From contig NZ_JARXLA010000003.1 of the NCBI RefSeq assembly GCF_029872155.1, positions 434,001-498,000 on the forward strand: a DNA stretch of 64,000 nucleotides. Direction: 5' to 3'. The position numbers and the translations under genes were made by a program. This stretch comes from Hyphomicrobium sp. D-2 (GTDB lineage Bacteria; Pseudomonadota; Alphaproteobacteria; Rhizobiales; Hyphomicrobiaceae). Below, one piece after another: positions 1-64,000 of the stretch (positions within the stretch are counted from its first letter, which is position 1; each line of letters begins with the position of its first letter). The notes under the pieces are model-generated. The model ran no database searches and was not told the DNA's origin. It was given only the letters and a program-made list of their open reading frames with translations.

Positions 1-1097
1 TGCGATAGTGTGGGTAGGCCGTTGCTCATCACCGCCTTAAGATCGTTGGCCGCGTCGGCGAGATGCTGGGGAAAGACGACGTAGCCCACTCGCAATCCAG
101 GGCCGATAGACTTAGAAAAGGTACCAAGATATATGACGCGATTGGACTGATCTAAAGCCGAAAGAGAAAAGAGCGGCGATGAATTATATCTAAAGTCGCC
201 ATCGTAGTCGTCCTCGATAACGTAGGCGTCTGATTTGTAAACCCATGAAAGAAGCTTTTCACGTCGCTCGAGCGACATCGTCATTCCATATGGAAACTGA
301 TGTGATGGCGTTACGTAAATAAGCCTGGCTTCTTTTGGCCAGTCGTCGACGACAATTCCCTCATGATCTACAGCGGCAGGAATGAGTTTTACGCCCGACG
401 TTTCAAAGGCGATGGCAGCGCCATGGTAACAAGGGTCCTCAACTATGGCGCTGCTGTTGGGCTGGCTCAAAAGACGGACCACAAGATTCAATCCGTCCTG
501 AGCCCCAGAGACAATTATGATCTGATTTTCCGAGCAGACTATGCCGCGTGTTTTTCGAAGGTGCTCGCGCAAAGCAATTCGGAGGTCGAGATATCCGCGA
601 GGATCCGGATACTCGCTGATCACGCGGGCGTGGGCGGCGAAATTTTCAAACATCAAGCGCTGCCAAGCCTTTTGAGGAAACAGCCTGTGATCAGGTCGGC
701 CAATGCTGAAATCCAGCTCGGGGCGTTGGTGCGAAGGGATATACAAATTCGGGTTGATGTGTGCGAAAGCCATGTCGGTGGCCGGCGGAGTAGGTAGCCT
801 GTCAGAGGAGTGAGACCCGCCTGCGGTATCTACGTGAATCGCCAGCCGAGGGTTAAGTTCGCAGACAACCGTGGCCGATGATTGTCTTGTTTCCAGATAA
901 CCTTCCGAGTTCAGTTTTTCATAAGCGAGCATAATGGTTCGCCGAGCTACGCCGAGTTGTTCGCTTAGCTCTCTAGACGATGGCACACGCGTGCCGCTCG
1001 ACAGAAACCCTCGATCAATCAAGTCCCGTATCTGCGAAACGATTTGCGATTGGATCGGCACCTCTGACGCGCGGTCTATTAAGATTGGAAGCTGCAT
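1..1097 (-). CDS. MocR-type PLP-dependent transcriptional regulator (C-terminus outside window)
   Basis: The ATG at 1097 opens a frame that runs off the left edge after 365 codons without a stop. The N-terminus (MQLPILIDRASEVPIQSQIV, then VPSSRELSEQLGVARRTIML) is a GntR-type winged helix. After a linker at about residue 75-110 an aminotransferase fold I domain follows, with the predicted PLP lysine K329 in GTFSKSIGPGLR. This architecture defines the MocR family, whose members (GabR, PdxR) sense amino-acid or vitamin B6 metabolites and usually control a divergent gene. No clear divergent metabolic target is present here; the next gene to the right is a small hypothetical. The family call is firm, the ligand unknown. 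Confidence 0.9.
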   Translation of the reverse strand, partial: MQLPILIDRASEVPIQSQIVSQIRDLIDRGFLSSGTRVPSSRELSEQLGVARRTIMLAYEKLNSEGYLETRQSSATVVCELNPRLAIHVDTAGGSHSSDRLPTPPATDMAFAHINPNLYIPSHQRPELDFSIGRPDHRLFPQKAWQRLMFENFAAHARVISEYPDPRGYLDLRIALREHLRKTRGIVCSENQIIIVSGAQDGLNLVVRLLSQPNSSAIVEDPCYHGAAIAFETSGVKLIPAAVDHEGIVVDDWPKEARLIYVTPSHQFPYGMTMSLERREKLLSWVYKSDAYVIEDDYDGDFRYNSSPLFSLSALDQSNRVIYLGTFSKSIGPGLRVGYVVFPQHLADAANDLKAVMSNGLPTLS

Positions 1098-1463
1098 TTT
1101 TTTACATCCCCAGTCCAGCTTTGCACCGAACATGCCACGTGCGGCACCTCTGGCAACCCATTTGAAAATCGAACGGGTGATGAAAAACCGAGCAGCCCTC
1201 TGAAGCTGTCACATTCGTAATGTTGAAGGCGCTTTCGTGTAACGAAAGTCCGTGCAGTGCGCGACCAAGCTTACATTGCCTGTAAGAAGGAGTGGCGACG
1301 GTCAGAAAGCACCGCGTTTTGTTGGTCTTTATCGGCTCCGGCGCGATGGTGTTCTGGACCAACTGTTCTTTTCCTAGGTGGATCACTGAGTCGAACGCTT
1401 GTTTGGACATAATCCAATCATGAAATGCTTTGGGGTCTTCATTTGTTTGTCGAGGACACTTGA
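1098..1463. other. Intergenic region upstream of the MocR regulator
   Basis: About 365 bases without a supported gene. Frames on both strands lack family resemblance or convincing ribosome sites. It should contain the promoter of the MocR-type gene. It holds one perfect inverted repeat (1232-1248), listed separately. Confidence 0.5.
1232..1248. repeat. 17-base perfect inverted repeat, possible operator
   Basis: Arms CTTTCGT and ACGAAAG are separated by GTA. It lies about 135 bases upstream of the MocR-type start codon. The inner 13 bases occur again, as the reverse complement, at 13501-13513. It could be a binding site for the regulator, but nothing in the sequence proves this. Confidence 0.35.
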
Positions 1464-1688
1464 ATGAAAGATTGTCTTATCGACGATCACGAGTTCACGA
1501 GTATCGACATTCGCAATGAGACGTACTGCAGATTGATGTCCCTTCCGATTGCAGTTCATGTGGCAAGTAAGGGTGTTCAGAATTTTGACGGCTCAGTTTC
1601 CATTCCGATCACTTTCGCGCTCCTGTCTGAACTTAAAAGCCTGCACGATGATCCAGATACGGCAATTCAAGCGCTGCTGATGCGATAA
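1464..1688 (+). CDS. Small hypothetical protein
   Basis: A 74-residue frame starting at ATG 1464, with GAGG about ten bases upstream as a plausible ribosome site. The C-terminal half (IPITFALLSELKSLHDDPD, ending LLMR) looks like an amphipathic helical protein rather than a random frame. There is no signal peptide, membrane segment or family motif I recognise. It sits between the MocR-type regulator and napG, 56 bases before napG. Function unknown; it may be a genuine short gene or a decayed remnant. Confidence 0.45.
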   Translation: MKDCLIDDHEFTSIDIRNETYCRLMSLPIAVHVASKGVQNFDGSVSIPITFALLSELKSLHDDPDTAIQALLMR

Positions 1689-1744
1689 GTAACAAATATA
1701 ACCTGGGCAATTTGAGCCTGGCGCACACATAAACGCGGGATGGC

Positions 1745-2536
1745 ATGGCAAACAAGTTCATTGCGGAGAAAGGTGAGCAACGAAGTGGCGGTGTTGCCCC
1801 GGCCGGCGGCCGCAAAAATGCTCAGGATAAGCCGTCCAGCTCGAAATCGGCTGCCAGCGGGTACAGCCGCCGCGATTTCATTGGCACGGTCGCCAAATCT
1901 GCTGGCGTTGCCTGCATCGCGGCCGTTGCACTCGATCAATACATCCGCACCGCGCGCGCAACCGATGCCAAAGCCCTGCGCCCACCCGGCGCTATCAAGG
2001 AAGAAGATTTTCTCTCCGCGTGCGTACGATGCGGATTATGCGTCCGCGCTTGCCCCTACGACACCTTGAAGCTTGCGACACTCGGCGATCCCGCAGCGCT
2101 CGGCACACCATTTTTCATCGCGCGCGAATCCCCGTGCTTCATGTGCGCCGACGTTCCGTGTGCTAAGGCATGTCCAACCGGCGCACTCGATCGCGACATC
2201 GCCGACATTCGCGATGCCGACATGGGCGTATCCGTGCTGGTCGATCACGAGACCTGCCTCAACTACAAGGGCATGCATTGCAGCATCTGCCACCGCGTCT
2301 GCCCGATCCGCAACGAAGCGATCACGCTTGAAAAGCAGACAATCAACGGCCGCGCGATGATCATCCCGACCGTGCATTTCACCAAATGCACCGGCTGCGG
2401 AACATGCGAAAAACACTGTGTGCTGGAGGAAGCTGCCATCCGCGTGCTGCCACGCTCGCTCGGTCAGGGCAAAGCCGGTCGCAACGCCGCCGGCAGACCG
2501 CTAACCGGCCATGGCCAGTTGAAGCGTGATCTCTAA
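1745..2536 (+). CDS. napG: Ferredoxin-type protein NapG/MauM, periplasmic electron carrier
   Basis: A 263-residue protein with a Tat-type leader (SRRDFIGT near residue 43, then a hydrophobic stretch to about residue 65). Four 4Fe-4S motifs follow: CVRCGLCVRACP, CFMCADVPCAKACP, CLNYKGMHCSICHRVCP and CTGCGTCEKHCV. This is the NapG/MauM layout; such proteins pass quinol-derived electrons with NapH to a periplasmic acceptor such as nitrate reductase. The stop overlaps the napH start (TAATG), so the two are co-translated. No napA, napB, napC or mau genes lie nearby, so the acceptor here is unknown. The protein is about 30 residues longer than typical NapG because of the N-terminal extension before the Tat motif. 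Confidence 0.88.
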   Translation: MANKFIAEKGEQRSGGVAPAGGRKNAQDKPSSSKSAASGYSRRDFIGTVAKSAGVACIAAVALDQYIRTARATDAKALRPPGAIKEEDFLSACVRCGLCVRACPYDTLKLATLGDPAALGTPFFIARESPCFMCADVPCAKACPTGALDRDIADIRDADMGVSVLVDHETCLNYKGMHCSICHRVCPIRNEAITLEKQTINGRAMIIPTVHFTKCTGCGTCEKHCVLEEAAIRVLPRSLGQGKAGRNAAGRPLTGHGQLKRDL

Positions 2537-3501
2537 TGCGCATGCCATTCACCAGAGCAAACATCCACGCATTCGGCGAGTGGATCACATCGGAACCGCG
2601 CAGTTACGCCGCCACGCGTCGCGGCTGGCTGTTTGCACATCGCATCTGGTTGCTGCGGCGCCTGTCGCAGACGCTGGTGCTGGCGCTGTTTCTTGTCGGC
2701 CCGTGGTACGGTATCTGGCTTGCGAAAGGTAACTTCGCATCGAGTGAAATTCTCGGAGTGCTGCCGCTGGCCGATCCGTTCATCTTCGCTCAGTCACTAT
2801 TTGCATTACACAAGCCCATTCTGCTCGCCGTCATCGGCGTCGCCACCATCGTCGCGCTGTATCTGCTCGTCGGTGGGCGCGTCTATTGCAGTTGGGTCTG
2901 CCCCGTCAACGTCGTCACCGACAGCGCCTACTGGCTGCGCGACAAGCTCGGCCTGACGCGCGATCGCAAGCTTGATCGGCGCACCCGCATCTGGGTGCTT
3001 GTCGGCGCGCTGCTGGCCTCATTCATGACCGGCACCATCGCGTGGGAGTTCCTGAATCCGGTCAGCCTTTTGCAGCGTGGCATCATTTTCGGCATCGGCG
3101 CAGGCTGGGGAATCATCGCCGCCGTGTTCATGCTGGATCTGTTCGTCACTCGCCGCGGCTGGTGCAGTCATCTGTGCCCGGTCGGCGCATTTTACGGCCT
3201 GATCGGTGCTCAAAGCCTCGTGCGTGTCAGCGCCCTGCAACGCACAGCGTGCACCGACTGCGGCGCCTGCTTCAAGGCCTGCCCGGAGCCGCATGTCATC
3301 ATGCCGGCGCTGAAAGGCAAGGGCACGCATCTTATTCTGTCGGGTGATTGCACCAACTGCGGCGCGTGCATCGATTCCTGCTACGTCGATGTGTTTCAAT
3401 ACGGCAGCAGACTATCGCCCAAGCATGCCGCGCCTGAAGCCTATATCAACGCGCCCGCGACGCCATCGCGGATGCCGGCAGCAGCAACAGCTGCTGAGTG
3501 A
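2536..3501 (+). CDS. napH: Quinol dehydrogenase membrane component NapH
   Basis: A 321-residue membrane protein whose ATG overlaps the napG stop by one base. Hydrophobic segments lie at about residues 40-62, 85-110, 145-165 and 180-205. Two cytoplasm-facing CxxxCP motifs (CSWVCPVN, CSHLCPVG) mark the NapH/CcoG-like core. The C-terminal part carries two 4Fe-4S motifs, CTDCGACFKACPE and CTNCGACIDSC. NapH oxidises menaquinol or ubiquinol and hands electrons to NapG. The gene is followed by transposon debris rather than further nap genes, so the original operon may have been cut off by rearrangement. Confidence 0.88.
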   Translation: MRMPFTRANIHAFGEWITSEPRSYAATRRGWLFAHRIWLLRRLSQTLVLALFLVGPWYGIWLAKGNFASSEILGVLPLADPFIFAQSLFALHKPILLAVIGVATIVALYLLVGGRVYCSWVCPVNVVTDSAYWLRDKLGLTRDRKLDRRTRIWVLVGALLASFMTGTIAWEFLNPVSLLQRGIIFGIGAGWGIIAAVFMLDLFVTRRGWCSHLCPVGAFYGLIGAQSLVRVSALQRTACTDCGACFKACPEPHVIMPALKGKGTHLILSGDCTNCGACIDSCYVDVFQYGSRLSPKHAAPEAYINAPATPSRMPAAATAAE

Positions 3502-3782
3502 TCTTGATTCCTCTGCAATGGTGCCATTGACTGCTACTTAGAAGGTCAACACCTTGCCGCGACCTCGCGCGGCGTGAGCAGTACGCCCGTAGGATATTGC
3601 TGGGACATACAGGTTCACCCGTTTAGAGCTGGGGGTTCAGGAATTTTTTTCTTTGGCAGACGTCGTTGTGGTGCCAGGGGCGTCGGAACTTTTAGTCCGT
3701 GACTTCAAGTATTTTGCGTGCTCGTTCGAGGATGGCATTGCGCGCCTTTACTTCCGCGATCCCGCTCTACCTAAGAGCAAAA

Positions 3783-4250
3783 CCCGGCTCTGCAGTTTGA
3801 CGCGCTTCAACGCGCCGGCTGCCATCAAGTTTTCACTGATCCGGCCAGCACTGGATCAGGTTGTTGCCGAGTTGAGGGCTGGGGATGTGCTGGTTACGTG
3901 GAAGCTCGACTGGCTTGGGCGCAGCCTCTCGTACTTGATATCGCTAATATCGCAGCTGGAAGCGCGCGGCGTCGCCTTCCGCAGCCTATCGGAAGCAATT
4001 GACACTGGGTCGGCAGGCGGCCGCCTTCTCTTCCACATCATGGCGCGCTGGCGGAGTTAGCGTGCTCTTATCAGCGAACGCACAAGGGCCGGGATGGCTG
4101 CAGCCAAGTCGCGCGGTGCTATCTTGGGGAGGCCTTCAAAGCTTTCCAGGGCTGACATCGTTTCGGCTCGCCGGTCGATCACTCACGCTGGGCGATCGAT
4201 TCGCGACGTCGCGACCGGACTCTCAGTTTCGAGAGCAACGCTCAGCGCGT
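3783..4250 (+). pseudogene. Tn3-type serine resolvase, frameshifted remnant
   Basis: Pieces of a resolvase appear in order on the plus strand but in different frames. A fragment reading LQFDALQRAGCHQVFTD begins near 3783, RPALDQVVAELRAGDVL and LGRSLSYLISLISQLEARG end with a stop at 4060, and ERTRAGMAAAKSRG plus an HTH-like tail GRPSKLSRADIVSARR follow in another frame. The N-terminal catalytic serine segment is missing, and at least two frameshifts break the rest. The 3' end abuts the IS110 remnant at 4242, so the insertion element probably landed in or beside it. The product cannot be functional. Confidence 0.8.
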
Positions 4251-5205
4251 GGTCATTCGGTCGTTAAAAAAGTGAGCCTGGAATAGCCGTCGCTGCAGAA
4301 GTTTGAGCAGCCAAGGGAGACGCGTGCCGTGGCGCTGTGCGTATCGGATCACGGCAAGGCCTCCCACAACGAGAAGCCACCTCAGGTAATGATCACCGCG
4401 TTTCGATATCTTGCCGAGGCGCTCCTTGCCGCCGCTAGTGATTGTTTCGGCACCAGGCCGATGAAGGCCGCGAAGCTCCTGCCGTTTTTGAAGTTTGAAG
4501 CGTCGCCGACGGAGGCAACGAGCGCGCTAGCCGCGAGCGGTCCGATGCCGGGGATTGTTGCCAGACGCATGCTCGCTTCGTTCGACCTGTGCCACGCCAT
4601 CACTTGCCGGCCGAGCTCGAGGATCTGGCCTTGTAACAGTCGATATTGATCGACCAGACACATCAGCGCGCGACGCGTCACATCTGTGATGCGATCATCT
4701 TCGCCAGAGACGATCATGTCGATCAGTCGAGAGAGCCCGATTCGGCCGATGCTCTCGATGATGTCGAACTCCGCGAGGTGGGCGCGGATCGTGTTCCCCA
4801 TCCGCGTGCGATGCGTGATCAGCGTGGATCTGGTTCGATGCAGCACCAGCACGCTCTGCTGCTCGATAGTCTTCGTCTCGGCAAACCGCATGTTGGGTCG
4901 GGTGACGCCTCGCATATTGCCTCGGCATCAGCTTCATCGTTCTTCTGCGTCTTCACATAGGGTTTCACGTATGCCGGCGGCATAAGGCGAACCTGATGAC
5001 CGAGCTTCCGGATCGTGCGCGCCCAATAGTGCGCGGTTGCGCAGGCTTCAATGCCGACAAGACAGGGCTCGAGTTTTACGAAGAAGGCCTCGACCTGCGC
5101 ACGACGAAGCTTACGGCTAAGAACCCTTTCGCCATGAGCATCGACGCCGTATGCGTGAAAGACGTTCTTCGCGATATCGATGCCGACTGTTGCTGGCTGC
5201 ACCAT
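4242..5205 (-). pseudogene. IS110-family transposase, frameshifted
   Basis: The N-terminus (MVQPATVGIDIAKNVFHAYG, with the DEDD-fold Asp in GIDIAK) reads from 5205 and shifts frame near 4905, after DADAEAICEA-type sequence. A middle frame carries the Transposase_20 signature (LATIPGIGPLAASALVASVG, then FAAFIGLVPKQ) and shifts again near 4450. The last frame reads GGKERLGKISKRGDHYLRWL and stops at 4242-4244. Together the pieces give about 320 residues, a normal IS110/IS1111 length. With two shifts the copy is inactive unless these are sequencing errors. IS110 elements lack strong terminal inverted repeats, and I could not define exact ends. Confidence 0.85.
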
Positions 5206-5461
5206 CTGACTTCCCGCGCCTGGCGCGGAATACGGTTAACCGCTGCCAGCTTATCGGCCAGGGCGCGGCGGCTAGCGCGGAAACGATAGCAACTACGCCG
5301 TCCAAGTCATCAACAAGCTGCTCGACATCGCATCCGCCCGGAACGATGCGCCCAGCTGCACATTCAAAGCTCAGGCCCTACGGCGATGGAGCGCGTGGAT
5401 GAAAGCTTTAGTTTGGCACGGAAAACAGGATATCCGCTGCGATACTATGCATGGAGCGCGC

Positions 5462-6157
5462 ATGTCCCCACATCACGCATCTGTGCCGAGGTACCAAGAA
5501 TTACTATTGAAATTTGTCGAGGCCTCAGCGCTTTCGTTCACCGTTCTGGCAGCGGCCCTCTTCGGTGCCAGCGCTGTTGCTTCTCAACTCGGTCTAGGCC
5601 TGCTCTCTCGTCATATGATCGAGCACATGGCTGTGCTGGGGATTGCTGCGCCGCTTTGCGCATATGCCTTGCAATCAATCTCAATTGCCTGGAGCGGCGC
5701 GCGATTTGTTCTGGCTGTGATCTGTCAGATTGCGTTGCTGTGGATTTGGCATCTGCCGCCAGTTTTCTCCTCGGCCAGTGACAGTCTGCTCCTGCACGCC
5801 GTCATGGGTGTATCGCTCTACATCGCGGGCGTGCTGTTTTGGAGCGCGGTTTTCAGCAGCACAAAGGCCAATCGCTGGCAATCGGTGATGGCACTTCTGA
5901 TCACGGGCAAGCTGTTCTGCATGTTCGCCGTGATCCTCGTTTTCTCGCCGCGCCTTCTATACGATCTTGCAGCTCACACCCATCACAGCCAAGCAATGGG
6001 TGGCATCGAGGATCAGCAGTTCGCAGGACTGATCATGATTACCGTCTGCCCACTGACATACGTTGCAACGGGCATCGTGATGGCGGCGCGCTGGCTTCTC
6101 GCGCTCGAGGAAAGCGATCGCCATATGGCGGAGACGGCTTTCGATATGCGCTGCTGA
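5462..6157 (+). CDS. ctaG: Cytochrome c oxidase assembly factor, CtaG (caa3) family
   Basis: A polytopic membrane protein of about 231 residues with roughly six hydrophobic segments. It has the caa3_CtaG pattern of membrane histidines: HMIEHMAVLGIAAPL, LLWIWHLPP and HTHHSQAMGGIEDQQFAGLI. This family (distinct from Cox11) is needed for assembly or copper loading of caa3-type oxidases. GGAG lies five bases before ATG 5462. An in-frame ATG at 5399 also has a GGAG seven bases upstream, so the start is not certain. It is the first gene of an oxidase locus that continues with a CopD-like protein and coxB/coxA, which fits its role. Confidence 0.82.
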   Translation: MSPHHASVPRYQELLLKFVEASALSFTVLAAALFGASAVASQLGLGLLSRHMIEHMAVLGIAAPLCAYALQSISIAWSGARFVLAVICQIALLWIWHLPPVFSSASDSLLLHAVMGVSLYIAGVLFWSAVFSSTKANRWQSVMALLITGKLFCMFAVILVFSPRLLYDLAAHTHHSQAMGGIEDQQFAGLIMITVCPLTYVATGIVMAARWLLALEESDRHMAETAFDMRC

Positions 6158-6246
6158 TCGCCCCAAAAGTTCAGATCAAGTGGAACGCTTCGGGAAATTC
6201 TCAGTTTCCGTCTAATCATCTTGAAGGCCCCGACGGACCGAGGTTG

Positions 6247-6762
6247 ATGGTTGCGCTCGTAAAATTCATTCACATTTCCTCCATCGCCGTTTGGGTCGGC
6301 GGCTTGGTCGTGCTGCCCGCAATCTACGCCCAGTTAGGGGCAAGCACGGATAGGGGGCAGCATGTTGAAGCGATGCCGCGTCTCCAAGAGGCGATGAAAT
6401 TCACGTATGTCGCAGTCCTATCCCCTGCGGCCTTCGTGGCGGTCGCGAGCGGTATCTTTCTCGTCTTTCAGAGTACCGTTGTTGCCCCATGGTTCGGACT
6501 TAAGCTTGCGCTCGTTGCTGGGCTTGTGATCGCGCACTCCCTCGCAGGTCTAACCGTCGCCCGCCAGTCGGAAGACTGGCACCCAAATCTGACATGGAGG
6601 TCCTATGGCGCGACGGTCGTGAGCGTCCTGCTTGCTGCCGCGGTGATTGCGTTGACCCTTTGGAAGCCTTCGCTACCAGCCAGCATTCTTCCCGCCGCAT
6701 TGAGCGAGGCCGGTGCACTCAAGGGCATCTTCGATCAAATCAATCCTTGGCACCGACCATGA
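6247..6762 (+). CDS. CopD/HemJ-like four-helix membrane protein
   Basis: A 171-residue membrane protein starting at ATG 6247 (a TTG three bases earlier is an alternative). The opening KFIHISSIAVWVGGLVVLPA matches the first helix of CopD- or HemJ-like proteins, with a conserved His facing the membrane. Three more hydrophobic segments follow (about residues 52-75, 80-102 and 118-140). Such proteins are linked to copper or heme handling. Its place between ctaG and coxB suggests a part in oxidase metallation, which is inference. Its 3' end overlaps the opposite-strand DUF2231 gene by 23 bases. Confidence 0.65.
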   Translation: MVALVKFIHISSIAVWVGGLVVLPAIYAQLGASTDRGQHVEAMPRLQEAMKFTYVAVLSPAAFVAVASGIFLVFQSTVVAPWFGLKLALVAGLVIAHSLAGLTVARQSEDWHPNLTWRSYGATVVSVLLAAAVIALTLWKPSLPASILPAALSEAGALKGIFDQINPWHRP

Positions 6763-7267
6763 GGCCGATGCCGTGATCAAAAATGAGTTTTCCGCCATGC
6801 CAGCCTGCAAGTCCGGTGACGATGGTAGCGAGCCCCGACAGCAGCAGCCCGTGGGGAAGGACTGCATCGTCAATTGTTATGCGCACAAGCCAATTGGCAC
6901 CTGCAATGGCGATGAGCAGCATCGCAGCCACGCCGTGCGCCCAACTCGCTGCGCGCATGCGGATGCCGGACACGAACAAAAGCTCCAAGGTTCCGACGAA
7001 ACCGGCAAAGACACCCGTCGCGAAGGCAAAACCTGCCGACCAGATGCCGACGCGAACCCAGAACGGATCCGCCGTCCACCAATAGAAGAGGTCGACGCCG
7101 AACGTGGCGATAACGAGCGCGATGGGAAAATGCACGCTCATCGCATGTATGGGATGTCCTGCCACGGCGACGGCAGAACTCAGGTCCGCGCTGTCGGATC
7201 CCGGCGACACAACGCGTTCTTCAAGTTCTTCAGACCGCGTATCGTCGCCTTTGCTCGTCTCGGCCAT
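6740..7267 (-). CDS. DUF2231 membrane protein
   Basis: A 175-residue protein with four hydrophobic segments after a charged N-terminus of about 35 residues. GHPIHAMSVHFPIALVIATF is the hallmark opening of DUF2231 proteins, with histidines placed to bind heme or metal. Several DUF2231 proteins sit beside respiratory or copper genes; no biochemical role is established as far as I know. It is encoded against its neighbours, between the CopD-like gene and coxB. Its start lies 40 bases from the coxB start, so one short divergent region must serve both. Confidence 0.8.
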   Translation of the reverse strand: MAETSKGDDTRSEELEERVVSPGSDSADLSSAVAVAGHPIHAMSVHFPIALVIATFGVDLFYWWTADPFWVRVGIWSAGFAFATGVFAGFVGTLELLFVSGIRMRAASWAHGVAAMLLIAIAGANWLVRITIDDAVLPHGLLLSGLATIVTGLAGWHGGKLIFDHGIGLMVGAKD

Positions 7268-7306
7268 GCGCTTCTCCTTTCGGCAATAAGGTCCAAAGCC
7301 GGCGCA

Positions 7307-8011
7307 ATGTTCCCGATGTTCGCGGCTGCGGGTGTTTCCGGTTGCTCGGGCGATCTTTCAACGCTTTCGCCGGCCGGCCCGGTCGCAGGATCCATCGCGA
7401 CGCTATGGTGGGTCATGGCGGCAGGTGCCGCGCTCATCTTCCTGATCGTTATGGTGCTGTTCCTGCTGGTGTGGCTGCGTCCGAACTTTGGGCGATCGTT
7501 CAGCCAGCGCGCGTGGATACTGGGAGGTGGCCTAGCCTTTCCCATCCCCTTGCTCGTGCCTCTGCTGGTCTATTCCTTTCAGCAAGGAGAAATACTGCTT
7601 CACATCGGCGGCCCAACGGAGACGCCGGTGCGTATCGAAGCCCGTGCCCGAATGTGGCAATGGGAGTTCATCTACCTCGATGAGGATACGGCGCCCTCCA
7701 CTGTCGGGGTGCTGCACATCCCCGCCGGGGCACTCGTTAAAGTTACGGCAACCAGCGAAGACGTCATTCACAGCTTTTGGGTACCTCGCCTAAGCGGCAA
7801 GGTCGATGCAATCCCGGGGCATCGGGCGCGCGTACGGTTCCTAGCAAACACTCCCAACACCTATCGCGGCGCCTGCGCCGAGTTCTGTGGTTCGGGTCAT
7901 GCTGGAATGTTGTTTTCTGTGCAGGTCCACAAGCCGGAGGACTATGCGCGCTTGATCAAGGCGGCTCGCGATACATCGCTTCGCGCATCTTTGGCGCAGG
8001 TGCATCCATGA
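7307..8011 (+). CDS. coxB: Cytochrome c oxidase subunit II, lipoprotein type, no fused cytochrome c
   Basis: About 234 residues from ATG 7307. A short leader ends in a lipobox (VSGC, Cys13), then come two transmembrane helices (about residues 28-55 and 70-92) and a cupredoxin domain. The CuA site is complete: GACAEFCGSGHAGM supplies the two Cys, the Glu carbonyl, His and Met, and DVIHSFWVP supplies the other His. The electron-entry aromatic patch MWQWEF is present. There is no C-terminal CXXCH, so unlike caa3 subunit II it has no heme c and must use a soluble donor. The stop overlaps the coxA start (ATGA). The true start may lie slightly upstream, because the leader is short. Confidence 0.85.
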   Translation: MFPMFAAAGVSGCSGDLSTLSPAGPVAGSIATLWWVMAAGAALIFLIVMVLFLLVWLRPNFGRSFSQRAWILGGGLAFPIPLLVPLLVYSFQQGEILLHIGGPTETPVRIEARARMWQWEFIYLDEDTAPSTVGVLHIPAGALVKVTATSEDVIHSFWVPRLSGKVDAIPGHRARVRFLANTPNTYRGACAEFCGSGHAGMLFSVQVHKPEDYARLIKAARDTSLRASLAQVHP

Positions 8012-10527
8012 GGGCGAACAAGCCCATGCTATCGCCGATCAGGCTGCATAAGGATTTGTCGGCAATCTGGGATACCCGGCCCGGTCTCCAGCGGCTTGCC
8101 TCTGTCAATCACACCACGCTGGGTAAGAGGTTCATCGTCACTGCGATCGTTTTTTTCGCGATCGGTGGCGGCCTCGCGATGCTGATACGCGCACAACTCG
8201 CAACGTCGCAGAGCGCGTTCATGGAAGCGGGGCTGTACGCGCAGATTTTCACCATGCATGGAACAGTGATGATGTTCCTGTTTGCAATTCCACTGTTTGA
8301 GGGATTTGCGATCTACCTATTACCCAAGCTCGTCGGTGCGCGTGACTTCGCGTTCCCGCGGCTCACCGCATATAGCTACTGGTGCTATCTGTTTGGCGGA
8401 TCGATGCTGATCGTCGGCATGCTGGCGGGCGTTGCTCCCGACTCCGGCTGGTTCATGTACACGCCGCTGTCCTCGCGCACGTACATGCCCGGCATCAACG
8501 CTGATCTCTGGCTTCTCGGCATCACCTTTGTCGAGATCTCCGCGATCTGCACCGCTGTCGAGATAGCGGTGAGCGTCCTAAAGGTGCGCGCGCCCGGCAT
8601 GTCGCTCGACCGGATGCCCATCTTTGCTTGGTACATGCTCATCGTCGCCTTCATGATGCTGGTTGGCTTTCCGCCGCTAATCCTCGGATCGATCCTGCTG
8701 GAAGTGGAACGGGCCTTCGACCTTCCGTTTTTCGATCCGAAGCGCGGCGGCGACCCGCTGCTCTGGCAACACCTGTTTTGGCTGTTCGGCCATCCCGAGG
8801 TGTACATCATCTTTCTGCCTGCAGCTGGGCTCGTCTCAACTTTTCTGCCCGTATTCGCAGGCCGCCCTCTAGCCGGATACATAGCTGTCGTCATTGCAGT
8901 GATCGCCATGGGGTTCCTGTCGTTCGGCCTGTGGGTGCATCACATGTACGCCACTGGCATCCCGCATTTGGGGCTAAGCTTCTTTGCTGCCGCCAGCGTT
9001 CTCGTCGCGGTGCCTACAGCCGTACAAATCTTCGCGTGGATAGCGACGCTGGCGCACGGCACGCCCCGCTTCTCCCTGCCGATGCTCTACGTGTTCGGAA
9101 TGTTCTTCGTGTTTGTGATTGGCGGATTGACCGGCGTGATGCTCGCCATCGTGCCGTTCAACTTGCAAGCGCATGACACGCATTTCGTTGTAGCGCACCT
9201 TCATTACGTACTGATCGGAGGGTTCGTGCTTCCGATGATCGGTGCAGCATACTACTGGCTGCCGCATATAACCGGGCGGCGGCCTTCGCGCGTTATGTCG
9301 AACATCGGGTTCTGGACGATCTTCGCCGGCTTCAACGTGACGTTCCTTGCCATGCACCTGACCGGGCTCAAGGGCATGCCCCGCCGCGTACATACCTATC
9401 TTCCCGAGTACGGATGGGAGGCATTAAACTTTCTGTCGTCATTCGGCAGCTTCATCATGGCTATCGGCTTCGCAATCGCGGCGCTCGATCTTCTACTTAT
9501 CGTCCGTTTCGCACCGCGCAGCACCAGAAATCCATGGAAGGCGGCGACGTTGGAGTGGGCTATGCCAATTCCGCCCCCATCGTATAATTTTGCATCCCTG
9601 CCGAAGATTTTTCGCCGCGCCGATACGCTTGAGCCAAGCACAATGGCCGCTGAACTGGCCGGAGGGATGGGATATCTCGCCTTTACCCGCAACGGGCAGA
9701 TGGAAACACTCGGGGTGGAAATGGTTGGCGGAAACACCGAACAGGTCATCGTCCTACCGCGCCAAACGTATCTCCCGCTCATTACCGCAGCAACGACCGG
9801 CGTGTTCTTCCTGCTGATGCTGTTCAAATTTTACTGGCTCGCTTTAGTTGCCATCCCGCTAGTCGTTATCTGTTTCCTGTTCTGGACGCGTGATACGGGC
9901 CTTCGTGCTGACGTCGGACCTGTTCCGATTGGACACGGAATCGTAGCGCCCTATCATTCTGAAAGTGCGGATGCGCCATCCTCGTGGGCTATGGCGTTCA
10001 CGCTAGTGGCCGATGCGATGCTGTACGCCTCGCTGCTGTTCGGCGGCTTATTCCTGTGGGCATCGGCGCCGAACTGGCCGCCAGCCGAACTGCCGGCATT
10101 AGGGGTGGTCTTGCCCATCGGCGTCGTGGCTGCCGCGCTCGCTGCCATGGCGTCGGGAATTCTCGCCTTACGCAACGTGGGCGGCGCGGTTTCTATCCCG
10201 GCTCTGGCGCTCTGCGCAGCTTGTCATGCGATTGCATTGGCGTGCTTGTTCACCCTTGCAGTCACAGGCATTCCTTCATTCACGCAGCATGCTCTGTCTG
10301 CCGTGATCATGGTGGTGATCATCTATCTTGCCGCGCATCACGCAATGGGCGTGGTCTTCGCATTGTTTGGCGTTGCGCGGATGATCAGCGGTAAAGTATC
10401 GGCAAGGCGCACGCTTGATTTGCGCATCGGCAATCAGTGGCACCTCTACACAGCGGGCGCGAATTTTATCGGCGTCCTATTCATGGTGGGACTGATTGCG
10501 ATCGCCGGAACGGGCGCAGCGCCATGA
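8008..10527 (+). CDS. Heme-copper oxidase subunit I-III fusion
   Basis: An 839-residue polytopic protein. Residues 1 to about 570 are subunit I: heme a ligands H84 and H399, heme a3 ligand H397, CuB ligands H262, H311 and H312, and the HPEVY motif with E264 and the cross-linked Tyr Y266. D113 in ARDFAFPRL fits the D-channel entrance. The position of the K-channel lysine (VPTGIKIFSW in the Paracoccus enzyme) reads VPTAVQIFAW, so Q340 replaces Lys. The last ~200 residues form a subunit III-like helix bundle. The ATG overlaps the coxB stop and the stop overlaps the next gene. This is an A-type oxidase reducing O2 at the cytoplasmic membrane. Confidence 0.88.
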   Translation: MRANKPMLSPIRLHKDLSAIWDTRPGLQRLASVNHTTLGKRFIVTAIVFFAIGGGLAMLIRAQLATSQSAFMEAGLYAQIFTMHGTVMMFLFAIPLFEGFAIYLLPKLVGARDFAFPRLTAYSYWCYLFGGSMLIVGMLAGVAPDSGWFMYTPLSSRTYMPGINADLWLLGITFVEISAICTAVEIAVSVLKVRAPGMSLDRMPIFAWYMLIVAFMMLVGFPPLILGSILLEVERAFDLPFFDPKRGGDPLLWQHLFWLFGHPEVYIIFLPAAGLVSTFLPVFAGRPLAGYIAVVIAVIAMGFLSFGLWVHHMYATGIPHLGLSFFAAASVLVAVPTAVQIFAWIATLAHGTPRFSLPMLYVFGMFFVFVIGGLTGVMLAIVPFNLQAHDTHFVVAHLHYVLIGGFVLPMIGAAYYWLPHITGRRPSRVMSNIGFWTIFAGFNVTFLAMHLTGLKGMPRRVHTYLPEYGWEALNFLSSFGSFIMAIGFAIAALDLLLIVRFAPRSTRNPWKAATLEWAMPIPPPSYNFASLPKIFRRADTLEPSTMAAELAGGMGYLAFTRNGQMETLGVEMVGGNTEQVIVLPRQTYLPLITAATTGVFFLLMLFKFYWLALVAIPLVVICFLFWTRDTGLRADVGPVPIGHGIVAPYHSESADAPSSWAMAFTLVADAMLYASLLFGGLFLWASAPNWPPAELPALGVVLPIGVVAAALAAMASGILALRNVGGAVSIPALALCAACHAIALACLFTLAVTGIPSFTQHALSAVIMVVIIYLAAHHAMGVVFALFGVARMISGKVSARRTLDLRIGNQWHLYTAGANFIGVLFMVGLIAIAGTGAAP

Positions 10528-10871
10528 TCTTTCCATCCGGCCGTCTTGTTCATGTTGCGGCAGGATTTTCAGTCTGGGCAATAATCTTTGCGCTCATTTA
10601 TGGGATGCAAGGCGTCGGTTGCCGGCTCGACTGGGACAAAGTCATCATTCTCGACACAATCAGCCTGCAGCGCGTGCAGCTTGTTGCACTCTACGTTGCT
10701 GGATTGTGTGTGCTGATGACGATCTACGCCTGCCTGTCAAAGCATAAAGGTAGGCCTGAGCAGAACGCGCCCCGCAGGTTTGTGACTGCTGTTGCCGTCT
10801 ACGGTGCCCTGGCCGCTTTCGCAGCGGGCGGCTTATCGTTTGTCGGTGTGATGTGGCTTACAGCGTGTTGA
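10524..10871 (+). CDS. Small membrane protein of the oxidase operon
   Basis: A 115-residue protein whose ATG overlaps the coxA-coxC stop (ATGA), so it is translationally coupled to the oxidase. Three hydrophobic segments are visible (about residues 8-27, 46-68 and 88-112), separated by a basic loop KHKGRPEQNAPRR. I do not recognise a named family. By position and size it could be an accessory or subunit IV-like component of the oxidase, but that is inference. It is the last gene of the run; about 200 bases separate it from the next gene. Confidence 0.65.
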   Translation: MIFPSGRLVHVAAGFSVWAIIFALIYGMQGVGCRLDWDKVIILDTISLQRVQLVALYVAGLCVLMTIYACLSKHKGRPEQNAPRRFVTAVAVYGALAAFAAGGLSFVGVMWLTAC

Positions 10872-11069
10872 GAATCGCAGCTTTTCGCACGCGACGCACA
10901 AATGTCCGCTTCAACGATGCTATCACATTAGTGCGAATTTGAAGTGCCGCATTGCTGCCGAATGACAGCGAGTGCCACGAATCCGATGACAAGGAATTGT
11001 GCGGTACATGGGAATTTTGTTTGAACGCTTCGCGCAGGAAGACGTTGGGGATTAAAAGGAGATCCCATT

Positions 11070-12395
11070 ATGCGCGCGTTCATGCACTTCACTATCCTTG
11101 CACTCATAAGCACATTTTCGGCACACGCTAGCGAGACACCGCCAGTTAATTCGGCATACGGCAGCAAACCGGTTCTTGTTGAACCCGAAAGTCGATGGAT
11201 TCCCATTCCGCGCATCAACGAGATGACAGCTGTTGGCTGGACTGCGGATGGCGCACCCGTCGCGGCAGAAGGGCTGAAGGTGTCGCGGTTTGCTGATGGC
11301 TTCATCCATCCGCGTTGGGTTTACACGTTGCCAAACGGCGATGTGCTGGTAGCAGAAGCTTCCAGCTTGCCGCTGTCCAACAAGGGATTAGTAGGTTCGG
11401 TGATGGAGCACGTGATGCGAAATGCTGGCGCGGTGCAGGAGACTAGCCCGGATCGCATTGTGCTGTTGCGTGACGCCGATGGTGATGGTGTTGCGGAGAA
11501 ACGCGAGATCTTCCTTGAAGGCCTGCTCCAGCCTTTTGGAATGGCACTCCTCGATGGCCATCTTTATATTGCCAACACCAACGCGCTTGTGCGCGTGCCC
11601 TATACTGACGGAGACCTTACCGCCGCAGGGCCGCCCGAAACAGTGGCAGCATTGCCATTCCGCGCTGATGACAATGGTCATTGGACGCGTAACGTGATTG
11701 CTTCTCCGGATGGCTCGCGCCTGTTTGTGACAGTCGGGTCTATCAGCAATATCGCTGAGCAGGGCATGGATATCGAACAAGGGCGTGCCATGATCTACGC
11801 CGTAAATCCTGCAACTGGCACACTCACAGAATATGCCACCGGATTGCGCAATCCGAACGGCATGGGTTTTGCGCCTGGCACAAATACGCTTTGGACTGTC
11901 GTTAATGAGCGCGACGGCCTTGGAGATGATCTTCCACCGGATTATCTGACATCGGTAAAGGAGGGCGGGTTTTACGGCTGGCCGTGGGCATATTGGGGCC
12001 GCGCCGATCACCGTTTCAAAGCCGATGAGATTCCTCCCGGCACGATTGAGCGAACGATCCGCCCCGACTATGCATTGGGCGGTCACACAGCCGCGCTTGG
12101 TCTGGTTTTTAATGACAAGCCCGCACTAGGACCCCAATGGCAAGGCGGCGCCTTTGTTGGTCTGCATGGTTCATGGAACCGGCGCGAGCCCAGCGGATAT
12201 CGCGTGATCTATGTGCCGTTTACGAACGGTCAACCAAGCGGAATGCCGGTGGACGTTCTCACGGGCTTCCTTGATGCTCAAAGTAACGCAATGGGACGTC
12301 CAGTAGGTGTGGACATTGCTGGCGATGGCGCGCTTTTGGTCGCCGACGATGTCGGCAAGGTCATTTGGCGTGTCGCTCCGGCTATGGCCCAATAG
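11070..12395 (+). CDS. Exported PQQ-dependent sugar dehydrogenase-like protein (sorbosone/YliI type)
   Basis: A 441-residue protein with a Sec leader (MRAFMHFTILALISTFSAHA) and a strong ribosome site AAAAGGAG eight bases upstream of the ATG. The body is a six-bladed propeller with the family landmarks PRWVYTLPNGDVLVAE, ATGLRNPNGMGF, GGFYGWPWAYWG and GLHGSWNR. This family oxidises sugars or aldoses in the periplasm with PQQ. It follows the oxidase genes in the same direction, so its electrons could reach the oxidase through a cytochrome c; that link is inference. No PQQ biosynthesis genes are in the window. Confidence 0.85.
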   Translation: MRAFMHFTILALISTFSAHASETPPVNSAYGSKPVLVEPESRWIPIPRINEMTAVGWTADGAPVAAEGLKVSRFADGFIHPRWVYTLPNGDVLVAEASSLPLSNKGLVGSVMEHVMRNAGAVQETSPDRIVLLRDADGDGVAEKREIFLEGLLQPFGMALLDGHLYIANTNALVRVPYTDGDLTAAGPPETVAALPFRADDNGHWTRNVIASPDGSRLFVTVGSISNIAEQGMDIEQGRAMIYAVNPATGTLTEYATGLRNPNGMGFAPGTNTLWTVVNERDGLGDDLPPDYLTSVKEGGFYGWPWAYWGRADHRFKADEIPPGTIERTIRPDYALGGHTAALGLVFNDKPALGPQWQGGAFVGLHGSWNRREPSGYRVIYVPFTNGQPSGMPVDVLTGFLDAQSNAMGRPVGVDIAGDGALLVADDVGKVIWRVAPAMAQ

Positions 12396-12499
12396 CTGTC
12401 AAAGGTTGGACCGCTGACATTCGCGCGCGGAGTGGTGATCCGCCCCCAATGAATTGGTCCGCCTCGAAGTAATGGTTTCTCCCTAGAGGAGGACCTCAG

Positions 12500-12682
12500 G
12501 TGCCGAAGAAGACCTACAAGCCGGAAGAGATCGTCGCGAAGCTGCGGCAGTCAGATGTGATCGCGCAAGGCAGCAACATCCCCGATGCCGGAAGTGTTCG
12601 CGGCGATCGCTGGTGGTCTTACTCGCAGGCTGCGCCAGCCGACCGGAAAGTGTTATCGCGGCGAGCGAAGGGCAAGCGGTAA
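12500..12682 (+). pseudogene. IS3-family OrfA remnant
   Basis: The start MPKKTYKPEEIVAKLRQSDV is the usual opening of an IS3-type OrfA. The helix-turn-helix (normally ending TYYRWR) is degraded to GDRWWSYSQ, and the frame ends after 60 residues. There is no OrfB behind it. The upstream text has the character of an IS end, but I could not fix a terminal repeat. It is a dead fragment marking past transposition in this accessory region. Confidence 0.75.
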
Positions 12683-12685
12683 TTG

Positions 12686-12716
12686 AGGGCTCGAAGACCA
12701 TCCGACTTCGAGCCCT
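12686..12716 (-). terminator. Stem-loop downstream of the small exported protein gene
   Basis: A perfect 11-base stem (AGGGCTCGAAG / CTTCGAGCCCT) with a nine-base loop starts six bases after the stop of the minus-strand gene at 12722. There is no long T run, so termination is inferred from stem strength and position. Confidence 0.55.
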
Positions 12717-12721
12717 GGTTG

Positions 12722-12973
12722 TTACCTAGTTTGGTCGGGTGTTTTAGAAGGCTTTGAGGCTTCAGGAGCTGCTTGCGAGTCTTGCTCGCGATCGTCCTTG
12801 CCCATGCCCTTAGGTTCTATTGATTCCCGGCCCACGCTAGCAGGCTTGTCGGTGCCATCCTTATTGGTCTCCGGCGCCTTTTTGTCTGTGGGTTGCTCCA
12901 TACTGCCACCGGCCAATACCGGCGACCCTGCTAAAAGCGCACTAGCGACTGCGATACCAATAATCCGATACAT
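12722..12973 (-). CDS. Small exported hydrophilic protein
   Basis: An 83-residue protein with a clear Sec leader (MYRIIGIAVASALLAGSPVLA). The mature part of about 60 residues is charged, rich in Lys, Asp, Pro and Glu, and likely unstructured. AAGGAG lies seven bases before the ATG, a strong ribosome site, and a stem-loop follows the stop. I know no family for it. Its composition resembles two other small exported proteins in this window (42015-42347 and 46545-46838) without obvious sequence identity. Confidence 0.7.
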   Translation of the reverse strand: MYRIIGIAVASALLAGSPVLAGGSMEQPTDKKAPETNKDGTDKPASVGRESIEPKGMGKDDREQDSQAAPEASKPSKTPDQTR

Positions 12974-13078
12974 TGATCATCTCCTTGAGCTGTTGTCGTC
13001 CCCACTTTGGAAACGCCAACTGCCACTCGCGGTTGCACGGTTTTTTGTATCGAATTCGTTTGGGCCTTTGCGCAGCGT

Positions 13079-13288
13079 TCAGCTCAGGCTGCGACGTCGT
13101 ACGAACGGAATCACGCGATGCTCATGCTGCACCGGCTCCGACTCTTCAGCCACGTCATACGCATGTCCGTCTCTACTGAACCGATCAGCTGCCAAGATCG
13201 CTTTTGTCTTTGAACTAAATCGGGCAAGTACGATGCCGCTGCCACGGCGCGAGACTCGCCAATACTTGTCTGGCTGTTGCTCACTCAT
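13079..13288 (-). CDS. Small hypothetical protein, DUF2188-like composition
   Basis: About 69 residues from ATG 13288, which has GGAG six bases upstream; the ATG three bases earlier is spaced too tightly. The order YWRVSRRGSGIVLARFSSK, then TKAILAADRFSRDG, resembles short DUF2188-type proteins (a strand pair, then a helix), but the match is loose. It is encoded in line with the small exported protein. Function unknown. Confidence 0.5.
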   Translation of the reverse strand: MSEQQPDKYWRVSRRGSGIVLARFSSKTKAILAADRFSRDGHAYDVAEESEPVQHEHRVIPFVRRRSLS

Positions 13289-13938
13289 CATGATGCTCCT
13301 GCGTTGCCGCATGGCATCGACACATACAGTTTCGAGCGTCAGGTATTTTTCGCGTCAATGCTTGTTTATCTGATGCTCAACTCCTCCAGACCTCATAAGT
13401 TCATTTGTGGATTCAGCTTTGGTCACAATCCACCTCTCTCTCCGCCAGCATCATAAGAATCATCGACAGCTTTGGGCGAGCAATCGACAGATCCCGATAT
13501 TTCGTTACACGAATGGATGGCGCCCCGTAGGGAAGGTGTTTATTTCAACGAAATCATTGCGGTACTAAGCACACCTTCCGACAGAATCTCGCACTGCTTC
13601 TTATAGTGCAGTTTGGCGTTTCCCAACCCGACGGGTGTGAAGGCCATCTCCCCTGCACTTGCCGCATCACCACCGACCACTGTCGCAACGTCCCATGAGC
13701 TGACGTGGACGCTCGACCGCGCTTGCTCTGTAGTGTGGACCAGAAGATGTCCGCTTCGGAAGGTTGAATAGCCGTGGCGTTGATCACGTTAAAGGTCGTC
13801 GATGCCCGCCCCACTCCATCGAGGCGTACACGACGCGATCTTTGATTGGCGAGGCTCACGCGTTCAGTTTGCATCAGCGGACCGCAGGTTTCGTCGCCGC
13901 CAGAGTTGGGCCGAGGGGTTCCTTGATCGTATCGGCGC
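13289..13938. other. Gene-poor stretch in the accessory region
   Basis: About 650 bases with no supportable gene. Long frames exist on both strands but lack ribosome sites and recognisable content. The 13-base palindrome core at 13501-13513 is shared with 1234-1246 in reverse orientation. The stretch is probably debris between mobile fragments. Confidence 0.4.
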
Positions 13939-14730
13939 TTAGCTGGCGTCGTCAGTCGGGGCTCCATCATCTCCTTGTGTCTGCACAGATTGAAGGTTCG
14001 CGCTTGACGATGCCTCGCCGGCTTTCTTCACCCTCTTGCTAATCCGGCGCTGCTTAGGAGGCACTTTTGCCTTTAGCTTCGCAGTCTGCTCCTCGTGCAC
14101 AAACGAGTTGTGAATGAACCGTTCGAGCGTGGTCATCATGGTATCGACCTGCTCGAGCGTAGGCTGCCATCCGCGATGCATGGCGGCGTTGCCCGCCTCT
14201 ACCATCGTCGTGAGATCGGATTCTTCGTAGGTTCCGATCCGACCCTGAACCTTCAGCGCGCCAATCTTCTCTTCGAAAGATATCGTAGGGTCGATCCCCA
14301 GCTTCGACACAGCAACGTCGAACGCTGTACGTACGCCGCTAGCCGCGAGAATGAGGAGGTCGTTATCGATTGCGGTATAGAGGCTCTCGACAAGCCGGTA
14401 TAAATCGCTCTCCGCAGCGAAAAACCAACCGCCAAACCATTTAGGACGATCTCGCTTCGAAAGCGACGGGTAGTATTTGAATCTAGCGACCGGCGTGAGC
14501 TGGCCGTCGTAATCCTGTTCTACGTCCTCGGAGAAAAAGGACTCGTGCTGATAGTACACCGTATTGCAGCCGCGACACTCTAAGAGACGATACGTGTCGC
14601 CTCCGAAAACACCGGACCTTTCGTCATCGTACTGGCTCTTTATCTCGCCTCGTATGTCGGCCCATTTGTCTCGACCACACAGTGGACATTCCCCTTTGAC
14701 GCGCTCGTCGGCGTTGGTGTTGTCGGACAT
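13939..14730 (-). CDS. DUF4145 protein with zinc ribbon
   Basis: 263 residues from ATG 14730 (MSDNTNADERVKGECPLCGR). The N-terminal zinc ribbon has CPLC and CRGC pairs about 40 residues apart. The central helical region (LYRLVESLYTAIDNDLLILA, GVRTAFDVAV, EAGNAAMHRGWQP) is typical of DUF4145, a HEPN-like helical domain often found in or next to restriction and other defence proteins. The tail (last ~50 residues) is basic and low complexity (KVPPKQRRISKRVKK). It is the last gene of a minus-strand run that starts with the GHKL/nuclease gene. A role as partner or effector of that ATPase is inference. Confidence 0.72.
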   Translation of the reverse strand: MSDNTNADERVKGECPLCGRDKWADIRGEIKSQYDDERSGVFGGDTYRLLECRGCNTVYYQHESFFSEDVEQDYDGQLTPVARFKYYPSLSKRDRPKWFGGWFFAAESDLYRLVESLYTAIDNDLLILAASGVRTAFDVAVSKLGIDPTISFEEKIGALKVQGRIGTYEESDLTTMVEAGNAAMHRGWQPTLEQVDTMMTTLERFIHNSFVHEEQTAKLKAKVPPKQRRISKRVKKAGEASSSANLQSVQTQGDDGAPTDDAS

Positions 14731-14831
14731 GCGATGCTCTATTAATGCTGCCAGTTGCAATTGCCTTGGGAATATGCGCGCTCCGCGATCCAGGGCACGG
14801 TGCCCTTACTGCGAATGCCTGTAATCCTCGC

Positions 14832-14930
14832 CTAGCCCGGCAACGTTCTCGTCTTGATCATCTTGTCAACCGCGTCGTGTAAGATCACGGGATAGTGCAT
14901 CGCGCGGCCTTTCGCCTTCGAAGACGTCAT
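14832..14930 (-). CDS. Micro-ORF, 32 residues, overlapping the preceding micro-ORF
   Basis: Reads MTSSKAKGRAMHYPVILHDA and stops at 14832. Its ATG overlaps the stop of the frame at 14927-15019 (ATGA), the usual sign of translational coupling. It lies between the GHKL gene and the DUF4145 gene on the same strand. No known family. It could equally be a decayed fragment of a longer gene. Confidence 0.35.
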   Translation of the reverse strand: MTSSKAKGRAMHYPVILHDAVDKMIKTRTLPG

Positions 14931-15019
14931 CCGGGCAACAGTTCTGATATTGCCGTTGTAAACTCGTTGCCAACGATCTTTTCCAATTCGCTCAGCGGGC
15001 GCTTGCGCCTCTCGTTCAT
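14927..15019 (-). CDS. Micro-ORF, 30 residues, just after the GHKL gene
   Basis: Starts at ATG 15019, only 22 bases after the GHKL stop, and reads MNERRKRPLSELEKIVGNEF plus ten residues. It is basic at the N-terminus with a possible helix behind. It shares an ATGA with the next micro-ORF. Spacing and strand suggest co-transcription with the GHKL gene; function unknown. Confidence 0.35.
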   Translation of the reverse strand: MNERRKRPLSELEKIVGNEFTTAISELLPG

Positions 15020-15041
15020 GGTCTTTGCCGATGATTCCGGC

Positions 15042-17012
15042 TCAGGCCGTATTCGCCTCCCGCACGTCGAACAGCCCTGGCACGCTTTCGCGTGCGGGCG
15101 GCGCGACGACAAATTCGACAAGACCTTTATTGCGCAGGAAAGGCGCCTCCTGCAGGCGCTTGCGCAGATTGAACATGCGCTTTTCCGCCTGCGTCAGGAA
15201 GCTGGAGTATAGCAGAGGGCGGATGCGGACCTGCCGGTCGCGCTCAGTGAATTCGCTCGCCTCGGCGGCCTCGACGAACTCGCCGAGGACGAAGCCGGTG
15301 ATGAGCGTGCCGTCGGTAACGAGACCCTTGGAGATCAACTCCTTCACGTACTTCCACACCTGCTGCTTCGCGTCGGACCCGAGAACGAGGCCCGGCTTCT
15401 TGAGCTCGACGACCACGAGCCGCGATGTTCCGGTCACGTTGTGCGTTTCCGGATCGAAGGCGGGGATGGCGTAAAAGCCGACCGTGCTATCCGGCGTCAT
15501 CACGAAGTCGGGCCGGTTACGGCTCGCCGCAACATCGACCTTAAACAGCTTCTGGATGACCGTCGTCATCGTCTCGTTCGAGGTGAACTCGATGCTCTCG
15601 AATTCCGGCCCGAATATCCACAGCGCGTTGCCGAATAGAGGCTGCAGTTCCTGCACCTCCTTGATCTGTGGGTTCGCCGTGGCGATGCGGATCTCCTCGA
15701 TGATCCTAAGGCGCCCTTCGATCTCATCGAGCGCGACCTTCGCTGTGCGCACGGTCCACTTCGCTAGGATGTCGTTCAGCGCGTCGATGTCGCCGGGCGG
15801 AAGACCGCTCAGCTTTTCGAGCAGGCTGTACTGCGACTGCGCGCGCTCCATGTTGGCCATCAGCCCCATGAGTTGATCGACCTGCGGTTCGCTGATATTC
15901 GGGCACCGGTCCACGATCTCGTCGAGCAGCGCGTTCCAGCGCTCTCGGCTCAGCGGCGGCAGCTTGCGTACTTCTTCGCTGTGCGTCTCCCGCACCGTGT
16001 TCTTGGCGGCGGCGCGCCGCTCCGTCGTGATGTCGCGGATAACATCGACGATCGTGTTCTGCAGCGGGTCCTTGGCTTTCTGCCACTCGCCGCTCTCCGG
16101 CTTGAAACCCGTCCAGTCCGGCAGCACCGCCGGCATCAGGAAGTCCGCCTCGACGACGAACGTGTAGCGCTTAGCTTCCTCGGTGCGCCCGTCCAGCAAC
16201 TTCTCCTGGTCGATCCAGCGCCAGTTGCAGTCGCCTACGAGTCGGCGGTTGACCCACCACGCGACGCCGTGCTGCTTGGCGGTGCGGTCAGTCTTCTGGC
16301 TGTCGATGACGCGGATCATGGCGGTGCCTAGGCCGTCAATAGTCACGGGAATCTCGCGCAGGGACTCCTCGGGAATGTCGGCGAACGTAACGCGCACGCC
16401 ATTGACCGAAACAGCGAACTCCGGGTCCATCAAGAAGCGGGTACTCAGGAGCGCGCGCACGTCTTCGTCCGACAGCAGGACCGACTTCAGATGCACGCCG
16501 GAAATGATGCAGCCGTGGCCGTCCGTTTCTTTGGACTCTCCGATTTGCTTCACGTCGAACGGCTTGCCGGTGGCAAAGCCCCTTGAAATCTCGAACACGA
16601 CCAGCTTCCCGTCGCGCCACGTCGTGACGCGGTAGGGATCGGAGAAGTAGAAGCCCGCGAAACGACCCTTTCCGTTCCTGCCGAACACGCGGCGCGTCTT
16701 CCTGCTGGCAAGGTCCGGCGGCGGCTGCACCGTCTCGCCGCCCTGCGATTTGATGCGGTCATAGGCGAAGGTCCGCCACCTGACATCGACCTCGGCTTCG
16801 GTCATGCCGATGCCGTTGTCTTCGATGCGGAAGGGTGTAGCGTCGTCCGGCCATGTGACATCAACCTTCGTCGCGTACGCGTCCCAGGCGTTCGCGACCA
16901 GCTCGACGAGGGCGACCACGGGATCGCGCATGATTTGCCCAGCGTAGTCTTCCAGGAACCGGTCTTCGAACAGGGTTCCTTGTCCGGGCGGGCTCGCTGC
17001 CTTCCGGGCCAT
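15042..17012 (-). CDS. GHKL (MORC/Hsp90-like) ATPase with C-terminal PD-(D/E)XK-like nuclease region
   Basis: 656 residues from ATG 17012, with GGAG five bases upstream (a TTG at 17033 is less likely). The GHKL ATP site is complete: N box ELVANAWDA (E37, N41, D44), G1 IEDNGIGM (D65, G67, G69) and G2 FGRNGKGRFAG (111-119). Residues ~340-470 are helical. Near the C-terminus RPDF (D502), VVVELKKPG (E536, K538) and KQQVWKYV (Q550/Q551) fit a PD-(D/E)XK nuclease core. Prokaryotic MORC-type ATPases are known partners of restriction systems; here ATPase and nuclease-like region share one chain. It heads a minus-strand run with two micro-ORFs and a DUF4145 gene in a mobile-element-rich region. An anti-phage role is likely but inferred. 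Confidence 0.82.
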   Translation of the reverse strand: MARKAASPPGQGTLFEDRFLEDYAGQIMRDPVVALVELVANAWDAYATKVDVTWPDDATPFRIEDNGIGMTEAEVDVRWRTFAYDRIKSQGGETVQPPPDLASRKTRRVFGRNGKGRFAGFYFSDPYRVTTWRDGKLVVFEISRGFATGKPFDVKQIGESKETDGHGCIISGVHLKSVLLSDEDVRALLSTRFLMDPEFAVSVNGVRVTFADIPEESLREIPVTIDGLGTAMIRVIDSQKTDRTAKQHGVAWWVNRRLVGDCNWRWIDQEKLLDGRTEEAKRYTFVVEADFLMPAVLPDWTGFKPESGEWQKAKDPLQNTIVDVIRDITTERRAAAKNTVRETHSEEVRKLPPLSRERWNALLDEIVDRCPNISEPQVDQLMGLMANMERAQSQYSLLEKLSGLPPGDIDALNDILAKWTVRTAKVALDEIEGRLRIIEEIRIATANPQIKEVQELQPLFGNALWIFGPEFESIEFTSNETMTTVIQKLFKVDVAASRNRPDFVMTPDSTVGFYAIPAFDPETHNVTGTSRLVVVELKKPGLVLGSDAKQQVWKYVKELISKGLVTDGTLITGFVLGEFVEAAEASEFTERDRQVRIRPLLYSSFLTQAEKRMFNLRKRLQEAPFLRNKGLVEFVVAPPARESVPGLFDVREANTA

Positions 17013-17060
17013 ATTCACTCCATCGTCTTCCAAGCCCCTTTTCTACTCAGAATCCGAAGG

Positions 17061-17204
17061 GTGGGCGATGCTCAACTGCATTACGTAAGCAGATATCAAC
17101 GGCCCTCTTTCTGGCCGCCCGTCCTGGTGGGGGCGTGTGTCGTCGGCCTATACTTTGCTTTCGGCGCGACATCACTGGGCTCTATCCTGCCAGCGCCGCG
17201 CTAG
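17061..17204 (+). CDS. Possible single-pass membrane micro-protein, divergent from the GHKL gene
   Basis: A 47-residue frame from GTG 17061 with one strong hydrophobic helix (RPSFWPPVLVGACVVGLYFA). It starts 49 bases from the GHKL start on the opposite strand. The ribosome site (AAGG directly before GTG) is too close to be convincing, so expression is doubtful. Function unknown. Confidence 0.25.
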   Translation: MGDAQLHYVSRYQRPSFWPPVLVGACVVGLYFAFGATSLGSILPAPR

Positions 17205-17258
17205 GCCGCGACCTGAGCCGCGTTCTCGTCGTAAAATCGTACGCAAGATCTTCCCCGG

Positions 17259-17536
17259 TCAAAGCGGCTCACTCGGTTGACTATTCAGATGTCCGTTAAT
17301 CGAGGTATCGCGACCCCATATTGAAGTCGATCGCTCGGTTGAGCAGGGAGGGCGTCCGAGGTCCGCAAACTCGGCATTTCGACCGATCCGCGTATTAACC
17401 GCAAACTGAGACGCCGAGCACATCCCGCTCGCGGGGGAAAGCGCTGCGTGCAAGGCGTCGTATAGCCCAGCGAGGAATGCGGTGGGCTGCCCAGGTCCAC
17501 CTTAGCCACTGCATAAGAACCTGGGCACGTTGTCAA
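17259..17536 (-). pseudogene. IS3-type OrfB C-terminal remnant
   Basis: On the minus strand PPHSSLGYTTP matches the conserved (R)PHSSLGYLTP tail of IS3-group transposases. It is followed in a shifted frame by about 60 residues of tail-like sequence ending at 17259. No catalytic DDE residues remain. This is a short dead fragment; no matching start or terminal repeat is visible. Confidence 0.5.
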
Positions 17537-17584
17537 TCTGAGCTACGATCGCTGCTAAATGCCTGCGTGTGCAGCGACGACGCG

Positions 17585-18147
17585 TTACGAATGAGCGTTA
17601 CGATTCATAGCGCGGCTCAGCGTGAGCGGCGAAACCTGCAGAGTTCTGGCGAGTTCCCCATGCCGAATCTCCCCCGAAGCTAAAGCAACGGCGGCGTAGA
17701 GGATGTCGTCAGGAGTCAGTTAGGCGGCTGTCCTAAACGCCGCCCACGGTTGCGTGCTGCCTCGATGCCTGCACGCGTTCGCTCGGCTATTAACGCGCGT
17801 TCGAACTCCGCGAGCGCACCCATCATGTGCATGAGCAGCCGCCCACTAGGCGAGCGTGTGTCTATGGCTTCTGAAAGTGAGACGAGCCCAATGCCCCGTT
17901 TGTCCAGGTCTGCGGTGAGGGTGATCAGATGGGCCAGGCTACGTCCAAGGCGGTCGAGCTTCCAGGTCACCAGCGTGTCGCCTGCTTTCAGCTGTCTGAG
18001 AGCTCTCGCTAGGCCAGGGCGGGTACTTATGGCGCCCGACACTCCAAGATCCTCGTAGATCTTTTGGCATGCCGCTCGACGCAACGCATCGAGCTGAAGA
18101 TCGAGATTTTGATCGTCGGTTGAGACGCGCGCATAACCAACTCTCAT
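17585..18147 (-). pseudogene. Tn3-type serine resolvase/invertase, one-base frameshift before the HTH
   Basis: From ATG 18147 the catalytic domain is intact: MRVGYARVSTDDQNLDLQLD with the nucleophile Ser9, then LVTWKLDRLGRSLAHL and GALAEFERALIAERTRAG. The frame stops at 17716 right after GRRLGQPPN. One base over, the expected HTH continues as LTPDDILYAAVALASGEIRH, then LARTLQVSPLTLSRAM, ending at 17585. A missing A in the QPPK region explains the break. Without the HTH the protein should not bind its res site well. It is the opposite-strand counterpart of the broken resolvase at 3783, suggesting two transposon relics around the accessory genes. Confidence 0.82.
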
Positions 18148-18376
18148 CGTTCGGCACCTCGGTGATACGGCGCCATCGCGCCCTTCAGCGCGTCTAACAA
18201 AAAGGGAGGTTTTTGAAGGTAAACGGATTGCGATGCGGAGGATGCGAAAAAGGCCATGATCGGGAGGTTATCGCATCGTAACCAACCCGTCAGAGAGCTG
18301 CACAATAAACGTCCCTTTTTGATCGCGACGCGGATCTGTGGAAGATCAGGTTGTCTTCGCCACGACAGGTACGCGC

Positions 18377-19447
18377 ATGTCAGCTGCAGGCCGGCAGCCG
18401 ATCACAATAAGCAGAGCCGAGCTGTATCAGGCCGTGTGGGCAGAACCCATGAGGCGGCTGGCAGCAAAGTTCGCCATCTCGCCGCAACGTCTAGCCAAGA
18501 TTTGCGAGCAACTTGAGATCCCGGTTCCACCCCGTGGCGAGTGGGGGAAACTACCTGATGCGACCAACAAACCCGCGCTCAAGGCACCTGGACGTTCGAT
18601 CGCTGAAACGATCACGATAACTTCCACCCATGCCAAGTTTACGCCCGGTGGGCGAACCAAGAGCTATGACGGGACAAATGCGCCGGTGGAGTTCGTCCAC
18701 CCGGCAATAACGGATTGGCTGGCGAGTAGCGAAACCCTCGCACGCCGCCCCTACGCACGTTCCCTCGGGAAAGAGGAGACGGTCACGAGATACCGAAAAG
18801 AATTGTGCTTCCTCGATAGGCTGTTTCACGCCGCGGAGAAAAAGGGTTTGTGGCCCGTTATGAGTGATTTTGATCGCATTCAATTTCAGTCTCAGGGCGA
18901 GCGTATCAACTGCGTCCTGAGCCAGCGCAAAGCTTATGTCCAAAATGGCGCTCTTCGACAATTTAAGCGAACCAGCGAACTCATCTTCCACGTCAACCAC
19001 AGTTTGCCGCCGCGGCTTGGTGGTCTGCTGAATTGGGCGGAACAGAAGGATGGTCAACTTGAGAAGCATATCAGCGCGATAGTCGATGCGCTCTTAGAAT
19101 GCGTGCCGGTGATTGCTGAAGATCGCGTCCGGAGTGAAGCGGAGGCTGAGCGCCGAAGAGATCAAGCGCTCAAGGCTGAGCGCGAGACGCAACACCTCCG
19201 TCGCGAGCAACTCCGCCGTCAAGCACTGCTCGTCTTGGCTGAGCGCCACCGCTCTGCGCAGGCGTTGCAAGAACTCATCGTGCGGATGGAACGTGAAGCA
19301 GAGGATACGTCTCGTGTCGTCGATGGCCAGACGATCACCGATTGGCTGGCATGGGCACGCCGCCAGCTGGTGCTTTCCGATCCACTGTCGAAGGGGATTG
19401 CGAACCTCTTTGAAGAGGTGGCTGCATCCGCGCATGCCAAAGATTAG
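18377..19447 (+). CDS. Unknown protein with HTH-like N-terminus and C-terminal coiled coil
   Basis: About 356 residues from ATG 18377 (a GTG at 18338 would add 13). The N-terminal section ISRAELYQAVWAEPMRRLAA, then ISPQRLAKICEQLEIPVPPR and GEWGKLP, is a recurring motif of uncharacterised accessory-genome proteins and looks like a helix-turn-helix. The middle (residues ~90-230) has no motif I recognise. Residues ~250-310 form a long Arg/Glu-rich coiled coil (AEAERRRDQALKAERETQHL). It lies between the broken resolvase and the iteron-like repeats next to tRNA-Gln. A DNA-binding role is plausible, its job unknown. Confidence 0.7.
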   Translation: MSAAGRQPITISRAELYQAVWAEPMRRLAAKFAISPQRLAKICEQLEIPVPPRGEWGKLPDATNKPALKAPGRSIAETITITSTHAKFTPGGRTKSYDGTNAPVEFVHPAITDWLASSETLARRPYARSLGKEETVTRYRKELCFLDRLFHAAEKKGLWPVMSDFDRIQFQSQGERINCVLSQRKAYVQNGALRQFKRTSELIFHVNHSLPPRLGGLLNWAEQKDGQLEKHISAIVDALLECVPVIAEDRVRSEAEAERRRDQALKAERETQHLRREQLRRQALLVLAERHRSAQALQELIVRMEREAEDTSRVVDGQTITDWLAWARRQLVLSDPLSKGIANLFEEVAASAHAKD

Positions 19448-19466
19448 ACGGGCCGCGAAAGCCCGC

Positions 19467-19536
19467 GGTATTACAAAAAGTATTACAAAAGCTATCGCGG
19501 GGTATCACAAAAAGTGTCACAAAAAGTATTACAAAC
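19467..19536 (+). repeat. Five iteron-like 12-base direct repeats
   Basis: Consensus AGTATTACAAAA. Two units (19467-19490) are followed by a 10-base spacer and three more units (19501-19536), with one to three changes per unit. They begin 20 bases after the stop of the HTH/coiled-coil protein gene and end 64 bases from tRNA-Gln. Regular 12-base phasing recalls replication iterons or recombination directionality factor sites. Confidence 0.7.
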
Positions 19537-19599
19537 TGGCTCTTAGTCGGCGCACTGGTCAAAATTATAGAGTAATATCAATAACTTAGCACGCATTTG

Positions 19600-19673
19600 T
19601 GGCTGGGGGACTAGGATTCGAACCTAGACAGGCAGAGTCAGAGTCTGCAGTCCTACCATTAGACGATCCCCCA
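19600..19673 (-). tRNA. tRNA-Gln (CTG)
   Basis: A 74-base cloverleaf read on the minus strand. The acceptor stem is TGGGGGA/TCCCCCA with discriminator G and an encoded CCA. The anticodon arm GCAGA-CTCTGAC-TCTGC gives anticodon CTG. The T arm is CTAGG-TTCGAAT-CCTAG. Its 3' end faces the accessory region to the left, and the core genes start on its 5' side. Confidence 0.95.
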
Positions 19674-20243
19674 AAGCCGGGATCAACGGCAATTGCCGTC
19701 GGAGCGGCGCGTATAACAGTTGCTTCGCGCGCCCGCAAGCGATGAAACGGCATTTTCCTCCACAGCGCGTCGTGATGCGCGCCTGCTGCCTCGCTCGGTG
19801 CCTTTTTGTGACGGTTGACGCGACTGCTCACGGCTAGGGACGGCTATGTGCATCCATCCCGAGACCCTCACGCGCATCTTCGATCCCGAGATCCTCGCGC
19901 ACCGGCAGCAGCGGCGCGGTTTACGGCCGTGGGCTGGACGCATGCAGCACTTAGGGCTGTGGGGCAATCCCCACGCCGCCGCTTGGGGGATGCCGCCCGG
20001 TCCTGCGAATGCGTCTGGCCTGCGCGGCCCCTGTGAAGGCGGGCTGGCCGGTCCAGCCCTGCTTTCGCTCCGCCCATGCTATTGAAATTAGCAGATAAGT
20101 TCCGCCGCTTGGCTTCAGAAAGCCGCTGACGGCAGAAGCCGCGGCCCAGCACGCTTTACTGTTTACCGATAGCTGCTAGACTGGCAGCAAGTGTCGTCCA
20201 GAAGACGCCTGATGACGCGGGCAGGGGCAATCGTCCTCGCCGT
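19674..20243. other. Intergenic region between tRNA-Gln and ppx
   Basis: About 570 GC-rich bases. Several open frames exist on both strands, but none has a ribosome site, leader or recognisable content. It must include the tRNA-Gln promoter (reading left) and probably the ppx promoter. I see nothing else I can support. Confidence 0.4.
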
Positions 20244-21641
20244 ATGCCAGGCGCTGGAGCTATGAACGTGCAGGGCTATCCCGACGAGGGAGGCGCCGAT
20301 GATGCGCCTTTATCTTTAGACGGCGAAGACAGGCGTCCTTCGGCCGCCGCGCCGTCGCGCGAGATCCCGGCTGTAAGGTCGCATCCCGACGCTTCGCGCC
20401 ACCGCCACGACGGTTCCATCGACCCATACGTGCGTGACGGCGCTCTCTATTCCAATCCTGCGGCTTCCTCCCTGCCTCCACAGGGGCGCAACGGCAAGCG
20501 TGGTGCGGAGGTTCGTCCGGGCGCCCGCAACGGAGCGGATGCAACCGGCGGCGGTGCAGGGGCTGCCGAGCGCGACACTGACGCTGCACATGAATTTCAG
20601 CACAGCCGGCCGGATGGCGTGTATGGCGCCCTCGATCTGGGCACCAACAACTGCCGCCTGCTGCTGGCGCGGCCCTCGCGCCGGGGCTTCCGTGTCATCG
20701 ATGCTTTTTCGCGCATCATTCGTCTGGGCGAAGGAATGGCGCAGACGGGCCAGCTCTCCGAACCCGCCATGACGCGTACGCTGGAGGCGCTCAAGGTGTG
20801 TGCCGCCAAGCTTGGCCGCGCCAATGTGCGTCGCTCGCGGCTGGTCGCGACGGAAGCGTGCCGGATCGCGAAAAACGGCGACGAGTTTCTGCAGCGGGTG
20901 CGTGACAAGGTCGGGCTCGAAATAGAAATTCTGACCCCCGAGCTTGAAGCACGCCTTGCGGTTTCGGGCTGTGCGGCGCTGATCGATGCAAGCTGTGATT
21001 ATGTGCTGGTGTTCGATATCGGTGGTGGTTCATCCGAGCTTATTCTGCTGGATCTGACCCGCCGCGGGCGCCAGCGCGACCGCCGATTTGCTGGCCGGCT
21101 CGATGCGCAGAATTGCATGGTGGCATGGACGTCGCTGCCGGTTGGCGTTGTCACGCTGGCGGAGCGGTTCGGCGGACGCGATGTGACGCCGGATGCCTTC
21201 GAGGCCATGGTGGCGGAGGCAGGCCGATTTCTGGTCAACTTCGAACAGAAGCATAACGTGGCGGCGCGGCTTGCGGGGCGGCGTATCCATATGCTCGGCA
21301 CGTCGGGCACGGTCACCACGGTTGCGGGCATACAGCTTGGCCTGCCGCGTTATGATCGCAACCGGGTGGACGGGTGCTGGCTTGACGTCGGCGATGTGCG
21401 CGAGGTAACCGCCGATCTGCTCGCGCGCAGTTATGAGCAGCGAGTGGCCGAGCCCTGCATCGGGCGCGATCGCGCCGATCTGGTGCTGGCTGGCTGCGCT
21501 ATTCTGGAAGCAATCCTGCGTATGTGGCCGTGCGAGCGCCTGCGGGTCGCCGATCGCGGCCTGCGCGAAGGAATTCTTACAACGTTGATGGTGGAAGATG
21601 GCGTCCTGGCGCCGTTGCGCCGTCGCCGTCGACCGATCTGA
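20244..21641 (+). CDS. Ppx/GppA family exopolyphosphatase / pppGpp phosphohydrolase
   Basis: 465 residues. The ASKHA phosphatase core begins at about residue 127 with YGALDLGTNNCRLLLA (phosphate 1 loop) and contains FDIGGGSSELILLDL (phosphate 2 loop) and LGTSGTVTTVAGI (adenosine loop). These enzymes split polyphosphate or convert pppGpp to ppGpp. The ~125-residue N-terminal extension is low complexity (Arg, Gly, Ala, Asp rich) and probably disordered; internal starts inside it cannot be excluded. rlmE follows after 30 bases on the same strand, and the ppx-rlmE pair is common in alphaproteobacteria, so they are likely co-transcribed. Confidence 0.88.
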   Translation: MPGAGAMNVQGYPDEGGADDAPLSLDGEDRRPSAAAPSREIPAVRSHPDASRHRHDGSIDPYVRDGALYSNPAASSLPPQGRNGKRGAEVRPGARNGADATGGGAGAAERDTDAAHEFQHSRPDGVYGALDLGTNNCRLLLARPSRRGFRVIDAFSRIIRLGEGMAQTGQLSEPAMTRTLEALKVCAAKLGRANVRRSRLVATEACRIAKNGDEFLQRVRDKVGLEIEILTPELEARLAVSGCAALIDASCDYVLVFDIGGGSSELILLDLTRRGRQRDRRFAGRLDAQNCMVAWTSLPVGVVTLAERFGGRDVTPDAFEAMVAEAGRFLVNFEQKHNVAARLAGRRIHMLGTSGTVTTVAGIQLGLPRYDRNRVDGCWLDVGDVREVTADLLARSYEQRVAEPCIGRDRADLVLAGCAILEAILRMWPCERLRVADRGLREGILTTLMVEDGVLAPLRRRRRPI

Positions 21642-21671
21642 GCGCCGCTGAGGCGCAGAAGGCTAGATGCA

Positions 21672-22418
21672 ATGACAACTAAGCGTAGCGGTGGCCAGAA
21701 GAGCGGTGGCCAGAGAGGCCCTGGCGGCGGCCAGCGGCAGATGCACGTGAAGCTGAAGACGGCGCGCAAGCATAGCCCCTCGTCGCAGCGCTGGCTGGAG
21801 CGGCAACTCAACGACCCGTATGTGTCGGCCGCCAAGCGTGATGGCATGCGTTCGCGCGCGGCATACAAGATCATTGAGATCGACGAAAAATATCGACTGC
21901 TGAAGCCCGGCGCGACGGTGGTGGATCTTGGCGCAGCGCCCGGCGGCTGGAGTCAGATCGCGGCGGAGCGGGTGCAGTCGATCGGCGATGGTCCGGGGCA
22001 GGTGGTCGCAATCGATTACCTCGACATGGAGCCGCTGCCCGGCGTCGAGGCCATCAAGCTCGACTTCACCGATGAGGGTGCGGAGGACACGCTGCGGTCC
22101 ATGCTGCGCGGCGGACGTGCCGACATCGTGCTGTCCGACATGGCGGCGCCCACCACCGGTCACACGCGCACCGACCACTTGCGCATCATGGCGCTGGCGG
22201 AATCGGCGGCCTACTTCGCCTGCGATGTGCTGAAGCCGGGCGGCGCGTTTCTGGCCAAGGTGTTTCAGGGCGGCACCGAGCGCGATCTGCTCGACCTGCT
22301 GAAGAAGCGCTTTGCCAAGGTGCATCACGTCAAGCCGCCGGCCAGTCGCGCTGATTCAGCTGAGCTGTACGTGCTGGCCACAGGCTTCCGTCCGGAGAAT
22401 GACGCGGCCGACGATTGA
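21672..22418 (+). CDS. rlmE: 23S rRNA 2'-O-ribose U2552 methyltransferase RlmE (RrmJ/FtsJ)
   Basis: 248 residues with an N-terminal Gly/Gln-rich basic leader and a Rossmann methyltransferase. Motifs: [15 protein letters not shown] binds SAM, and the K-D-K-E catalytic tetrad is seen in [28 protein letters not shown] and SAELYVLA. The enzyme methylates the A loop of 23S rRNA late in 50S assembly. It follows ppx by 30 bases. Size and motifs are normal for the alphaproteobacterial protein. Confidence 0.95.
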
Positions 22419-22446
22419 TATCTGGTGCCCGCAACTGCGTTGCGGC

Positions 22447-23547
22447 TCAGCGTGCGTGCGCAGGCAACGCCGACAGCGCTTCAAGCATCACGCCGTGAAA
22501 CTGCTCCGGCGCTTCGACATGGGGCGAATGGCCGAGGTCCGGAAACGGGATCAGCCGTGCACCTTGAATGCGCTCTGCGGCGGCGGGGGCCAGTGCGGTA
22601 TAATTGCCAAGCGCCTTTGCATCTTCCGGCGACGCGCGATTGCGGCCGATGGCGGTTGTGTCCTTCAGGCCGATCAACAGCAGCGTCGGCACCGCGATGC
22701 GATCAATCTCATGGATTACCGGCTGGCTGAGAATCATGTTCGATGCCAGCGCCTGATTCCAGGCGACGAGGTCGCCATCCTTGCCTGCGTACATCGAAGC
22801 CAGCATGTCGACCCAGCGGTCATAGTCCGGCTTCCAGTGGCCGTCGTAGTAGACCTTCTGCTGGTAAGCCTTGATGCTTTCGCGCGTGGTTTTGAGTTCG
22901 CCCGCATATAGCTCGTCAACCGTCGACAGGGGCACACCCTTGGCCTTCCAGTCCTCCAGTCCGATCGGGTTGACCAGCACCAGCGCGCCGGTCTGCTGCG
23001 GATACATCAGCGCATAACGCATCGCCAGCATGCCGCCCATGGAATGGCCTATGACAATGGGGCGCTCGATATGTAGCGCTTGCAGCAGCGCATGGGTATT
23101 GGCTGCAAGCTGGTGCAGGCTGAATTGATAGGCGCGCGGCTTGGCCGAGCGGCAGAAACCGACCTGATCGGGGACGATGACGCGATAGCCCGCCGTACTC
23201 AGCGCCTGAATGGTTGTTTCCCACGTCGCGCCGCAGAAGTTCTTGCCATGCAGCAGAACGGCCGTTTTGCCATTGGCTTGCCCGGATGGTGCGACGTCCA
23301 TGTACGACATCCACAGATCCTGCTGCTGCGAATGCAGTTCAAAACGCGCGACGGGATAGAGGTATTCGAAATCGGCAAGATACGGATCGGCGCGCAGCGG
23401 CTGCGCGATCAGGAACGCTCCACAAAGGATGCCCAACCCAAACATCAGCCATGTGCAAACCGCACTGTGCCATGGCCGCGTATGCGCGAACGTGGCCAGA
23501 CACGCGGCAGGGTGAGGGGCGAACAGCTTGGTAGCGGGCTTTTCCAA
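22447..23547 (-). CDS. Membrane-anchored or exported alpha/beta hydrolase
   Basis: 366 residues. A hydrophobic segment at about residues 32-50 (LMFGLGILCGAFLIAQPL) acts as a signal or anchor after a 30-residue positive N-terminus. The catalytic triad of an alpha/beta hydrolase is visible: Ser in VIGHSMGGMLA, Asp in LIGLKDTTA and His in LGHSPHVEAPEQF. The oxyanion region is LLHGKNFCGATWE. Substrate unknown; the fold suits esters, haloalkanes or epoxides. It converges on rlmE with a 28-base gap. Confidence 0.85.
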   Translation of the reverse strand: MEKPATKLFAPHPAACLATFAHTRPWHSAVCTWLMFGLGILCGAFLIAQPLRADPYLADFEYLYPVARFELHSQQQDLWMSYMDVAPSGQANGKTAVLLHGKNFCGATWETTIQALSTAGYRVIVPDQVGFCRSAKPRAYQFSLHQLAANTHALLQALHIERPIVIGHSMGGMLAMRYALMYPQQTGALVLVNPIGLEDWKAKGVPLSTVDELYAGELKTTRESIKAYQQKVYYDGHWKPDYDRWVDMLASMYAGKDGDLVAWNQALASNMILSQPVIHEIDRIAVPTLLLIGLKDTTAIGRNRASPEDAKALGNYTALAPAAAERIQGARLIPFPDLGHSPHVEAPEQFHGVMLEALSALPAHAR

Positions 23548-23769
23548 CAGAAATTTCCTTTGCTAGCGTGCGTGTAGGTGACGGCGCCTTGGCCCTTGAA
23601 AATAGTTCAGGGCAAGGAAAGTTCAGCCCAATTTCTTAACCTCCACGCAAGCTGCGCGCGCGAGGTTAGAGCTGCACTCAGAATTCTTTTGTGTTTCCGA
23701 TGTGTGGCTCAGGACAGGTCCGCAGCAATCGGATAGAGTGCTCCATGCGCTCATATTGAGGTCCACGGT

Positions 23770-24291
23770 ATGCATCATCCGTGTCTCGTTCGGTTCGGTT
23801 TGGCTGCGATCGCGTTCGCCATCGCACCTTTATGTATAGCGTATTCGCCCATTGCAGATTTTGGCACGGTGTCAGCTTCGCCAGCCGATGAAGCTATCCA
23901 TGCCTTCATTGCGGAAGGCGACGCCGCATCCGAAACCGACCAAGGCGACACCTTCGCTGTCGGGCCGCAGCAGGCAGTTTCGTTCGGCGACGGAGAAGGC
24001 GACAGCTTTGCCATCGAAAGCATTTCGCCGGACGATAACGTCATCACCGTACTGTTGCGCCCGATGGGTGAGGAATGCGTGTTCCGTTTCCAGATCGGCG
24101 TCGGGCGTGCGGTGCAGCTGCGCTCCGGCGCGCCATCTGGCCAGTCGATGATGTGCAAGGCAACGCTGCATCCGATCAAGACGGATGGTGCTGCGGAATT
24201 CGGCGCCGAATGTAGCGAAGCCAAGGTTTCCCACGATCGCAAATGTCCGGCGGGGGATGACACCGCGTCGGTCGACTATCCGCAGCGCTGA
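23770..24291 (+). CDS. Exported hypothetical protein
   Basis: 173 residues with a Sec leader (MHHPCLVRFGLAAIAFAIAP, cleavage near residue 24). The mature part is acidic with four cysteines (ECVFRF, MMCKATL, ECSEAK, RKCPAG) that could form two disulfides in the periplasm. I know no family for it. A long frame exists on the opposite strand, but the signal peptide and codon pattern favour this one. Confidence 0.65.
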   Translation: MHHPCLVRFGLAAIAFAIAPLCIAYSPIADFGTVSASPADEAIHAFIAEGDAASETDQGDTFAVGPQQAVSFGDGEGDSFAIESISPDDNVITVLLRPMGEECVFRFQIGVGRAVQLRSGAPSGQSMMCKATLHPIKTDGAAEFGAECSEAKVSHDRKCPAGDDTASVDYPQR

Positions 24292-24407
24292 CGACAGGGG
24301 CCGCCCCATTCGCCGAGAGGCTGGTGAAGGGGCGTCTCTGTTTGCGCAGCGCCACTCCTGAAGGCTCAGCGCTGGGCGGTGGCTCTCTCCGCCAATTTGC
24401 CGCCGTC

Positions 24408-27354
<2,947 letters not shown>

Positions 27355-27360
27355 CAGTAT

Positions 27361-27399
27361 GCACCGGCGGCCGGCTCCCCGAAGGGGAGTCGCCGGTGC
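27361..27399. repeat. REP-type palindrome, family A
   Basis: A 39-base imperfect hairpin: arms GCACCGGCG...CGCCGGTGC with an inner CTCCCC/GGGGAG stem. It lies seven bases after the guaB stop, so it may also protect the mRNA 3' end. Close copies are at 27411, 27567, 58445 and 62135. Confidence 0.85.
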
Positions 27400-27410
27400 G
27401 AAACGACAAT

Positions 27411-27447
27411 CACCGGCGGCCGGCTCCCCGAAGGGGAGTCGCCGGCG
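27411..27447. repeat. REP-type palindrome, family A
   Basis: Second copy in direct orientation, 11 bases after the first. A half-site (GCCGGTGTGAG) follows at about 27461, and the same half-site follows the copy at 58445. Confidence 0.85.
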
Positions 27448-27478
27448 CAAAAAGAATGTCGCCGGTGTGAGCTAACGA

Positions 27479-27507
27479 CGTCATCCCGGCGAAGGCCGGG
27501 ATCCACG
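27479..27507. repeat. REP-type palindrome, family B
   Basis: CGTCATCCCGGCGAAGGCCG with the completing arm GGATCCACG. This GTCATCCCGGC...GCCGGGATCC hairpin is widespread in alphaproteobacterial genomes. Relatives lie at 62071 and 62184. Confidence 0.85.
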
Positions 27508-27566
27508 CCAGTTACCCTGCGATGCGCCGGTGGTGATGCACGTGTCGATGGTGGGGCGTAAAACCA

Positions 27567-27605
27567 GCACCGGCGGCCGGCTCCCCGCGGGGGAGGCGCC
27601 GGTGC
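27567..27605. repeat. REP-type palindrome, family A
   Basis: Third family A copy in this gap, with a CCCCGCGGGG centre instead of CCCCGAAGGGG. It ends 25 bases before the MAPEG start. Confidence 0.85.
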
Positions 27606-27629
27606 AAAAACTGAACGGGAGCCTCGCCG

Positions 27630-28055
27630 ATGCCAGTTTCCAGCCTGCTGCTGCCAGTGTTCGTTCAGGTCGCGCTGACGTTCGCTCTCATGCTGTGGAT
27701 GGGCGCGCAACGCCGCCGTGCGCTCAATTCCGGCGCCGTGAAGCAGCACGAAATCGCGCTGCGCCAGCCGAACTGGCCGCCACGCGCGATGCAGATCGCG
27801 AACTGCTTCCACAACCAGCTTGAGCTGCCGATGCTGTTTTATGCACTGGTGGCGTTCATTCTCATCACTTCGACCAACAGCTTTGTGTTCGTGGTGCTGG
27901 CGTGGCTGTTCGTCGGCGCGCGATTGGTCCATGCTTATATTCACACCGGTTCTAATGCCGTGCTGCCGCGTTCTGCGGCTATGGCGGCCGGTGCAATTGC
28001 ATTGATTGCGATGTGGGTGATCTTCGCCGTTCGCATTCTGGCGACAGGAGCCTGA
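27630..28055 (+). CDS. MAPEG family membrane protein
   Basis: 141 residues with four hydrophobic segments. The family core is visible in ALRQPNWPPRAMQIANCFHN, then QLELPMLFYALVAF, and in FVGARLVHAYIHTGSNAVLP. MAPEG proteins include glutathione transferases and eicosanoid enzymes in animals; bacterial members often have no proven substrate. rsmB begins six bases after its stop, so the two are probably co-transcribed. Confidence 0.85.
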   Translation: MPVSSLLLPVFVQVALTFALMLWMGAQRRRALNSGAVKQHEIALRQPNWPPRAMQIANCFHNQLELPMLFYALVAFILITSTNSFVFVVLAWLFVGARLVHAYIHTGSNAVLPRSAAMAAGAIALIAMWVIFAVRILATGA

Positions 28056-28060
28056 AAATC

Positions 28061-29359
28061 ATGCGCGCGGGCGCACGTATCGCAGCAGCAGCTGAAGTTC
28101 TCGACGACATTCTAAACCGGCACCGCCCCGCTTCGATGGCGTTGGCCAACTGGGGCCGTGCGCACCGCTTTGCTGGTTCCGGCGATCGCGCCGCCATCGG
28201 CACGCTGGTGTTCGATGCGCTGCGTCGCCGCCATTCCATCGCCGCCCGCATGGGCAGCGACGAGCCGCGTGCGCTGGCTTTGGGTGCCGCGTCCCGTGCG
28301 CTTGGTTTGAGCGCTGATGAAATTGCCGCCACCGCCGACGGTTCCGAGCACGCGCTGACGCCATTGTCGGACGACGAGATCAAAGGCCTGACTGCCGAAC
28401 TGCCCGCCGATGTCCCGGCCTATGTCGCCGGCGATTTTCCCGAGTGGCTGCAGCCGTCACTTGAGCGCGCCTTTGGCTCCCGTGCTGCCGAAGAGGCTGC
28501 CGCGCAGGCCGCACGCGCGCCAATCGATCTGCGCGCCAACATGCTGAAGGCCTCACCGGACAAGGTGTTGAAGGCGCTGTCGCGCTACAATGCTGAAGCG
28601 ACGCCCTATGCGGCGAACTGCGTGCGTGTGCCGGCACCCGAAGGCGCAGCCAAGGCGCCGCATCTGGAAGCTGAAACGGCGCACGGCAAGGGCTGGTTCG
28701 AAGTTCAGGACGAAGGCTCGCAGATCGCTGCACTACTGGCCGGTGCAGGCCCGCGCATGCAGGTGCTGGACCTGTGCGCGGGCGCGGGCGGCAAGACGCT
28801 GGCACTGGCTGCCGGTATGCAGAACACCGGCCAGATCTACGCCTATGACGCCGACAAGAAGCAGCTCCGCCCGATCTTCGAGCGTCTGAAGCGCGCCGGC
28901 GTGCGCAACGTGCAGGTGATGGACGGCGGCGAAGAGGATGCGCTGAAGGCGCTGGGACCGCGCTTCGATCTCGTGCTCGTCGATGCACCGTGCACTGGCT
29001 CGGGCACATGGCGGCGCAAGCCCGACGCGAAGTGGCGTCTGAAGCCCGCCAACCTTGAGGAACGCATCAAGGATCAGGTGGCGGTGCTGGAACTTGGCGC
29101 CGAGATGACCAAGCCGGGCGGCGCCCTTGTTTATGTCACCTGCTCGATGCTGCCGGAGGAAAACCGCGATCAGGTGACGGCCTTCATCGAGCGCCATCCC
29201 GATTTCGCGCTGGAGCCCTTTGCGCCGGTTTGGGAAAAGCAGGTGGGCGGGGCTGCACCTGCATCCGCTGACGGGCACACCGACACGCTGCAACTGACGC
29301 CCGCAAGCCACGGCACCGATGGTTTCTTCATCGCGCTAATGCGCCGACACAAACAGTGA
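28061..29359 (+). CDS. rsmB: RsmB-like 16S rRNA m5C methyltransferase
   Basis: 432 residues from ATG 28061 with AGGAG ten bases upstream. The N-terminal ~130 residues form the NusB-like RNA-binding domain. The C-terminal catalytic domain has the SAM motif LDLCAGAGGKTLALAA, motif IV VDAPCTGSGTWRRKPD and motif VI VTCSMLPEEN, whose cysteines do release and catalysis in m5C enzymes. E. coli RsmB makes m5C967. It sits between the MAPEG gene and the methyltransferase/ATP-grasp gene. Confidence 0.88.
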   Translation: MRAGARIAAAAEVLDDILNRHRPASMALANWGRAHRFAGSGDRAAIGTLVFDALRRRHSIAARMGSDEPRALALGAASRALGLSADEIAATADGSEHALTPLSDDEIKGLTAELPADVPAYVAGDFPEWLQPSLERAFGSRAAEEAAAQAARAPIDLRANMLKASPDKVLKALSRYNAEATPYAANCVRVPAPEGAAKAPHLEAETAHGKGWFEVQDEGSQIAALLAGAGPRMQVLDLCAGAGGKTLALAAGMQNTGQIYAYDADKKQLRPIFERLKRAGVRNVQVMDGGEEDALKALGPRFDLVLVDAPCTGSGTWRRKPDAKWRLKPANLEERIKDQVAVLELGAEMTKPGGALVYVTCSMLPEENRDQVTAFIERHPDFALEPFAPVWEKQVGGAAPASADGHTDTLQLTPASHGTDGFFIALMRRHKQ

Positions 29360-29378
29360 TCGGCGCGGCGCAGCAACG

Positions 29379-29404
29379 GGCGCGAATAATTGCGTCGCGC
29401 CTCT
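29379..29404 (+). terminator. Weak stem-loop after rsmB
   Basis: A seven-base stem GGCGCGA/TCGCGCC with a nine-base loop, followed by only a short pyrimidine run (TCTTG). It lies 20 bases past the rsmB stop. Position supports a terminator; the poor T tract weakens it. Confidence 0.35.
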
Positions 29405-29539
29405 TGCAAAGCCACAAATCGAAAATAAGTTCGCCGGCTATTGGGCCATAGGGGCCTAGTATAGATCGGCCGTTCGTGGCTGAAGGGGGCAGCATAAGCC
29501 CCGGGTCAGAGCGCGGCCCTTTAAGGACATACGTCCATC

Positions 29540-31477
29540 ATGGCACCAGTTGCCAAGGCGAAGCGCCCGAAGCGTCCCGCGCCGCGTTCGTGCCTCGGTC
29601 CCGTTGCGGATCTTGAGGCCCATTTGCCCGCCGAATGGTGGCGCAAACTTTTCAATGCTCTCTACGTGAAGACGGACGGCGACGTCGTCGAAAACAATGA
29701 GAACACACGCCGCGACGTGGATTTCATCCTCGCCGCCGCGCCGGTGCAGCCGCACAGCCAGATCCTCGATCTGTGCTGCGGGCAGGGCCGCCATTGCATC
29801 GAGCTGGCGCGGCGCGGTTTCCGCAACGTCACCGGCGTTGACCGTTCGCGCTATCTGGTGCGGCTGGCGAAAAAGCGCGCACAGAACGAGCGCCTGCAGG
29901 TGGCGTTCAAGGAGGGTGACGCCCGCAATCCGCGTCTGCCGGAAGCCAGCTTCGATTGCGTCGCCATCATGGGCAACTCGTTCGGCTACTTCTCCAACAA
30001 GCAAGACGACGAAAAAGTCCTGACCATGGTGGGCAAGCTGCTGCGTCCGTCCGGCCAGCTCGTGCTCGACATCACCGACGGCGCCTACATGGCCGATCAT
30101 TTCGAGCGCCGGTCGTGGGAATGGATCGACGAGCATCATTTCGTCTGCCGCGAGCGCTCGCTGTCGGCGGATCGCGAGCGGCTGATCTCGCGCGAGGTCA
30201 TCGTGCATGACGAGCTGGGCGTCATCGCCGACCAGTTCTATGCCGAGCGGCTTTACACGCGCGAGGGCATTGCGCGTCTGCTGGAAAAGGTCGGCTTCCG
30301 CAACGTGCGCCACCACGGCAGCACCGAGGCGCTGTCGGATCGCGATCAGGATCTCGGCATGATGGCGCGCCGCCTGCTGCTGTCGGCCGATGCGCCGGTC
30401 ATCAAGCGCAAGCCGAAGGGCAAGGTGCAGCAGATCGACGTCACGGTTCTGATGGGCGATCCGCGCCTGCCCGACGCGGTGAAGCGCGGCGGCGAATTCC
30501 AGGCCGAGGACTACGAGACCATCCGGCGCCTCAAGGACGCGTTGTCGGAGTTGCCGGCTTATCGCTTCCGTTTTCTCGACAACCACGCCACCCTCGACCG
30601 CGACCTGTCGGAGCTGCGCACCGATCTGGTGTTCAATCTGTGCGACGAAGGCTTCAACAACGACCCGTTCAAGGAGCTGCACGTTCCGGCGATGCTGGAA
30701 GCGCTGGACATCCCGTACACGGGTGCAGCACCGCCCGCGCTCGCCGCGTGCTACGACAAGGGTCTGGTGCGCGCCGTCGCGATGACGCTCGACGTGCCGG
30801 TGCCGCTGGAAACGCATGTGCGTCCCGGCGATCAGGGTGCCACGCTGCCATCGGTGTTTCCGGCGTTGCTGAAGCCGAACTACGGCGACAGTTCGCAGGG
30901 CATCACCAAGGAAGCGGTGGTGCACAACGAAAAGGGTCTGCTCGACTACCTGGAGAAGCTGCGCATCGCATTTCCGCGCCGTCCGGTGCTGGTGCAGGAG
31001 TATCTGACCGGAGCGGAATATTCCGTCACGCTGATCGGCAACCCCGATCAGGGTTTGCGCGCGCTGCCCATTCTTGAGGTCGACTTCACCAAGCTCGATC
31101 CGAACCTGCCCAAGATCCTCGGATACGAATCCAAGTGGGAGCCCGATAGCCCCTATTGGACGCAGGTTTCGTATCACGAGGCCGAGCAACTGTCGGAGGT
31201 GCAGCAACAGCAACTCGTCGAGCATTCGACGCGCCTGTTCGAGCGCCTCGGCTGCCGCGATTACGCGCGCTTCGATTTCCGCGCCGATGCCAAGGGCGAG
31301 ATCAAGTTGCTTGAGGTCAATCCCAATCCGGGCTGGTGCTGGGATGGGAAAGTCAACCTCATGGCAGGCTTCGCCGGTATGCGCTATGCAGACATGCTCG
31401 GACAGATACTCGCGGCCGCCGTCGAGCGTCTGTCCATTGTCGGCAAAGCAACTATGCAGGTTGAGGCAGCACAGTGA
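29540..31477 (+). CDS. Fused SAM methyltransferase / ATP-grasp (D-Ala-D-Ala ligase-like) protein
   Basis: 645 residues in one frame. Residues ~60-200 are a class I methyltransferase (ILDLCCGQGRHCIELARRGF, VTGVDRSRYLV, FDCVAIMGNSFGYF). Residues ~300-630 are an ATP-grasp ligase of the Ddl type: LRTDLVFNLCDEG, LDIPYTGAAPPALAACYDKG, PALLKPNYGDSSQGI, VLVQEYLTGAEYSVT and the Mg-binding LLEVNPNPG. Ddl-like domains couple a carboxylate to an amine through an acyl phosphate. Methylation plus ligation suggests a modified amino-acid or peptide product, not ordinary cell-wall D-Ala-D-Ala. The stop overlaps the tspO start (GTGA). Substrate unknown. Confidence 0.85.
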   Translation: MAPVAKAKRPKRPAPRSCLGPVADLEAHLPAEWWRKLFNALYVKTDGDVVENNENTRRDVDFILAAAPVQPHSQILDLCCGQGRHCIELARRGFRNVTGVDRSRYLVRLAKKRAQNERLQVAFKEGDARNPRLPEASFDCVAIMGNSFGYFSNKQDDEKVLTMVGKLLRPSGQLVLDITDGAYMADHFERRSWEWIDEHHFVCRERSLSADRERLISREVIVHDELGVIADQFYAERLYTREGIARLLEKVGFRNVRHHGSTEALSDRDQDLGMMARRLLLSADAPVIKRKPKGKVQQIDVTVLMGDPRLPDAVKRGGEFQAEDYETIRRLKDALSELPAYRFRFLDNHATLDRDLSELRTDLVFNLCDEGFNNDPFKELHVPAMLEALDIPYTGAAPPALAACYDKGLVRAVAMTLDVPVPLETHVRPGDQGATLPSVFPALLKPNYGDSSQGITKEAVVHNEKGLLDYLEKLRIAFPRRPVLVQEYLTGAEYSVTLIGNPDQGLRALPILEVDFTKLDPNLPKILGYESKWEPDSPYWTQVSYHEAEQLSEVQQQQLVEHSTRLFERLGCRDYARFDFRADAKGEIKLLEVNPNPGWCWDGKVNLMAGFAGMRYADMLGQILAAAVERLSIVGKATMQVEAAQ

Positions 31478-31926
31478 CGAAATACTCAGGCTTGCTCGTG
31501 TTCGTTCTTCTCGTCGCGGGCGCGGCCTACACTGGATCAACGTACCTGCCAGGGCCGTTTTATGCGGCCCTGGAAAAGCCGGTGTGGACACCTCCCGATG
31601 AAGTGTTCATGCCCGTCTGGATGGCCCTTTACGCCATGATCGCGCTGGCCGGGTGGATTGCCTGGCGCGCGCAGGGGTTCGGTCCGTTGCTGTGGCTGTG
31701 GTTGCTGCAGCTGGCGCTCAACACCGCGTGGTCCTATTTCATGTTCGGCGAGAAGCAGATCGCATCAGCCCTGATTGACATCGGCGCGCTGTGGGCGGTC
31801 GTGCTCGCCTTCATCGTGCTGGCATGGCCGGTGCGTCGCTCGGCGGCGCTGCTGTTCGTGCCGTATTTCCTGTGGCTCAGCTATGCCGCAGCTTTGAACT
31901 TCGAGATCTGGCGCCTGAACACGTGA
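31474..31926 (+). CDS. tspO: TspO/MBR family tryptophan-rich sensory protein
   Basis: 150 residues starting with GTG, which overlaps the stop of the fusion gene before it, so they are co-translated. Five hydrophobic helices and the family landmarks are present: PFYAALEKPVWTPPDEVFMP, NTAWSYFMFGEKQIASAL and FVPYFLWLSYAAALNFEIWR. TspO proteins bind tetrapyrroles and affect stress and pigment regulation. Coupling to a methyltransferase/ligase is not a context I know for it. Confidence 0.92.
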   Translation: MTKYSGLLVFVLLVAGAAYTGSTYLPGPFYAALEKPVWTPPDEVFMPVWMALYAMIALAGWIAWRAQGFGPLLWLWLLQLALNTAWSYFMFGEKQIASALIDIGALWAVVLAFIVLAWPVRRSAALLFVPYFLWLSYAAALNFEIWRLNT

Positions 31927-32163
31927 TGTGAACGCGTGATCTGAACGTGTCACGTGATCACCTGAGGGGCCTTCTCACCATCAGCACGAGATGCAACGGG
32001 GTAACGCCTTCCACTGGAATGGCGCCGCCCCGTCGGTGAATGCTGTGCGCACCGATGATGCGCTGCTACAATCCAGCCGCGCAATTCGCCAATCCTCATT
32101 GGCCACCGCGCGGGGGATCGAAGATGAACCAGGCCGAAAGCATCGCTGCCTGAAGCCGCGCCG

Positions 32164-32964
32164 ATGGCCGCGAGCGCCGCGCCGTCGTTGGCGTGCAGCG
32201 AGTGTGGGGCTGAGACAGCGGGCAATTTCTGCTCTGCCTGTGGTGCCGATCTGCGCACCAGCGCACTCAGCTTTCTGGGGCCCGCAGCCACATCTGTTCG
32301 GCGCAGCTTCCCCGCCGTCTATCTGAAGATCCTGCGCTCACCCATCCGCCAGACGGTCGCCTTCGCCGATGACAGGACCTATCGCGGCTACGTCTCGTTC
32401 GCGCTGACGGGCATTGCGCTCTACATTCTGTTTTTTGTTCCCATCGTCATCCGCATGGTCGTGCCCGGCACGGAGGGCGCGCAGCTCTCCGAAAGCATGC
32501 AGACGATGATGAAGGCGCTGTCGCAGGCCGGCATTTACGTCGGCATGGCGCTCACGTTCCTGCTCGCATTTGCGCTGTTCCGCGCCTTCGCCCCGGAGCG
32601 TCGGTCGTTCCCGGCCTATTTCAAGCTCTATGCCATCGCGATCGGATTTATGGCGCCGATCTACGGCATTTATGAATTTGCAATCCGTCTTGTGCCGGGT
32701 GGCGTTGGCATGTCGGCGCTTGGAAACGTTGGCGACGATGCCATGCATAATCCAACCGTGTGGGTGTCCACCGCGCTGGCGCTGCTGCTGTGGGGCTATT
32801 TCGCCGCCATCCATCGCCGCTTCTGGTCCACGTCCGTGTGGCTGGCGGTGGCGCTGTATTTTCTCGCGTCGTTCATCTCAAACTGGTTGAGCTATCATCT
32901 GATGTGGTGGATCGGGTTCCACACCGCGCGCATTCTCGTCGCTGCCGGCATCGTCACGCCGTAA
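32164..32964 (+). CDS. Zinc-ribbon membrane protein, Yip1/DUF3667-like
   Basis: 266 residues. A short N-terminal zinc ribbon (CSECGAETAGNFCSACGADL) is followed by about 40 cytoplasmic residues and five hydrophobic segments (residues ~80-100, 128-148, 158-182, 205-222 and 230-262). This plan resembles DUF3667/Yip1-like bacterial membrane proteins of unknown role. There is no coupling with tspO; a 237-base gap without recognisable genes separates them. Confidence 0.6.
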   Translation: MAASAAPSLACSECGAETAGNFCSACGADLRTSALSFLGPAATSVRRSFPAVYLKILRSPIRQTVAFADDRTYRGYVSFALTGIALYILFFVPIVIRMVVPGTEGAQLSESMQTMMKALSQAGIYVGMALTFLLAFALFRAFAPERRSFPAYFKLYAIAIGFMAPIYGIYEFAIRLVPGGVGMSALGNVGDDAMHNPTVWVSTALALLLWGYFAAIHRRFWSTSVWLAVALYFLASFISNWLSYHLMWWIGFHTARILVAAGIVTP

Positions 32965-33016
32965 GCCACCACCACCGCAGCACCGCCTACACGCAGCCGC
33001 ACCGCGTCCTTCGCGC

Positions 33017-33917
33017 TTACTTTGCAGCGCCGGGATCGTCCTCAACGTGCCACTTGCCCTGCGGTGCCGATGTTTCCGCGCGCGAATTCCGCGCCAGCAC
33101 GGCTTCGAACTCGGCGCGCGGAATGAGGGCGAAGCCCATGTCCTTCAGCGTCGGCGTGAAGTCTTTGCCGTCGTTCAGCACAAAGCCCCACTTCGCCAGG
33201 TGATGATTGAGGTAGCCAAACCCGATCTTCGAGGTGTTGCTGGCGCGGCTGAACTGGGATTCGGTGTAGAAGATGCGCCCCACCGCGATGCCATAGCCAC
33301 CACCGACAAGCTCGCCGTCCGCGTCCCACACCTCAAACGAATGCGCGATGCCCTGGTCGTGCAGCGCCGCATACAGCTTCATGATCTTCGGCGTGATCCA
33401 GGTCAGCCCGGCGGCGCGGCCTTGCGCGGCGCGGCGCAGGCCTTGATCACCATCAGTCGAACGCCTCATCGAACGTCACGCGATAGGTGCCCTTGCGCAT
33501 GATGCGGCGCGCGTCCTTCGAAAGCCGATACTGCGCCGGATCGACCACCATGCGGTTGTCGCGCGTCCACCACTTCAGCGGGCCGCAATGGCTCCACGGG
33601 AAATAGCCTTTGCGCGCCGCTGCCAGCACCCGCGCTGGGGTTATATCGCGGGCGACGCCGGCGAAGCCCTCCGGCCGCGCCTGCAGCGTCGCTTCGCCCG
33701 GCTCGCGCGTGCCACCACGCGCCACGTCGGCAGTCGCATGCCACAGCAGAAACGGCACATCGCCCGCGCGCTTGGGCTGGCAGGCATAGGCAACGCCCAG
33801 CACCCATCGCGTCAGTCGCTGCCGCATCGTTTCCCGAAACAGCTCGCGGCGGCTGGCGGTGATGTCGTCACCATCCTGCGCGACGATTTCCATGAACGGG
33901 GCGGCGACATTGGCCAT
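33017..33917 (-). pseudogene. aat: Leucyl/phenylalanyl-tRNA-protein transferase, two frameshifts
   Basis: From ATG 33917 (GGAA upstream) the frame reads ARKGYFPWSHCGPLKWWTRD, then RIMRKGTYRVTFDEAFD, and stops at 33453. The expected next block VIKACAAPRKAAPPG lies in a second frame, and LTWITPKIMKLYAALHDQGI, HSFEVWDADGELVGGGYGIA and the rest in a third, ending at 33017. Two one-base losses within ~60 bases of GC-rich text explain this. Aat adds Leu or Phe to N-terminal Arg/Lys for ClpS/ClpAP degradation. Either the gene is dead or these are sequencing errors; flanking conservation is high, so decay would be recent. Confidence 0.85.
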
Positions 33918-34298
33918 TCCAGCTTCCTTTCGTGCGGCGCCGGCCACTACAACGCCGGCCGACACCTGCAAGCTGCCCGGCGGGGCTTACGAAAATCCCA
34001 ACAAATGGAAATGATGCGCGCGCAGTGGCGGTTTCCTGACCAACAGGGTTAACCGGAGCGGGCAGGGGCGCAGGGCAGCGGCCGACAGCTCCAGCATTGT
34101 GCCGGCCAAGTGCGAAGACAGGCGATGCAACTTTCCCGTGGGCAGGGGCGCAAAAGCCCTGCAACGCGACGCTCGCCCGCCTTGACGGTCCGGATTGCGG
34201 GGTGTCTATGAGGCCACACATGTTGACACACCTTTGAGCGCGCCCGCTCCCGCATCGGCGATTATGGGCGCTCTAAGCCCTCGAAACGCGGAGATCAC
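33918..34298. other. Intergenic region between aat and guaA
   Basis: About 380 GC-rich bases with no gene. A TTGACA at 34223-34228 could be a -35 box for guaA, but no good -10 follows at the right distance. GGAG at 34290-34293 is the guaA ribosome site. Confidence 0.35.
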
Positions 34299-35864
34299 GT
34301 GAGCAGCCCTGTCGCGGATACCGACACCGTCCTCATCGTCGACTTTGGCAGTCAGGTGACGCAGCTTATTGCGCGCCGGGTCCGCGAGGCGGGCGTTTAC
34401 TCCGAGATCGTGCCATTCAACCGCGCTTCGGAAGCGCTCGAGCGGCTGCAGCCCAAGGCGATCATCCTGTCCGGCGGCCCCGCATCGGTCACCGCTGAAG
34501 GCTCGCCCCGCGCGCCACAGGGCGTGTTCGAAAGCGGTCTGCCTATTCTCTCCATCTGCTACGGTCAGCAGACGACGGCGGTGCAGCTCGGCGGCGTTGT
34601 CGAGGGCGGTCACCCGGCCGAGTTTGGCCGCGCCGATGTCGTCATCAAGGAGCCGTCGGCGCTGTTTGAAGGCGTGTGGGAAGTCGGCAAGCGCTATCCT
34701 GTCTGGATGAGCCACGGCGATCGCGTCACGCAGATGCCCGAGGGCATCACCGTCAAGGCCACCAGCGAGAACGCGCCGTTCGCCGTTGCCACCGACGAGA
34801 AGCGCCGCATCTACACAACCATGTTCCACCCCGAAGTGGTGCACACGCCCGATGGCGCGAAGCTGCTGGCCAACTTCGTGCACCGCATTGCGGGCTTCAA
34901 GAACGACTGGACGATGGCGCACTTCCGCACGGCGGAAATTGCCAAAATCCGCGCTCAGGTCGGTGGCGCGCGTGTCATCTCCGGCCTGTCCGGCGGTGTC
35001 GACAGCGCCGTTGCCTCGGTGCTGATTCACGAAGCGATCGGCAATCAGCTCACCTGCATTTTCGTCGACCATGGCCTGCTGCGCCACAACGAGGCCGAGG
35101 AAGTCGTCCGCCTGTTCCGCGAGCATTACAACATTCCGCTGGTGCACGTTGATGCGCGCGAACGCTTTCTGGCCGCGCTTGCGGGCAAGAGCGATCCGGA
35201 AGCCAAACGCAAGATCATCGGTGGACTGTTCATTGATGTGTTCGAGGAAGAAGCGCGCAAACTCGGCGGCGCTGACTTTTTGGCCCAAGGCACGCTCTAT
35301 CCCGACGTGATCGAAAGCGTTTCGTTCACGGGCGGCCCGTCCGTCACCATTAAGTCGCATCACAACGTCGGCGGCCTGCCGGAGCGCATGAACCTCAAGC
35401 TGGTCGAGCCGCTGCGTGAACTGTTCAAGGATGAAGTGCGCGCGCTGGGCCGCGAGCTGGGGTTGCCAGAAACATTCGTCGGCCGCCATCCGTTCCCCGG
35501 TCCCGGTCTCGCCATCCGCATCCCCGGCGAGATCACCGAAGAGAAGCTCAGCATTCTGCGTCAGGCCGATGCGATCTATCTCGACGAGATCCGCAAGGCC
35601 GGGCTTTACGACGAGATCTGGCAGGCGTTCGCCGTGCTGCTACCGGTGCGCACCGTTGGCGTCATGGGCGATGCGCGCACGTATGAATATGTCTGCGCGC
35701 TGCGCGCCGTCACCTCAACCGATGGCATGACGGCGGACTATTATCCGTTCGAGCACGCGTTCCTCGGCGCCACCGCCACCCGCATCATCAACGAGGTGCG
35801 CGGCATCAACCGCGTCGTATACGACATCACCTCCAAACCCCCCGGCACCATCGAGTGGGAGTGA
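34299..35864 (+). CDS. guaA: GMP synthase (glutamine-hydrolysing)
   Basis: 521 residues from a GTG start with GGAG five bases upstream. The class I amidotransferase domain has Cys87 in [11 protein letters not shown] and the His-Glu pair in [12 protein letters not shown]. The synthetase half has the PP-loop [14 protein letters not shown] and the C-terminal dimer domain ending [17 protein letters not shown]. It converts XMP to GMP, completing the path begun by guaB. Its 3' end is a known hotspot for island integration in bacteria, and an AT-rich foreign-looking gene lies just beyond it. Confidence 0.97.
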
Positions 35865-36026
35865 TGAGTTAGTTGCGAGTCAATAATCGAAAGGTAGAGA
35901 GCTGAACTCTGCTGTCCGATAGCTAAGCAGTAGAAGCGATCTAGCCGCGTCCCCGTTTGGCAAGATACACAAGACTGCCGACATGGCTCCAATGAGGGGG
36001 CAGCGCAGTGGCCGCCCCTCACAATA

Positions 36027-36058
36027 AATCTCCATAAAACGAAATCTCCATAAAACGA
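36027..36058. repeat. Tandem 16-base duplication
   Basis: AATCTCCATAAAACGA occurs twice head to tail, eight bases before the stop of the ParA-like gene (that is, downstream of it). It may be a duplication left by insertion, or a binding site. It lies in the ~200-base AT-richer gap between guaA and the ParA-like gene. Confidence 0.8.
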
Positions 36059-36066
36059 CCAAAATA

Positions 36067-37140
36067 TCAGAGCTTAAGAACAAATTTTTGTAGGTGTTTG
36101 AGAGATTCGTTGTAATTACTTTTGGGAATATTTATTTCAGTGCCGTCAGGCATCGTATAATTGGTCTGGCCAGGTAGCCTATGAAGAGGAATTCCTAAAC
36201 TAGATGATACCTTGCCAGACGTGTGGAAATCTTTCACGTTTGACATGAAAATTTTTTCCCATTCTTTGTTCGTCGCAGGTGGAGTTGACACCGACGTGAA
36301 TATAGTTGGGTCAGACCTATACTGATGCCAAGCAAAAGCAGATATTTCGTTTTTGATGGACCCATAAGCGTTCGCGACACCCAAATTTACCGTAAAATTG
36401 TTGAATGGCAGCTCAAATATTTTTGGCAACGAGAGCTTAAAGTAATTAACTTGCTTGTTGAATGTCTGCACTTTGTCTGCGTAAGTCTTTGATGCAGATG
36501 ATGGATATTTTCCATACAATAACATCATTATGCCCTTGATGCCTTCCAGTGAGCTGTAGTCAGCCATTACTGGTATGACAATTTGATCCGAAGACACAAG
36601 AGCCATCTGTGTGTAAATGGAGAAGCTGGGATTACAGTCAATGAAGACAGTCATATCCTTAAAATCGGTCTTCGTTAACTCAGCATCACAGAGCCGTCGT
36701 ATTGCTGTTACGTACTCCGCCCAAGCATTAACATTGCCTGGATTCATAGTTGCAAAGTTTAGCGCCAACGATAGAGATTCAAGGAACGAATCCCCGGCAA
36801 TCAAATAGACGTTATTTGCAATCTCACCGTTATAGCGTTGAACATGAGTCATGTAGCTTGAGGGAATGCTGGTGAAACCAGAATTTCCGCTCAGCAGCCA
36901 ATCCATGAAGCCTACGATGTTTCTTCGAGTTGCTTGAGACTGTAGTCGTTGGTTCTCGTCATATCCCTTTTTACCACCACCTAGAAAAAATTGGGAAATG
37001 TTGGCTTGAGGGCACAAATCGATCACGAGTACTAGTTTTTCTGGGTTTCTCTCCGCATATAAACTGGCGGCGTTTTGGCACAAAGTAGTTTTGCCAACTC
37101 CTCCCTTATTATTGTAAAAAGCAAATATTTGCGTTGCCAT
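36067..37140 (-). CDS. Orphan ParA/MinD-like ATPase, AT-rich
   Basis: 357 residues. The deviant Walker A is NNKGGVGKTTLCQNAA (residues 10-25), the A' motif is LVIDLCPQANISQFF and the Walker B region is MTVFIDCNPSFSIYTQMAL. The protein is longer than plasmid ParA, with an unfamiliar C-terminal ~120 residues. Base composition is far more AT-rich than every neighbour, and codon use differs accordingly, which signals recent transfer. No ParB gene or parS-like sites are nearby. It sits directly behind guaA and faces it. A role in partition of a lost element or in defence is possible; function unknown. Confidence 0.85.
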   Translation of the reverse strand: MATQIFAFYNNKGGVGKTTLCQNAASLYAERNPEKLVLVIDLCPQANISQFFLGGGKKGYDENQRLQSQATRRNIVGFMDWLLSGNSGFTSIPSSYMTHVQRYNGEIANNVYLIAGDSFLESLSLALNFATMNPGNVNAWAEYVTAIRRLCDAELTKTDFKDMTVFIDCNPSFSIYTQMALVSSDQIVIPVMADYSSLEGIKGIMMLLYGKYPSSASKTYADKVQTFNKQVNYFKLSLPKIFELPFNNFTVNLGVANAYGSIKNEISAFAWHQYRSDPTIFTSVSTPPATNKEWEKIFMSNVKDFHTSGKVSSSLGIPLHRLPGQTNYTMPDGTEINIPKSNYNESLKHLQKFVLKL

Positions 37141-37314
37141 TAATCACCCGTTTTTCATCCAGGGGGAGAAGATGAAGGAATGTTGTCATATTGGCAACCA
37201 TTGTTCGCGACCTCCTTCGCCTTCGCAATCTGATACGGAAGGCGATCCCGTGATCGGCTAGAGTTCATTTTTTTGGGGGGCTGGTCGGCCGCGCTGCAGA
37301 GGGGTGAAGCTTCG

Positions 37315-37842
37315 TCAGCCGCGATGCGCCCAGTGCGCATATAGCCCGTCGCCCGCAGCCGCCGCGTCATCTGCAACCGGCGGTACATGCCTGATCGCCA
37401 TCGACTGTTCGCCCAACGGCAGCCGCAGGTCGTCGTATATCGCCGCCGTTGAAAGTCCGAACGGCTCGGCGTCGGCGTTTGAATAGGCGTAAGCAACCAG
37501 ACCAACGCCCGCCATCCGCATCGCCGCCAGACACATCGGGCACGGATGACCGCTGGCAAACACGGCGGCGCCTTTCAGCGCATCGGATCCGTGCGCACGC
37601 GCCACCGCGCGCAGCGCCAGCAATTCGGCGTGATCGGTAATGTCGCCGCTGCGATGGAACTCATTGACGCCGGTCGCGATCACCTCGCCATTGCGCACCA
37701 CCACCGCCCCGAACGGACGCCCGCCTTCATCGACATTGGCGCGCGCCAGTGCCACGGCCTGCCGCAAAAACCGATGGGTGTCTACTAAGGTGTCCATGGC
37801 CCGGGCGTTACGGTGATCGTCGGTAGCTTCGGCAGTCGTCAT
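37315..37842 (-). CDS. Cytidine/guanine deaminase-like nucleoside deaminase
   Basis: About 175 residues from ATG 37842, which overlaps the stop of the preceding gene (ATGA). The zinc-dependent deaminase motifs are ITDHAELLALRAV (H and catalytic E) and SGHPCPMCLAAM (two Cys). RPFGAVVVRNGEV precedes them, as in guanine deaminases and TadA relatives. It likely deaminates guanine or another nucleobase in the cytoplasm. tRNA-editing TadA is encoded separately at 49488, so this is a second, metabolic member. Confidence 0.85.
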   Translation of the reverse strand: MTTAEATDDHRNARAMDTLVDTHRFLRQAVALARANVDEGGRPFGAVVVRNGEVIATGVNEFHRSGDITDHAELLALRAVARAHGSDALKGAAVFASGHPCPMCLAAMRMAGVGLVAYAYSNADAEPFGLSTAAIYDDLRLPLGEQSMAIRHVPPVADDAAAAGDGLYAHWAHRG

Positions 37843-38081
37843 TGGCCTTGCAGCGCGCTCTTCTGTGCCTTGCGGCGCTGAGAGTGTGCACGCAACCGCG
37901 GCGCGAGATACCAGCAAATCGGCGCGGCCAGCAGCAGGCTGGCAACGATGATGATCGGAAACCACTCGGCAAGGTACTGCGCCTGCTCCGTCAGCATCAT
38001 CAGCGGCAGAATTCCTGCCCCAAACAGCACGCCGCTCACCATCGGATACAGCAGGGCGGCAATCGCAAGCCGGTCGGTCAT
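37839..38081 (-). CDS. Small membrane protein coupled to the deaminase
   Basis: About 80 residues from ATG 38081 with GAGGAA as ribosome site. Two hydrophobic segments (AIAALLYPMVSGVLFGAGIL and FPIIIVASLLLAAPICWYLA) are followed by a strongly basic tail (RLRAHSQRRKAQK). It overlaps the deaminase gene by four bases. No family known to me. Confidence 0.65.
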   Translation of the reverse strand: MTDRLAIAALLYPMVSGVLFGAGILPLMMLTEQAQYLAEWFPIIIVASLLLAAPICWYLAPRLRAHSQRRKAQKSALQGQ

Positions 38082-38214
38082 GGCAGTTCCTCGCATTTAC
38101 TCCACAGCGGAGCAACGAACGTTATTCCATTGAGGTTCCGAATTCGTATCCTTCGTGCCAAAGGGCAACGGTGCGTCGCCCGGTGCCGAACGATTCAATG
38201 CGAGGGATTTTGCT

Positions 38215-38571
38215 ATGAAGCCGATCACCATCTACGGCATTCCCAACTGTGACACGATGAAGAAAGCGCGCAGTTGGCTCGAAGCGCACGGTGTCGACTA
38301 CACGTTTCACGATTATAAAAAGGTCGGCATCGATGCGGAGCGGCTGGCCGCGTGGAGCAAGAAGGTCGGATGGGAGACGCTGCTTAACCGCGCGGGCACC
38401 ACGTTTCGCAAACTTGCGGACAGCGACAAGCAGGACCTGAATGAAGCGAAGGCCATCGCGCTGATGGTGGCGCAGCCCTCGCTCATTAAGCGCCCGGTGC
38501 TGGAACTCGGCGGTGGCAAACTGCTGGTTGGCTTCAAACGCGAGATTTACGCCGACGCGCTTCCGGGTTGA
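38215..38571 (+). CDS. ArsC/Spx-family thioredoxin-fold protein (YffB-like)
   Basis: 118 residues from ATG 38215. ITIYGIPNCDTMKKARSWLE carries the single reactive Cys at the N-terminus of a thioredoxin fold, and LIKRPVLELGGGKLLVGFK is the usual C-terminal part. YffB-like members lack the arsenate-reductase triad of true ArsC. It probably acts in glutathione-linked redox reactions; no ars genes are nearby, so arsenic resistance is unlikely. Confidence 0.88.
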   Translation: MKPITIYGIPNCDTMKKARSWLEAHGVDYTFHDYKKVGIDAERLAAWSKKVGWETLLNRAGTTFRKLADSDKQDLNEAKAIALMVAQPSLIKRPVLELGGGKLLVGFKREIYADALPG

Positions 38572-38666
38572 GCAACGGCACCCTGATGCGCACAACGTAA
38601 CGATAAATGGCGGCTCACAGGGTGCGCCACCATTCAGTCTTTTACGCAGCAGGGATTACCCGCCGA

Positions 38667-39698
38667 TCACGCCAGCAGATCGCGCACCATCGGCATCACC
38701 TTGCTGCCGTACAGCTCAATGCAATGCATAAGCTTGTCGTGCGGCAGCATTCCGGCGCTGTACTTCAGATCGAAGCGTGCGGCGCCGATCTCCTTCACCG
38801 TGGTCGCGATCTTGCGCGCCACCGTTTCCGGCGCACCGACATAAAGCGATCCGTGCGTGATCTCGCGATCGAACTGTGCGCGCTGCAACGGCGGCCAGCC
38901 GCGGCTGGCGCCGATCTGATCGTGCATGCACTTATAGTCCGGCCACATCTCTTCGCGCGCTTGCTCATCGGTGTCGGCGATATAGCCGGGTGAATGTACG
39001 CCGATCGGCAGCACCGGCTTGCCGAACTCAGCCAGCGCGTTGCGATAAAGCTCAGCGTAGGGCGCAAACCGGCGTGGATCACCGCCGATGATGGCCAGCA
39101 TCAGCGGCAGTCCGAAGTGGGCCGCGCGCACGACAGATTCCGGACTGCCGCCAACGCCGATCCACGTTTTCAGCGTGCCGTGTTCAATCGGCGGATAGAC
39201 GCTCTGGTTGGTCAGCGCCGCACGGGTCTCGCCCTGCCACGTCACCGGTTCGTTGCGCAGCAACTGCACGAAAAGGTCGAGCTTTTCGGAGAACAGTTTG
39301 TCGTACTGGTCGAGCGCATAGCCGAACAACGGAAATGACTCCGTGAACGACCCACGTCCCAGGATAACCTCCGCGCGCCCGTTCGATGCAGCATCGAGCG
39401 TTGAGAAGCGCTGATAGACGCGCACAGGCTCATCGGAGCTGAGCACCGTTACCGCCGAACCAAGATGGATGCGCTTCGTCTGTCCGGCGATGGCCGCCAG
39501 CACAACGTCCGGGGCAGAGATCGAGAAGTCGGCGCGGTGGTGTTCGCCGACACCGAAGAAATCGAGCCCGAGCTGATCGGCCAGCACCGCTTCTTCAATC
39601 ACGTCGCGGATCACCTGGGCGTGCGATTTTAATTCGCCGTCTGCGCCTCGCGTCACATCGCCGAAAGTGTCCAGTCCCAGTTCAAGAGCTTGCGTCAT
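38667..39698 (-). CDS. LLM-class flavin-dependent oxidoreductase
   Basis: 343 residues of a luciferase-like TIM barrel. Landmarks are LGLDTFGDVTRGADGEL, LDFFGVGEHHRADFSISAPD, TKRIHLGSAVTVLSSDEPVR and RAEVILGRGSFTESFPLFGY. These enzymes use FMNH2 (or F420) to oxygenate small organic substrates. The substrate cannot be told from sequence. It is monocistronic by spacing. Confidence 0.92.
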   Translation of the reverse strand: MTQALELGLDTFGDVTRGADGELKSHAQVIRDVIEEAVLADQLGLDFFGVGEHHRADFSISAPDVVLAAIAGQTKRIHLGSAVTVLSSDEPVRVYQRFSTLDAASNGRAEVILGRGSFTESFPLFGYALDQYDKLFSEKLDLFVQLLRNEPVTWQGETRAALTNQSVYPPIEHGTLKTWIGVGGSPESVVRAAHFGLPLMLAIIGGDPRRFAPYAELYRNALAEFGKPVLPIGVHSPGYIADTDEQAREEMWPDYKCMHDQIGASRGWPPLQRAQFDREITHGSLYVGAPETVARKIATTVKEIGAARFDLKYSAGMLPHDKLMHCIELYGSKVMPMVRDLLA

Positions 39699-39835
39699 GG
39701 TTTCACCGATGATGCTGAATGTGCAGACTTAAGTGGGAGGCGTTGGCGTGCACTTCCAGCTCACGCGATGCCGCACGCAAACCCAAGCGATGCCGTGTTC
39801 GGATACAAAATCGTCTAGAGATGAATTTTTGACGA

Positions 39836-40315
39836 TCAGGCTTCGGCAAGCAGTGTGGCGCTGATGGCGCCGAGCGCAGCCAGGGCATCGTGGGGCGATA
39901 GACGCACCTGCAACCCGCGTTGCCCGCCGTTGATGAAAACCAGATCGTGCGCCAGCGTTGCGGCTTCCAGCGCCACGGGCACCCTGCGCATCTGCCCGAA
40001 CGGACTGATGCCGCCCACCTTGTAGCCGGTCAGCCGCTCCGCATCGGCTGGCTTCATCATTTGCGCGCTCTTGCCGCCGAACGCCGCCGCCAGCTTTTTC
40101 ATCGAGACCTCGGCATCGGAAGGCACAATCGCGCACACCGGCTTGCCGTCGACCTCGGCCATCAGCGTTTTGAGTACCCGCGATGGATGCTCGCCGAGCG
40201 CTTCCGCCGCCTGCAATCCGGTGCGCTGGGCATCGGGATCGTAGGCATAGGTGTGCACGGTAAATGTCACCGCGTGCTTTGCCAGCATCTGCGTTGCGCG
40301 AGTTGCTTTCGCCAA
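39836..40315 (-). CDS. ybaK: Cys-tRNA(Pro)/Cys-tRNA(Cys) deacylase YbaK/EbsC
   Basis: 159 residues with the YbaK fold: TFTVHTYAYDPDAQRTGLQA, RVLKTLMAEVDGKPVCAIVP and the catalytic-lysine region VSMKKLAAAFGGKSAQM. It hydrolyses Cys mischarged on tRNA-Pro as a trans-editing factor. The next gene (GNAT) lies 34 bases upstream on the same strand, so the two may be co-transcribed. Confidence 0.92.
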   Translation of the reverse strand: MAKATRATQMLAKHAVTFTVHTYAYDPDAQRTGLQAAEALGEHPSRVLKTLMAEVDGKPVCAIVPSDAEVSMKKLAAAFGGKSAQMMKPADAERLTGYKVGGISPFGQMRRVPVALEAATLAHDLVFINGGQRGLQVRLSPHDALAALGAISATLLAEA

Positions 40316-40349
40316 CTCAATTCTCCGCCGCGTTCATGTCTCAGCGCCC

Positions 40350-40835
40350 TCATGCAACAATATCGTCCAGCGATTTGGCCAGACAGATGAGACCGGGATA
40401 GGGATGGGTGCCGTAGGGCGCAATTTCCGCAAAACCGAAGCGGCGGTAAAGCCCGATCGCGCCCTGCATGTGCGGCAGGGTATCCAGTTTCATCTCGCGA
40501 TAGCCGAGACTGGCAGCAGCCGAAAGAATGTGTTGCACCAGAACGGCGCCAAGCCCTGTGCCGCGCGATGCCGGCGCCACGTAAAGCCGCTTCATTTCGC
40601 ACGATGCCGCCGATAGCTGCCGCAGCGCCACGCATCCCACAGTGGCACCGTCAGCAGCGCGGGCAATAAGCAGCGCGCCGGTCGGCGGAGCATAGACGCC
40701 CGGCAAGGTCGCCAGCTCCTGTTCGAACCCCTGCGCATCGAGATCGACGGGCAGCGATTGCGCGTAGGCGCGGAACAGCGCCGCGATGTCGTCAAGGTCG
40801 GCGGCCGAAGCGGGAAGGATCGAGCAGGTGTGCAT
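40350..40835 (-). CDS. GNAT family N-acetyltransferase
   Basis: 161 residues with the GNAT core: VGCVALRQLSAASCEMKRLY (motif B/A strands), VAPASRGTGLGAVLVQHILS (acetyl-CoA pyrophosphate loop RGTGLG) and YREMKLDTLPHMQGAIGLYR. The acceptor substrate is unknown. It is probably transcribed with ybaK. Confidence 0.9.
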   Translation of the reverse strand: MHTCSILPASAADLDDIAALFRAYAQSLPVDLDAQGFEQELATLPGVYAPPTGALLIARAADGATVGCVALRQLSAASCEMKRLYVAPASRGTGLGAVLVQHILSAAASLGYREMKLDTLPHMQGAIGLYRRFGFAEIAPYGTHPYPGLICLAKSLDDIVA

Positions 40836-40916
40836 GATCGCTTGCTATCACATGCTGCGGCGGCAAGAAAATCGGTGTAGTGAATACATAGGAATACGAT
40901 CCGATACGGGGCGGCC

Positions 40917-41303
40917 ATGCGCAGGCTTGGTGGCAGTGCGAATTTGACAGGCATGCTCGCGTTCATTGCATTGCTAGGGGCTGCAGCGCCAGCCTTGGCA
41001 CAGGATGGCGGGTGTTTGCCTGCCAATGGGGAAGATCAGATCGCGCAGGGCCGCCTGACCGTCCGGGATGGCGCCATCATCCTGAAGTTGCCGAAGGCCG
41101 TATGCCTCGCAGGCGCGGACGAGGAAGATAACGTCGATGCCACCGACGAAATTCACGTGGCGCCCATAGATGAAGACATGCAGCAGGCGTTGACGGGGCT
41201 GGTCGGTCGCGACGTGCAGGTTCGCGGCACCATGATCCCGGCGCACACGCAGCACCATAAGGCGCCGATCGTTCTGATGCTGGAGGAAGTGGATCCGCTT
41301 TAG
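40917..41303 (+). CDS. Exported DUF4431-like protein
   Basis: 128 residues with a signal peptide (GMLAFIALLGAAAPALA, cleavage before QDGG). The mature domain reads ILKLPKAVCLAGADEED, ALTGLVGRDVQVRGTMIPAH and HHKAPIVLMLEEV, the pattern of DUF4431, a small beta-rich exported domain: a Cys pair, then V-V-G near a His-rich strand. Function unknown. It is divergent from the GNAT gene with an 81-base gap. Confidence 0.65.
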   Translation: MRRLGGSANLTGMLAFIALLGAAAPALAQDGGCLPANGEDQIAQGRLTVRDGAIILKLPKAVCLAGADEEDNVDATDEIHVAPIDEDMQQALTGLVGRDVQVRGTMIPAHTQHHKAPIVLMLEEVDPL

Positions 41304-41377
41304 CGTCGCGCTGCCTGTACGCGGTCATCGCATCGGGCCCGTGCAACCATCGCCGCTCACATAAGCATCATCGCCGC

Positions 41378-41854
41378 TCACGCGGTGCGGCTGGTGCCGT
41401 CATAAAGATCGTAGCTCAGGCGCGGCTGGCAGAACGAAGCGCGGCAATCGACCAGCAGGCCGGTGCGGATAGCCTGCCGTCCAATCAGCATGCGGTAGGC
41501 CATGTGTTCGCGGTTGGCCAGCGTCACCTCGATCGGCCATTGCCGCCCGCCAATACTCAGGTGCGTGGAAATCACGTAACGCAGTTCGCTCACCCCGTTG
41601 GAGCTGACCACTTCGCGCCGGTCGAGAATGTCGGCCGAAGCCGGCACCTCCAGTTCGGGCGTTTCCGGGCAGGGGCGCACGTGGAACCGGACTCGCGGGC
41701 GCCGCGAGGTATCGAACGGCTCCAGCGAGTGCGTGTCGAGCGCCGACGTCTTGGCGCCGGTATCGATTTTCGCCTTCAGCGCAGGCAAGCCGAGGTCGGG
41801 CAGGGCAATCCATTCCTGCCATCCGACAATCAGACGTTTTGCGCTCGCGGACAT
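41378..41854 (-). CDS. Retropepsin-like aspartic protease (RimB / ATP-dependent zinc protease family)
   Basis: 158 residues. IVGWQEWIALPDLGLPALKA, then KIDTGAKTSAL, holds the Asp-Thr-Gly active-site motif, and REHMAYRMLIGRQAI is the conserved second half. The family is annotated as ATP-dependent zinc protease but folds like retropepsin and is often paired with RimK. No rimK gene is in the window. Confidence 0.85.
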   Translation of the reverse strand: MSASAKRLIVGWQEWIALPDLGLPALKAKIDTGAKTSALDTHSLEPFDTSRRPRVRFHVRPCPETPELEVPASADILDRREVVSSNGVSELRYVISTHLSIGGRQWPIEVTLANREHMAYRMLIGRQAIRTGLLVDCRASFCQPRLSYDLYDGTSRTA

Positions 41855-42014
41855 GTGCGGGTCCAGACCGGCCAGAACCGACCTATTGTTACCGAATATT
41901 ACGTCGCTGCCCAGTGGATCATTTATGCCGCTTGAGAGGCGGCGCCCAGGCAGAGAATATGTGGTGCGCCGTGGAGCAGTTGCCCGCTACGGGGGTAGGG
42001 AAGGAAAACAGATA

Positions 42015-42347
42015 ATGGACAGCAAGAAGCTCGCTCTGTTTGCGCTTGGGATGGTTCTGTTCGGCAGCATCGTTTCGGGTGGCGTCGCCTTGGCCGCCGA
42101 TCCCGCCCCGCCCGCCGAGCCCGGAACGGTTGAGGATGGCATGCCTTGGCCGCCCGATGGCGTCACCGATCCCAATGTCGAATATCCGACCGATGGCACG
42201 GATGGCATTTCCGATGGGGAGATGGCGGCCGAGCGCAATGGTGCGCGCAGCGAGGATCAATCGTCCGACGCCGACACCGATGACGTCCCTGCAGCCGACG
42301 ACGATGCGGCGCCCGACCATGCGCCAGAGCGCCACACTCCGGACTGA
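42015..42347 (+). CDS. Small acidic exported protein
   Basis: 110 residues from ATG 42015 with AAGGAAA seven bases upstream. The leader LALFALGMVLFGSIVSGGVA is cleaved near ALAAD. The mature part is Pro/Asp/Glu-rich (PPAEPGTVEDGMPWPPDGVT) and lacks cysteines, so it is probably disordered. No family known. Confidence 0.7.
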   Translation: MDSKKLALFALGMVLFGSIVSGGVALAADPAPPAEPGTVEDGMPWPPDGVTDPNVEYPTDGTDGISDGEMAAERNGARSEDQSSDADTDDVPAADDDAAPDHAPERHTPD

Positions 42348-42423
42348 TGCGCGGTGGCGGCGCTGACGCAGCATGCCAATCGTGGCGATTGACCGGACTG
42401 CCGGACTTTTCTATTCCAGTCCC

Positions 42424-42936
42424 ATGGCGAAACTGCCCATTGTCAAACTTCCGGACCCGATCTTGCGCAAGCCCTCAGCTTTGGTTGAGCGGGTTGATGA
42501 TGAGACGCGTCAGCTTGCCGACGACATGCTTGAAACCATGTATGCCGCGCCCGGTGTCGGGCTGGCGGCTGTGCAGGTCGGCGTGTTACGGCGACTGGTG
42601 GTCATTGACGTTGCCGATGATGACGACAAGCCTCACCCGCTGGTTCTCATCAATCCGCAGATTGTCGACTTCGGCTCAAAGCTGCGTTTGCACGAAGAGG
42701 GCTGCCTTTCCATTCCCGATACGCTGGTCGAGATCGATCGCCCTTCCACATTGACGCTTAGCTATGTCGATCGTGACGGTAAGGCGCAGCAGCTTGAGGC
42801 CGATGGGCTGCTGGCGACGGCAATCCAGCACGAGGTTGACCACCTCGACGGCAAGCTCATCATCGATTTTCTTTCGTCGTTGAAGCGCAACATGATCGTG
42901 CGCCGCTTCAAGAAGCAGACGCGCCTCATAGACTGA
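42424..42936 (+). CDS. def: Peptide deformylase
   Basis: 170 residues from ATG 42424. Motif 1 reads [10 protein letters not shown] (the usual form is GxGLAAxQ with Pro before Gln; here Val). Motif 2 EGCLSIPD holds the metal Cys and motif 3 [11 protein letters not shown] the two His and catalytic Glu. It removes the formyl group from nascent proteins. fmt follows after 79 bases, the standard def-fmt pairing. Confidence 0.93.
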
Positions 42937-43015
42937 TCCGCTGTTGGCGTTGAGCGTCCGGTGTCACGTCAATTGCGATGCTGTTTTCAGTTCAGTTCTG
43001 CCCCTGGGTGTCGCC

Positions 43016-43945
43016 ATGTCACTACGCATCATTTTCATGGGTACGCCCGAATTCGCCGTGCCGACGCTGGCGGAAATCGTCGGCGCTGGCCACGAAGTGG
43101 TGGCCGCTTATTCACAGCCGCCGCGCGCAGCGGGTCGGGGCATGGCGGAGCGGAAGTCGCCGGTGCAGGTTTTCGCCGAGGCCGCAGGCATTCCGGTGTT
43201 CACGCCGACGAGGTTGAGAGACGCCGATCAGCAGGCCATCTTTGCGGAACACAATGCCGATGCTGCGGTCGTCGTCGCCTACGGGCTGTTGCTGCCGCAA
43301 CCCATTCTCGATGGCACCCGCCTTGGCTGCTACAACCTGCATCCGTCGATCCTGCCGCGCTGGCGCGGAGCGGCGCCCATTCAGCGCGCGGTGATGGCGG
43401 GCGATGCCGACACTGCGGCTACGATCATGCGCATGGAGGCGGGCCTCGACACCGGTCCGGTCTGCCTGGCTGAGCCGGTTGCCATTGCCGCCGATGAGAC
43501 GGCGGGCGAGTTGCACGATGTGCTGGCGGCACGCGGCGCTTCGGCCATGGTGCGTGCGCTGGCTGCTTTGGAACGTGGTACGCTGGATTGCCAGCCACAG
43601 AGCGATGACGGCATTCTCTATGCTGACAAGATTGACAAGGCGGAGTCGCGTATCGACTTCGCACGCAGCGCGCGTGACGTGCACAATCTGATCCGGGGCA
43701 TTTCGCCGTTTCCGGGAGCGTGGTTTGAAGTGGAGCGCGACGGCAAGCGGGAGCGGTTCAAGGTGCTGCGTTCCCAGTTGGTGGCGGGGCGTGGCGCGCC
43801 GGGTGAGGTGCTCGACGAAGCGCTGACGGTTGCCTGCGGTGATGGCGCGATCCGCATTGTCGAACTGCAGCGCGCGGGCAAGAAGCCGATGCCTGTTGTC
43901 GAGGTGTTGCGGGGCTTTCCCATCCCGCCGGGCACTCGACTTTAA
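43016..43945 (+). CDS. fmt: Methionyl-tRNA formyltransferase
   Basis: 309 residues from ATG 43016. [18 protein letters not shown] opens the formyltransferase fold, and [20 protein letters not shown] contains the catalytic His and the SLLP-like loop. The C-terminal OB domain is present and the protein ends FPIPPGTRL. It formylates initiator Met-tRNA for translation start. It is part of the def-fmt-truA cluster. Confidence 0.96.
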
Positions 43946-44065
43946 TCCAATCCAGACGGCCACTTATCACCCGATATTGACGTTAACCGTGAACAAAGGT
44001 TGACGAACCGTTAACGGGCGTTACTTATCGCTTTGATGGGTCTGCACGTTACGGAGAACAGTGTG

Positions 44066-44323
44066 ATGCGTTTGTTTGTTGCCGGGGTATGCCTCGCCGC
44101 CAGCATGTCTCAGGCGAGCGCGCAGCAGGCGCACACCACGCGGATTGAGACGCGGCCTTACTACGGTGCGGTTGTCACAATCGAGCACGGCGTTCGCGTG
44201 TACCGGCCGGTGCCACCCACCCGTCATCTCATCATCAATCCGGATGGCGCCGCTGCGGTTGAACTCAATGTTGGAGCAGGCGTTTCCACCGGTAGCACCG
44301 CTGGCAATGTCGCCGCGCGCTGA
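44066..44323 (+). CDS. Small exported protein of Rhizobiales type
   Basis: 85 residues from ATG 44066 with a leader (MRLFVAGVCLAASMSQASAQ). The mature part reads TRIETRPYYGAVVTIEHGVR, then VYRPVPPTRHLIINPDG. I recall this RVYRPLPPTRxxIINP pattern in conserved hypothetical proteins of Bradyrhizobium relatives. It interrupts the fmt-truA order and is followed by its own terminator. Confidence 0.7.
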   Translation: MRLFVAGVCLAASMSQASAQQAHTTRIETRPYYGAVVTIEHGVRVYRPVPPTRHLIINPDGAAAVELNVGAGVSTGSTAGNVAAR

Positions 44324-44384
44324 TTGCGCACGCCTTTCACCTCAGGTGAGACTTGAGGGCGATGCTGCATCACATTAGGGATTG

Positions 44385-44411
44385 AGGCGCGCAATCGGGC
44401 GCGCCTTTTTC
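44385..44411 (+). terminator. Rho-independent terminator before truA
   Basis: A perfect eight-base stem AGGCGCGC/GCGCGCCT with a six-base loop runs straight into TTTTT. It ends the small exported gene, so truA probably has its own promoter. Confidence 0.85.
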
Positions 44412-44437
44412 ATTTTGATCTGTCTATCGCTCTGACC

Positions 44438-45187
44438 ATGCCTCGCTATCGCATCACTATTGAATACGACGGCACGTCGTTTCTCGGCTGGCAGCGCCAG
44501 GCCGATGGTGCGTCGGTGCAGGGTGCGCTCGAGGAGGCGGTGCGCCGCTTCACCGGCGAGAGCGTCACAGTGCACGGCGCTGGCCGCACCGATTCCGGCG
44601 TGCACGCGCTGGGGCAGGTTGCGCACTTCGATCTGCCAAAGGAGTGGGAGCCGTTCCGCGTCCGCGAGGCGATCAATTTTCACCTGCGTCCCGCAACCGT
44701 CGCCGTGCTGGAATGTGCGCGCGTGGTCGCTGATTTTGATGCGCGCCGCAGCGCCGTTGCGCGCCACTATCGCTATCGCATTCTATCGCGGCGCGCGCCG
44801 CCAACGCTGGAGCGCGATCACGTCTGGTGGCTGCCGATCGAGTTGGATGCGGATGCAATGCACGCGGCGGGGCAGGTTCTCATTGGTCATCACGATTTCA
44901 CGACATTTCGCGCGTCGCAGTGTCAGGCGAAATCGCCGGTGAAAACGCTCGATCGCCTGCAAGTCTCGCGTTACGGCGAGGAGATTGTCATCGACGTTTC
45001 TGCGCGTTCGTTCCTGCACAATCAGGTGCGCTCGATGGTCGGCAGTCTCAAGTTGGTCGGTGAAGGCAAGTGGAACGCGCGCGATCTCAAGGCTGCGCTT
45101 GATGCCTGTGATCGCGCAGCATGTGGACCGGTCGCCGCCGCGCGCGGGCTTTACCTCACGCGCGTTGATTACCCATCGTGGTTGTGA
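44438..45187 (+). CDS. truA: tRNA pseudouridine(38-40) synthase
   Basis: 249 residues. [20 protein letters not shown] is the family opening and [15 protein letters not shown] carries the catalytic Asp. [20 protein letters not shown] is the C-terminal signature. It modifies the anticodon arm of several tRNAs. The start lies 27 bases after a terminator. Confidence 0.96.
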
Positions 45188-45237
45188 AGCGCGCGCTCTC
45201 GCTGACTGCTTCCCACATTCAACGGGACAACAAAAAA

Positions 45238-45272
45238 GGCGGCCAACCGTTGCCGGGGCCGCCGTTGTTTTG
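45238..45272. terminator. Bidirectional terminator between truA and folE
   Basis: GGCGGCC (45238-45244) pairs with GGCCGCC (45257-45263). An A run precedes the left arm and GTTGTTTT follows the right arm, so it can serve both the rightward truA and the leftward folE. Confidence 0.75.
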
Positions 45273-45312
45273 TGTTCGCGGTAAGCGCGACGAACGATAA
45301 CGCTGCGTGATC

Positions 45313-45888
45313 TTAAGCGATCATCGACAGGAATTCCTGACGTGTCACCGGGTTATCGCGGAAGCATCCGAGCATGCGCGACGTAACGAGGTCGGTGCCG
45401 GGCTTCATGATGCCGCGTGCCGTCATGCAGTGGTGTTCTGCCTTCAGCACCACGGCAACGCCCTGAGGCTGCAGCACCGATTCAATCGCGTTTGCGATCT
45501 GGGCGGTCATCTTTTCCTGGATCTGAAGCCGCTTGGCATACACCTCAACGACACGGGCCAGCTTCGAAATGCCGACGACGCGACCGCTGGGAATATAGGC
45601 AACCCACGCGCGGCCGATGATCGGCGCCATGTGATGCTCGCAGTGGCTTTCGAAGCGGATGCCTCGCAGCACGATCATTTCGTCGTAGCCTTCGGTTTCC
45701 TCGAAGGTCTTCGACAGGATCGCTTCCGGGTCTTCGTTGTAACCGCGGAAATATTCTTCATACGCGCGCGCCATGCGCTTGGGCGTTTCGTGGAGGCCGT
45801 CGCGGTCCGGGTTTTCACCCGTCCAGCGTAGAATGGTGCGGAATGCAGCCTCGACTTCAGAGCGGCTCGGGCGGTCGGATTGATCCAT
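45313..45888 (-). CDS. folE: GTP cyclohydrolase I
   Basis: About 191 residues from ATG 45888 (a GTG at 45936 would add 16). The zinc site is ESHCEHHMAPIIG, and VYAKRLQIQEKMTAQIANAI and TARGIMKPGTDLV are the GTP-binding regions; RILGWTGENPDRDGLHETPK-like text forms the start of the fold. It makes dihydroneopterin triphosphate for folate. It is convergent with truA across a shared terminator. Confidence 0.94.
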   Translation of the reverse strand: MDQSDRPSRSEVEAAFRTILRWTGENPDRDGLHETPKRMARAYEEYFRGYNEDPEAILSKTFEETEGYDEMIVLRGIRFESHCEHHMAPIIGRAWVAYIPSGRVVGISKLARVVEVYAKRLQIQEKMTAQIANAIESVLQPQGVAVVLKAEHHCMTARGIMKPGTDLVTSRMLGCFRDNPVTRQEFLSMIA

Positions 45889-46544
45889 GGACGCGTCTTT
45901 TCTTGTGCTGAGTATATCTTGCGGAGAGATCGGCACCCCAAGGCACCCGTCGGATTGGGGCAGTTATGGGGACGCTGGACGCTCTAGGCAAGCCGCCCCG
46001 CCGCGGCAGCATAGCGCAAGGCCGCTTTTAGCAGGGAAAGTCGGCGCAATAGCTCCGCAATAACATCGCCTTGTGCGCTGCCAGAAGATGCTTGCCGATG
46101 AGCATCAATGAAGCTGTCACTGCGTTGGCTGATGCAACCTAATCCCTGAATTTGAAGTAGCGCCGGCTCGGGATGGAACCCTGTTCCTGACAACCGAACT
46201 CGGACTGGTGGCTCACCAGCTCCGATACTAATCAATCACTCATTAAAACGTTAGATGACTGATATTCAGATCGAGGCTGAGCCTGATTGTGCGCATGCTC
46301 AGACGTGCCCTCGCGTGGTTGAATCAAAACGCAGGGGTTTAAGTTTGAATACGGAACATAATCAATTTTATGCCGACGAAATAACGAAAAGAACAATGCT
46401 ATTCAATTCAATTGTCGTTGTCCATCGAGCGGAACCTTAGGGGATTATCGGTAAGGTCGTTCTCATCGGACGGTGGTCGTTCGGGGCGCTTGGAAGACAG
46501 GCGTTCTAAGATTTGCAGGCAAAGTTTTGTGGAGTTGAAACGTC
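45889..46544. other. Long intergenic region upstream of folE
   Basis: About 650 bases. The right half (about 46230-46500) is more AT-rich than the surroundings. Two short frames exist (45984-46235 minus, 46255-46440 plus), neither with a good ribosome site or recognised content. It may hold a small RNA or remnants of a lost gene; I cannot tell. Confidence 0.35.
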
Positions 46545-46838
46545 ATGTCGACCTCTAAGATGATTGCGGTTCTCGCTGCTTCGGCCCTGGTTGGTCTGTT
46601 CTCTGTTTCGGCACAGGCTGAGTCGATCCCGCAGATGGAAGCCGAGCAGTTCAGCGGTTCTTCCAATCCCGACGTTGACGCTGGCGCTTCCCGCGGCGCG
46701 GATCGCTCGATCGTCGAGCAGGAGCAGAACCAGTTTGGCAACGACCCGGCCCCGGATCTTGGTCCTGAGCGCCAGTCGGATGGCGGTGAAGATCTGCCGG
46801 AAATGGAACAGCAGGGCATCCCGGGCGGCGACCGCTAA
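46545..46838 (+). CDS. Small acidic exported protein
   Basis: 97 residues with GGAG nine bases before ATG 46545. The leader MSTSKMIAVLAASALVGLFS is cleaved near SAQAES. The mature part is Glu/Gln/Asp-rich (PQMEAEQFSGSSNPDVDAGA) and likely disordered. A clear terminator follows. No family known; a stress or envelope role is a guess. Confidence 0.75.
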   Translation: MSTSKMIAVLAASALVGLFSVSAQAESIPQMEAEQFSGSSNPDVDAGASRGADRSIVEQEQNQFGNDPAPDLGPERQSDGGEDLPEMEQQGIPGGDR

Positions 46839-46864
46839 TCGCGTTCCCGACAGGATCTCCCTCT

Positions 46865-46903
46865 CGGCCGTGCGGGTTCCCCTCCGCGCGGCCGTTTCTG
46901 TTT
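46865..46903 (+). terminator. Rho-independent terminator
   Basis: An 11-base stem CGGCCGTGCGG/CCGCGCGGCCG with one G-T pair and an eight-base loop, then TTTCTGTTT. It lies 27 bases after the stop of the small exported protein gene. Confidence 0.85.
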
Positions 46904-47140
46904 GGCGAGCCTTTGAAGCCAGAAGTCCGGGCAGATGGGCTATTGGTCAGGCGTCAAGCTAAATGACGGAGGGATAAGCGGCTTTTTGGCACTGACGAGC
47001 GAAAATTGCGCCGCTGGACAGCGAAAGGCACCGAATTGTTCCCCCGGTGCGCATTGTACCCCTTGCCATCGCGCGCTGCGCCGATTACACCGGGCTCGCT
47101 CTGAGCGACCGCAACACCAGCGGGCCGGGGCAATCCGGAT

Positions 47141-47215
<75 letters not shown>

Positions 47216-47262
47216 TTAAATCCCTGAATTCAGAAGATAATATCGCCCGAAAGCTGACGCGC

Positions 47263-47822
47263 TCAGGCGGCGTGGCGCATGATCACGATCTGCGTGTCGC
47301 CGTAGGTGCGGCGGTCAAGCTCGGTGAAGCCGGTCGGCGGGGTGAACGCGGTGTCGGCGCGTTCCTCGGCGATGATAATGGCGCCGCGCGTGAGCCAGCC
47401 GCCTTCAACCATCGAGGTCAGCGCCCGCTCGCCCAGCCCCTGGTCATAGGGGGATCAAGGAAGGCGAGGTTGAACGGCGCCATGGTGCCGACGGGGCCCA
47501 GGTCGGTCGCGTCACGACGGAAGATGCGGGTCACGCCGGTCAGCCCGAACTTCTCGATGTTGGTGCGGATCAACGCGCGCGATTGTGCATCGCTATCAAC
47601 GAACAGGCAGAAGTTGGCGCCACGGGACAGTGCTTCAAGACCAAGCGCGCCGGTTCCGGCGAACAGGTCGATGACGCGGGCGCCCTCAAGCGTAAGCTCG
47701 GGAACGCCATGCGCCAAAATGTTGAATACGCTTTCCCTTACCCGATCCGCTGTTGGACGCACTGTGCCATCCTGCGGTCCTGTGATGGGACGACCGCGCA
47801 GCGTTCCGCCGACAATTCTCAT
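47263..47822 (-). pseudogene. rsmD: 16S rRNA m2G966 methyltransferase RsmD, one-base frameshift
   Basis: From ATG 47822: MRIVGGTLRGRPITGPQDGT, RPTADRVRESVFNIL and VIDLFAGTGALGLEALSRGA are normal RsmD. The catalytic DPPY motif is broken: GATCCCCCTATGAC lacks one C, giving DPPM and a stop at 47418. In the next frame the rest continues (YDQGLGERALTSMVEGGW, TYGDTQIVIMRHAA) to 47263. A lost base in a C run is a classic sequencing error, but a true mutation cannot be excluded. The gene lies five bases after rluB and is probably co-transcribed with it. Confidence 0.88.
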
Positions 47823-47827
47823 GGTGT

Positions 47828-49453
47828 CTAGTCTGCCTTCTTGTTGCGCGCCTGGCGCTTTTCCCGCTCGGGATCAGCGGGTTTTCCGAGATCGAACTGC
47901 TCCGCCAGCCGTGGCCCAAGCTGATCGGCGAGGACGCGCCGACGAACAACCTCGGCCTCGCCGGGCTTGAGATCCAGCAGCTGGAACGGCCCGTAGGATA
48001 TGCGGATCAGGCGGTTCACCTCCAGCCCCAGGTGGGCCAGGATGCGCCGCACTTCGCGGTTTTTGCCCTCGCGGATCGAGACGGTGAGCCAGGTGTTGGC
48101 GCCCTGTACGCTATCGACGGCGGCTTCAACCGGGCCGTAACGCACGCCCTCGATCTCGACGCCGTCCTTCAGGCGGTCCAGCAAATCCTGCGTCACCCGG
48201 CCATGCGCGCGGGCACGGTAGCGCCGCAGCCAGCCGGTGGAAGGCAGTTCCATGTAACGGGCGAGGCGGCCGTCGTTGGTCAGCAGCAACAGGCCCTCAC
48301 TGTTGAAGTCGAGCCGGCCAATGGAAACGACACGCGGCAATTCCTCCGGCAGCGAGTCGAACACGGTAGGCCGCCCCTGCGGATCGGCGTGCGTGGTTAC
48401 CAGCCCGCGCGGTTTGTAATAGCGCCAGAGCTGCGGCGGTTCGACGGCGGGCAGCGGCTGGCCGTCCACCAGCACTTTGTCTTTGGGCCCAACCTCGAAC
48501 GCGGGTGTCGACAGCACGCGCCCGTTGACGCTGACGCGGCCTTCCTCGATCCAGCGCTCGGCGTCGCGGCGCGAGCACAGGCCCGCGCGGGCCATCGCTT
48601 TGGCGATGCGCACAGGACCATCGGCATTGAGCGCGGGGATCTCGGCTTCGGCGGCGGCTTGGCGCCTGATGGCTGGACTCAAGGACTTGCGCGCGCCCGA
48701 TGCGGGGCGCGGCGGTCGATTGGACTGCGGGCGCGCGGACAGTGGACGCCCTTCGCGTTGGGGGCGAACGTTGCGCTGCGGCCTGTCCTCGGATTGCGGC
48801 CGGCCGGCCTCGTGTCGTGGGCGATCCTCACCCTGAGGCTGGGCGCGGTCATCGCGCTGGGAGCGGGCCGCGCGGTGCGCTGCGCCTGTGGGCTTCTGAT
48901 AGTCTTCACGCTCGCGGCGAACGAACTTGCTGGCGGGGCGCTTTTCATCACGTCCGCCGTCGCGGCGCGCGTCAGGCCTGTCGTCGCGCCGCTCGCCGCG
49001 CTTTTCATCGCGCTGGGCGGCTTGTGGGCGTCTGTCGCCTTCGTCACGCCACCTCCGCTCAGGTGAGCCGGAAGCGCGTTCACGGCGAACGAACTTGCTC
49101 GCCGCGGGGCGCTTTTCATCGCGTCCGCCGTCGCGGCGCTCGTCGCGTCTGCCATCGCGCGGCTCTCCGCGCTTTTCATCGCGTCCGCCGACCCGGCGCT
49201 CATCGCGCCTGTCGTCGCGCCGCTCATCGCGATTTTCATCCCGCTGTCCGCGACGGCTTGCGCCATCCGGGCGGGCACCCTTGCCAGCTGGCTTGCCGCG
49301 TGGCGGCTTGGCGAAGTTTGGGCCTTTGCCCTTGGCGCCGGGCTTTCGCCCTCCGGTGGCTTCGCCGGGGCGTGCGCTCCGCGAGCCTGATGGCCGGGGC
49401 GCCTTACCGGCGGGCTTGCGAATACGGCGCTTTATTGGTTTGTCGGCAGACAT
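47828..49453 (-). CDS. rluB: 23S rRNA pseudouridine synthase RluB-like, long Arg/Asp-rich N-terminus
   Basis: 541 residues from ATG 49453. The C-terminal ~270 residues hold an S4 domain (RIAKAMARAGLCSRRDAERW) and the RsuA/RluB catalytic domain with the Asp in SIGRLDFNSEGLLLLTNDG and VREVRRILAHLGLEVNRL-like text. Residues ~65-230 are a low-complexity charged region full of RDEKR, RRDERR and RRDG units with two near-copies of DEKRPA(A)SKFVRRER. Such extensions are common in alphaproteobacterial RluB and may bind RNA. tadA is divergent, 34 bases away. Confidence 0.88.
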   Translation of the reverse strand: MSADKPIKRRIRKPAGKAPRPSGSRSARPGEATGGRKPGAKGKGPNFAKPPRGKPAGKGARPDGASRRGQRDENRDERRDDRRDERRVGGRDEKRGEPRDGRRDERRDGGRDEKRPAASKFVRRERASGSPERRWRDEGDRRPQAAQRDEKRGERRDDRPDARRDGGRDEKRPASKFVRREREDYQKPTGAAHRAARSQRDDRAQPQGEDRPRHEAGRPQSEDRPQRNVRPQREGRPLSARPQSNRPPRPASGARKSLSPAIRRQAAAEAEIPALNADGPVRIAKAMARAGLCSRRDAERWIEEGRVSVNGRVLSTPAFEVGPKDKVLVDGQPLPAVEPPQLWRYYKPRGLVTTHADPQGRPTVFDSLPEELPRVVSIGRLDFNSEGLLLLTNDGRLARYMELPSTGWLRRYRARAHGRVTQDLLDRLKDGVEIEGVRYGPVEAAVDSVQGANTWLTVSIREGKNREVRRILAHLGLEVNRLIRISYGPFQLLDLKPGEAEVVRRRVLADQLGPRLAEQFDLGKPADPEREKRQARNKKAD

Positions 49454-49487
49454 GGATGTTTTCAACCGGGTTGGGATTGGAGCCCAT

Positions 49488-49946
49488 ATGGCACCGGAGC
49501 GCGTTGAGGGCCACATGTTGCGCGCTTTGCAGGAGGCGCAAGCCGCTGCGGAACGTGGAGAAGTGCCGGTTGGCGCGGTGGTGGCGGGCCCGGACGGGCA
49601 GTTGCTGGCCGCTGCGGGCAATCGCACCCGCGAGCTTTCCGATCCTACCGCACACGCCGAGATGCTGGTGATCCGGCAGGCGTGCGCGCTGTTGGGCTCG
49701 GAGCGGCTCATCAACTGCGATCTGTATGTGACGCTGGAACCGTGCCCGATGTGCGCGGCGGCGATCTCGTTCGCGCGCATCCGCCGGCTTTACTATGGCG
49801 CGTCCGATCCCAAGAGCGGCGGCGTGGAACAGGGGCCGCGTGTTTTCAATCAGCCGACCTGCCATCACGCGCCGGAGCTCTATCCGGGGATCGCCGAGCC
49901 TGAGGCCGCAGCGATACTGAAAGCGTTCTTCGCGGGGCGGCGCTGA
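49488..49946 (+). CDS. tadA: tRNA(Arg) adenosine-34 deaminase TadA
   Basis: 152 residues from ATG 49488, which has GGAG five bases upstream (an in-frame ATG at 49452 lacks one). DPTAHAEMLVIRQA holds the zinc His and catalytic Glu, and TLEPCPMCAAAISFARI the two Cys. GASDPKSGGVEQGPRVF is the TadA-specific tail. It makes inosine in the tRNA-Arg wobble position and is usually essential. Confidence 0.94.
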   Translation: MAPERVEGHMLRALQEAQAAAERGEVPVGAVVAGPDGQLLAAAGNRTRELSDPTAHAEMLVIRQACALLGSERLINCDLYVTLEPCPMCAAAISFARIRRLYYGASDPKSGGVEQGPRVFNQPTCHHAPELYPGIAEPEAAAILKAFFAGRR

Positions 49947-49982
49947 TCGCCTTACCGTTCGCGGGTGTGCGTGGAAATCAGT

Positions 49983-50957
49983 TCAACGCTTGCGTGGCGA
50001 GCGGGAAGGCGGCGGTGTCGACGGGCGCTCCGTTTCAGCCGGCGCCTGTTCGTCAACGGCAGGCAGTGTCTCGGCCTTCAGCAACCGCGCGAGCTGCGCC
50101 TTGACGCGTTCCTTCGCCGGTTCCGCCGCCGCCAGAATCTCCTCCAGCTTCATGAAGTCGAGGATCTGATAACGGCTGGTGCCCGCATCGATATAAAGAT
50201 CCGGCTGGCTGTGACGCAGCTTCTCGCGAATGATCGTGCGCTCGAAGATGAAGTTGCAGGCGAACAGGGTTTCCCATGCTTTCGGCATCACGCGGTCGGG
50301 GCTGCGCGTCGGCGCGCCGCTGACGTCGACCGCGACAGTGAGGTCGGCGTCGCCAGCGATGAGATCGAACGGCAACGGATTGACTAGCCCGCCATCGATC
50401 AGCACGCGGCCTTCAACTTCCACGGGCTGGAAAATGATCGGCAGCGCCATGCTGGCGGCAACCGCGCGGCGCAACGGTCCGGAGCTGAAAACGACAGCTT
50501 CCTGCGCGTAAAAATCCGATGCGACGATCTTCAGCGGCGTCGTCAAATGATCGAAGTCGCGCGCGAATTGCGGCGGCAAAATCGTATCCAGCAGCTTTTC
50601 GGGTGAGAGAAAGGCGGGACGCGGTGCAAACGCGTTGAGGAAGCTGCCGGAGCTGCGAACGCGCGCGGCATAAAGATCGCGGACAAGGTCGATCTTCTTG
50701 TTCAGCACTTCGAAGGTGTGATTGCGGATCTGCTTGCCGCTGAGGCCGGAAGCATACGCCGCCGCGAACACCGCCCCGATGGATGTGCCGGCGATCACCT
50801 TTGGGCGGATGCCCATCTCATCGAATGCTTCAAGGATGGGAATATGCGCCAGACCGCGCGCACCGCCGCCACCAAGCGCAAGCGCGATTGAAGGCGCTGA
50901 GGAGCGGGTCTTGGCGCCGCCTATGGTTCGGACGGGAGTGTGCCGTTTGCTCATCAA
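49983..50957 (-). CDS. Patatin-like phospholipase (RssA-like)
   Basis: 324 residues. ALALGGGGARGLAHIPILEA is the oxyanion glycine loop, VIAGTSIGAVFAAAYASG the GxSxG nucleophile and VLIDGGLVNPLP the DG(G/A) Asp of the catalytic dyad. The last ~40 residues are Pro/Arg/Glu-rich. Such lipases cleave phospholipid or acyl chains at the inner membrane. It converges on tadA with a 36-base gap. Confidence 0.92.
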   Translation of the reverse strand: MMSKRHTPVRTIGGAKTRSSAPSIALALGGGGARGLAHIPILEAFDEMGIRPKVIAGTSIGAVFAAAYASGLSGKQIRNHTFEVLNKKIDLVRDLYAARVRSSGSFLNAFAPRPAFLSPEKLLDTILPPQFARDFDHLTTPLKIVASDFYAQEAVVFSSGPLRRAVAASMALPIIFQPVEVEGRVLIDGGLVNPLPFDLIAGDADLTVAVDVSGAPTRSPDRVMPKAWETLFACNFIFERTIIREKLRHSQPDLYIDAGTSRYQILDFMKLEEILAAAEPAKERVKAQLARLLKAETLPAVDEQAPAETERPSTPPPSRSPRKR

Positions 50958-51084
50958 TGCCCTTGTGCGAACGCCGGTGACCGAAGCGGATAATTCAGAA
51001 GGTAACGCGGTACATTAGCACTCTAGAGACGAAATTTTGCGCCGTTACGCGGCGGCGAGGGTGCGCAATGCCGCACGTGCTCGC

Positions 51085-52368
51085 TCACTGCGATGTCTTC
51101 TCCCGCTCGACTGCGCGCCAGCCGATGTCCTTGCGATAAAATCCGCCCGGCCAGTCGATAGCGGCCGCTGCCTGATAGGCGCGCGCCTGCGCTTCGGCGA
51201 CGGTATTGCCGATTGCCGTTACGTTCAGCACGCGGCCACCCGTTGCCAGCAGCCGGCCGCCATCGCGGCGCGTTCCGGCGTGGAAGATCTCGACGCCGTC
51301 AACCGCGGCGGCTTTCTCAACGCCGTTGATCTCGGTGCCGGTTTCGGGCGTCGCCGGATAGCCGTTTGCGGCCAGCACAACCGTCAGCGCGGCGTCGTCG
51401 TACCAACGCAGATCAAACGTATCGAGCACGCCATCGGTTGCGGCCAGCAGCGCCAGCAGCAGATCGGATTTCAACCGCAGCATCAGCACCTGCGTCTCCG
51501 GATCGCCGAAGCGCACGTTGTATTCGATGAGCTTGGGGCCATCGGCGGTGATCATCAGGCCTGCGAACAGCACGCCTTTGAACGGGATACCGCGAGCCTG
51601 CATCGCCGCGACGGTTGGGTTGATGATCTCATCCATGATGCGCGCCGACATTTCCGGCGTGACGACGGCGGCGGGCGAATAGGCGCCCATGCCACCCGTG
51701 TTAGGGCCGGTGTCGCCATCGCCGACGCGCTTGTGGTCCTGCGCGGCTGCAAGCGGCAGCGCGTTCTTGCCGTCGCACAGCGCGAAGAAGCTGGCCTCTT
51801 CGCCGACGAGAAATTCCTCGATCACCACTTCGCTGCCTGCAGCTCCAAACGCGCCTTCAAAGCAGGCTTCGATCGCAGCATCGGCTTCAGCGTGTGTTTC
51901 AGCAATGGTGACGCCCTTACCCGCTGCGAGGCCGTCAGCCTTCACAACGATGGGCAGCTTCTGCTGAGCGGCGTATGCCTTCGCGCTGGCGGCATCGGTA
52001 AAGCGGCCATAGGCCGCGGTGGGTATATTGAATTCGGCGCACAGATCCTTGGTGAAGCCCTTCGAGCCTTCAAGTTGCGCGGCGGCCTGCGAAGGTCCAA
52101 AACATTTGATGCCGGAGGTGGTGAGATCGTCAACCAGACCGGCGACAAGCGGTGCTTCCGGGCCGACGACAACAAGATCGATAGCGTTGTCCTTGCAGAA
52201 ACGCATCACGGCCGTATGGTCGGCAACAGCGAGTGGCACACATTCGGCCACGTCCGCAATTCCGCCGTTGCCGGGCGCACAATAGAGATTCGACAACAGC
52301 GGGCTGGCGCTGAGCTTCCAGGCAAGGGCATGCTCGCGGCCGCCGGAGCCGATGAGGAGAACGTTCAT
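51085..52368 (-). CDS. purD: Phosphoribosylamine-glycine ligase
   Basis: 427 residues from ATG 52368. [20 protein letters not shown] is the family start. The ATP-grasp domain shows [40 protein letters not shown] and [14 protein letters not shown]. It makes GAR in purine synthesis, upstream of the guaB/guaA steps. It is divergent from xseA, sharing a 118-base region. Confidence 0.97.
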
Positions 52369-52486
52369 CGATGCGTGTCTCTCGAAAGCAAGTGGACTAA
52401 GCAAGGGGACTGCTGGCGCCCGGCGGAACACCGAAGCGCGGTCTGATGTATCATCGAATCGGAATGCCACAAATGAGCACTCACGC

Positions 52487-54010
52487 GTGAGCGAACTGGA
52501 CCTTAAATCTCAAGCCGGCGCAAACGTCGCCGAATTTACGGTTTCGGAGCTTTCCGGCGCCATCAAGCGCTCTTTAGAGGAAGGCTTCGGTCATGTGCGC
52601 CTGCGGGGCGAGATTTCCGGCTTCCGCGGGCCGCACGCGTCCGGCCACAGTTATTTTGCGCTGAAGGACGACCGTTCAAAGATTGAAGCTGTCATCTGGA
52701 AGATGACCTACTCCCGCCTCAAGGTTAAGCCCGAGGAAGGGATGGAGGTGATCGTTCAGGGCAAGGTGACGAGCTATCCGGGTTCGTCGAAATATCAGAT
52801 CGTCATCGAAAGCCTGGAGCCGGCGGGGCTCGGCGCGCTGATGGCGCTGCTGGAAGAGCGCAAGCGCCGCTTCACCGCTGAAGGACTGTTCGCCGAGGAG
52901 CGCAAGCGCGCGCTGCCGTTTCTTCCGAGCCTCGTCGGCATCATCACGTCACCCACCGGCGCCGTCATCCGCGACATGTTGCACGGCTTCAACGAGCGCT
53001 TTCCGACGCGCGTGATGGTGTGGCCGGTGCGCGTGCAGGGCGGGACTTGCGCCGCTGAGGTTGCGAACGCGATTGCTGGCTTCAACCGGCTGACGGGCGG
53101 CGGGCCTATCGTGCGGCCCGACGTTCTCATCGTTGCGCGCGGTGGCGGCAGCCTTGAAGACCTGTGGGGCTTCAATGAAGAGATTGTCGTGCGCGCGGTT
53201 GCGGCCAGCGTTATCCCAGTCATTTCCGCTGTTGGGCACGAGACCGACTGGACATTGATCGATCTGGTCGCCGATGCGCGCGCGCCAACGCCAACTAAGG
53301 CCGCCGAATGGGCGGTGCCGAAGTTTTCCGACCTCGACGATACAACGCAAAGCCATGGTCGCCGCTTGAAGATTGCGGCGCGGCGCACGCTGGAACATTC
53401 GCGTTCCGATCTGAGAGCCGCTGCGCGTGGGTTGCCGCGCTTGCAGGATGTGCTGGCGCTGCCGCGTCAGCGGTTTGATGCATGCGACAAGCGTTTGGGC
53501 CGCGCGTTGCTGGCCAATACGCGGGCGCATCACACGCGATTTGCGCGTGTTTCGGCGCGGCTGCATCCCGGCCCGATATTGCATCGCATTGCCGTTGGCG
53601 CGGAGCGCGTCGGTGTGCAGCATGGCCGCGCCGGGCAGGCGTTGCGCAATCTGCTGCAGCGTCGGCGCCAGCGGCTGGAAGGCTTCGACAAGCTTCTGTC
53701 AACCTTGAGCTACCAGAGTGTGCTTCAGCGCGGGTTTGCGCTAGTGCGTGATGCCGATGGGCGGGCCGTGCGCTCCGTCGCGGATGCGCCAGTCGGGGCA
53801 CGCCTTGAGGTGGAATTGCAGGATGGCCGCGTTGAAACCCGCGTGCTGGGTGATGCCCCCTCGGATACGGTGACCGAGAGCGTGGCTGTCGATACGGGCG
53901 GCAATGAAAGTGAACGCTCGTCGGAAGCGGCTGTGCCCGCGCAAGCCGCAGCGCCCGGGGTACGGCGTTCCCGCGTCCGCAAAAGCGATGACCAGGGCTC
54001 ATTGTTCTGA
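52487..54010 (+). CDS. xseA: Exodeoxyribonuclease VII large subunit
   Basis: About 507 residues from GTG 52487, chosen because family homology ([20 protein letters not shown]) begins about 15 residues later. The OB domain is [20 protein letters not shown]. The catalytic region shows [40 protein letters not shown] and [20 protein letters not shown]. The last ~100 residues are a variable tail ending in a basic stretch. The enzyme degrades single-stranded DNA with XseB, which is not in the window. Confidence 0.95.
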
Positions 54011-54148
54011 ATATTAACGCGGAACATTCGTAACTATTTGGGCGGTGCTTGACGTACCGCTGGCGATTGGCATTGTGAGCGGCTGATTTTTGAAACGCCG
54101 CTTTCGGCTACGTGCACATAAGGCCAGACTGGGCAGACAGAGACGCGT

Positions 54149-54388
54149 ATGAACCGGATTGATAGATTTTTCGGCCTCACCACCGAAGCTAAGGTGAGAT
54201 ATTTCGGTGGTGAGTTTCAGGTGATCTCCCCTGGCGACTATGTGCTCTGCGCCGTCACCGGCGAGCAGATCATGCTGCCGGATCTGCGCTATTGGAGCGT
54301 AGAGTTGCAGGAGGCCTATTCCTCGCCGGATGCATCGATGAAGCGCTATCTCGAAACCCGCGTTAAGCCGGAGATCGACGGGCTTTAA
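54149..54388 (+). CDS. DUF2093 protein
   Basis: 79 residues, the usual size for DUF2093. The domain reads AKVRYFGGEFQVISPGDYVL, then CAVTGEQIMLPDLRYWSVE. This small protein is conserved in alphaproteobacteria next to lpxK or xseA, as here. Its function is unknown; the position suggests an envelope link. Confidence 0.88.
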   Translation: MNRIDRFFGLTTEAKVRYFGGEFQVISPGDYVLCAVTGEQIMLPDLRYWSVELQEAYSSPDASMKRYLETRVKPEIDGL

Positions 54389-54415
54389 TTTAAGCGGCGC
54401 GCGTGGGGCGCTCGC

Positions 54416-55480
54416 TCACGCGCTGGGCAATGGTGGCCGCTGCCGGTGCGTTGAGGCCTTGATGGCATCATCGATCAGCGATTGCAGCGTGGGCATGTCC
54501 TGCTGCGCGATGCGCATTTCGATCGGCACCGTGCGAGACTTCTCCGCCAGTTCGATAAGCGCGGGATTGCCCTTCAGGCGCGCGAAATCCTTTTCCGTTG
54601 TCACCAGCAGTGCGTTCGACGCCGCCGCTTGCTCAAGCAGGCGCGCAGCTTCCGCAGCGGTGAACGGGTGATGGTCGGCGAACGACTGCGCATCGACCAA
54701 GTTGCCGCCAAGCTTTTCAAGCAGGCGATAGAACCGGCGCGGATTGGCAATGCCGGCGAATGCCAGCAGCGGCTGTTGTGCAATCCAGGCGGTCTCGCCG
54801 CTGGCGGTTACATGCGCTTCCAGCACCGGGCCGGGAAAACCATCGCGCAGAATTGCGTTGATGCCCGACGTTGGCGTTTTGTCTGGGGGATCGCGGACGA
54901 CGATCAAATCCGCAAGACCGATCTGGAAATCGAACGGAGCGCGCAGCGGTCCGGCCGGAATGACCTCGCCGTTGCCGATGCCGCGCTTGCCGTCGATCAG
55001 CGCGATGGAGAGGTTTTTGGCGATTGCCGGGTTCTGCAGTCCATCGTCCATGACCACGGCGGTGAACGGGCGCGGATCGTTCTCGATTGCTATAACGCCT
55101 GCGCGTCGGTCACGCGCGATCATGGTCGGAGCGACGGCGGCCAGCAGCAGCGGCTCATCGCCGTAACGGCGTGCAGCGTCAGTCACGTTCTCAACCCATG
55201 CGGGGCCACGCGTTTTGCCGCCGAAACCGCGGGTGAGAAAAACGGGCCGTTCGCCACGGTCGAGCAGCATGCGCGCGATGGCGAGCGAGAGCGGTGTCTT
55301 GCCGGTGCCGCCGGCGGTGAAGTTGCCAACACAGATGACGGGCAGGCGCGAACGATACGGCTGCTGGCGATAATAGCGGCGCTCGGCGATCCAGCCGTAC
55401 AGCCAGCTTACCGGTGTCAGCAGGCGGCGGCGCACGTCATCGGGCTTCGCGTACCACCAGACCGGTTCCTCAAGAGGCAC
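54416..55480 (-). CDS. lpxK: Tetraacyldisaccharide 4'-kinase
   Basis: 354 residues. PEDVRRRL-type opening (EPVWWYAKPDDVRRRLLTPV), then the P-loop VGNFTAGGTGKTPL (residues 51-64) and VVMDDGLQNPAIAKNLSIAL with the catalytic Asp region. It phosphorylates the lipid A precursor at the inner membrane. Its start overlaps the end of the DUF374-WaaA gene by 11 bases, so the two steps of lipid A/Kdo assembly are coupled in translation. Confidence 0.95.
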   Translation of the reverse strand: MPLEEPVWWYAKPDDVRRRLLTPVSWLYGWIAERRYYRQQPYRSRLPVICVGNFTAGGTGKTPLSLAIARMLLDRGERPVFLTRGFGGKTRGPAWVENVTDAARRYGDEPLLLAAVAPTMIARDRRAGVIAIENDPRPFTAVVMDDGLQNPAIAKNLSIALIDGKRGIGNGEVIPAGPLRAPFDFQIGLADLIVVRDPPDKTPTSGINAILRDGFPGPVLEAHVTASGETAWIAQQPLLAFAGIANPRRFYRLLEKLGGNLVDAQSFADHHPFTAAEAARLLEQAAASNALLVTTEKDFARLKGNPALIELAEKSRTVPIEMRIAQQDMPTLQSLIDDAIKASTHRQRPPLPSA

Positions 55481-57497
55481 GCTTCAGTCCCCCATCGGGG
55501 AGGTATTGCAACAGCGCTTCAACCGTGATGTCGAGCGCGCCGGAAAGCGTTGCCAGCGCCTGTTCGGCGCCGGACTGCATGCGTTGCAGCTCGACCGGAT
55601 TTTCGAACAGGGTGGCAACCTTTTCCGCCAGATCCGCACCGGACTGAACCTCAACGGCGCCCTTGTGCTGCAGCAGCGCCTGATAGGCGTCGGGGAAGTT
55701 CTGCCAGTTGGGGCCAGTAAGTACGGCTGCACCGTGGCGCACGGCTTCGATGGGGTTCTGCCCACCCCGCTGCACCAGCGAGCCACCGATATACGCCAAC
55801 GGCGTCAGGGCATAAAGCGTGCCTAGTTCGCCGATGGTGTCGGCGATGTAGATGTCGGTGCGGTCGTCCGGCAGTTCGCCCAGTGAGCGCTGGGCGACAC
55901 GGAAGCCGAGGTTTTTCAGCATTTCCGACAACGGCGTGCCGCGCTCGGGATGACGCGGGGCGATGATGGTGCACAGCTTCTCGAACTTGCGGACCAGCGC
56001 GCGATGGGCGGCGGCGATCTCTTCCTCTTCGCCCGGGTGAGTGCTGGCCGCGACAAGAACTTCGCGGCTGCCAAGCGCCGCCTTGAGGCGCTGCAACTCA
56101 GCATCGTCGACCGGCGGCGGTGGCAGATCTATTTTCAGATTGCCAGCCGGAATGACCGTGCGCGCACCAAGCCCGGTGAAGCCAAGCGCCATGCGCTCAT
56201 TCTGCGCTAAGATGACGTTGAAACGACTGAACAGCGGCACGGCGGTGGTGCGGTTACGCTCCCAGCGGCGGCGGCTGCGGTGCGAGAGGCGACCGTTGAC
56301 GAGCGCCATGGGAATGCTGCGCGCCGACGTTTCCAGGATAAGCGAGGGCCAGATCTCCGATTCCGTGAAAACGGCGAGATCGGGCTTCCAGTGATCTAGG
56401 AAGCGGCCCGCATACTGGGGCGCATCCAGCGGCACATACTGGTGCAGCGCATTAGGGCCAAGACGGCGCTCGGCCAAACCGGCCGATGTCACCGTGCCGG
56501 TTGTCAGCAGAAAGCTGAGATCGGGCCGGGCAGCGGACAGCGCGTCCATCAGCGGCAGAATGGCGTTGGTCTCGCCGACACTGGCCGCGTGTATCCAGCA
56601 CAGCGTTCCCGCAGGGCGCGCAGTGGAAGCTACGCCCAGACGCTCGCCACGACGCCGTGGATCTTCCTTGCCGCTGCGTTCGCGTACCTTGAGCAGCACC
56701 GGCGCCAGCGGCCGCAGCAGCGTCATCGCCGTGCGATAGGTCTTCAGGCGGAAGTCGGGCGCTGCCGGCGGAGCGGTCGGGTCGCTGGTCGGTGGAGATG
56801 CGCGATCAAGATTGGCACCCGCCATGGCATAGGCCCTCGCAGTCACGGCATTGAGGCTGGTCTCAAGCTCAAGGCGCAAGGCCTCCAGCTCAGCTTCGCC
56901 CGCGTCGGCCGGGACATGAATAGGATCGCCAGCCACATACACCAGCTTGGAGCGGGGAAGATTGATTGTCATCCGGCTCCACGTGTTCAGCGACAGAAAA
57001 CGCGACGTTGCCGCAGCGCAGGGCACGATAGGGCGGCCCGAGAGGCCGGCGATCATGATGATACCGATGCCGGCCCGGCGCGCTGGGCCGGGTGGCACAT
57101 CGGCGGTCATGACGAGGGAATAACCGTCGTTCAGAGCCCGCACCGATTGCCGCAGCGCATAGGCTCCGCCCCGGTCCTTGCGGCGCACGCCGGCGCCTGC
57201 GCCGCGGATCAGCTCAACGCCGAGGCGAGACATTGCTTCACCAATGAGTTCCGCGTCGCCATGGCGGGCTACCATGGCCGCAACTTTCGTTTCTTCCGAG
57301 GGGCGAAATCCTGACGTGAGCATGAATTGCCCATGCCAAACCGCGACAATCAGCGGGTGATCGGCGGCCAGACGCTCCAGCGCGTCGGCAGGTTCATAGG
57401 TGGTGCGTGATGAGCGCTGAACCAGCGTAATTACGCGCGCCAGCGTGCCGCCAACGAAGCGATTAAGCCTGATTTTCATCGCGGGCGAACGTGCCAT
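55470..57497 (-). CDS. waaA: Fused DUF374 acyltransferase-like domain and Kdo transferase WaaA
   Basis: 675 residues in one frame; WaaA alone is about 420-430. Residues ~20-215 are a DUF374/LPLAT-like domain (HPLIVAVWHGQFML, VAAMVARHGDAELIGEAMSR, SLVMTADVPPGPARRAGIGI). A Pro/Ala-rich linker (~225-250) leads to the glycosyltransferase: LCWIHAASVGETNAILPLMD, FTESEIWPSLILE, APRHPERG and GGSLVQRGGQNPIEA. In related bacteria the two are adjacent separate genes, so this is a fusion. The ATG at 57497 overlaps its GAGG; ATG 57479 is an alternative start. It adds Kdo to lipid IVA. Confidence 0.9.
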   Translation of the reverse strand: MARSPAMKIRLNRFVGGTLARVITLVQRSSRTTYEPADALERLAADHPLIVAVWHGQFMLTSGFRPSEETKVAAMVARHGDAELIGEAMSRLGVELIRGAGAGVRRKDRGGAYALRQSVRALNDGYSLVMTADVPPGPARRAGIGIIMIAGLSGRPIVPCAAATSRFLSLNTWSRMTINLPRSKLVYVAGDPIHVPADAGEAELEALRLELETSLNAVTARAYAMAGANLDRASPPTSDPTAPPAAPDFRLKTYRTAMTLLRPLAPVLLKVRERSGKEDPRRRGERLGVASTARPAGTLCWIHAASVGETNAILPLMDALSAARPDLSFLLTTGTVTSAGLAERRLGPNALHQYVPLDAPQYAGRFLDHWKPDLAVFTESEIWPSLILETSARSIPMALVNGRLSHRSRRRWERNRTTAVPLFSRFNVILAQNERMALGFTGLGARTVIPAGNLKIDLPPPPVDDAELQRLKAALGSREVLVAASTHPGEEEEIAAAHRALVRKFEKLCTIIAPRHPERGTPLSEMLKNLGFRVAQRSLGELPDDRTDIYIADTIGELGTLYALTPLAYIGGSLVQRGGQNPIEAVRHGAAVLTGPNWQNFPDAYQALLQHKGAVEVQSGADLAEKVATLFENPVELQRMQSGAEQALATLSGALDITVEALLQYLPDGGLKRAS

Positions 57498-57684
57498 CCT
57501 CGAAGGGTACCTCGGCGCCAGGTCGCCTCGATGGGCAATGGTTCTGGGTGAACCACTTGCAGGTGGTTCCTATAGCTAATATCTAGCATTAGCAAACCGG
57601 GTCGTGGGGCGCATACCGTGATTTTTTATCGGTTTGCTGTGTACGCCGCCCGCTCCCTCCACCTCTCAAAATCAGCGGACTTTG

Positions 57685-58422
57685 ATGGCAGGACTGGTGA
57701 AGCGGGCAAAACGCTCATGGCGACGCGCCGGGCGAAAATTTACCCGCAGTGTGGCTGACGCGCTGCCGCCGGGCCCTCGCCGGGTCCTGTCGGCGCCTGC
57801 CGCCTATATGAGCATGCTGTTTGTCGATCACGGCATATTTCGCATAGCGTATCTCAACGCACATCGTCTGTCTGGCAAAACCTGGCGTGCCGCTCAGCCA
57901 GCGCCGCATCAGATCCGCCGGTTCGCGCGCAAGGGTGTGCGCACGATCGTCAATCTGCGCGGTGCCCGTGAGTGCGGCAGCTACTGGCTGGAAACGCGGG
58001 CCTGCGAACAGGCGGGCGTGAAGCTTGTCAATTTTCAGGTGCGTTCGCGCGCCGCGCCCAGTCTTGAAGAGCTGAAGGGCGCTGCCCGCCTTTTCAACGA
58101 AATCGAATATCCCGCGCTGCTGCATTGCAAGTCGGGCGCTGACCGGGCCGGGCTGATGAGTGTCCTCTATCAGCACCTGCATGAAGGCGTGCCGATGGAG
58201 GAGGCCAAGAAGCAGCTTTCGCTGAAGTTCGGCCATATCCGGCAGGCGCAGACCGGCATTCTCGATTACTTCTTTGAGCGCTATCTGGCGGACACTGCTG
58301 AAACCCCAATGGATTTCTTCACGTGGGTCGACACCGTCTACGATCCAGATGAACTGAAAGCTTCGTTTCAGGCCAAGGGCTGGGCCAACCGGCTGGTCGA
58401 TTCAATTCTGCGCCGCGAATAG
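57685..58422 (+). CDS. Dual-specificity / tyrosine phosphatase-like protein
   Basis: About 245 residues from ATG 57685. The P-loop is LLHCKSGADRAGLMSVLYQH (Cys-x5-Arg) and the general-acid region lies in VRTIVNLRGARECGSYWLET. The fold resembles bacterial DSP/PTP proteins fused to no other domain. The N-terminus is strongly basic. It is inserted on the plus strand between msbA and waaA, both minus, so it may act on envelope metabolites or proteins; substrate unknown. Confidence 0.82.
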   Translation: MAGLVKRAKRSWRRAGRKFTRSVADALPPGPRRVLSAPAAYMSMLFVDHGIFRIAYLNAHRLSGKTWRAAQPAPHQIRRFARKGVRTIVNLRGARECGSYWLETRACEQAGVKLVNFQVRSRAAPSLEELKGAARLFNEIEYPALLHCKSGADRAGLMSVLYQHLHEGVPMEEAKKQLSLKFGHIRQAQTGILDYFFERYLADTAETPMDFFTWVDTVYDPDELKASFQAKGWANRLVDSILRRE

Positions 58423-58444
58423 CGCGGGCGGTGTTGGGATCCGC

Positions 58445-58483
58445 GCACCGGCGGCCGGCTCCCTGAAAGGGAGTCGCCGGTGC
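58445..58483. repeat. REP-type palindrome, family A
   Basis: Same 39-base hairpin as at 27361, with CCCTGAAAGGG at the centre. It lies between the convergent phosphatase and msbA genes, and the half-site GCCGGTGTGAG follows it as at 27461. Confidence 0.85.
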
Positions 58484-58510
58484 GAAAAAGAGCCGCCGGT
58501 GTGAGAAAGA

Positions 58511-60340
58511 TCAGACGGGTTCGCGTACGTTCTCTGTGTCGGTCGGTGTCGCTACCAGTGCCTGCGAGCGCACAAGCCGCGCGTAATGGCCGTCAAGACC
58601 AAGCAATTCCATGTGCGTGCCGGTTTCGACAATCTGCCCATCCTCCATCACGCAAATGATGTCGGCGTTCTGAACGGTGGACAGCCGGTGCGCGATGACC
58701 AGCGTGGTACGGTTGCGGGTAAAGCGGGCTAGCGCTTCCTGCACAAGCCGCTCCGATTCCGTATCGAGCGCGCTGGTCGCTTCGTCGAGCAGCAGGATCG
58801 GCGCATTCTTCAGGATGGCACGGGCAAGCGCGAGGCGCTGACGCTGGCCGCCGGAAAGCCGCAGCCCGCGGTCGCCGATCTCGGTGGAATAGCCATCGGG
58901 TTGGGTCAGAATGAACTCATGCGCCGCCGCCGCTTTCGCTGCTTCGGCGATGTCGTCCATCCCTGCGCCGAGGCGTCCGAGCGCGATGTTGGCCGCGATG
59001 GTGTCGTCGAACAGCGTTACGTCCTGCGAGACGATGGAAATGCCGTCGCGCAACGATTGAAGGGTGACGTCGCGAATGTCGTGCCCATCGATGGCGATGG
59101 AGCCGGATTCGACATCGAACAGGCGCGGCACCAGATTGAGCACCGTCGATTTGCCTGCACCGGAGCGGCCGACCAGTGCCACCGTCGCACCGCCGGGAAT
59201 GTCGAGCGTGAAGTTGCTGACCGCCTGCGCACCGCTGCCTGCGTATCCGAAGCCAACGTTTCGGAACGAGATGGCGGCCTTGCTGATCGCAAGCGGCTTG
59301 GCGTCAGCCTTGTCGACGATGGTCGGCTTTTCGTCGACCAGCTCATAGTAGCTTTCAGCGGCGGCGAGGCCCTCATTGATGCGGCCGGAAAGTGTGCCGA
59401 GGGCGCGGATGGGCTGGGAAGCCATCAGCAGCGCGGTGATGAAGCCCATGAAATCGCCAACCGTCGAGATGCCATTGGCGATGCGCCAGTAGGCGAGCGC
59501 AATAACACCGGCAATGGCCAGACCGCCAAGCGCCTCCAGCAGCGGATCAATGCGGGCGCGGTTGATGACGGCCTTCATCTTCAGATTGAAAACGTGCTCG
59601 AAGCTCTTGTTGAGCTGATCCGAAGCGTAGTTTTCAAGCTGGTAGGATTTGATCAGCCGGGCGCTGGACAGCTTCTCGGTGAGCAGCGAAGTCATGTCAC
59701 CCAGTTCGTTCTGGGTCTGCTTGGCGACGCGGCGCAGCTTCTGGCTGAGATTGGCGACCGGCAGTGCGGCGATCGGATAAACGCACAGCACGATCAGCGA
59801 CATCATCCAGTCGAGATAGATCATCGATGCAACGAGTGCGACGATCATCAGCGCATCGCGCACGGCAGTGTTCAGCGCGGCCTGCACGGCCGTTTGCACA
59901 AAGCCGATATCGTTGGTCAGCTTGGAAACCAGCCGACCCGGTGTTTCGCGCGACAGGCGGCCGAAATCGGACGTCATGAGATGCGCAAAGCCGACGCGCT
60001 GCATGTCCGTGGTCATGCGCATGACGACGCGGTTGGTCTGTACCGTTTGCAGGTACAGCAGCAGGCTACGCAGCATCGTGGCGCCGATGATCGCGCCAAG
60101 CACGATGCCGAGCGAGCCCGTCTCCTCCGCCATCAACATGTCGAAGGACGCTTTGATGATCATCGGATAGGCGCCGGTGATGGCCGCGAGCAATGCGGTC
60201 AGGCCGAAGGCGACAGCCAACTGACGCCAGCGCGGCGCAATCCATTCGCGTGTGAACCGCTTCAGCAGTCCCCGCTTCTGTGCGTTGAGGGAAAGGTTTT
60301 TGCTGGCGGGCTTTGGCGGGGCCGGCGCTACCGATGCCAC
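58511..60340 (-). CDS. msbA: Lipid A/LPS flippase-type ABC transporter MsbA
   Basis: 609 residues with six transmembrane helices (~40-320) and a nucleotide-binding domain. Walker A is VALVGRSGAGKSTVLNLV, the signature LRLSGGQRQRLALARAIL, Walker B APILLLDEATSALDTESERL and the H loop LVIAHRLSTVQNADI. The half-transporter works as a homodimer to flip lipid-linked envelope precursors. DUF4170 lies two bases upstream, so they form an operon. The neighbouring waaA and lpxK support lipid A as substrate. Confidence 0.9.
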   Translation of the reverse strand: MASVAPAPPKPASKNLSLNAQKRGLLKRFTREWIAPRWRQLAVAFGLTALLAAITGAYPMIIKASFDMLMAEETGSLGIVLGAIIGATMLRSLLLYLQTVQTNRVVMRMTTDMQRVGFAHLMTSDFGRLSRETPGRLVSKLTNDIGFVQTAVQAALNTAVRDALMIVALVASMIYLDWMMSLIVLCVYPIAALPVANLSQKLRRVAKQTQNELGDMTSLLTEKLSSARLIKSYQLENYASDQLNKSFEHVFNLKMKAVINRARIDPLLEALGGLAIAGVIALAYWRIANGISTVGDFMGFITALLMASQPIRALGTLSGRINEGLAAAESYYELVDEKPTIVDKADAKPLAISKAAISFRNVGFGYAGSGAQAVSNFTLDIPGGATVALVGRSGAGKSTVLNLVPRLFDVESGSIAIDGHDIRDVTLQSLRDGISIVSQDVTLFDDTIAANIALGRLGAGMDDIAEAAKAAAAHEFILTQPDGYSTEIGDRGLRLSGGQRQRLALARAILKNAPILLLDEATSALDTESERLVQEALARFTRNRTTLVIAHRLSTVQNADIICVMEDGQIVETGTHMELLGLDGHYARLVRSQALVATPTDTENVREPV

Positions 60341-60342
60341 GG

Positions 60343-60588
60343 TCAGGCCTTGCCGTTTTCCGGCTCCAGCAGCCGGTGCATGTGGACGATGAAGTAGCGC
60401 GTCATCGCATTGTCAACCGTGCGCTGGGCGGCAGCTTTCCAGGCAGTGTGCGCCTCGGAATAGCTCGGATAGATGCCGACGATGTCGATGTCCTTCAGGT
60501 CCCGAAATTGCACGCCTTCAAGCGACGTCAGTTCGCCGCCGAAGACGAGATGGAGAAGCTGCTTCGGCGATGTCGTGGTGTCACCCAT
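60343..60588 (-). CDS. DUF4170 protein
   Basis: 81 residues from ATG 60588 with AGGAG about 11 bases upstream. The domain reads KQLLHLVFGGELTSLEGVQF, IDIVGIYPSYSEAHTAWKAA and RYFIVHMHRLLEPE. It is conserved near lipid A genes in Rhizobiales. Function unknown. The stop is two bases from the msbA start. Confidence 0.9.
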   Translation of the reverse strand: MGDTTTSPKQLLHLVFGGELTSLEGVQFRDLKDIDIVGIYPSYSEAHTAWKAAAQRTVDNAMTRYFIVHMHRLLEPENGKA

Positions 60589-60826
60589 AGTAGAAACGTC
60601 TCCTTCGTTAACTTTTTGACCCGTGGCGTCTTGCAACCGGTCGATCGATTACGTCGAATTTACGCTATCTTTTAAGCTGGTAGGAAGCCGAATGTGGCAT
60701 CATGTCTGCATGGTCGCACCAGACGGCTGCTCTGAAGACAATGGCGAGGCTCCCGGTTTCGGCTTGAATCCAGGCACGGATTCAAGCCGAAATTGATTTC
60801 AGGTTCGCCGATGGCCCGCAGCGGGC

Positions 60827-61792
60827 TCAACTCAGCCCTGCCATGCGCGATATGGCCATGTCGGCCACCAGCCCCAGGAAGATCACCATCCCCACGTCGC
60901 GGTTCGAGCGGAACCGGCGCAGGCAGTTGGCACCGTCCCGCGTATCCAGCGTGGTCACCTGCCAGGCCATTTGCAGCGATGCCAGCACGATGGCCAGGAA
61001 GAAAATCAGATGCGTGCCGGCCAGGAAACCCGCCAGCAGCCACAGCACGATTGCGCCGGCATAGAACGAGCCCACCCAGGTCATGGTGTTTTCGCCAAAG
61101 CGAATGGCGGTGGAGCGCAGGCCCAGCATCAGGTCGTCTTCGCGATCCTGATGGGCGTATATCGTGTCGTAGCCGATCGTCCACAGCACTGACCCGGCAT
61201 AGAGCAGCAGCGCCGGGATGCCGATCGATCCGGTGGCGGCGCTCCAGCCGACTAGCGCGCCCCAGTTGAACGCCAGCCCGAGAATAAGCTGCGGCCAGTT
61301 GGTAAAGCGCTTCATGAACGGATAGATCGCGACCAGCAGCAGCGACGCAGCGCCCAGCTTGATGGTGAAGCTGTTGAACTGCAGCAGCACGGCAAGGCCG
61401 GCGAGACTGCACAGCACGGTGAAAATCAACGCCGATATGGGGCGTATCTGACCGGCGGGAATGGGGCGGCTGGCGCCGCGCGCGGTGCGGGCGTCGTAGT
61501 CGCGGTCGATGTAGTCGTTATAGGCGCAGCCCGCAGCGCGCATCAGCAGGGCACCGGCGGCGAACAGGAACAGCAGCCACGGACTGGGATAGGGCTGGTT
61601 GAGCTTTACTTCGGCCAGACCGACCGACCACCAGCACGGCAGCAGCAACAGCCAGAAGCCGATAGGACGATCCAGCCGCGCCAGCCGTAACCAGGGACGC
61701 AACGGACGCGGCGCATAACGGTCGACCCAGTTGCGTTCGGTCGCATCCGCAACGTTGACGTCCTGTTCGGTCGTTGAGGGATTGGCGTGCAT
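60827..61792 (-). CDS. ubiA: 4-hydroxybenzoate octaprenyltransferase
   Basis: 321 residues with eight or nine membrane helices. The first aspartate-rich motif is AGCAYNDYIDRDYDARTART-like (NDYIDRDYD) and the second DTIYAHQDREDDLMLGLRST. RPIGFWLLLLPCWWSVGLAE is the usual first helix. It prenylates 4-hydroxybenzoate in ubiquinone synthesis. It is monocistronic; 190 bases of spacer without features separate it from the unrelated DUF4170 gene downstream of it. Confidence 0.93.
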   Translation of the reverse strand: MHANPSTTEQDVNVADATERNWVDRYAPRPLRPWLRLARLDRPIGFWLLLLPCWWSVGLAEVKLNQPYPSPWLLFLFAAGALLMRAAGCAYNDYIDRDYDARTARGASRPIPAGQIRPISALIFTVLCSLAGLAVLLQFNSFTIKLGAASLLLVAIYPFMKRFTNWPQLILGLAFNWGALVGWSAATGSIGIPALLLYAGSVLWTIGYDTIYAHQDREDDLMLGLRSTAIRFGENTMTWVGSFYAGAIVLWLLAGFLAGTHLIFFLAIVLASLQMAWQVTTLDTRDGANCLRRFRSNRDVGMVIFLGLVADMAISRMAGLS

Positions 61793-61800
61793 GACTGCCC

Positions 61801-62013
61801 ATGGTTGACGAGGCGGCGCAGAACCTAGCGGCGGCGCGCCGCCAGATCAAATCGGCCGCGCAACAATCCAACCCGAAGTTGCCGCTGGCGCCGCGTCGAA
61901 TGCTGTTGTTCGGCTTTCTGGCACCGGATGAAGGCCCGCCGATGATCGGCGCGCGTCCGGTTGGCGGACACGACGTCACGCCATGTGTTTATGCCGTTTT
62001 GGCAACAGGTTAA
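61801..62013 (+). CDS. Doubtful small hypothetical protein divergent from ubiA
   Basis: A 70-residue frame (MVDEAAQNLAAARRQIKSAA) with a mildly convincing composition, starting only eight bases from the ubiA start on the other strand. There is no ribosome site. It may be a real short gene, but could equally be chance. Confidence 0.25.
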   Translation: MVDEAAQNLAAARRQIKSAAQQSNPKLPLAPRRMLLFGFLAPDEGPPMIGARPVGGHDVTPCVYAVLATG

Positions 62014-62070
62014 GCGTCGGGCAGGACATGGCGAGGTCGCGCAAAATTTAGCCAGGGCACGGGAAACTTG

Positions 62071-62099
62071 CGTGGATCCCGGCCTGCGCCGGGATGACG
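62071..62099. repeat. REP-type palindrome, family B
   Basis: CGTGGATCCCGGCCTGCGCC with closing arm GGGATGACG, the reverse orientation of the copy at 27479. Confidence 0.85.
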
Positions 62100-62134
62100 G
62101 TGGGGCGACGCGCAGCGGGGGGGCACATCAATCA

Positions 62135-62174
62135 GCGCTGGCGGCCGGCTCTCCGAAGGAGAAGTCGCCAGCGC
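62135..62174. repeat. REP-type palindrome, family A variant
   Basis: GCGCTGGCGGCCGGCTCTCC with closing arm AAGTCGCCAGCGC. The outer stem has changed compensatingly (ACCGG to GCTGG on one side, CCGGT to CCAGC on the other), so pairing is kept. Confidence 0.8.
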
Positions 62175-62183
62175 CCAGAAAGA

Positions 62184-62211
62184 CGTCATCCCGACAAGGG
62201 TCGGGATGATG
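62184..62211. repeat. REP-type palindrome, family B, overlapping the hisS 3' end
   Basis: CGTCATCCCGACAAGGGTCG with closing arm GGATGATG. Read on the minus strand it encodes the last residues (SSRPLSG) and the TGA stop of hisS. Confidence 0.8.
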
Positions 62212-63682
62212 TGTGGCGCGCGATGATAGCCTGCACCTCAGCCACAAGATCGGCGGCATCCACCGTCACCTGCGCCGGGCGCTGCTCTTTCCATTCCTCG
62301 TGATCCTTGATCGCCTCGGCGGCCTTGGCGCCCTCGATCAGATCCTTCAGCGTCACCTTACCCGCATCGCGTTCGTCCGAACCCTGGATCACCACGCAGG
62401 GGCTGCCGCGCTTGTCGGCATATTCAAGCTGCTTGCCGAACTTCTTCGGGTTGCCGAGATACAACTCGGCGCGGATGCCGGCGGAGCGCAGCGTGTGCAC
62501 CATCTTCTGGTAATCGGCGATGCGCTCCTTCTCCATCACCGTGACGATGACGGGACCATCCGCTGGCGGTGCGCTGTCGCGATTGAGAACGGCAAGGGCC
62601 GCCTGCAACCGCGAGACGCCGATTGAAAAGCCCGTCGCGGGCACCTTCTGGCCGGTGAAGCGGGCGACGAGATCGTCATAACGGCCGCCGCCACCAACCG
62701 AGCCGAAACGCACAGGGTTGCCCTTTTCGTCCTTCACCTCGAAGGTCAGCTCGGCCTCAAACACGGGGCCGGTGTAATATTCGAGGCCGCGGATTACCGA
62801 TGGATCAATGCGGATGCGATCAACGCCATAACCCGCCGAGGCCGTCAGCTCCGCGATCTGCGCCAGCTCGGAAACGCCTTCGGTGTCGGTGATCGCGCGC
62901 AGCTTGTTGAGTGTCTCGTCGTTGCTGCCCGCCAGCGCTGCGGTGAAACCGAGAATGGCCTCGATGCCGGCGTCATCCAGCTCCGCGCCCTTGGTGAAGT
63001 CGCCACTTTCATCCTTGCGGCCCTTGCCGAGCAACTCGCGCACACCTTCGGCGCCGAGACGGTCGAACTTGTCGATGGCGCGCAGCACTGTGAGCCGCTT
63101 GGCTGCGTTGTCATCACCGCCGATGCCGATTGAAGTCATCACCGCATCCAGCACCTTGCGGTTGTTGACCTTGATGACGTAATCGCCGCGCTTGATGCCG
63201 AGCGCTTCCAGCGTGTCGGCTGCCAGCATGCACATCTCCGCATCCGCCGCGACGCTGTCGGCGCCCACCGTGTCAGCGTCGAACTGCATGAACTGGCGGA
63301 AGCGGCCTGGCCCTGGCTTCTCGTTGCGGAACACATAGCCGGTGGCATAGCGGCGGAACGGCTTGGCGATGAACTGGTAGTGCTGCGCCACATAGCGGGC
63401 CAGCGGCGCGGTGAGATCGTAGCGCAGGCTCATCCACTGCTCGTCTTCGTCCTGCAGCGAGAACACGCCCTCGTTGGGGCGGTCCTGATCGGGCAGGAAT
63501 TTGCCGAGTGCGTCGGTGTATTCGAACGCAGGCGTTTCCAGCGGCTCGAAGCCATAAAGCTCATAGACGCCGCGAATTTTGCCCAGCATCGTCTGCTGCT
63601 GACGCAGCTCGGCGGCTTCGATGTCGCGCAGCCCGCGCGGCAGGCGAGGGGTGGGGCGCGCGTCTTTTTTCTGCTTGCTCAT
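62186..63682 (-). CDS. hisS: Histidyl-tRNA synthetase
   Basis: 498 residues. Class II motif 1 lies in [20 protein letters not shown]; motif 2 in [20 protein letters not shown] and [20 protein letters not shown]; motif 3 in [20 protein letters not shown]. The His-specific loop is [14 protein letters not shown]. The anticodon-binding domain follows, ending in an Ala-rich helix. The final eight residues and stop come from a REP palindrome. It charges tRNA-His. Confidence 0.96.
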
Positions 63683-63863
63683 GGGAAATCAATAGGTTGC
63701 GCAACGGGTGCGGAGGCTTCGGATTGCGCGCCTTATAGCGTTATTACGGCGAACGCACCACCTACGCGCCAATAGTCGCGAAAACCGCTGCGATCGGCTG
63801 CATCATTTTATAGGCGCGAACTGGCACGGACGACCGTTGGTTCAGCCGCCTACCCAATTACCA

Positions 63864-64000
63864 TCAGCCGACCTTCGGCCGTGAATCAGGCTGCTGCGGC
63901 TCAACTTCGTCGGGCGTATCGGGCACGGGAACGATCTTGGCAGTGGCGGGATCGAACACCGGGCGCGGCGGCGGCAGGCCGAAGCCGCGCTTCAACTTGG
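63864..64000 (-). CDS. C-terminal end of an unidentified protein (runs off the window)
   Basis: 44 codons and a TGA stop (63864-63866) on the minus strand, reading KLKRGFGLPPPRPVFDPATA, then KIVPVPDTPDEVEPQQPDSR, PKVG. The Pro/Glu-rich tail gives no family. The frame is open to the right edge, so the rest of the gene lies outside. Confidence 0.55.
   Translation of the reverse strand, partial: KLKRGFGLPPPRPVFDPATAKIVPVPDTPDEVEPQQPDSRPKVG

Follow-up and report, generated by a model that had tools for sequence, protein, structure and literature searches.

The 64,000-nucleotide stretch of Hyphomicrobium sp. D-2 DNA analysed here (the window) encodes a protein of 656 amino acyl residues that we read, with a probability of about three in four (roughly 0.77), as a DNA nuclease that is gated by ATP, acts as a single protein, and belongs to the GHKL-Shedu kind (paraMORC3; VcSduA-like); its gene would have been acquired in a mobile spot next to a tRNA-Gln gene. 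This reading draws on translation, Pfam, alignment, hhalign and an AF2 model. Translation of 15042..17012 (minus strand) gives a single intact ORF with zero internal stops, confirming the one 656-residue chain of the preliminary description, and the ATG start at 17012 is preceded by a GGAG ribosome-site-like stretch. Conservation was evaluated in an alignment of 29 rows, i.e., the window protein and 28 homologues of 32-68% identity, from which split or partial sequences (L023, L027, and L030) were dropped; three others (L056, L059, and L060) were dropped from the tree. Against its nearest homologue the gene shows a dN of 0.26 versus a dS of 1.9, a ratio of substitutions that indicates purifying selection.

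The N-terminal part, residues about 19-210 (16383..16958, minus strand), forms a GHKL (Bergerat) ATPase domain as judged from a HATPase_c_3 match (1.1e-15, Pfam), the AF2 model, and a fold search with the full-length model, in which the N-terminal half matches Hsp90, GyrB, and MORC. The GHKL reading is thus supported, and the ATP site that had been claimed to be complete (E37/N41/D44, D65, G111-G116) is present with all ATP-binding motifs, i.e., E37 N41 D44, D65-G67-G69, and G111-G116. E37, N41, D44, D65, G67, G69, G111, G114, and G116 are invariant in 29 of 29 aligned rows and N113 is kept in 28. An S5-like transducer domain follows at residues about 211-303 (16104..16382, minus strand), assigned from AF2 secondary structure, MORC2/MORC3 fold rows, and the alignment, where G249, R257, D274, and R276 are invariant. 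The MORC2/MORC3 fold rows span up to residues 1-333 of the model and thereby cover the GHKL and S5 domains, over which they superpose with an rmsd of about 10 A, so that domain angles differ. The protein also contains a near-match to the MORC S5 motif. The long middle region, residues about 304-449 (15666..16103, minus strand), is helical in the AF2 model, with helices at 308-343, 353-369, 375-402, and 421-446.

The C-terminal region, residues about 450-636 (15105..15665, minus strand), had been described as PD-(D/E)XK-like; by profile comparison it is, more precisely, a Shedu-type PD-(D/E)XK nuclease domain. It contains the motifs WIFGPEFE, RPD502F, E536-x-K538, and Q551, and the D502...E536-x-K538 core with its following glutamine, claimed earlier, is indeed present: D502, K538, and Q551 are invariant in all 29 rows, whereas E536 is glutamate in 28 and aspartate in one. 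Since the named residues of both halves, whose numbering was checked in the translation (E37, N41, D44, D65, G111, G116, D502, E536, K538, and Q551), are conserved across the 29 rows, they are not there by chance. By homology, the E-D-ExK signature of the RE-fold domain corresponds to conserved E470/E472, D502, and E536-x-K538, the first glutamate being either E470 or E472. When the domain was compared by hhalign with 21 SduA_C domains, a probability of 97.0 and an E-value of 1.2e-10 were obtained, with a reversed control below 1%; these domains came from 25 loci brought by PF14082, of which three GHKL-bearing ones (L087, L114, and L115) and L088 were left out. The Shedu relationship is weak with small alignments (probability 15, E 0.0017 for a profile of 6 Shedu domains) and clear only with the 21 domains; an initial alignment of 3 Shedu rows was discarded because of evident misalignment. 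Single-sequence models detect the family unevenly: weak SduA_C Pfam matches occur in 12 of the 29 rows, the window protein not among them, and the PADLOC SduA model matches 4 of 29. For the window protein, Pfam gives no SduA_C match up to E=1, the curated cut-off being a naming rule and not a biological trait, and a PF14082 search of the window genome was empty, a result of little weight as its control gave no match anywhere. A search of the PDB sequences with the nuclease profile, extended to E=10, did not retrieve any solved Shedu chain, and the rows of the full-length fold search were filled by Hsp90-type ATPases with no Shedu chain, so that this search barely probed the nuclease half. The AF2 model has some of its lowest confidence within the nuclease domain, with block means of 54-76 at residues 461-510, 39 at 511-520, and 77-87 at 531-620.

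On the same strand and 311 bp from the GHKL-Shedu gene lies the gene for a zinc-ribbon DUF4145 protein of 263 residues (13939..14730, minus strand), recognized, as described before, by a DUF4145 match (Pfam, 1.5e-10, residues 117-202) and a CPLC...CRGC ribbon; C18, C52, and C55 are invariant in eight aligned rows of its family, the window's row included. This proximity raises the question whether the two genes form one system, the DUF4145 (HEPN-fold) protein serving the GHKL nuclease as its effector or its antidote. On two Rhizobiaceae plasmids, a gene with a HEPN domain, this gene being from another family, does lie near a GHKL-Shedu homologue. However, a survey of homologue neighbourhoods, proposed earlier as a check for constant DUF4145 pairing, found the two genes side by side in none of the other homologue-bearing genomes searched. 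Among 37 genomes or records, comprising that of the window and 36 with a GHKL-Shedu homologue (L021 left out), DUF4145 occurs anywhere in 3, and as both non-window matches fall outside the homologue loci, only the window's own genome pairs the genes. For 31 homologues, the flanking DNA on each side (up to 8 kb) was compared by BLAST with the window's DUF4145 protein, and no relative of it emerged. Relatives of this protein (P0002) exist in 23 plasmid records, and the five of these regions viewed contain no GHKL homologue; viral contigs gave no match for it. HEPN proteins carry an RNase motif of the form R-x4-6-H. At this position the window's DUF4145 protein reads VEAGNAAMH, and the arginine before the conserved histidine is absent in 7 of 7 readable family rows, the eighth (L094) losing frame earlier, which makes an RNase role doubtful. 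The HEPN-like RNase partner of the preliminary description therefore finds no support, a two-gene system seems very improbable, and the DUF4145 gene appears to be a chance neighbour, which we do not count as a functional part of the system.

Could the protein instead be the restriction subunit of a type II-like restriction-modification (R-M) system, as are BbrUII and HgiDII, cutting specific sites unless methylated, with its methylase encoded elsewhere or lost? Of 31 homologues, at least 10 belong to R-M operons, and several of these overlap a methylase gene; the PADLOC REase_II model matches 29 of 29 aligned rows. The NCBIfam BbrUII/HgiDII model (NF050001) matches the window protein at 2.2e-26, but its 92.6 bits stay far under the equivalog cut-off of 550 bits and the best stretch is the ATPase half. 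Within the window's alphaproteobacterial clade, an MmeI-type R-M pair lies some 3 kb from L089, and a 'restriction endonuclease' is encoded on the opposite strand some 240 bp from L090, but a same-strand R-M operon was seen for none of the 11 clade rows, whose neighbours were scanned in part. Five frames scanned around the GHKL-Shedu gene contain no methylase match. A single C5 methylase is encoded in the window genome, on contig C1 and far from the gene, and N6_Mtase has no match there, its control matching in 14 of 14 genomes; an R-M subunit with a local methylase is unsupported there for N6_Mtase types. We consider such a subunit unlikely, and the homologues in R-M operons mean that a partner-dependent role in restriction may apply.

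The genomic setting of the gene, described before as resolvase- and tRNA-associated, is a hypervariable tRNA site. A serine recombinase N-terminal domain of 143 residues (17716..18147, minus strand; Resolvase, 2.6e-49) lies there, as does a 2.1-kb recombinase unit (17357..19487, strand unassigned) of which G001, the nearest congener, carries a 97% identical copy at another place (blastn). The right edge of the hypervariable region is tRNA-Gln(CTG) (19600..19673, minus strand), according to ARAGORN and synteny in five congeners; the short contigs of G004 and G007 kept these two congeners out of this comparison. At 10900-19900 there was no clear flanking repeat that would mark an insertion, promoter and terminator scans at the locus gave nothing above chance, and PADLOC detected zero defence genes among three neighbouring ORFs (DUF4145, recombinase, and a 369-residue ORF). 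A housekeeping or DNA-repair ATPase resembling MutL or Hsp90 might also be considered, since the ATPase half is matched by MutL and HtpG models. Against this stands a patchy distribution: of the genomes of 198 other relatives, one has a near-full-length homologue (68% identity), and 28 more have matches that are partial or about 20-50% identical. Carriage of homologues on plasmids and a prophage-like contig and the presence of a Shedu-type nuclease domain also argue against it, and such a function is hardly credible. Viral contigs include six loci with a GHKL-Shedu match; none was detected among 50,697 records of phage isolates at 1e-5.

For the single-protein nuclease, we infer a mechanism in which the GHKL domains of two chains would close on ATP and, by way of the S5 and helical middle parts, make up a clamp that examines incoming DNA. 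The clamp may probe this DNA for free ends, topology, or replication intermediates, and not for a methylation mark provided by this locus, and its closure or ATP turnover might free the Shedu-type nuclease (E470/E472, D502, E536, K538, and Q551) to cut the invader. The defence role proposed earlier is probable by analogy, because VcSduA, of the same architecture, blocks phages.

The ATPase-bearing Shedu branch is hereby extended to a clade whose members are annotated merely as 'ATP-binding protein' in the five plasmid records viewed. The same chain is found both within R-M operons and alone, and solitary members pose the question of how a GHKL clamp might recognize foreign DNA without a methylation mark. 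A tentative idea, which we regard as rather less than probable, is that this lineage represents a switch between two immune logics, a form coupled to its methylase through overlapping genes in the R-M operons of some branches and a methylation-independent solitary nuclease in the window's alphaproteobacterial branch, with the ATPase clamp as a changeable reader of self and non-self and the family as a hidden Shedu arm missed by single-sequence models.

Among known systems, BbrUII/HgiDII (NF050001) resemble the window protein in model length (659) and in the GHKL half, but it scores far below their cut-off and no methylase was found beside its gene. Canonical Shedu SduA (PDB 8ti8) shares the nuclease domain, by the profile-profile comparison with 21 SduA_C domains; the sensor half differs, being a GHKL ATPase in the window protein and an N-terminal DNA-end clamp in EcSduA, according to a review (PMC12904381). 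The architecture itself is already published. The paraMORC3 family, as outlined in its original account (Iyer, Abhiman and Aravind, 2008; PMC2292703), combines GHKL, S5, and a C-terminal RE-fold with E-D-ExK, a likeness of described architecture and not of member sequences; a subset is solitary in proteobacteria and Bacteroidetes, others occurring in R-M operons. VcSduA, reported in 2025 (PMC12137116), unites in one gene an N-terminal GHKL ATPase and a C-terminal PD-(D/E)xK Shedu-type nuclease, as the window protein does, and stops phages with both activities needed. It is described there with a DUF4263 signature, and for the window protein this signature is not returned by single-sequence Pfam. 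Its catalytic residues, E27 and K557, stand at other positions than E37 and K538 of the window protein, a comparison by description and not by sequence, and proteins of its organisation were, by the same account, earlier annotated as paraMORC3.

The GHKL-Shedu gene occupies positions 15042-17012 of the minus strand and translates into 656 residues uninterrupted by a stop; its ATG start lies at 17012, with a GGAG stretch upstream. The preliminary description had read a GHKL ATP site and a PD-(D/E)XK-like region in this chain, and that observation stands, all the residues it named being correct when the numbering was checked. Six short patterns from the window protein, scanned against the genome_contigs collection (84,980 species, one genome each), identify 31 loci encoding relatives. 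The main alignment consists of 29 sequences, the window protein and 28 of these relatives, the split or partial L023, L027, and L030 being excluded. The ATP-site residues E37, N41, D44, D65, G67, G69, G111, G114, and G116 and the nuclease residues E470, E472, D502, K538, and Q551 are conserved in all 29 rows, and E536 and N113 in 28 each. Between the window protein and its nearest homologue, dN is 0.26 and dS 1.9 (648 codons). Residues 249-259 read GVAWWVNRRLV, with G249 and R257 invariant, a near-fit to the S5 motif GhXhhpXXRhl, which was described in 2008 as confined to true MORCs (PMC2292703).

By profile comparison, the predicted C-terminal nuclease is of the Shedu type. The C-terminus of the window protein alone has no Pfam match to the Shedu nuclease domain SduA_C (PF14082) up to E=1. 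Weak SduA_C matches occur in 12 of the 29 aligned rows (best 0.0029), a single-sequence scan of nine homologues detects the domain in four (L013, L021, L028, and L031), always within the C-terminal third, and the PADLOC SduA model matches 4/29 rows (best 1.7e-5). The Shedu reference profile comprised 21 SduA_C domains out of 25 PF14082 loci, the GHKL-bearing L087, L114, and L115 and the weak L088 being excluded. Compared with these domains, a 25-row C-terminal alignment gives Prob 95.4 (E 1.9e-8), and an expanded alignment, built from 54 loci and containing 61 stretches with some duplicates, gives Prob 97.0 (E 1.2e-10) and brings WIFG, PDF, ELK, and Q into register. Controls yield Prob 0.4 for reversed Shedu and 0.3 for the middle region of the same family. 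Counter-evidence comes from an earlier comparison with six Shedu domains, which reached Prob 15, and from the PDB sequences, in which a search with the nuclease profile misses every Shedu chain (cut-off E=10), although 8ti8 is retrieved at 1.9e-26 when the query is a canonical Shedu protein.

The DUF4145 protein (13939-14730, minus strand) had been proposed as a partner, a hypothesis that does not hold: BLASTP detects no relative of it in the flanks of the 31 homologues (up to 8 kb per side, shorter at contig ends). Across 37 genomes or records (its own, G026, 30 homologue genomes, and five viral contigs; L021 is outside this set, and G026 and the L002 genome appear to be one assembly), three have a match anywhere. 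Besides that of the window genome, these are matches in the L009 and L014 genomes, and they lie outside the homologue loci, where the matching coordinates contain no frame of the reported kind. The protein is itself rare, with relatives in 2 of 198 related genomes apart from its own and in 23 of 72,556 plasmid records; the five of these 23 plasmid regions that were viewed contain no homologue of the GHKL protein. The ATP-binding protein in L096, one of the five, is not related to the GHKL protein at the thresholds used.

In at least 10 of the 31 loci, a lower bound because only part of the neighbours was scanned, the GHKL-Shedu gene directly adjoins a restriction-modification (R-M) gene on the same strand. 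These neighbours encode Eco57I-type methylases (L006, L011, L024, and L026 by Pfam; L025 by BLAST cluster), HsdM (L008), N6/N4 methylases (L028 and L029), a type III Res (L013), and a specificity subunit (L015); L018, with a short methylase-cluster member lacking a Pfam match, is not counted. In L024, L025, L026, L011, and L028, the methylase ORF shares 4-41 bp with the GHKL-Shedu ORF taken at its longest (true starts may differ), which suggests translational coupling. In L087 (104-3237), another, different GHKL-SduA_C protein adjoins a gene that reads by eye as a C5 cytosine methylase. In a 37-row tree, the window protein and L002 fall inside an 11-row clade (support 99/96) whose named members are alphaproteobacterial and none of whose 11 rows carries the R-M-operon label. 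This label requires at least seven changes on the tree, and its clustering is weak, since 32 of 500 shuffles are equally low. Within the clade, L089 has an MmeI-type R-M pair about 3 kb away, and L090 a 'restriction endonuclease' on the opposite strand, about 240 bp away. A methylase search of the window genome with N6_Mtase and C5 models (PF01555 not included) gives no N6_Mtase match, the control being positive in 14/14, and one C5 methylase on a different contig.

Of the seven congeners, five were compared (all but G004 and G007), and in each of them the DNA to the right of tRNA-Gln is syntenic. In the 17-36 kb covered to the left, blastn (E 1e-5, at least 60 bases) matches the window only at a recombinase unit of 2.1 kb (17357-19487), which the nearest congener, G001, has at 97% identity but about 30 kb from its tRNA. 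This unit, possibly a small mobile element, consists of a recombinase and a 369-aa ORF (no Pfam match better than E=0.23), and G001 has a second, partial copy of 365 bp. Direct repeats of GTATTACAAAAA type lie at 19468-19535, immediately left of the tRNA-Gln gene, and short ORFs at 12500-12682 and 4382-4915 resemble, by eye, IS3 OrfA and IS110 transposase fragments. A near full-length homologue (68%) occurs in one of 198 related genomes. Plasmids carry homologues in 19 records, eight of them at 48-56% identity, and L055, a member of the 11-row clade of the window protein, sits on a prophage-like contig with an integrase gene on either side and a CI-like repressor and a primase close by.

Individual homologues have further neighbours. 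At L002 (5153-10813), the nearest homologue, genes for a SEC-C protein, a 278-aa unknown, GHKL-Shedu, and an FRG-domain protein lie on the same strand with gaps of at most 20 bp (longest ORFs; the true GHKL start may be further in), a possible four-gene operon. On a Rhizobium plasmid (L093, 6980-10385), the gene 10 bp downstream of the homologue carries the annotation 'Shedu immune nuclease family protein', which puts two Shedu-type nucleases, the second by annotation, in tandem. On two Rhizobiaceae plasmids (L091, 8936-10032; L090, 10567-11666), HepT-like (HEPN) proteins, 64% identical to each other and with an N-terminus that looks nuclease-like by eye, are encoded near the homologue, beside RusA.

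The best explanation, to which we assign a probability of roughly three in four, is that the window protein is a putative solitary ATP-gated Shedu-type anti-invader nuclease. Iyer and colleagues defined paraMORC3 as GHKL and S5 domains with an RE-fold nuclease bearing E-D-ExK, and describe some members in R-M operons and some standing alone in proteobacteria and Bacteroidetes (PMC2292703). Proteins with the organisation of VcSduA had been annotated as paraMORC3; VcSduA is described as active against phages of the T1-like Drexlerviridae, and as losing this action in E27A and in K557A, and the data on it are said to fit direct restriction with the host cell staying viable (PMC12137116). For EcSduA, a review reports sensing of DNA ends (PMC12904381). 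Likened by domain organisation, from the published description of VcSduA, the window protein fits the paraMORC3/VcSduA architecture.
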